A stretch of DNA of 20,704 nt, taken from positions 1-20,704 of IMG/VR virus record IMGVR_UViG_3300025072_000066; one strand, given 5' to 3'. The notes below the pieces were generated by a model. That model did no database searches. It was not told the DNA's origin and saw nothing but the letters and a program-made list of their open reading frames with translations. A program made the position numbers and the translations under genes. Source of the stretch: a virus. Positions 1-20,704 of this stretch are shown here, piece after piece (the first letter of the stretch is position 1; each line of letters starts with the position of its first letter).

Positions 1-2
1 TA

Positions 3-2555
3 ATTCTTAGTATGTATCATAATGATATATTTGTTCAAAAATTACCAGGAGAAGAATTTGTACAAATAGCAGAACTAGGGGGGCATGATATAAGTGGAGA
101 ACTCAGAATGTATAATGGTTCTAATTTAGCAGAGGTAAGAATTAAAGCCAGTGCATTAGGACTCCCTGCAGATGCTAAAATAGAAGATTATAAAGATGAC
201 CCAAGACTAGAATTTATAGGGTATCGTATGCCACACACTGGTAAAAATTTGTCTTTAGTTATGAAAGTTGTAAACTTTTTACCTGAAACACATGAAAAAG
301 TAATAATGGTTCCAGGAACGATTACTGTACAAATGGAATCCGATTTTGATTGGGATAAAATACCTGTAATATTTCCAGAAGTATTAAAAAATGGAAAGAT
401 ATTAAAACCAGATTATAATAAGGATCCTAGTAAAATGAATCCAAGAGAAAGGAATCAAGTTATTTTTGATATATTTAAATCTATTTTAACAGATCCAAAA
501 CATTTAGAAGAAGTAATTAAACCTTTAAGTGTACAAAAAATACTTGATGCAAAAGATGCCTTACCTGTATCTTTAAAAACAGAAATTGATTATAATGATC
601 CTATGATTGAATTGGAAATGGAAGAAAGGAATAAAGTTGGGGCAGCTGGGAAAGGATTATACTCTAATGTATTGGCAGGTAGAAATGTAGCAGAACTTCT
701 TAAAACTATGCATATTAAGCCAGGATATGCCCCTATAATAGATAATATGGTATTTAATATTATAGGACAAACTAGAGAATATCAAGGTAATAGTATTGGT
801 CGTGGCTATACTAATTATAACTATAAAACTGATACTGGAATAAATGATACTCCTATATTTGATGGAGATTATACTGATTTTAATATAGCTTCTTTCTTAC
901 AAGCAGCATTAGACGCTGCTAAAAATCCTATTCAAAAAGATATAAATGATAATATTTATACAATTCCTGTTACAGGTCTAATGTTAAGCGTTGGAATTCC
1001 TATAGATACAATTACTAAATTCTTAGCACAACCTATGATAAAAGAAATTGTAGAAATTGCTAAAATAAAAGATATAGGATTAGGAAATTTAAAAAGAGCT
1101 ATTAATGCTGTTGTCTCTAAACACAAATATACTTTAAAAGGAGAGATAACTTCTATGAATAAAGATCAGTTATCAGAAGATTTAAGAAATGTAGAGATAA
1201 GTAATCAATTAAAATATGTAGAAAATTTTCATCAATTCTTTTTAGGGGGAAGAGCTTTACAAACAGTATATAAACTTGTAACTCCTGATACAATGAAAAA
1301 TGTAACAGAATTTGCTGCAATTAATGCTCATTTAGATACAGAAGATTTATACTTAAGAAATGAAGATAGTTTAATTAAAGGAGCTGAAGAATTAATAACA
1401 CATAATACAGGAGAAGATATAACATTAAACCCAATTGGGGTTGCTTATCGAGGTATTTTAAATACCGTAATTCAAGGAGGAAATGATATAGGATTTATAA
1501 ATAATTCTAATGCAGTTAAAGGATTCAAACATAAATTAAAAAACCTTTTAAATATACATACTTTTAATACAGCGCAACATAAAATAATTGATAGAGCTTT
1601 GTTCTTAAAAATGATGGTTATGCCTCATAGTCCTTATACTCAACCAAGAGGATCGAGGCCAGCTTTAATATCTGAAGAAGCTATTACAAGATTTTATAGA
1701 AATCCAAAATCTAATATCATAACTATACTAGAAAGATTTAAAATAACAAATCCTAAATTAAATAATAATATTTTTATACAATCTTTAAGTGCAGATCCTA
1801 GTAATGCAGAAACTGGAGTATATTTATTACAAGTAGATATTCCTTTTGGAGCTTCTACAAATGATAAAAATAATTTAAGTGATAGTTTATTAGATTTAAT
1901 TAAAAATCCTGCTAAATATGCAAATACTGCAGAAGATGTAGCTAATATAAGAAGTCTTGGACAAGTTTTAATTGGTAATCAATTATTAACTCACGGATTT
2001 TCTCCTACTTTTGGAAGTTATATTGATCTAATTCCTTCAGAAACACTTACAACAGATATACTTAATCCTGGTAAAGGTACGCCTGTAGAGTTTTTTGAAC
2101 AAGAGACTCAAGAATTGTTTAATGAAGAATATTTTAATGATTTTTTACATGAATTTGTAAGATCTTATGGAACTTTAAAACCCGGTAATAAATCATTTTT
2201 ACCTATAATAAAAAGGATACCAAATGTTAATTCCAAAGGAGAAGTTACTTTTAGCACTAAAGATAATAGAATTTGGGACGATGCTGCTGGATCATATCAT
2301 AATTATTTTTTAACTTATTCAGCTAGAGGCCCTGAGATATTTGTTAATACAGGAGCAAATCAGTATACTAGATTAAATTTATTAGGCAAACCTAGAAAGA
2401 TAAATGAAATAGGAATAGTTACTGAAGGTAATAAAAGTTTGCTTAATTTAGCGCCTGATGCAACAACATCTGAACCTAGAAACTTTTATTCATCTAAACC
2501 ATCTTTAAAAGATGATACTGATCAGAACGATGATCCTTTAAAAATTTGTAAATAA
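3..2555 (+). CDS. Virion RNA polymerase-like giant protein, C-terminal part (5' end outside window)
   Basis: The reading frame is open to the left edge, so the ATG at 12 is probably internal and the true start lies upstream; at least 850 residues are present. Numbering from the ATG at 12, a G-Y-R-x-P segment (residues 70-74) is followed about 35 residues later by S-DFDWD-K (110-116; bases 342-356 encode the aspartates). This spacing and motif match the second double-psi beta-barrel of the single-chain RNA polymerase of crAss-like phages (DFDID in Cellulophaga phage phi14:2 gp66) and the DFDGD metal-binding loop of multisubunit RNA polymerase beta'. The three Asp would bind catalytic Mg2+; Trp replaces the usual Ile/Gly. 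A conserved-looking stretch follows (ASFLQAALDAAKNP at about 297-310, FLAQPMI at about 339-345). Expected role: a polymerase packaged in the virion and injected to transcribe early genes. The stop abuts the next start with no gap. The RNAP assignment rests on motif and size; another DPBB protein is the alternative. Confidence 0.75.
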   Translation: MLSMYHNDIFVQKLPGEEFVQIAELGGHDISGELRMYNGSNLAEVRIKASALGLPADAKIEDYKDDPRLEFIGYRMPHTGKNLSLVMKVVNFLPETHEKVIMVPGTITVQMESDFDWDKIPVIFPEVLKNGKILKPDYNKDPSKMNPRERNQVIFDIFKSILTDPKHLEEVIKPLSVQKILDAKDALPVSLKTEIDYNDPMIELEMEERNKVGAAGKGLYSNVLAGRNVAELLKTMHIKPGYAPIIDNMVFNIIGQTREYQGNSIGRGYTNYNYKTDTGINDTPIFDGDYTDFNIASFLQAALDAAKNPIQKDINDNIYTIPVTGLMLSVGIPIDTITKFLAQPMIKEIVEIAKIKDIGLGNLKRAINAVVSKHKYTLKGEITSMNKDQLSEDLRNVEISNQLKYVENFHQFFLGGRALQTVYKLVTPDTMKNVTEFAAINAHLDTEDLYLRNEDSLIKGAEELITHNTGEDITLNPIGVAYRGILNTVIQGGNDIGFINNSNAVKGFKHKLKNLLNIHTFNTAQHKIIDRALFLKMMVMPHSPYTQPRGSRPALISEEAITRFYRNPKSNIITILERFKITNPKLNNNIFIQSLSADPSNAETGVYLLQVDIPFGASTNDKNNLSDSLLDLIKNPAKYANTAEDVANIRSLGQVLIGNQLLTHGFSPTFGSYIDLIPSETLTTDILNPGKGTPVEFFEQETQELFNEEYFNDFLHEFVRSYGTLKPGNKSFLPIIKRIPNVNSKGEVTFSTKDNRIWDDAAGSYHNYFLTYSARGPEIFVNTGANQYTRLNLLGKPRKINEIGIVTEGNKSLLNLAPDATTSEPRNFYSSKPSLKDDTDQNDDPLKICK

Positions 2556-5500
2556 ATGGCTAGAAATTGTAAATACTATTTAAATGAAATTCCAAGTGAC
2601 TTATATAATGATTTATATGGGTATATGGATACTATAGCGCCAGAAAAGAAAAGCGTTGAACAAGTATATAAAATATTAAAAAGGAATAAAATTGCTACTA
2701 GAGTAAGAGGTACTACGTATTTAACTCAACCTAATGTACCATATAGTTTAAGGGAAATAAATAGAATAAATCGTAAATACCCTGGATTATTAGAAACTGA
2801 GTTTGTAAAAATGACTCCAAGAAATATTTATTCAGATGCCGCTGAATTACATATTTTAACGATAAATGAAAATATATTAAAAAATATTCCTGCGGAAGGT
2901 ATTGAGAATGCTGATTTAATTTCTGATGACCAAACTGAAATAGATCAATATGTAAAACTTGTTGCGGGAGAAGAATCTGCTACACAAGATTATTATTTAG
3001 ATGAAACAGCTAGAAGAGAGAATACTTCTGATCAACAGAAGTTCTCTAATATGGAAAGAGAAGAAATAGAAAGAGTAGAACAAAAAGCAACTCATCTTCA
3101 AGAAGCTTTTGCTGCAGCCGGTGTAAATGTAGATATAGAGTATGATACAGAATTAGAAGCTATTGCTAATGTACAACCTGGGGAAGTTAATCCAATAATT
3201 ACCATTAATCCTAACAAAGTAAAAGAGGATACTGTATATGAGGAATTTGGTCATATTTATATTGATATGTTAGGAGTAGATAATCCTATAGTAGCTAAAG
3301 CTATTGAAGAACTTAGAGATACACCATTATATTTACAAGTACAGGAAGAGTATCCAGAGTTAAAAGGAGAAAGACTTGATAAAGAAGTATTAGCCACAGC
3401 TATAGGTATAGAAGGCGCTAAAATTACTAGAAAAAATCCAACATTTTTACAAAGAATAATTAATAGAATAATGCGAGCCTTTTCTAATATGTTAAATACA
3501 TTAGGAATAAATACTACTCCAAATACTGCTGCTATTATAGCTCAGGAAATGTTTGCTAAAAAATTAAGGGCTAGTCAAATGATTAATCCTCTTAGCCCGT
3601 ATATACAAGAAAGTAAAGATCAAGTTAAATTCAATGATATTGTAGATGAACTTAAAGTTAGAATAGAATCTGAAATTTATGATATAGAACAATTACCTGT
3701 TAAAGAACAAGAAGAAATACTTCCTAGAAAGCAAAGGCTTAGAGCAGGATTAGATAAGGTTAAAGATATAGAAGATCTATTTAAATTTGTAAATGCTATG
3801 GCAGATTCATTAGCAGCTGCTTACTCTAATTATAATAGAATAATGGATCAACCTTTACATGAAAGAGCTTCATATGAAAATATGAACGCTATGTTTATGA
3901 TAAAGACAGAGCTTGATGCTTTATCTGTTATACAACCTATTAAAACATTAATGCTTAAAAAAAGAAAAGCTGGGAAAATTACACATGAAGGTAACTTTGC
4001 AGAGATGGAAGATAGAATAGTTTCTATTTTAGATACAGCTTTAGTTTTAAATGAAGATTTTAATGATGATATTTTACCTATGACGGCAGATATATTATCT
4101 GGATATCATAATAAAGCCTTAGATCCACAATTACAAGCTCAAATAGATAATGCTAGAGAACATAAAAGAATTCAAGGATTAAATAAAAGTACTATTGAAT
4201 ATAAAGAATTACAAAAAAGACACAGAAAAGGAGATTTAACTGATGCAGAATTTTTAGATAAAAAAGTAGAATTAAAAATTGAACAACTTAAAGGAAAAAT
4301 GATCCCCGGGTATGGGGCTCTCCTTAAACAATTAAGAGCAGAACATAAAGATAAATCATGGGCTTCTTATATGTTTGATCCATTAACTTATAGTAGTGAT
4401 ACTTCTATTCAATTGTTTGTAAAATCAGTTCAAGATGCTAACCTTAAAACAGATGATGCAGCACGTAAACTTAAAGGAGACTTAAAAGAAGAGTACGATT
4501 TATTTACAGAAGGAAAATCTGAATTTGATATTGAAAAATTAAATGATGATTTATTAGAAGAAATTACAATGGGAGGTAAAAAGAGATTATCTTTAATACA
4601 ACCAATTGATGTAAATAGATATGAAGAAGAAAGAAGAAAAATTAAAGAAGATCTTAGAAATAAATATAATGCACCTAAACCAATGGAAGGTGAAACGTGG
4701 GAAAGTGCAACTGTAATAGATAGATGGAAAGCCTGGAGAAAATCTGATACTTATAAAAGATATGATAAAGAAGTTCAAGATTGGATAGATAAAAATACAC
4801 AAGAAATAAAAGAAGCTAGAGAGTTATTAAAGAGTTTAAGAGATCAAATAAAGCAATCTGCAAAACTTTTAAGAGATACTATTAAAGGAACTGATGAATA
4901 TGCTATGCAAGCTGTTAAATTAAAAGCATTGCAAGATTTATTAAAGAAAAACTATAATAGTCAATTAGGTAAATTTAGAGGGGATTGGGTTCAACCTAAA
5001 AGAGATATATATGCTAATCCAAAATATGCTAAAATACAAAGTGACCCTAAATTAAAAAGATATTATGATTTTGTTTTAAAAACTTTTCAAGAAGGACATA
5101 AAATGATAGGGACAGCTAATATGGATAAAAATGATTGGGATGAATTTTCTTATTTAATGCCTTCTATTAGAAAAAAAGATATCGATAGAATGAACGAACA
5201 AGGTTTAGTTTCAGGTGTTAAAGATATGTTAAAAGAAGGATTTTCTGTGGTAGAAACAGATGATGAATTTGGAACTTATGCTCAACATAGTGGAGAATTA
5301 AATAAAAGAGTACCTGTTTATTATACTAATAGAGTGGATGCTAAAGAGATATCTAGAGATATAGCTAGTAGTTTATATCAATTTATGCATATGGCTAATA
5401 ACTTTAAAAATAAAAATGAAATACAAGGACATGTTATGTTATTTAGAGATCAAATTCTTAATAGAAAATTCATGGAAACTAATTCGGCAGGAGTAGAAAT

Positions 5501-6971
5501 TATTAATAAAACAGCGGAAGCAATGGGCATTAGAATGCCTTTAAAGAAAGAAGGAGAAACTAATACATTTAAACATGTTAATGAATGGATTGATATGGAA
5601 ATATTTGGTCAAAGAGAATTAAAACAAACTTTCAATTTATTTGGTAAAGAAATGTCTTGGACTAAGGCCGTAGGAACTATTAATTCATTTACAGCCTTGA
5701 ATATGTTATCATTTAACTTACTACAAGGTGTTAATCAATCTGTACTTGATAATATGGCAATGATACAAGAAGGTGTAGCTGGAGAATTTATGGATAAATC
5801 AGATTGGGCTTGGGGAAAAACAAAATATTGGACAGAAAGAGGAGCTATTTCTGATATAGGGAGATTTATGCCAAAAACTAAACTCGGGAAAGCAATGGAA
5901 TTTTTTGATGCATTAACAGAGTTTCATGATAACGAAGGTAGAAAATTAGTAGGGGGGAAAGCAAGGAAAGCATTACAAACAGGTAATCTTCTTTTTATTC
6001 AACAAGCTGCAGAACATGAATTGTCTGGAACTAGGTTACTTGGATTAATGCGCAGTTTAAAAGGAAAGTTGAAAGATAGTGATGGTAATGTTATAATGAA
6101 TGAAGAAGGTAAACCTGCTAATTTATATGATTTATTAAAGGTAGATGAAAAAGGTGTAATGTCAATAGATCCTAGAGTAGATAATTTTAATAGATTAGAT
6201 TTTATAGGATTAGTTCAAGGATTAAGTAGAAGAACAAATCAGGTTAAAGGAAAGATACATTCTGATATGGCGTCTAGAAGAGCTCAAGGTAAACTAATTA
6301 TGTTATTCCGTAAATGGATATTTCCAGGACTTAGAAGACGATTTGGACATGGAGGCCCTCTTATGCCTGGAGGTTCTGGTAGTACTTTACATGTAGATGA
6401 AGAATTAGGAGCAGTTACACAAGGTATGTATGTTTCATTTTGGAATATGATGGGAGAATCTCTTAGTGATCAATCATTACCATGGACTACATATAAAAAG
6501 ATGACTAAAATGGAACAACAAAATGTTAAAAGAACATTAGTTGAATATGCTTCTTTGATAGCGGCATCTGTATTAGTAGGAGCTTTAGCAAATCTTGACG
6601 ATGATGAAGAAACTTGGATAAGTAATTTTGCGTTATATCAAGCTAAAAGATATGAAGCAGAAGTACTACAATGGACTCCTGTATTTGGGTTACCTGAAGT
6701 TTTTAGAATGATGAGATCTCCAACAGCTACAGCGAGACCAATTGAACGCGGACTAGGATTAATAAATCATGTTATTAGAAAAGAAGTACCATATATATTA
6801 GGATTTGGAGATCCAGAAAAAATATTTTATCAAAGAAGATCAGGTAGATTTGAAAAAGGTGATCGTAAAATTAGAAAGAAATTTGAAGATTTACTTCCTG
6901 TAATGAGAGGAATAAGAAAAACTCAGACTCCAAGAGAAGCTTATAAATGGTTTACTACTCCATCTTTCTAA
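2556..6971 (+). CDS. Giant virion-type protein with degenerate zincin motif and C-terminal hydrophobic segment
   Basis: This 1471-residue protein begins at the base after the upstream TAA, indicating tight co-expression with the polymerase-like gene. Residues about 190-290 resemble a zinc-metallopeptidase domain often embedded in giant phage proteins: EEFGHIYIDML at 229-239, then a downstream Glu in KEVLATAIG (277-285). The expected HEXXH reads EEFGH, so the first His ligand is lost and activity is doubtful. Residues about 720-800 are highly charged and probably coiled-coil. From about 1040, a segment rich in N, L and F (TALNMLSFNLLQGVNQ) and a basic stretch near 1250 (RKWIFPGLRRRFGHGG) precede a hydrophobic helix at about 1330-1347 (ASLIAASVLVGALANL). 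Size, position and composition suggest an ejected virion protein like the large cargo proteins encoded beside crAss-like RNA polymerases; its precise role is unknown. A strong terminator follows the stop codon. Confidence 0.8.
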   Translation: MARNCKYYLNEIPSDLYNDLYGYMDTIAPEKKSVEQVYKILKRNKIATRVRGTTYLTQPNVPYSLREINRINRKYPGLLETEFVKMTPRNIYSDAAELHILTINENILKNIPAEGIENADLISDDQTEIDQYVKLVAGEESATQDYYLDETARRENTSDQQKFSNMEREEIERVEQKATHLQEAFAAAGVNVDIEYDTELEAIANVQPGEVNPIITINPNKVKEDTVYEEFGHIYIDMLGVDNPIVAKAIEELRDTPLYLQVQEEYPELKGERLDKEVLATAIGIEGAKITRKNPTFLQRIINRIMRAFSNMLNTLGINTTPNTAAIIAQEMFAKKLRASQMINPLSPYIQESKDQVKFNDIVDELKVRIESEIYDIEQLPVKEQEEILPRKQRLRAGLDKVKDIEDLFKFVNAMADSLAAAYSNYNRIMDQPLHERASYENMNAMFMIKTELDALSVIQPIKTLMLKKRKAGKITHEGNFAEMEDRIVSILDTALVLNEDFNDDILPMTADILSGYHNKALDPQLQAQIDNAREHKRIQGLNKSTIEYKELQKRHRKGDLTDAEFLDKKVELKIEQLKGKMIPGYGALLKQLRAEHKDKSWASYMFDPLTYSSDTSIQLFVKSVQDANLKTDDAARKLKGDLKEEYDLFTEGKSEFDIEKLNDDLLEEITMGGKKRLSLIQPIDVNRYEEERRKIKEDLRNKYNAPKPMEGETWESATVIDRWKAWRKSDTYKRYDKEVQDWIDKNTQEIKEARELLKSLRDQIKQSAKLLRDTIKGTDEYAMQAVKLKALQDLLKKNYNSQLGKFRGDWVQPKRDIYANPKYAKIQSDPKLKRYYDFVLKTFQEGHKMIGTANMDKNDWDEFSYLMPSIRKKDIDRMNEQGLVSGVKDMLKEGFSVVETDDEFGTYAQHSGELNKRVPVYYTNRVDAKEISRDIASSLYQFMHMANNFKNKNEIQGHVMLFRDQILNRKFMETNSAGVEIINKTAEAMGIRMPLKKEGETNTFKHVNEWIDMEIFGQRELKQTFNLFGKEMSWTKAVGTINSFTALNMLSFNLLQGVNQSVLDNMAMIQEGVAGEFMDKSDWAWGKTKYWTERGAISDIGRFMPKTKLGKAMEFFDALTEFHDNEGRKLVGGKARKALQTGNLLFIQQAAEHELSGTRLLGLMRSLKGKLKDSDGNVIMNEEGKPANLYDLLKVDEKGVMSIDPRVDNFNRLDFIGLVQGLSRRTNQVKGKIHSDMASRRAQGKLIMLFRKWIFPGLRRRFGHGGPLMPGGSGSTLHVDEELGAVTQGMYVSFWNMMGESLSDQSLPWTTYKKMTKMEQQNVKRTLVEYASLIAASVLVGALANLDDDEETWISNFALYQAKRYEAEVLQWTPVFGLPEVFRMMRSPTATARPIERGLGLINHVIRKEVPYILGFGDPEKIFYQRRSGRFEKGDRKIRKKFEDLLPVMRGIRKTQTPREAYKWFTTPSF

Positions 6972-6982
6972 GGGGCATTAAA

Positions 6983-7002
6983 AAAGGGGCGAAAGCCCCT
7001 TT
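6983..7002. terminator. Bidirectional intrinsic terminator between convergent operons
   Basis: The stem GGGGC (6986-6990) and GCCCC (6995-6999) closes on a GAAA tetraloop. It is flanked by an A-tract on the left (about 6979-6985) and T-rich sequence on the right, so either strand gives a hairpin followed by U residues. It lies 12 bases after the stop of the giant plus-strand gene and 46 bases beyond the end of the last minus-strand gene, exactly where two converging transcripts need to end. A second GGGGC (6972-6976) just upstream could compete for the 3' arm. Confidence 0.85.
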
Positions 7003-7048
7003 GTTTTATTTATCTATTTCAATCCTATTCCGACATTGCCGGTAAAAA

Positions 7049-7204
7049 TTAAATCCCTAACTTTTTATTTAATTTGGTAATAACTTTACTTTTACGAAGC
7101 ATAGTTCCAGCCCATTTAGCTTTTTTCAGTTTCTTCATATACTTTGAAATATCTTTCAATGCTATTTTCCTAGCTAATGAAATCATTCCCCTATTATTAC
7201 TCAT
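7049..7204 (-). CDS. Small basic protein, 51 residues, unknown function
   Basis: An ATG at 7204 opens a 51-codon frame ending in TAA at 7049-7051. The product starts MSNNRGMISLARK and is strongly basic: about 15 Lys/Arg, including the runs KYMKKLKKAKW and KLNKKL, with only one acidic residue. It contains no cysteine or obvious motif. It starts four bases after the stop of the Nmad1/DUF1599 gene, is on the same strand, and fills the space before the terminator, which supports it being the last gene of that operon. A basic peptide of this type could bind nucleic acid or a membrane surface, but nothing in the sequence decides this. Confidence 0.55.
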   Translation of the reverse strand: MSNNRGMISLARKIALKDISKYMKKLKKAKWAGTMLRKSKVITKLNKKLGI

Positions 7205-7208
7205 AATG

Positions 7209-7625
7209 TTATTTTAAAGACATTTTTAATAAAAGAAGATAACCAATTAGATCATCAACCGTATCTTCTGTCTTATCGTTAATTCCTTTATTTCTTATTC
7301 TAGCTATTTTATCATCAATTCGTGCACACAGAGATTCACTAGCATTAAGTTTACTAAATATATTAGTAGGATTTAAAGCACTATTTCCATATGCTTTATT
7401 TTTTTCTTTTAATAAATCAGTTATTTGTTTTACAACGATATCTAGTTCTTCATTAAAAGATACAACATAAGATTCTCCCTCACTTACCGTAACATCTATA
7501 TTTCTATTATTATCCCAATAATATTTACTATGTAATGTATGGTCTATAGTGTAAGGAGAATTAAATTCCATTCCTTCTGGTACAGACATTTTAACATTTT
7601 TACATTTACATTTTTTATTACTCAT
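7209..7625 (-). CDS. Nucleotide modification associated domain 1 (DUF1599) protein
   Basis: This 138-residue protein has a C-terminal half (about 60-138) that fits the DUF1599 / Nmad1 family: K-x-K-x-YGNS (KNKAYGNS at 75-82), FSKLNASESLCARIDDKIARIRN (about 90-112; conserved R-x-DDK) and DTVDDLIGYLLLLK (121-134). The family is all-helical, common in phages and Bacteroidota, and has been linked by gene neighbourhood to nucleotide or DNA-base modification; no reaction is established. The N-terminal 50 residues are Cys- and Lys-rich (KKCKCKN) and outside the recognised domain. Its start overlaps the upstream stop by one base (TAATG), so translation is probably coupled. The family assignment is fairly secure; a role in modified-base metabolism is inferred. 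Confidence 0.75.
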   Translation of the reverse strand: MSNKKCKCKNVKMSVPEGMEFNSPYTIDHTLHSKYYWDNNRNIDVTVSEGESYVVSFNEELDIVVKQITDLLKEKNKAYGNSALNPTNIFSKLNASESLCARIDDKIARIRNKGINDKTEDTVDDLIGYLLLLKMSLK

Positions 7626-8383
7626 TATAATATTTTTTTAAATTTATAAGTTTCAAAGTTAAAAGTTTCTTCTTTATCTTTATCAATTATACTTAATAAT
7701 TCAGAATCATGGCTTAAAATAGCACCTATTTTCTTTTCTAATATTTTCTTTCTTCTAGGACTTTTAAATAAAATTTGTCCTACTTCTCCATTAATTTCTA
7801 AATTATGAAAATCTAAAATATTAATTTTATAAAGTTTTGATAATTCTGAATATTTACCATTTATAAATCTATCAAAATCTTTAATATATTGTTTAGGTAT
7901 ATCAAATACAAACATTACATAATCTGGACTTGGATCATATCGTTTTCTAAAATATTTAAAAGTTGATAATGCTTTTTCAAATTTAATAAATAAAGGATCT
8001 GAAGACCACCTATATAATAAAGATATACAAGTATCATTATCTGGTACCGATATAAAACAATTCATAAATAATTTATTCCAAAAGAATAATTTTCTATTTC
8101 CACTAAGCATAGGCATAATAAAAGTAGAAGATTTAGTTCTTTTAGCTATAGATAAATCATAATAACTAGAATCTTTTGATTCCTGAATTATATTTACTTT
8201 ATACTTTATTCCTTTTATTTTAATAGTAAGTCCTAAAGTAAAATCTATATCATTAGGGCCTCCTTTTAAGGAGTTTATAATATATTCTGATTTTTCAGGG
8301 GTTAATAAATTAGTTGATCCTACTATTCTAAAAGTTAAAGCATTAACAGGAGTGTAAATAAGTTGGTTACATTTCACAGCCAT
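7625..8383 (-). CDS. Conserved-looking phage protein of unknown function, 252 residues
   Basis: I do not recognise a domain with an assigned function. The protein is predicted soluble, without signal peptide or membrane segment, and mixes beta-rich stretches with a lysine-rich C-terminus (FKSPRRKKILEKKIG at about 208-222). A segment at about 151-180 (DYVMFVFDIPKQYIKDFDRF, then GKYSELSKLYK) looks like a compact globular core. It starts inside the last codons of the 5'-3' exonuclease gene (10-base overlap) and its stop overlaps the start of the Nmad1/DUF1599 gene by one base, so all three are almost certainly one transcript and translationally linked. Location among DNA-metabolism genes suggests a nucleic-acid role, but this is only context. 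Confidence 0.65.
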   Translation of the reverse strand: MAVKCNQLIYTPVNALTFRIVGSTNLLTPEKSEYIINSLKGGPNDIDFTLGLTIKIKGIKYKVNIIQESKDSSYYDLSIAKRTKSSTFIMPMLSGNRKLFFWNKLFMNCFISVPDNDTCISLLYRWSSDPLFIKFEKALSTFKYFRKRYDPSPDYVMFVFDIPKQYIKDFDRFINGKYSELSKLYKINILDFHNLEINGEVGQILFKSPRRKKILEKKIGAILSHDSELLSIIDKDKEETFNFETYKFKKIL

Positions 8384-9117
8384 TCGTTTTCATTTAAAGG
8401 TTTAATATCATTTATTACTAAATCTTTTAGCTCGATGCCAGTTTCCCTTAGAACGTCTTCTTTGGATTTAAGGATATATATAAGTCTGAATGTCTCTGCA
8501 AATTTACAAACTCCTTCGTGAATACCAAACATTTCTATGTATTTTTTTAAAACAAATTGTGGTATATTTTCTAATTGTATAGTTTCCAATAACTTATCAG
8601 CTGTTTTTGGTCCTACTTTTGGTAATCCAGGGATACCATCCGTTGGATCTCCCATAAGTATTTGTTTCCATAAAAATATTTCTGCTTCAACCTCTGTAGT
8701 CTCTACAAAATCAGCAGTTCTATAATTATAATGAGTACCTTTTACTTGATATAATACATCTTTATCAGGACTACAAATCATAGTATTTTCATTTGCATAT
8801 ACTGCTACTAAATCATCTGCTTCTAATTCTGAGATATATTCAAACTTCCATTCTTGTTTTAAGTATTCTTTTAATGCGTAAAATATAATTGGTTTATTTC
8901 CGTGTTTTCTATTTCCTTTATATTTTCTTGTTTTTGCTTCTTTGTATCTAAAACATTTTCCTATTGTTAAAAATCCTGCATATCTATCTGCCCCACACCT
9001 ATCTATCATTTCATGTAATCTATGGTCTAAACTATCTATTGCATCTTCTAGGGTAGGTTTCCCCATTTCAAAATAGATGAGACTATCTCCATCTATTAAA
9101 GCTACTTTTTCTTTCAT
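8374..9117 (-). CDS. 5'-3' exonuclease / flap endonuclease (PIN-like FEN family)
   Basis: This 247-residue enzyme should degrade 5' ends or flaps during replication, as phage T7 gp6 and T5 D15 exonucleases do. The metal-site acids are visible in order: DGD at residues 9-11, E97 and E99 with DD at 101-102 (ELEADD), and SPDKD at 116-120. The arginine/lysine-rich helical-arch element YKGNRK is at 66-71. The C-terminal helix-hairpin-helix typical of the family is DPTDGIPGLPKVGPKTADKL, residues 157-176, and contains the further metal ligands D157 and D160. Length is normal for a stand-alone phage enzyme. It starts right after the GC-rich non-coding gap at 9118-9218, heading the small operon that runs left to the terminator. 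Confident assignment. Confidence 0.93.
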   Translation of the reverse strand: MKEKVALIDGDSLIYFEMGKPTLEDAIDSLDHRLHEMIDRCGADRYAGFLTIGKCFRYKEAKTRKYKGNRKHGNKPIIFYALKEYLKQEWKFEYISELEADDLVAVYANENTMICSPDKDVLYQVKGTHYNYRTADFVETTEVEAEIFLWKQILMGDPTDGIPGLPKVGPKTADKLLETIQLENIPQFVLKKYIEMFGIHEGVCKFAETFRLIYILKSKEDVLRETGIELKDLVINDIKPLNENEWL

Positions 9118-9218
9118 ATTTTAATTTTTAATGGTTAAACATATTAGGGGACCTACTAATCACTTCGGCCCCCCTCTATGCATCAATTAAACACGAACTG
9201 TCAGACAGCCCTTCACGA
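9118..9218. other. GC-rich non-coding gap with inverted repeats
   Basis: This gap separates the exonuclease from the AAA+/VWA module and has about 47% G+C over 9146-9220, far above the roughly 20-37% of nearby genes. It holds an imperfect hairpin (AGGGGACC at 9146-9153 against GGCCCCCCT at 9167-9175), which on the minus strand is followed by AATATGTTT and could end the AAA+/VWA transcript. It also holds the inverted repeat CTGTCAGACAG (9198-9208) and, at its edge, the palindrome GACTAGTC (9217-9224). No open frame of useful length and no tRNA fold was found by eye. Confidence 0.5.
9146..9175 (-). terminator. Possible terminator or processing hairpin after the AAA+/VWA operon
   Basis: On the minus strand AGGGGGGCC (9175-9167) pairs with GGTCCCCT (9153-9146) across a 13-base loop, with one mismatch and one bulge. 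The sequence that follows is AATATGTTTAAC, only moderately U-rich. Position after the 343-residue gene and before the exonuclease gene fits a partial terminator or an RNA-processing stem. The stem is imperfect, so this is tentative. Confidence 0.35.
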
Positions 9219-10250
9219 CTAGTCTTGCATATACTTTCTGTACTCGGGTTTAACTTGAACTTTAAATGTATACAATTCCCTATTATGGATTTGTATTTCT
9301 TCTCTACATTTTACTTCTAATGCTCTAAAACATCTTGAATCTAACATATTTCTGTCTTCAAAATATTTAATAGCTTCTTCAGCATTATAACGAGCTAGTA
9401 TAGCTATATTATGTTTATCTAGCCAATATAAGACATCTTTATTTCTATTATATTGATACGATTTATTTTCTAAAAAATTAGCGTATGTATATAACAAATA
9501 TGGTTCTCCTGTAGGATCAATAGTTGGAATTATTTTACCAGCCATTTGTAATTCCTCATCACTAGCATTATAACTATCTATCATTTTTTTGATATCTTCC
9601 ATTAATTCTTTAGTCATAGGAACTCTATTAGCAGATTGATTAAGAATAGTATCAGTTTTAATAACTTTTAATTCTCCTTTATTAACTAAATCTGCTAATA
9701 TTAAGGCCATATTACTAAAACAATAGCTATCATAAGGAGCACTTTCATACTCCATATTCCATTGACTGCGATTACCTAAAGATCTTTTATCTAATATAAC
9801 ATTATTACCAGTATCTTTATGATAATCTGTAACTGATGTTCTATGAACATTAGAAAAATATCCATTAGTTATTTTAAACATAAGTTTAGTTTGTGGAATA
9901 TTTTCTATAGTTTGATACATATCATAAAAGTTAGTATGAGGTATAATGAAATCAGCTTTTTCATAATCATTAGTAATACTAATTTTATGTTCCTTAAGTG
10001 CTGCTTTAAGTCTATCAGTTGATACATTATGCATAGGTAAAATAAAAGCTTTTTTAACTTGTGTTAAATCAGAAGTTGTTTCTGTTTCTAAAAGCTCTTT
10101 TACTTTATCAAATTGACTTAATGATTCAGATAAATATATTTCTACTATATCTATATTAGTAACAAATCCAACTTGGTCACCGTCTTCGAATCCCAGATCA
10201 AGTATTACCTGATCCGGAAATTCACCTGCGTGTATATTTTTACTTGCCAT
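9219..10250 (-). CDS. Unknown 343-residue protein linked to the AAA+/VWA module
   Basis: I recognise no catalytic motif or known fold. The translation is soluble and acidic to neutral, with no signal peptide or membrane span. A possible alpha/beta region covers about 60-135 (QVKKAFILPMHNVSTDRL, later KADFIIPHTNFYDM), and a helical C-terminal region follows from about 210 (ELMEDIKKMIDSYNASDEE). It starts two bases after the stop of the AAA+ ATPase gene and is the last gene of the four-gene module, so it may be a substrate, adaptor or effector of that ATPase. Its stop is TAG, followed by the GC-rich gap. Function unassigned. Confidence 0.65.
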   Translation of the reverse strand: MASKNIHAGEFPDQVILDLGFEDGDQVGFVTNIDIVEIYLSESLSQFDKVKELLETETTSDLTQVKKAFILPMHNVSTDRLKAALKEHKISITNDYEKADFIIPHTNFYDMYQTIENIPQTKLMFKITNGYFSNVHRTSVTDYHKDTGNNVILDKRSLGNRSQWNMEYESAPYDSYCFSNMALILADLVNKGELKVIKTDTILNQSANRVPMTKELMEDIKKMIDSYNASDEELQMAGKIIPTIDPTGEPYLLYTYANFLENKSYQYNRNKDVLYWLDKHNIAILARYNAEEAIKYFEDRNMLDSRCFRALEVKCREEIQIHNRELYTFKVQVKPEYRKYMQD

Positions 10251-10252
10251 AA

Positions 10253-11431
10253 TTATTTAATTGTCATTTTGACGATAGCTGGATTCATCATCATTTTATT
10301 AAACTTCGCTTTATTTCCATTGAATATAGTCCTAACTACTAAGTATTTTAAATCATTAGTAAAATAGTCTTTTGTGCACAGCGTAATAAGACGTTCTTGC
10401 ATTTTTTGCGTTACAGTATCCGTTTTTGAGTATGCAACAGAGAAATTAGCTATTCTGGTAGCTAAAATACTAGCTATATCAGCTCTGTAGTTATCTCCTT
10501 GACCTATACACTCACCTAATTTTGGTAATACTTCTTCTACTTTACCAAAAACTATATCTTTTGGTGTTACTAGTTTATCCAGCTTGTTATTAATAAACGT
10601 AGTAAACATAGAGGCAAATTCGTTGCCCACTGAGCCTTCACCAATCATTTGGATTAATGGAAGCTGGTCTTCAAAGCTCTTTATACTTGAAATACTATTA
10701 AAGAAGGTTGAAATAGAACGCGCGTTAGTGTCCTGTGTAACTAGTTCTGGATGTAACAATAAGAAATTAATACATCTAGTATCTATCGTATTCTCTTCCG
10801 CCCACCGGGCCCATACATCTACATCAAACTTTAAATTAGCTGTAATGTAACGAGTCTTTTGTGCTGTATCAACAGAGTTTACCATGTAATCACCGTTGTC
10901 AGGATTAGCAGTTAATATAATATGCCAATCTTTAGGTAAAGTCCAAGAGATATAAGTCTGTCTATCTACTAACTCCATACATGCTTGAATAAATCTTATA
11001 TCAGCTCTATTCCAGTCATCAAGTAGTAATACGCCACCTTCTTTCTTATCCGCTATCCACTCAGGAGCTGAATAAGACATTTGACTTTTACCTGTAGTTT
11101 GCCATCCTAGTTTAGAATGATCATTAACTGCTACTTCATCTACCCATTTACCTCTCTTTTTACCATCTTTTTCAATCCACATTTGGAATTGTTTAATAGG
11201 AAAACCTACTAGATCACCTAATTCTTCAATTTGTGCTAGGTTAAGCTTAACAAAGTCTAGGCCATGTTTAGCTGTCATATCCATAATACTAGTAGTTTTA
11301 CCAATACCGGACTCTCCTACTACTTCAATTGCTACAGGCTTCTTCCCGCCTGCCTGTAAATGACGGTTGTTTGTTATAGTGTGTCCTACAAAATCTTGTA
11401 GTTCATCAATGTTTAAATTTACTTGATTCAT
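10253..11431 (-). CDS. MoxR-like AAA+ ATPase
   Basis: This 392-residue protein carries a MoxR-type AAA+ domain in its N-terminal half. Walker A is GESGIGKT (residues 39-46), Walker B is GVLLLDDWNRAD (133-144, DD where most relatives have DE, followed by the characteristic N-R-A), and sensor 1 is TANPD (174-178). KTRY at 192-195 corresponds to the conserved K-x-R region of MoxR proteins. The C-terminal 190 residues are helical and without recognised catalytic residues. MoxR ATPases normally act as ring chaperones working with a VWA-domain partner; here the partner is the next gene upstream, 11 bases away. In a phage its client is unknown. Replacement of the catalytic Glu by Asp (D139) may lower the hydrolysis rate. 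Codon and base use is less AT-rich than in the DnaB operon. Confidence 0.88.
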   Translation of the reverse strand: MNQVNLNIDELQDFVGHTITNNRHLQAGGKKPVAIEVVGESGIGKTTSIMDMTAKHGLDFVKLNLAQIEELGDLVGFPIKQFQMWIEKDGKKRGKWVDEVAVNDHSKLGWQTTGKSQMSYSAPEWIADKKEGGVLLLDDWNRADIRFIQACMELVDRQTYISWTLPKDWHIILTANPDNGDYMVNSVDTAQKTRYITANLKFDVDVWARWAEENTIDTRCINFLLLHPELVTQDTNARSISTFFNSISSIKSFEDQLPLIQMIGEGSVGNEFASMFTTFINNKLDKLVTPKDIVFGKVEEVLPKLGECIGQGDNYRADIASILATRIANFSVAYSKTDTVTQKMQERLITLCTKDYFTNDLKYLVVRTIFNGNKAKFNKMMMNPAIVKMTIK

Positions 11432-11442
11432 GTTTAATTGTT

Positions 11443-12615
11443 TTAATTTAATTGAATTTTTATTCCAGGTAGTTTTTCATTTATATTAGAATAACTACTA
11501 TGTACCCATAAAGCATTTTTAGGGCAATTTACAGGAGTTCCTGCTTCACCGTCTGTAAGGCATATAAAAGCAGAATACTTAAGTTTAGGGTCATTATAAT
11601 GGTCCACAACTGGTTGGAAGCATGTGCCCCCTCTACCTTTGATTTCCCAATTTTGTTTAGGATTAAATTTTGATACATCTGTTAATTGTGTATCAAACTG
11701 TGCAACAGTGATTTGGTTACCTGTTTTATGCATATGTGTTATTTCATGCATAAACTCTACTAACTCTTCAGTACTTACCGAGCCCGAAGTATCTACACCA
11801 ACTAGCACGTGATTCTTATGTTTAATTTTGAGTCCCGGACTACCAGAATATCTCTTATTAAATTTTCTACGTAACTTTTTAGTATAGATTTTAGATGCGT
11901 TATTAATAAACCTTTTAAGATATTGCTTCCAATTGAATTTAGGAGGCTCTATAATAAATAGTTTTTCGATAATCTCTGCAAGTTCCCCGGGTATGTTACC
12001 ACATTTCTTTTGGATCTCTTCTGCAGTTTGTTTCATCTGATGTTCATATTGTTTTTGAACTAACTTTTTTTCTGCTTCAGGGAGGTCAGTAACTTCCTTC
12101 CACTCTTTATGATCATATTGACTATTACCGTCCATTTGATCTAAAATAGCTTGTAATTCTTCATTATCACTATTACCATTTTCATCACACTCTTGCTCTA
12201 GTAATTTATAATACCTATCAGTACCAGCTCTACGTGGTAAAAATATATCAGGGAAAGAGTTTCTTTCTAAACCACCTGGCGGAAGCATTCCGTTGTCAAT
12301 ATATTGGTTGATTTCTATATCCGCCGCAATATTAAATAGCTTTTTATTTGGGTATCTATCTGCTAGTATAATATGTCCAAAAGCTATATGTAATAGCTCA
12401 TGTTTTAATAGACCTTGTTGATGTAACTCTGAAAGTTCTTCAAAATAATTTGGATTAATAACTAGGCGCATACCTATTCCGTGTTTTCCTACACCTGCGG
12501 TAGCACAGCTCTTAGTGAATTCTTTTTGCATTCCAATAAGAAATATACCGTAGAAAGGCTCTGTAAATATCAATGTCTTAGATATTCTAGAGAGTTGATC
12601 TTGAAGTGTTTTCAT
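11443..12615 (-). CDS. Putative metallopeptidase / VWA-like domain protein (DUF2201 type)
   Basis: This 390-residue protein has two domains. The N-terminal one (about 1-130) contains a zincin motif HELLH at 72-76 with a further His at 81 (IAFGH) and a possible third ligand region at AADIEIN (97-103), as in DUF2201-type putative metallopeptidases. A charged linker (about 140-225) and basic stretch lead to a C-terminal VWA-like domain beginning near 265: the MIDAS motif DTSGS is at 275-279, with T331 (GRGGT) and D355 (LTDGE) as the remaining metal-site residues. Such proteins are usually paired with MoxR AAA+ ATPases, exactly as here. Its start overlaps the zinc-protein stop by four bases (ATGA). 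It probably acts in a chaperone-like complex; protease activity is predicted, not shown. Confidence 0.85.
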   Translation of the reverse strand: MKTLQDQLSRISKTLIFTEPFYGIFLIGMQKEFTKSCATAGVGKHGIGMRLVINPNYFEELSELHQQGLLKHELLHIAFGHIILADRYPNKKLFNIAADIEINQYIDNGMLPPGGLERNSFPDIFLPRRAGTDRYYKLLEQECDENGNSDNEELQAILDQMDGNSQYDHKEWKEVTDLPEAEKKLVQKQYEHQMKQTAEEIQKKCGNIPGELAEIIEKLFIIEPPKFNWKQYLKRFINNASKIYTKKLRRKFNKRYSGSPGLKIKHKNHVLVGVDTSGSVSTEELVEFMHEITHMHKTGNQITVAQFDTQLTDVSKFNPKQNWEIKGRGGTCFQPVVDHYNDPKLKYSAFICLTDGEAGTPVNCPKNALWVHSSYSNINEKLPGIKIQLN

Positions 12616-12875
12616 AATCCCATATCTCTTGCTTCATCAGCTTTATCTTCAGCTATACGTTCTTTCATTTGTTCATCAAATTCATAATCTTCAAGAGGCT
12701 CTTTAAAGAATTCTTCACAGGCATCACAGATAAAACCTTCTTCCGGCTCTGCATGATCTAAACAGTCTTTATTTGAACAAATACTATTAAGTATTGTTGC
12801 ACCACAGCAATAGCTGCGTCCGTCTTTATTGTCTGTGTATTCTCCCCCACAGCAAGGGCTTACTAATTCTGCCAT
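12612..12875 (-). CDS. Small cysteine-rich zinc-ribbon-like protein
   Basis: This 87-residue acidic protein has eight cysteines in paired arrangement: C8-C9, C23-C24, C33, C38, C50 and C53, the last in CDAC. This suggests one or two zinc-binding knuckles in the first 55 residues, followed by a highly charged helical tail (about 56-87). It is the first gene of the AAA+/VWA operon, joined to the metallopeptidase/VWA gene by an ATGA overlap. It could be an adaptor or nucleic-acid-binding subunit of the module; no known family is certain. Its leader has no Shine-Dalgarno sequence, and an inverted repeat ends 28 bases before its ATG. Confidence 0.75.
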   Translation of the reverse strand: MAELVSPCCGGEYTDNKDGRSYCCGATILNSICSNKDCLDHAEPEEGFICDACEEFFKEPLEDYEFDEQMKERIAEDKADEARDMGL

Positions 12876-12903
12876 AATTTTAAGTGTTTAATAAATAAAA
12901 GAT

Positions 12904-12951
12904 GGAAATATAAAGCCCACCCATGCTTTCGCTTATAAGCTTTATATCTCC
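12904..12951 (-). terminator. 13-bp stem followed by U-rich tract: terminator or attenuator in operon leader
   Basis: GGAAATATAAAGC (12904-12916) and GCTTTATATCTCC (12939-12951) are complementary at 12 of 13 positions, with a 22-base loop. Transcribed on the minus strand, the stem is followed directly by ATCTTTTATTTATT, a U-rich tract, and then by the ATG of the zinc-protein gene. This could terminate an upstream RNA or act as an attenuator. The stem is mostly A/T, so termination strength is uncertain. Confidence 0.4.
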
Positions 12952-13029
12952 AGATGATCGCTATGCCACTGAGACCGTAACGTATTCAGTATTAAAGGCA
13001 GTCACGGCGTGTCATCATTCTCTTATTTT

Positions 13030-13047
13030 AACTGGAGGTTACCAGTT
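13030..13047. repeat. Perfect 6-bp inverted repeat in the non-coding gap
   Basis: AACTGG (13030-13035) and CCAGTT (13042-13047) form a perfect stem around a six-base loop. It lies between the two GC-rich blocks of the gap and could be one arm of a larger RNA fold, or an operator-like palindrome. Confidence 0.45.
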
Positions 13048-13086
13048 TGATTAATAAAAAAGGAAAGGAGCGGACTTATATATGGA

Positions 13087-13140
13087 ACCCCTTAGTTAAA
13101 AGCCCATAATGCCCGTCTAGCCGGTTTACACTTAAGAGGT
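13087..13140. repeat. 8-bp inverted repeat enclosing a GC-rich loop
   Basis: ACCCCTTA (13087-13094) and TAAGAGGT (13133-13140) pair over eight positions as minus-strand RNA with one G-U pair, and further A/T pairing continues inward after a bulge. The enclosed segment is GC-rich (GCCCGTCTAGCCGG at 13111-13124). This would form the 5' hairpin of a minus-strand RNA beginning near 13148. Confidence 0.4.
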
Positions 13141-13200
13141 ACTTTGTAAGTATATCAACTTAAAATTTATTTCTTAAATGCTCAAAAAACTAGTCCTAAC

Positions 13201-13644
13201 CTATAATTGTTTGATAAGTTCAACAACCTCATCTACTTGCTTCTTGTTTCTTGGCATAAAAAGCACATAGTGATGATTGTTGTCTTTAAGATGTTTCTTA
13301 AATAATTTCCATCTGAGTGGAAAAGATTCATTTGCGTATCCTTTGGTTTCAATTATCCATTTACCATTAGGATCTACAAAATCCGGGGTATAAGTTATGG
13401 CCCTTATTTTAGAGCCTTTATTATACAGTTTCTTTTTAGTTCCTTCATAACAAGCTTGAGGATATACTAGCGGATCAAATATAGTAAAAGTTGTTTTTTC
13501 ATATTCTACTAAAATTTTAGCTATTTCTAATTCTTTATAGCAATGTAATTCCAATTGAGATTGAAAAGTAATACCTTTATATAGTTGTTTCTTAGCATTC
13601 TTTACTTTAGACCTTGTTCTTCTCTTTCTCATAATTGATAACAT
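13201..13644 (-). CDS. DUF1064-type nuclease (PD-(D/E)XK fold)
   Basis: This 147-residue protein matches the DUF1064 pattern seen in many phages. After a very basic N-terminus (RKRRTRSKVKNAKK, about 6-19) come FQSQLELHCYKELE (27-40), then YTPDFV (85-90), E99-T-K101 in WIIETKG, and RWKLFKK (111-117). P87-D88 and E99-x-K101 form a PD-(D/E)XK active site, the fold used by T7 endonuclease I and Holliday-junction resolvases. A role in resolving branched DNA before packaging is likely but inferred. Its start overlaps the metallophosphoesterase gene by 38 bases; the internal ATG at 13632 would shorten the overlap to 26. It is the last gene of the long replication operon and ends in TAG. Confidence 0.82.
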   Translation of the reverse strand: MLSIMRKRRTRSKVKNAKKQLYKGITFQSQLELHCYKELEIAKILVEYEKTTFTIFDPLVYPQACYEGTKKKLYNKGSKIRAITYTPDFVDPNGKWIIETKGYANESFPLRWKLFKKHLKDNNHHYVLFMPRNKKQVDEVVELIKQL

Positions 13645-14800
13645 TAGTCTGTAAATATCCTTCGTATCCTCTAGCTTTATTCCATATATGAACTTGACCT
13701 GTTCTTATAGTCCCTATATAACCACGATTTTTATGCCATTCATCATTACCACAAATAGATGGGATAAATCTAACTTTAGTCCCCATATACTCATTAACTT
13801 GTTCTTTATGAACATGTCCACAATGAGCTTCCCTAAATTTAGAAGAACTCCACATTTCTGGTTGTTCAGTAGCCATAAGTAAAGCCATTTTATCAGCTTT
13901 TACTTTATCTCCATGACACCACATAATCATATTTACTCCATATTGATAATATTTACGAGCTTTGTAATCATTATCTACAGTTACATTTTTATTTTTAAAA
14001 TATAAAGCAGCTAATACTTCTCCTGCATAAAACATACGTTCAAAATCATGATTACCTTGTACAATAATTACATCAATTGGTGCAAATTGTGATAAATAAT
14101 CAATAGATTTAGCCACTAATCCCCAATATCCTCTAAAAGATTGTCTCCAATCCATATAATCATATTGAGGAGTTCCTTTAGTTGTAGCTCTTGATAGTCC
14201 TTCTGAGTTCATACCATCATTACCTATTGGTAATATAATTCGTTCTATATTTAAACCTTCAACTTTTGTATATAACTCAGCAATAACAGTTAGATAATGT
14301 TTCTCTATTGCTTTAGGGCCTTCACCAGTTACTTTTCCATAATGAATATCTGGGAGAGAAATCTCAACAACATTTGGATCTTTCCCTTTTTTGTAACTAA
14401 TTTTAGAAACTTTAGGAGAATATTTTTTAATAGATTCTATTAATTCTTTCTTTATAGAAGGCATATTATGCCATTGATTCATAGTAACTACAGAATATCT
14501 TTGTTCTCCATTAGCGCTTTGCCAAAATTTAACAGATTTTACATCTTCTAATGTTAAATCATTTTTAGCTAAATGTTTTAAAAATCCTGAAGATTTAGAA
14601 AGATCATCATTATTACTTGAATTCTCATTATTTAAATCTCTTGTAGCTTTATAATCTACCCACTCTTCTGCATTTACTAATTTTCTACATTTTGTTGCTA
14701 ATGTTTCTGAAATATCTAATCGTTTAGCTAAAAATTCAGAAGATTTTTTTAAATATCCTCTTTTTTGTCTTAAAAAGGCTATTATTTCTTTTTTGTTCAT
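13607..14800 (-). CDS. Calcineurin-like metallophosphoesterase with N-terminal helix-turn-helix
   Basis: This 397-residue protein has a helix-turn-helix-like N-terminus (about 3-45, SEFLAKRLDISETLATKCRKL) and a linker rich in Asn/Ser (55-72). The phosphoesterase domain then shows all metal-site blocks: D151-x-H153 (LPDIHYG), GND at 193-195, GNHDFER (249-255), CHGDK (295-299) and GHVH (328-331). Two metal ions would be bound, and the likely substrate is a phosphodiester in nucleic acid or nucleotide. Proteins with this HTH-plus-phosphoesterase layout are common in phage replication clusters, resembling SbcD/Mre11-type nucleases without the partner ATPase domain. Its start overlaps the primase stop by four bases (ATGA). 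Enzyme class is confident; the exact substrate is not. Confidence 0.88.
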   Translation of the reverse strand: MNKKEIIAFLRQKRGYLKKSSEFLAKRLDISETLATKCRKLVNAEEWVDYKATRDLNNENSSNNDDLSKSSGFLKHLAKNDLTLEDVKSVKFWQSANGEQRYSVVTMNQWHNMPSIKKELIESIKKYSPKVSKISYKKGKDPNVVEISLPDIHYGKVTGEGPKAIEKHYLTVIAELYTKVEGLNIERIILPIGNDGMNSEGLSRATTKGTPQYDYMDWRQSFRGYWGLVAKSIDYLSQFAPIDVIIVQGNHDFERMFYAGEVLAALYFKNKNVTVDNDYKARKYYQYGVNMIMWCHGDKVKADKMALLMATEQPEMWSSSKFREAHCGHVHKEQVNEYMGTKVRFIPSICGNDEWHKNRGYIGTIRTGQVHIWNKARGYEGYLQTNVINYEKEKNKV

Positions 14801-15786
14801 TTTAATATAGTTTTAAGTTTATTAAGATTACCTGTACTTTTAATTAAATCTGATGGATCTTTAGATTTAAATTCGTCAGGTATACATCTATTTACAAAAC
14901 CATATAAGTCACAAATTTTCTTAGCCATTGTTTGACCAGGATTATTTACATTGTCAAAATCATTATCATATAAAATTTCTATTATGTTGAAACGGTTAGT
15001 TAGCTCACTTAGTAATCTTTCATCAGGCATTTGCATTTCACTTTGTAAAGCAATTGCATTATATCCTGCGACATACAAACACATAACATCTTTAAGAGAT
15101 GAAGTAATAATAAGTTTATTTCCTTTGTCGGGAAGTTGTGAGTAACCTTGAATATCCGTTTTTTTAGTATTACTCAACCACTTATTCTTATTTTCGTAAG
15201 GAGAATAGATTTTATATCGGTTATTAAATTTAAAAACGTAAGTTATTGATTTACAACTAAATCTCTTAGCGTTAATCCAATAATGACTTACTGGTTCAAT
15301 TGCAAATTTAGTAAGTATTTTCTTACTTACCAAATATTTTCGCCAAAAAGTCGCATCTTGTTCATTCCAACTTCTTTTTTTCTTCTTAATAATTACAGGT
15401 TTGAATTCTAGTTTTGGATTTTTTTGTCTATAAGCCATACACCCCATTGTAAATTGAATAACATCTTTTTGAGAACTTAATCCTAAATTAAAATCGCAAT
15501 CTATTATTCGTAAAGCTGCTATAAATGTACAATTATATTTTATTTTAACATAACTAAAACAATCAAATACATGTTCAGATTTACCAAAATCTTTATATAA
15601 TAATTTACCATTATACGGTATAATAGAAGCGGTTGGAGATTTATCCTCTCTTAGTTCACTACAAAATTTTTTACCGAATTTCTCAAAGCTAGGACAATAA
15701 TATACAAAAATGTCATACTCAGTAATTTTACTAAGTATGACATCTGTATGTAAATAATCTTCGCTGCTCCTACCGCGAACAGCCAT
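14797..15786 (-). CDS. DNA primase, Toprim type
   Basis: This 329-residue protein has the layout of a compact phage primase. Residues about 25-100 resemble the DnaG-like N-terminal region (YYCPSFEKFGKKF, then REDKSPTASI and LLYKDFG), but the zinc-binding CHC2 cysteines are not conserved in usual order. The Toprim core starts near 223: LIITSSLKDVMCLY (225-238), then LYDNDFDN (272-279), giving the D-x-D acids D274, D276 and D278, and KSKDPSDLIKS near the end. The first block reads S-L-K-D instead of the canonical E-G, a form often seen in phage primases. It should make RNA primers for DnaB-driven lagging-strand synthesis. The start overlaps the SSB stop by one base. Confidence 0.82.
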   Translation of the reverse strand: MAVRGRSSEDYLHTDVILSKITEYDIFVYYCPSFEKFGKKFCSELREDKSPTASIIPYNGKLLYKDFGKSEHVFDCFSYVKIKYNCTFIAALRIIDCDFNLGLSSQKDVIQFTMGCMAYRQKNPKLEFKPVIIKKKKRSWNEQDATFWRKYLVSKKILTKFAIEPVSHYWINAKRFSCKSITYVFKFNNRYKIYSPYENKNKWLSNTKKTDIQGYSQLPDKGNKLIITSSLKDVMCLYVAGYNAIALQSEMQMPDERLLSELTNRFNIIEILYDNDFDNVNNPGQTMAKKICDLYGFVNRCIPDEFKSKDPSDLIKSTGNLNKLKTILK

Positions 15787-16586
15787 TAGAATGGGAGATC
15801 ATCATCAGCTACTGCTTGATGAGCTGGTTCTGTATTTTTATCAGAAACCCAATCTTCATTCTCTTTTAACTCTCCATTAGTATCGGGAGTAATTAAATCC
15901 ATAGTTGGTTTGTGCTCTCCCCATTGTAGATCAGCATTAAAATCAGCATTAAATGATCCATAATCATCATTCAAAGCTTTAACAAATAAATCATTTCTTT
16001 CAGGTTTTACTCTACCGAAATATTTTGTATAAACTTGTTGATATCTATCATCTTTGACTCCAATCAGAACTCTAACTTCATTTGTAGTTAATACGTCCAT
16101 TAATGCTTTAATTTCTCCTGTATCTCCTTTAACTATAGATGATATAGTATCAAATGATACTTCATCACCAGAAGCTACATTAGCCCAAGCTTTAGTAAAA
16201 TTAATAAGAGTTTCTTCTCCTGTATAAGCTTTTCTTTGACCTTCAGTTTTCCACCACTCATATGTAGGGGCGTCATTAGACCAAGTAGACTGTCCAATAT
16301 TATTTATCCATTGGTTCTTACCCGTTTGAGAAACTCTTGGTTTATTTTGTGTAAGAATTTCCATTCTAAAATTACCATCTTGATTTCTTAACCAAAAAAT
16401 TAATTTAAAATAATCTTCATCCCCCATATTTATATTATAAACAGGTTCAGATTTAACTTTAATATCTATAGCATGTAATTCTTCCATTGTGGGATTAATT
16501 GCTATAACATTAACATTTGTAAGGCCTGAATATGTTTTAATCGACCCTAGCACTTCTTCAGTACTTGCATTACTTTTTACTGCCAT
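15786..16586 (-). CDS. ssb: Putative single-stranded DNA-binding protein
   Basis: The 266-residue product ends in an acidic tail with the tip DDDLPF (261-266), nearly identical to the DDDIPF tip by which bacterial SSB recruits partner proteins. The central region is rich in aromatic residues suitable for stacking on bases (DYFKLIFWLRN at about 58-68; YEWWK at about 109-113), as in an OB-type domain. It lies directly between the primase and other recombination genes, overlapping the primase start by one base, which suits a replication SSB. Overall length exceeds cellular SSB (about 180 residues), and I cannot confirm the OB fold by eye. Role inferred mainly from the tail and context. Confidence 0.7.
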   Translation of the reverse strand: MAVKSNASTEEVLGSIKTYSGLTNVNVIAINPTMEELHAIDIKVKSEPVYNINMGDEDYFKLIFWLRNQDGNFRMEILTQNKPRVSQTGKNQWINNIGQSTWSNDAPTYEWWKTEGQRKAYTGEETLINFTKAWANVASGDEVSFDTISSIVKGDTGEIKALMDVLTTNEVRVLIGVKDDRYQQVYTKYFGRVKPERNDLFVKALNDDYGSFNADFNADLQWGEHKPTMDLITPDTNGELKENEDWVSDKNTEPAHQAVADDDLPF

Positions 16587-16613
16587 TTTATTTAGTTTTT
16601 AATAATTAATAAT

Positions 16614-17114
16614 TTATAATTCAAAAGTTCCATCTTCTTCCTCTTCTAGATTTAATTCCTCGATAACTTCATTTTCTGTATCTTGTGCAGCTTTTAATAA
16701 AGTTTCTTCAGGAGTTTCATATTCCGTCGGACTAAGCATTTCTACAATAGCTTCTTGTGTTTCTTGCATTTGACCTTTAACTTCTTTAACTGTGTCAATA
16801 GCTTCATCTATAGCATCTTCTAAAGTTACTTGATTAGGATCTACTTCATCTATTACATCTTCCATACTACTTGGAAATTGTGTAGGTTCAGTCATATCAT
16901 CTACAAAAGTAAAAGATAAAGTTTTCTTTTTACTAGGTCTTCTACCTTTAAGAAATGGATTTTTAAACATTTCATCTACTTCCCATGGTTTAATACCATA
17001 CTTAATTGCCATCTCTGGCTTACTAATTCCGTCTTTAAGATCTTGATCGATCATTGAGACAGAAATTTCTGCAGGGGTTTTCCCTGGTGTTACATTTTTT
17101 TTCATTTCAATCAT
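16614..17114 (-). CDS. Acidic protein with HTH-like N-terminus, unknown function
   Basis: This 166-residue protein has a short possible DNA-binding region (about 25-50, GISKPEMAIKYGIKPWEVDE), resembling a helix-turn-helix, followed by a basic stretch (LKGRRPSKKK, 55-64). The rest is strongly acidic, ending in EEEEDGTFEL, with a likely helical segment at about 98-130. Such a charge split suggests interaction with DNA at one end and with a protein at the other; a regulator or recombination accessory factor is possible. Two in-frame starts, M1 and M4, lie close together. It sits between the Sak4-type ATPase and SSB genes, suggesting work with those proteins. Confidence 0.6.
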   Translation of the reverse strand: MIEMKKNVTPGKTPAEISVSMIDQDLKDGISKPEMAIKYGIKPWEVDEMFKNPFLKGRRPSKKKTLSFTFVDDMTEPTQFPSSMEDVIDEVDPNQVTLEDAIDEAIDTVKEVKGQMQETQEAIVEMLSPTEYETPEETLLKAAQDTENEVIEELNLEEEEDGTFEL

Positions 17115-17124
17115 TTTTTTGTGT

Positions 17125-17823
17125 TTAATCTATATATATTTTTGACCAGTTCATAGGCATGGTCTGCCCTTTTAAATGTTTACATCTAGATCCTGCAGTT
17201 ACATCATCTAAAGAATTAAATGAAATCATAGTTTCATCTCCTTCTCTAAATATATAACCAACAGCATCAGCATTAGCGCATGTTATTTGCTTAATTTTAC
17301 CAGTTAGGTCAAGATCTTTAACAGCAACTTCTTTACCTTTCTTTTCAAGCATTTTATCTTTTAAATGACCAACTAAAATAATATGGTCTGCTAATAAATT
17401 CATTCTATCTAACCACTTTTTATAAGCCATTCTTAAATATAAATAGCCTGCTCCATTTGGTAATGCTAAAATTGACATCCCTGGATTCTTTGTTTCAAAG
17501 CTTTTACCCATAGGAGTTTTCATATAAATTTTCTTGCCTTCATTTTCACACCATTCCTCTAATTTACTAATAGTATCAATAGCAATATATTTATATGGTT
17601 TTCCTTGTTTAATTATTTCTCTAGCTACATCAGTAAGTTCTATAAGATTATTTACTTTAATCTTTAAAGCATCAATCATATCTGAACCATTTTCTAAATC
17701 AATAATTAAACAATCATTTAGTTCTGCTAATATACTAGTCTTACCTATTTTAGGGGGACCATATATTATCATATTTTTAGGCGATTTACGGCTAGCCTTT
17801 ACCTTTGTTGTTGGTAATTCCAT
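17125..17823 (-). CDS. AAA_24 / Sak4-like RecA-fold ATPase
   Basis: This 232-residue protein has Walker A GPPKIGKTS (22-30) and Walker B YIAIDT (79-84, D83), followed by VGHLKDK at about 154-160. This is the pattern of the phage nucleotide-binding AAA_24 family that includes Sak4, a RecA-like ATPase helping single-strand annealing recombination together with the phage SSB. The SSB gene is two genes downstream, which supports this pairing. No extra domains are present, and the length matches family members. It probably acts in recombination-dependent replication. Start is ATG at 17823, preceded by an A/T-rich leader. Confidence 0.85.
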   Translation of the reverse strand: MELPTTKVKASRKSPKNMIIYGPPKIGKTSILAELNDCLIIDLENGSDMIDALKIKVNNLIELTDVAREIIKQGKPYKYIAIDTISKLEEWCENEGKKIYMKTPMGKSFETKNPGMSILALPNGAGYLYLRMAYKKWLDRMNLLADHIILVGHLKDKMLEKKGKEVAVKDLDLTGKIKQITCANADAVGYIFREGDETMISFNSLDDVTAGSRCKHLKGQTMPMNWSKIYID

Positions 17824-17828
17824 TTTTA

Positions 17829-18077
17829 TTATATTTTAAATTGATGTTTAAGAATACTTATGTATGAATCTTTTACATATAATGTGGCGGATCTAGATCC
17901 ATACTTTTTTACTTCATCTTCAGTTCCTCTAAGTTTTACATCTGTTACGACATCCTTAGGAAACCATAAAGAATTAGGTCTATCTTTCCATCTGACATTA
18001 GCTTTAACTAAAAATAAAATACCTTTATCAGTCTCTTTAAGGATTTTACCCCTTATTTTTTTACTATTATAATTCAT
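17829..18077 (-). CDS. Small hypothetical protein, 82 residues
   Basis: I do not recognise this protein. It is basic and looks beta-rich, with alternating hydrophobic stretches (GKILKETDKGILFLVKANV, residues 10-28; SATLYVKDSYISIL at about 63-76). Two motif-like elements, RWKDRPNSLWFPKDVV (29-44) and KLRGTEDEVKKY, suggest a small OB- or SH3-like fold, but this is a guess from pattern. It starts 13 bases after the preceding gene and five bases before the Sak4-like gene, so it is co-transcribed with DNA recombination functions. Confidence 0.6.
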   Translation of the reverse strand: MNYNSKKIRGKILKETDKGILFLVKANVRWKDRPNSLWFPKDVVTDVKLRGTEDEVKKYGSRSATLYVKDSYISILKHQFKI

Positions 18078-18090
18078 ATTTAATTATTTT

Positions 18091-18288
18091 TTAGTATGCT
18101 TCATATCCATCATCTTCATATATATCCTCATAAGTTTTTAATAATTTATTTTTTACATCTAATTCTTTATTTAATTTTTTTTCTGTTTTATACATTATTA
18201 AAAACATCCAATATATTCCAAAAAAAGCTCCTATTAAAAAAGAAATTCCTATCACTCCTAATGGTTCTAGTAAATTGGTATATTCCAT
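18091..18288 (-). CDS. Small single-pass membrane protein, 65 residues
   Basis: Residues about 10-33 form one strong hydrophobic helix (LGVIGISFLIGAFFGIYWMF), followed by a short charged, probably helical segment (KTEKKLNKELDVKNKLLK) and an acidic C-terminus. This is a typical single-span protein with the tail probably in the cytoplasm by the positive-inside rule. It has no signal peptidase site. It starts two bases after the stop of the 76-residue gene, inside the replication operon. Membrane anchoring of replication or a host-takeover role could be imagined; holin or spanin is possible but unsupported by position. Confidence 0.6.
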   Translation of the reverse strand: MEYTNLLEPLGVIGISFLIGAFFGIYWMFLIMYKTEKKLNKELDVKNKLLKTYEDIYEDDGYEAY

Positions 18289-18290
18289 AA

Positions 18291-18521
18291 TTATAAGTAT
18301 TTTATTCTAACTACACAATCATTTATTTCTTTTTGTGTAATTTTATATTTATTTATTTTTTCTTGCCTTAATTTAATTAATGCACTTTTATTAGCTCTTG
18401 GTATTTCAAATACCTCATTTTTATGTTCTATTGAAGAAGAATGACATATCATCTTATCAATAGTTTGTGTTAAATTTTTACAAATTTCAATTACTCTTTC
18501 TCTTTTTGTTAATTTTCTCAT
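18291..18521 (-). CDS. Small basic hypothetical protein, 76 residues
   Basis: Function unknown. The protein is highly charged and basic (RKLTKRERVIEICKNL at the start; KLRQEKINKYKITQKEI at about 50-66), predicted mainly helical, with two cysteines (C14, C26) and a third near the C-terminus, not arranged as a clear zinc site. It begins five bases after the DnaB stop and ends two bases before the membrane-protein start. Very low G+C, like its neighbours. It is probably a real gene because it fills the space between tightly packed genes. Confidence 0.55.
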   Translation of the reverse strand: MRKLTKRERVIEICKNLTQTIDKMICHSSSIEHKNEVFEIPRANKSALIKLRQEKINKYKITQKEINDCVVRIKYL

Positions 18522-18526
18522 AATAT

Positions 18527-19480
18527 TTATTTTTTTCTTTCATTAATAGTAAATGTTGACATCTCAGCTTCAAATGCTATCATTCCAAGTAGTCCATCTC
18601 TATTTTTTTCTACATGAGTAGCTAATAATCCTACTGGATCTTCATTACAATATAGATCTGTAATTCCATACAAATCATTGGGACGTTGTAACATCATTAC
18701 AACATGAGCATCTTGTCCAATACTATCACCACCAAATAAATCTGTTAATAATGGTTGATACTGTGCTTTGGCTCTATGTTCTTGTTCTATGTTTCTATTA
18801 AGTTGAGATAATAAAATATTTATAACTCCCATTTTAGCTTGAAGCCACATACATCCTTTACTTATATCATTTAACTTTTGAAGTTCTTGTTCTTTATCAC
18901 TTAAAACTAATCTTGAATGATCAAATACATTTATAATAGTATAATCTGGTTTTTTATTTGTAACAAGTACATTAGTTTCTTTAATAAATTCCATATTTCT
19001 AGGTATATTATTAAAATACATAGGATATTTCATATATCTAGAAACTTTTTCCTTATATTTTTTATAATCTTCAATACTTAATTTATTTTCTACTGATAAC
19101 AGTTCACTTACTTCCTTTTTTATATCTTTTGAACCAGCTCTAAGTATCTGTTGATAGCCAGGCATTTCAAAACTCCAGTATAAAACAAGTAAATTTTTAT
19201 TTTCATTATTATCTAATACATCGAAAATCATTTGATTACTAAATGCTGACTTACCTACACCAGGTCTCCCAGCAATTACATACATTTTACCAGGTTGTAA
19301 ACCTCCTAATAAATTTTTATTTAATCTTTCCCATTTTGTAGGATAAATACGTCTATTTCCTAACATTGCAGTTTTAACTTCATTTAACGAAGTTGTAACT
19401 GATTGTGAAATAGTTTTAAAACCTTTTTGTTTAAAGGGATCTTGTAATCCTTGTGGTAGTTTCTCCTGTGTCATGTTCAT
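18527..19480 (-). CDS. dnaB: DnaB-family replicative helicase (RecA-type core only)
   Basis: This 317-residue protein has the RecA-like motor of hexameric DnaB/Twinkle helicases. Walker A is GRPGVGKS (71-78), the catalytic Glu is E105 in SFEM, the Walker B equivalent is IINVFDH (182-188, the D-H form known from T7 gp4-like helicases), LSQLNR is at 224-229, GDSIGQDAHVVMML at 251-264, and KNRDG (292-296) supplies the arginine finger region. Cellular DnaB is about 450 residues; the N-terminal scaffold domain is absent. The gene starts inside the previous gene (50-base overlap), and a second start codon occurs two residues in. It should unwind DNA ahead of the fork and work with the primase of this operon. 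Confidence 0.9.
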   Translation of the reverse strand: MNMTQEKLPQGLQDPFKQKGFKTISQSVTTSLNEVKTAMLGNRRIYPTKWERLNKNLLGGLQPGKMYVIAGRPGVGKSAFSNQMIFDVLDNNENKNLLVLYWSFEMPGYQQILRAGSKDIKKEVSELLSVENKLSIEDYKKYKEKVSRYMKYPMYFNNIPRNMEFIKETNVLVTNKKPDYTIINVFDHSRLVLSDKEQELQKLNDISKGCMWLQAKMGVINILLSQLNRNIEQEHRAKAQYQPLLTDLFGGDSIGQDAHVVMMLQRPNDLYGITDLYCNEDPVGLLATHVEKNRDGLLGMIAFEAEMSTFTINERKK

Positions 19481-19982
19481 CTAAGTTTTCATACTTTTCC
19501 CAAGTATGGTTATTAATCCAAGTCTCTAAATTTTGAAAATAAGAAAGACTATTTCTTTCTATTAACAATTGTTTATTTAAACACTCTATTATATGTTTAT
19601 GTTTATAAACTTTTGTTCCTATAATTTTTCGATATCTTAATTTTGATTTAAGATTTGCTTGAGCATCTGGATCCTTAGCATGTAATATTCTAACACCTCT
19701 ATCAGGAGAATTTACTTTCATAGGATAGGTACTAATAAGCTCGGCGAACATCTGTTCAAAATCAGATGAAAAGAGGTCTATAAACTCTTGTCTAATGATA
19801 TGATTATCAGCTGTTTCACCAAGCTTAATGTAACCTTTTTCTTGTAAATTTTCTAAATTTGGTCTAAGATTAAGATTGTTTAAATAATTAATTTCTTCTC
19901 TATGTAAAAGATACAAATAAATAAAATCATCAGCAGATATGCCGGTTTGCTTTAACATTTCGAAATCTATATCTATTTTCAT
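19431..19982 (-). CDS. Unknown protein upstream of DnaB, possible helicase loader or partner
   Basis: The 183-residue product has no motif I can name. Its first 60 residues (GISADDFIYLYLLHREEINYL, then LENLQEKGYIKLGE) resemble a winged-helix or replication-initiator N-terminal domain: helix, helix, then a G-Y-I-K turn. The rest is helical and basic, ending in a Thr/Arg-rich tail. It overlaps the DnaB gene by 50 bases and is the first gene after the strong promoter. Position before a DnaB that lacks its N-terminal domain suggests a loader, a replisome organiser, or a separated partner domain; this is inference from position. Confidence 0.65.
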   Translation of the reverse strand: MKIDIDFEMLKQTGISADDFIYLYLLHREEINYLNNLNLRPNLENLQEKGYIKLGETADNHIIRQEFIDLFSSDFEQMFAELISTYPMKVNSPDRGVRILHAKDPDAQANLKSKLRYRKIIGTKVYKHKHIIECLNKQLLIERNSLSYFQNLETWINNHTWEKYENLDEHDTGETTTRITRSL

Positions 19983-20030
19983 AATTAATAAGTATAAAAA
20001 AATTTGTTATAATTATTTTTAAATCTTTTA

Positions 20031-20062
20031 CAAATATAATAAATTTTATAACGATATACAAA
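20031..20062 (-). promoter_or_regulatory. Bacteroidota-type promoter of the replication operon
   Basis: On the minus strand TTTG (20062-20059) is followed after exactly 20 bases by TATATTTG (20038-20031). This is a full match to the primary Bacteroidota sigma-factor promoter (TTTG, 19-21 bases, TAnnTTTG). It lies in the 92-base gap before the 183-residue gene and the DnaB gene, so it should drive the long operon to about 13201 using host polymerase. Confidence 0.75.
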
Positions 20063-20074
20063 TTTTAATGATAA

Positions 20075-20704
20075 TTATTTCCAGATAACATTATTTAAAT
20101 CTTTTACAGATTGTTTCAACCATTTTTCTTCTTGACTATCTTTAACATAAAGAATAATAATTTTTCCTATTTTATCTTCTTGAAATCTTAATAGTCTCCC
20201 AACTCTTTGAATCATAGATAAAGATTTACTGGTTAAACCACATATAATCCCCATATTAGCATCAGGTATGTCTAATCCTTGATTTAAAGCTTTTGTAGAG
20301 CATAACACATTTATATCATTATCTCTAAATTTTTGTAATGCAGTTTCTTTTTGTTTCTTAGTTTTACCACTATGATATGCTCGTGCAAAAGGAAAAACTG
20401 CTTTACATAATTTATCTGTAAAATCATTAGCTCCACTAAATACTAATATTTTTTTATCTAAATTAGTTTTAACTAATTTTTGAAATTTAATCACTTTATT
20501 TGCAGCAAAATCAACAATAGATTTTCTATCTCTTATAGCTTTATAAAATAATATAGCTGCTTGTTTATCTTGAGCACTTGCATCTGTGTTTGCCATAATT
20601 AATCTAGCATTATCAAATGCATCAAATTGTCCTAAAGCATATTTCCATTTAATAAAATTATTATTTACATATTTATAATCACTTTGTTCAATAGAAGTTA
20701 ACTT
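20075..20704 (-). CDS. Superfamily 2 helicase, C-terminal part (5' end outside window)
   Basis: The minus-strand frame stays open to the right edge, adding 36 residues before the ATG at 20596, so the gene begins outside the window and the ATG is probably internal. The visible 209 residues are a RecA-like helicase C-terminal domain. Numbering from that ATG: motif IV region KILVFSG (about 49-55), a YHSGKTKKQK segment (about 74-83), motif V VLCSTKALNQGLDIPDA (about 98-114) and motif VI QRVGRLLR (about 130-137) with the two arginine fingers. This resembles UvsW/restriction-helicase-type SF2 enzymes common in crAss-like replication clusters. Likely roles are fork remodelling and recombination. It ends just before the promoter at 20031-20062, in the same direction as the DnaB operon. 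Confidence 0.87.
   Translation of the reverse strand, partial: KLTSIEQSDYKYVNNNFIKWKYALGQFDAFDNARLIMANTDASAQDKQAAILFYKAIRDRKSIVDFAANKVIKFQKLVKTNLDKKILVFSGANDFTDKLCKAVFPFARAYHSGKTKKQKETALQKFRDNDINVLCSTKALNQGLDIPDANMGIICGLTSKSLSMIQRVGRLLRFQEDKIGKIIILYVKDSQEEKWLKQSVKDLNNVIWK

What the first reader, a model, noticed from the sequence alone, without database searches (positions are those of the whole stretch)
12876..13200. 325-base GC-rich structured non-coding locus: candidate undescribed phage RNA
In tightly packed AT-rich DNA where most gaps are under 30 bases, this gap reaches 45-47% G+C in two blocks and shows three stems, one with 12 of 13 pairs followed by a U-rich tract. It sits directly upstream of the AAA+/VWA operon, so it may be an independent small RNA, a long structured leader, or an operator/origin region.
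Basis: partly seen in the sequence, partly recalled or inferred. Interest (0 to 1): 0.72.

Follow-up and report, generated by a model that had tools for sequence, protein, structure and literature searches.

The report
Swappable structured RNAs in phage terminators
The gap holds two structured RNA modules that match no Rfam family, sitting where a marine crAss-like phage keeps an exchangeable RNA cassette downstream of a nuclease gene; related phages carry roughly twenty different structured RNAs there, and some of these RNAs also turn up in unrelated phages.

Summary
The gap 12876-13200 is non-coding, is the longest in the window, and folds better than 100 of 100 shuffles on the minus (operon) strand. 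It contains two separate RNA modules. Module A (13066-13197) recurs in ten distinct phage sequences, always downstream of the same nuclease gene, with compensatory changes in 7 of 18 pairs. Module 2 (12893-13028) recurs almost unchanged, except for its apical hairpin, in a phage with different genes, beside an unrelated gene.

The site is a hotspot. About 80 distinct versions carry a plain terminator, no terminator, or one of roughly 20 sequence-unrelated structured caps on a constant stem with a U-tract. A phage whose nuclease is 98% identical to the window's has a different cap. A second hotspot lies at 9118-9218. The commonest cap (family B, strong covariation) occurs in 63 contigs, once in each, in at least 17 gene contexts. 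Nothing scanned matches Rfam.

I read these as accessory RNA cassettes exchanged at terminators. Anatomy, exchange and RNA-level selection are shown. Action in trans on the host is inferred (a little under even odds); a purely local 3'-end or termination role is the main rival.

The parts
13201..13644 (-). upstream gene: DUF1064 / Holliday-junction-resolvase-like nuclease; its last codons (ATCAAACAATTATAG) flank the hotspot
   Evidence: tandem cassettes in L034 and L106 repeat this flank
13052..13203 (-). module A with the constant hotspot base (AUAGGUUAG ... CUUUCCUUUUUUAUUA)
   Evidence: same base and U-tract around sequence-unrelated caps in relatives; fold
13066..13197 (-). module A core: P1 AGGA 13194-13197 with UCCU 13066-13069; P2 CUAG 13190-13193 with CUAG 13117-13120 and a long variable hairpin between; P3 CGGGC 13111-13115 with GUCCG 13071-13075 plus a variable distal stem
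   Evidence: 10 distinct sequences, 7 of 18 pairs with compensatory double changes
13056..13061 (-). U6 tract after module A
   Evidence: sequence
13030..13047 (-). small hairpin AACUGG-UAACCU-CCAGUU between the modules
   Evidence: absent from the module 2 homologue
12893..13028 (-). module 2: outer stem AAAUAAGAGA/UCUUUUAUUU closing a two-armed junction
   Evidence: near-identical copy in L301/L302/L303, nhmmer E 1.5e-23; model R3 E about 1e-40
12968..12996 (-). apical part of module 2, wholly different in the homologue
   Evidence: alignment A3
12903..12952 (-). 18-bp hairpin of module 2 with internal GC-GAAA-GC, then U-rich AUCUUUUAUUUAUU
   Evidence: substitutions between the two copies keep the pairs
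12612..12875 (-). downstream gene: 87-aa cysteine-rich (zinc-ribbon-like) protein, no family match
9118..9218 (-). second hotspot in the same operon: constant base GCAUAGAGGGG..CCCCUAAUAUG (9140-9181); the window has a plain cap, relatives carry B, T, H or other caps

Best explanation
The gap is one occupied site of an exchangeable RNA cassette locus in a marine crAss-like phage. A constant terminator base (GGUUAG...CUUUCC plus U-tract) just after the nuclease stop codon carries interchangeable structured 'caps'. The window has two of them in tandem, module A and module 2. They are transcribed from the minus strand with the nuclease gene, end at the U-tract, and are exchanged between phages by recombination in the conserved flanks. 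Shown: non-coding structured RNA modules, conservation and compensatory change, exchange at fixed sites, sharing with other phages, one copy of cap family B per contig. Inferred: transcription and termination themselves, and that the caps work in trans as small RNAs released at the 3' end of the mRNA, most likely by binding a host factor, in the way accessory phage genes do; the partner is unknown.
For: Strand-specific excess folding. About 80 distinct versions of the gap with mean z -2.2, against -1.6 for the reverse strand. Roughly 20 caps that mostly do not match one another at one syntenic site, and plain or absent terminators in others. Nuclease 98% identical but a different cap in L003. 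Covariation in A, B (90.5% of cells paired, 12 of 20 pairs with double changes, 0 of 500 shuffles), and signs in F and D. Module 2 shared with a phage of other gene content. B in 63 contigs, exactly one copy in each, in at least 17 upstream gene contexts. Same cap families (B, T, H) at two different hotspots, different caps at the two sites of one genome. B absent from 66-85 kb contigs G007, G009, G010, so it is accessory.
Against: No transcript data. Every cap examined sits downstream of a stop codon and most end in a U-tract, which a purely local terminator or 3'-protection role would also give. One copy per contig could partly reflect loss by recombination between repeats and incomplete contigs. 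No defence system, target or protein partner is identified. Module 2 rests on two distinct sequences, so it has no double compensatory changes. Cultured crAss-like phages checked lack the gap or the B cap, so there is no laboratory system yet.
Confidence: 0.48

Rival explanations
1. Purely local role: the caps are elaborate intrinsic terminators or 3'-end shields that stop transcription and protect the upstream mRNA from 3' exonucleases. Any stable fold will do, so folds drift and are swapped.
For: Most caps close on a stem followed by a U-tract; plain hairpins such as CAAAGGGCCCTTAACAGGGCTCTTTTTT occupy the same site in other phages; both hotspots are terminator positions.
Against: If any stable fold would do, specific cores should not be kept across at least 17 gene contexts; some relatives have no terminator at the site (L020, L029, L068); one cap type was never seen twice within a contig (63 of 63); L007 and L037 carry module A in front of a separate plain terminator.
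Confidence: 0.3
2. Attenuator or riboswitch-like control: the cap senses a ligand or a phage/host protein and sets read-through from the replication genes into the zinc-ribbon/VWA/AAA genes.
For: Compact conserved cores inside a stem that doubles as terminator resemble aptamer domains; position between two gene groups of one operon.
Against: Caps change while the downstream genes stay; the same caps sit before unrelated genes; no alternative antiterminator pairing was evident; no Rfam riboswitch match.
Confidence: 0.15
3. DNA-level mobile element or recombination hotspot without RNA function (miniature element with hairpin ends).
For: Module exchange, tandem duplication of flanks (L034, L106), sharing between phages.
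Against: Outer stems have no conserved terminal repeats; pairs are kept partly through G-U wobbles and the folding bias is towards the transcribed strand; one copy per contig.
Confidence: 0.05
4. Decayed or hidden protein gene, for example the 43-aa plus-strand ORF 12923-13054.
For: The ORF start and frame are also open in the module 2 homologue (47 aa, L301 3200-3343).
Against: The two-base difference in the stem changes Ser to Phe but keeps both RNA pairs; half the ORF is unalignable; it is antisense to the operon; module A has no such ORF.
Confidence: 0.02

Closest known systems
Intrinsic (Rho-independent) terminators
   Same: Stem plus U-tract right after a stop codon; simplest occupants of the site look like ordinary terminators.
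   Different: Most occupants carry a conserved multi-helix cap of about 50-240 nt, exchanged as a unit and shared between phages.
RNA anti-CRISPRs (Racrs; PMC10651486)
   Same: Small non-coding RNAs carried as solitary units in viral genomes (abstract).
   Different: Racrs mimic CRISPR repeats; no such similarity was tested here, and many unrelated folds share one site. A model for how such RNAs might work, not a membership claim.
GOLLD and ROOL RNAs (PMC12286853)
   Same: Ornate structured RNAs; phage association is from my own knowledge.
Phage and satellite hotspots of antiviral systems (P2/P4, PMC9122126)
   Same: Fixed genomic sites with interchangeable accessory cargo (abstract).
   Different: Cargo there is antiviral systems; here it is short structured RNA of unknown function.

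Membership tests
any Rfam 15 family | covariance model match at gathering score | tested here: not met
   0 matches for the window, 35 related loci and 6 genome pieces; best sub-threshold hit SNORD39, E 1.1, meaningless
tRNA | ARAGORN cloverleaf | tested here: not met
   0 in window and in 22 related loci, although cap D has a T-arm-like element
intrinsic terminator | stem followed by U-tract in the transcribed direction | tested here: met
   module A base and U6 13056-13061; module 2 followed by AUCUUUUAUUUAUU, a weak tract
intrinsic terminator | transcripts end there | not testable with these tools
   no RNA data held
riboswitch | conserved aptamer core with an alternative expression-platform pairing | tested here: inconclusive
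   conserved cores yes; no alternative pairing evident in the folds, not searched systematically
RNA anti-CRISPR (Racr) | mimics a host CRISPR repeat | not tested
   host unknown; no CRISPR repeat library at hand
crAss-like phage (the genome) | RNA-polymerase-associated protein, DnaB and primase nearest to crAss-like phages | tested here: met
   (best hits cr114_1, phi14:2, cr55_1); 24-34% identity, so a distant clade

The most novel reading that the evidence does not exclude
A large, undescribed pool of small structured RNA genes circulates among marine Bacteroidota phages. They ride as interchangeable caps on gene terminators, usually one copy of each kind per genome, and act in trans on the host, for example as decoys against varied defences. 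The gap in this window is a double-occupied site of that system.
Probability: 0.4. Interest if true: 0.92.

Novelty: new variant of a known kind. Interest (0 to 1): 0.76.

Why it matters
Phage hotspots of interchangeable cargo are known for protein genes. A hotspot whose cargo is short structured RNA, with at least one family (B) in 63 phage contigs and none matching Rfam in the loci scanned, would mean a class of phage accessory genes is invisible to gene callers. It also offers many ready-made RNA folds with comparative data for structure and target studies, and a direct test: does each cap answer a host factor?

Tried and rejected
Rfam at gathering score and at loose E-value: nothing. blastn of the whole gap and of cap B in INPHARED: nothing meaningful. 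Cap B and module 2 patterns in bacterial and archaeal genomes: none, or four chance hits inside unrelated sequence. Extra pattern hits for module A (L153-L157) were chance matches in other phages. Bacteroidota-type promoter (TTG-n-TAnnTTTG) just upstream of the gap: none; a lone TAnnTTTG at 13483. A loop-loop pseudoknot in module A (UUAC with GUAA) fits the short versions but fails in the window, L007 and L034, so not claimed. Origin or operator reading: nothing supporting it was seen, not tested in depth. Paper searches for phage structured-RNA hotspots gave no matching description; the library lacks most subscription papers. Oversized genome searches failed and were repeated smaller; one Rfam call and one paper search failed on input limits and were not repeated.

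Full report
What is there. The gap 12876-13200 separates a DUF1064/resolvase-like nuclease gene (13201-13644) from an 87-aa cysteine-rich gene, both on the minus strand, in a window whose other gaps are mostly under 30 nt. On the minus strand the gap folds at -84.4 kcal/mol, z -3.5, better than all 100 shuffles; the plus strand is unremarkable. There is no Rfam or tRNA match. The phage is a distant crAss-like one: its 1471-aa protein, DnaB and primase are nearest to crAss-like records including Cellulophaga phage phi14:2, at 24-34% identity. A Bacteroidota host is inferred from that and from the A-rich, Shine-Dalgarno-free starts.

The site is a hotspot. Scans with the nuclease, the 87-aa and the VWA proteins, plus one with a diverged nuclease, gave well over 100 related viral loci. 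Extracting the sequence between the nuclease stop and the next gene gave 80 distinct versions of at least 30 nt, with mean z -2.2 and 60% below -2. The flanks are largely constant (ATAGGTTAG ... CTTTCCTTTTTTATTAATCAATTAAACA); what lies between is not. Some phages have a plain hairpin, a few have no terminator, the rest carry caps of about 50-240 nt. When 22 representative caps were compared with all loci by nhmmer, most matched only their own group; two (C and V) share their 3' half. L003, whose nuclease is 98% identical to the window's, has another cap. L034 and L106 have two caps in tandem with the nuclease tail repeated between them, which points to recombination in the flanks.

Module A of the window. 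It occurs in ten distinct sequences, always at this site. RNAalifold finds a closing stem, a CUAG/CUAG hairpin with a variable insert, and a CGGGC/GUCCG arm with a variable distal stem; 7 of 18 pairs show compensatory double changes. The window's copy has the longest insert in the CUAG arm. In the whole-contig search model R2 found one copy in each of the two contigs where the site is known to hold A, and none in the 48 others.

Module 2 of the window. Positions 12893-13028 lie in an insertion relative to L022. A pattern from its large hairpin found three further contigs (L301-L303), two of them searched whole, all with the same sequence and so one independent homologue, in a phage with a MoxR/VWA pair and a ribonucleotide reductase gene, sitting between a 442-aa VWA-like gene and a 101-aa gene. 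Outside the apical hairpin the two copies are almost identical, and the substitutions in stems keep standard pairs, while one of them changes the plus-strand ORF from Ser to Phe. Model R3 finds it in none of 48 other contigs. This is horizontal sharing of an RNA module between phages with different gene content; that the two phages share a host is inferred only.

Cap family B, the commonest. A short core (GCGGTTATACTTTG) seen at the nuclease site gave about 110 viral stretches, some of them chance. A 40-sequence alignment supports three helices: 90.5% of cells paired, 12 of 20 pairs with double changes, no shuffle of 500 as good, all slid controls far lower. Searching 83 whole contigs with the model gave 63 carriers, each with exactly one match (one contig was in both sets). 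Many of the carriers had been picked because they hold B, so the carrier rate means little; the absence of second copies is the informative part, limited by incomplete contigs. Upstream genes fall into 18 clusters, one of them a likely chance hit, always a stop codon before the cap. B lies at the nuclease site in some phages and elsewhere in others whose nuclease site holds A, F or another cap.

A second hotspot. In the window, 9118-9218 lies between a 343-aa gene and a 5'-3' exonuclease gene. Relatives share its base stem and carry there B, T, H or further caps, families that also occur at the nuclease site. Two 84-86 kb contigs read in full show different caps at each site and elaborate hairpins at other gene ends.

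How it most likely works. Shown: RNA-level selection, a constant terminator-like base, exchange of caps, sharing across phages and sites, accessory occurrence. Inferred: the caps are the working part; being single-copy, position-independent and accessory, they behave like genes, not like local signals, so action in trans after transcription with the upstream gene is favoured at a little under even odds. The likeliest target is a host factor, since caps differ between close relatives, but no target is known. The main rival is a local 3'-end or termination role, at about 0.3.

Known or new. No Rfam family is met. Racrs (PMC10651486) are the nearest functional idea and hotspots of antiviral systems (PMC9122126) the nearest organisational one; neither membership was shown. 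The paper search was limited to open-licence texts, so prior description elsewhere cannot be excluded.

Noticed in passing
L062, L074, L049, L159 (nuclease-site gap): Cap D looks tRNA-like: a 7-bp T-arm-like hairpin with loop UUUGAAUC next to a short closing stem; 8 of 20 pairs with double changes in three sequences, yet ARAGORN calls no tRNA in L062, L074 or L049 (L159 not scanned).
   Followed up: partly
G001 28746-28863 and 31404-31594; G006 50566-50694: Other gene ends in related 84-86 kb phages carry elaborate hairpins, so more hotspots probably exist.
   Followed up: partly
L071 nuclease-site gap: A large cap of about 240 nt precedes a B cap in tandem; its fold and family are unknown.
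   Followed up: no
L072, L080, L106, L123 with cap B: A 3' extension (ATTGATAAACAACAA...TTACAAC) follows the B core in a subset, perhaps a B subtype.
   Followed up: no
window 11443-12615: PHROGs names this family 'HNH endonuclease' but Pfam shows a DUF2201 metallopeptidase-like plus VWA-like protein; the PHROG name looks wrong.
   Followed up: no
L230 2027-2308; L281 6124-6197; L027 3255-3332: Cap Q (GAGTAAAGACAGAGCGCAGTGCAC...) recurs in three phages with differing outer stems, once next to a B cap.
   Followed up: partly
caps B and F (e.g. L136 2820-2892, L050 4467-4534): Both contain TATACTT beside a helix, perhaps a shared motif or chance.
   Followed up: no
window 19983-20074: A 92-nt gap in a very AT-rich part of the operon, not examined.
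   Followed up: no
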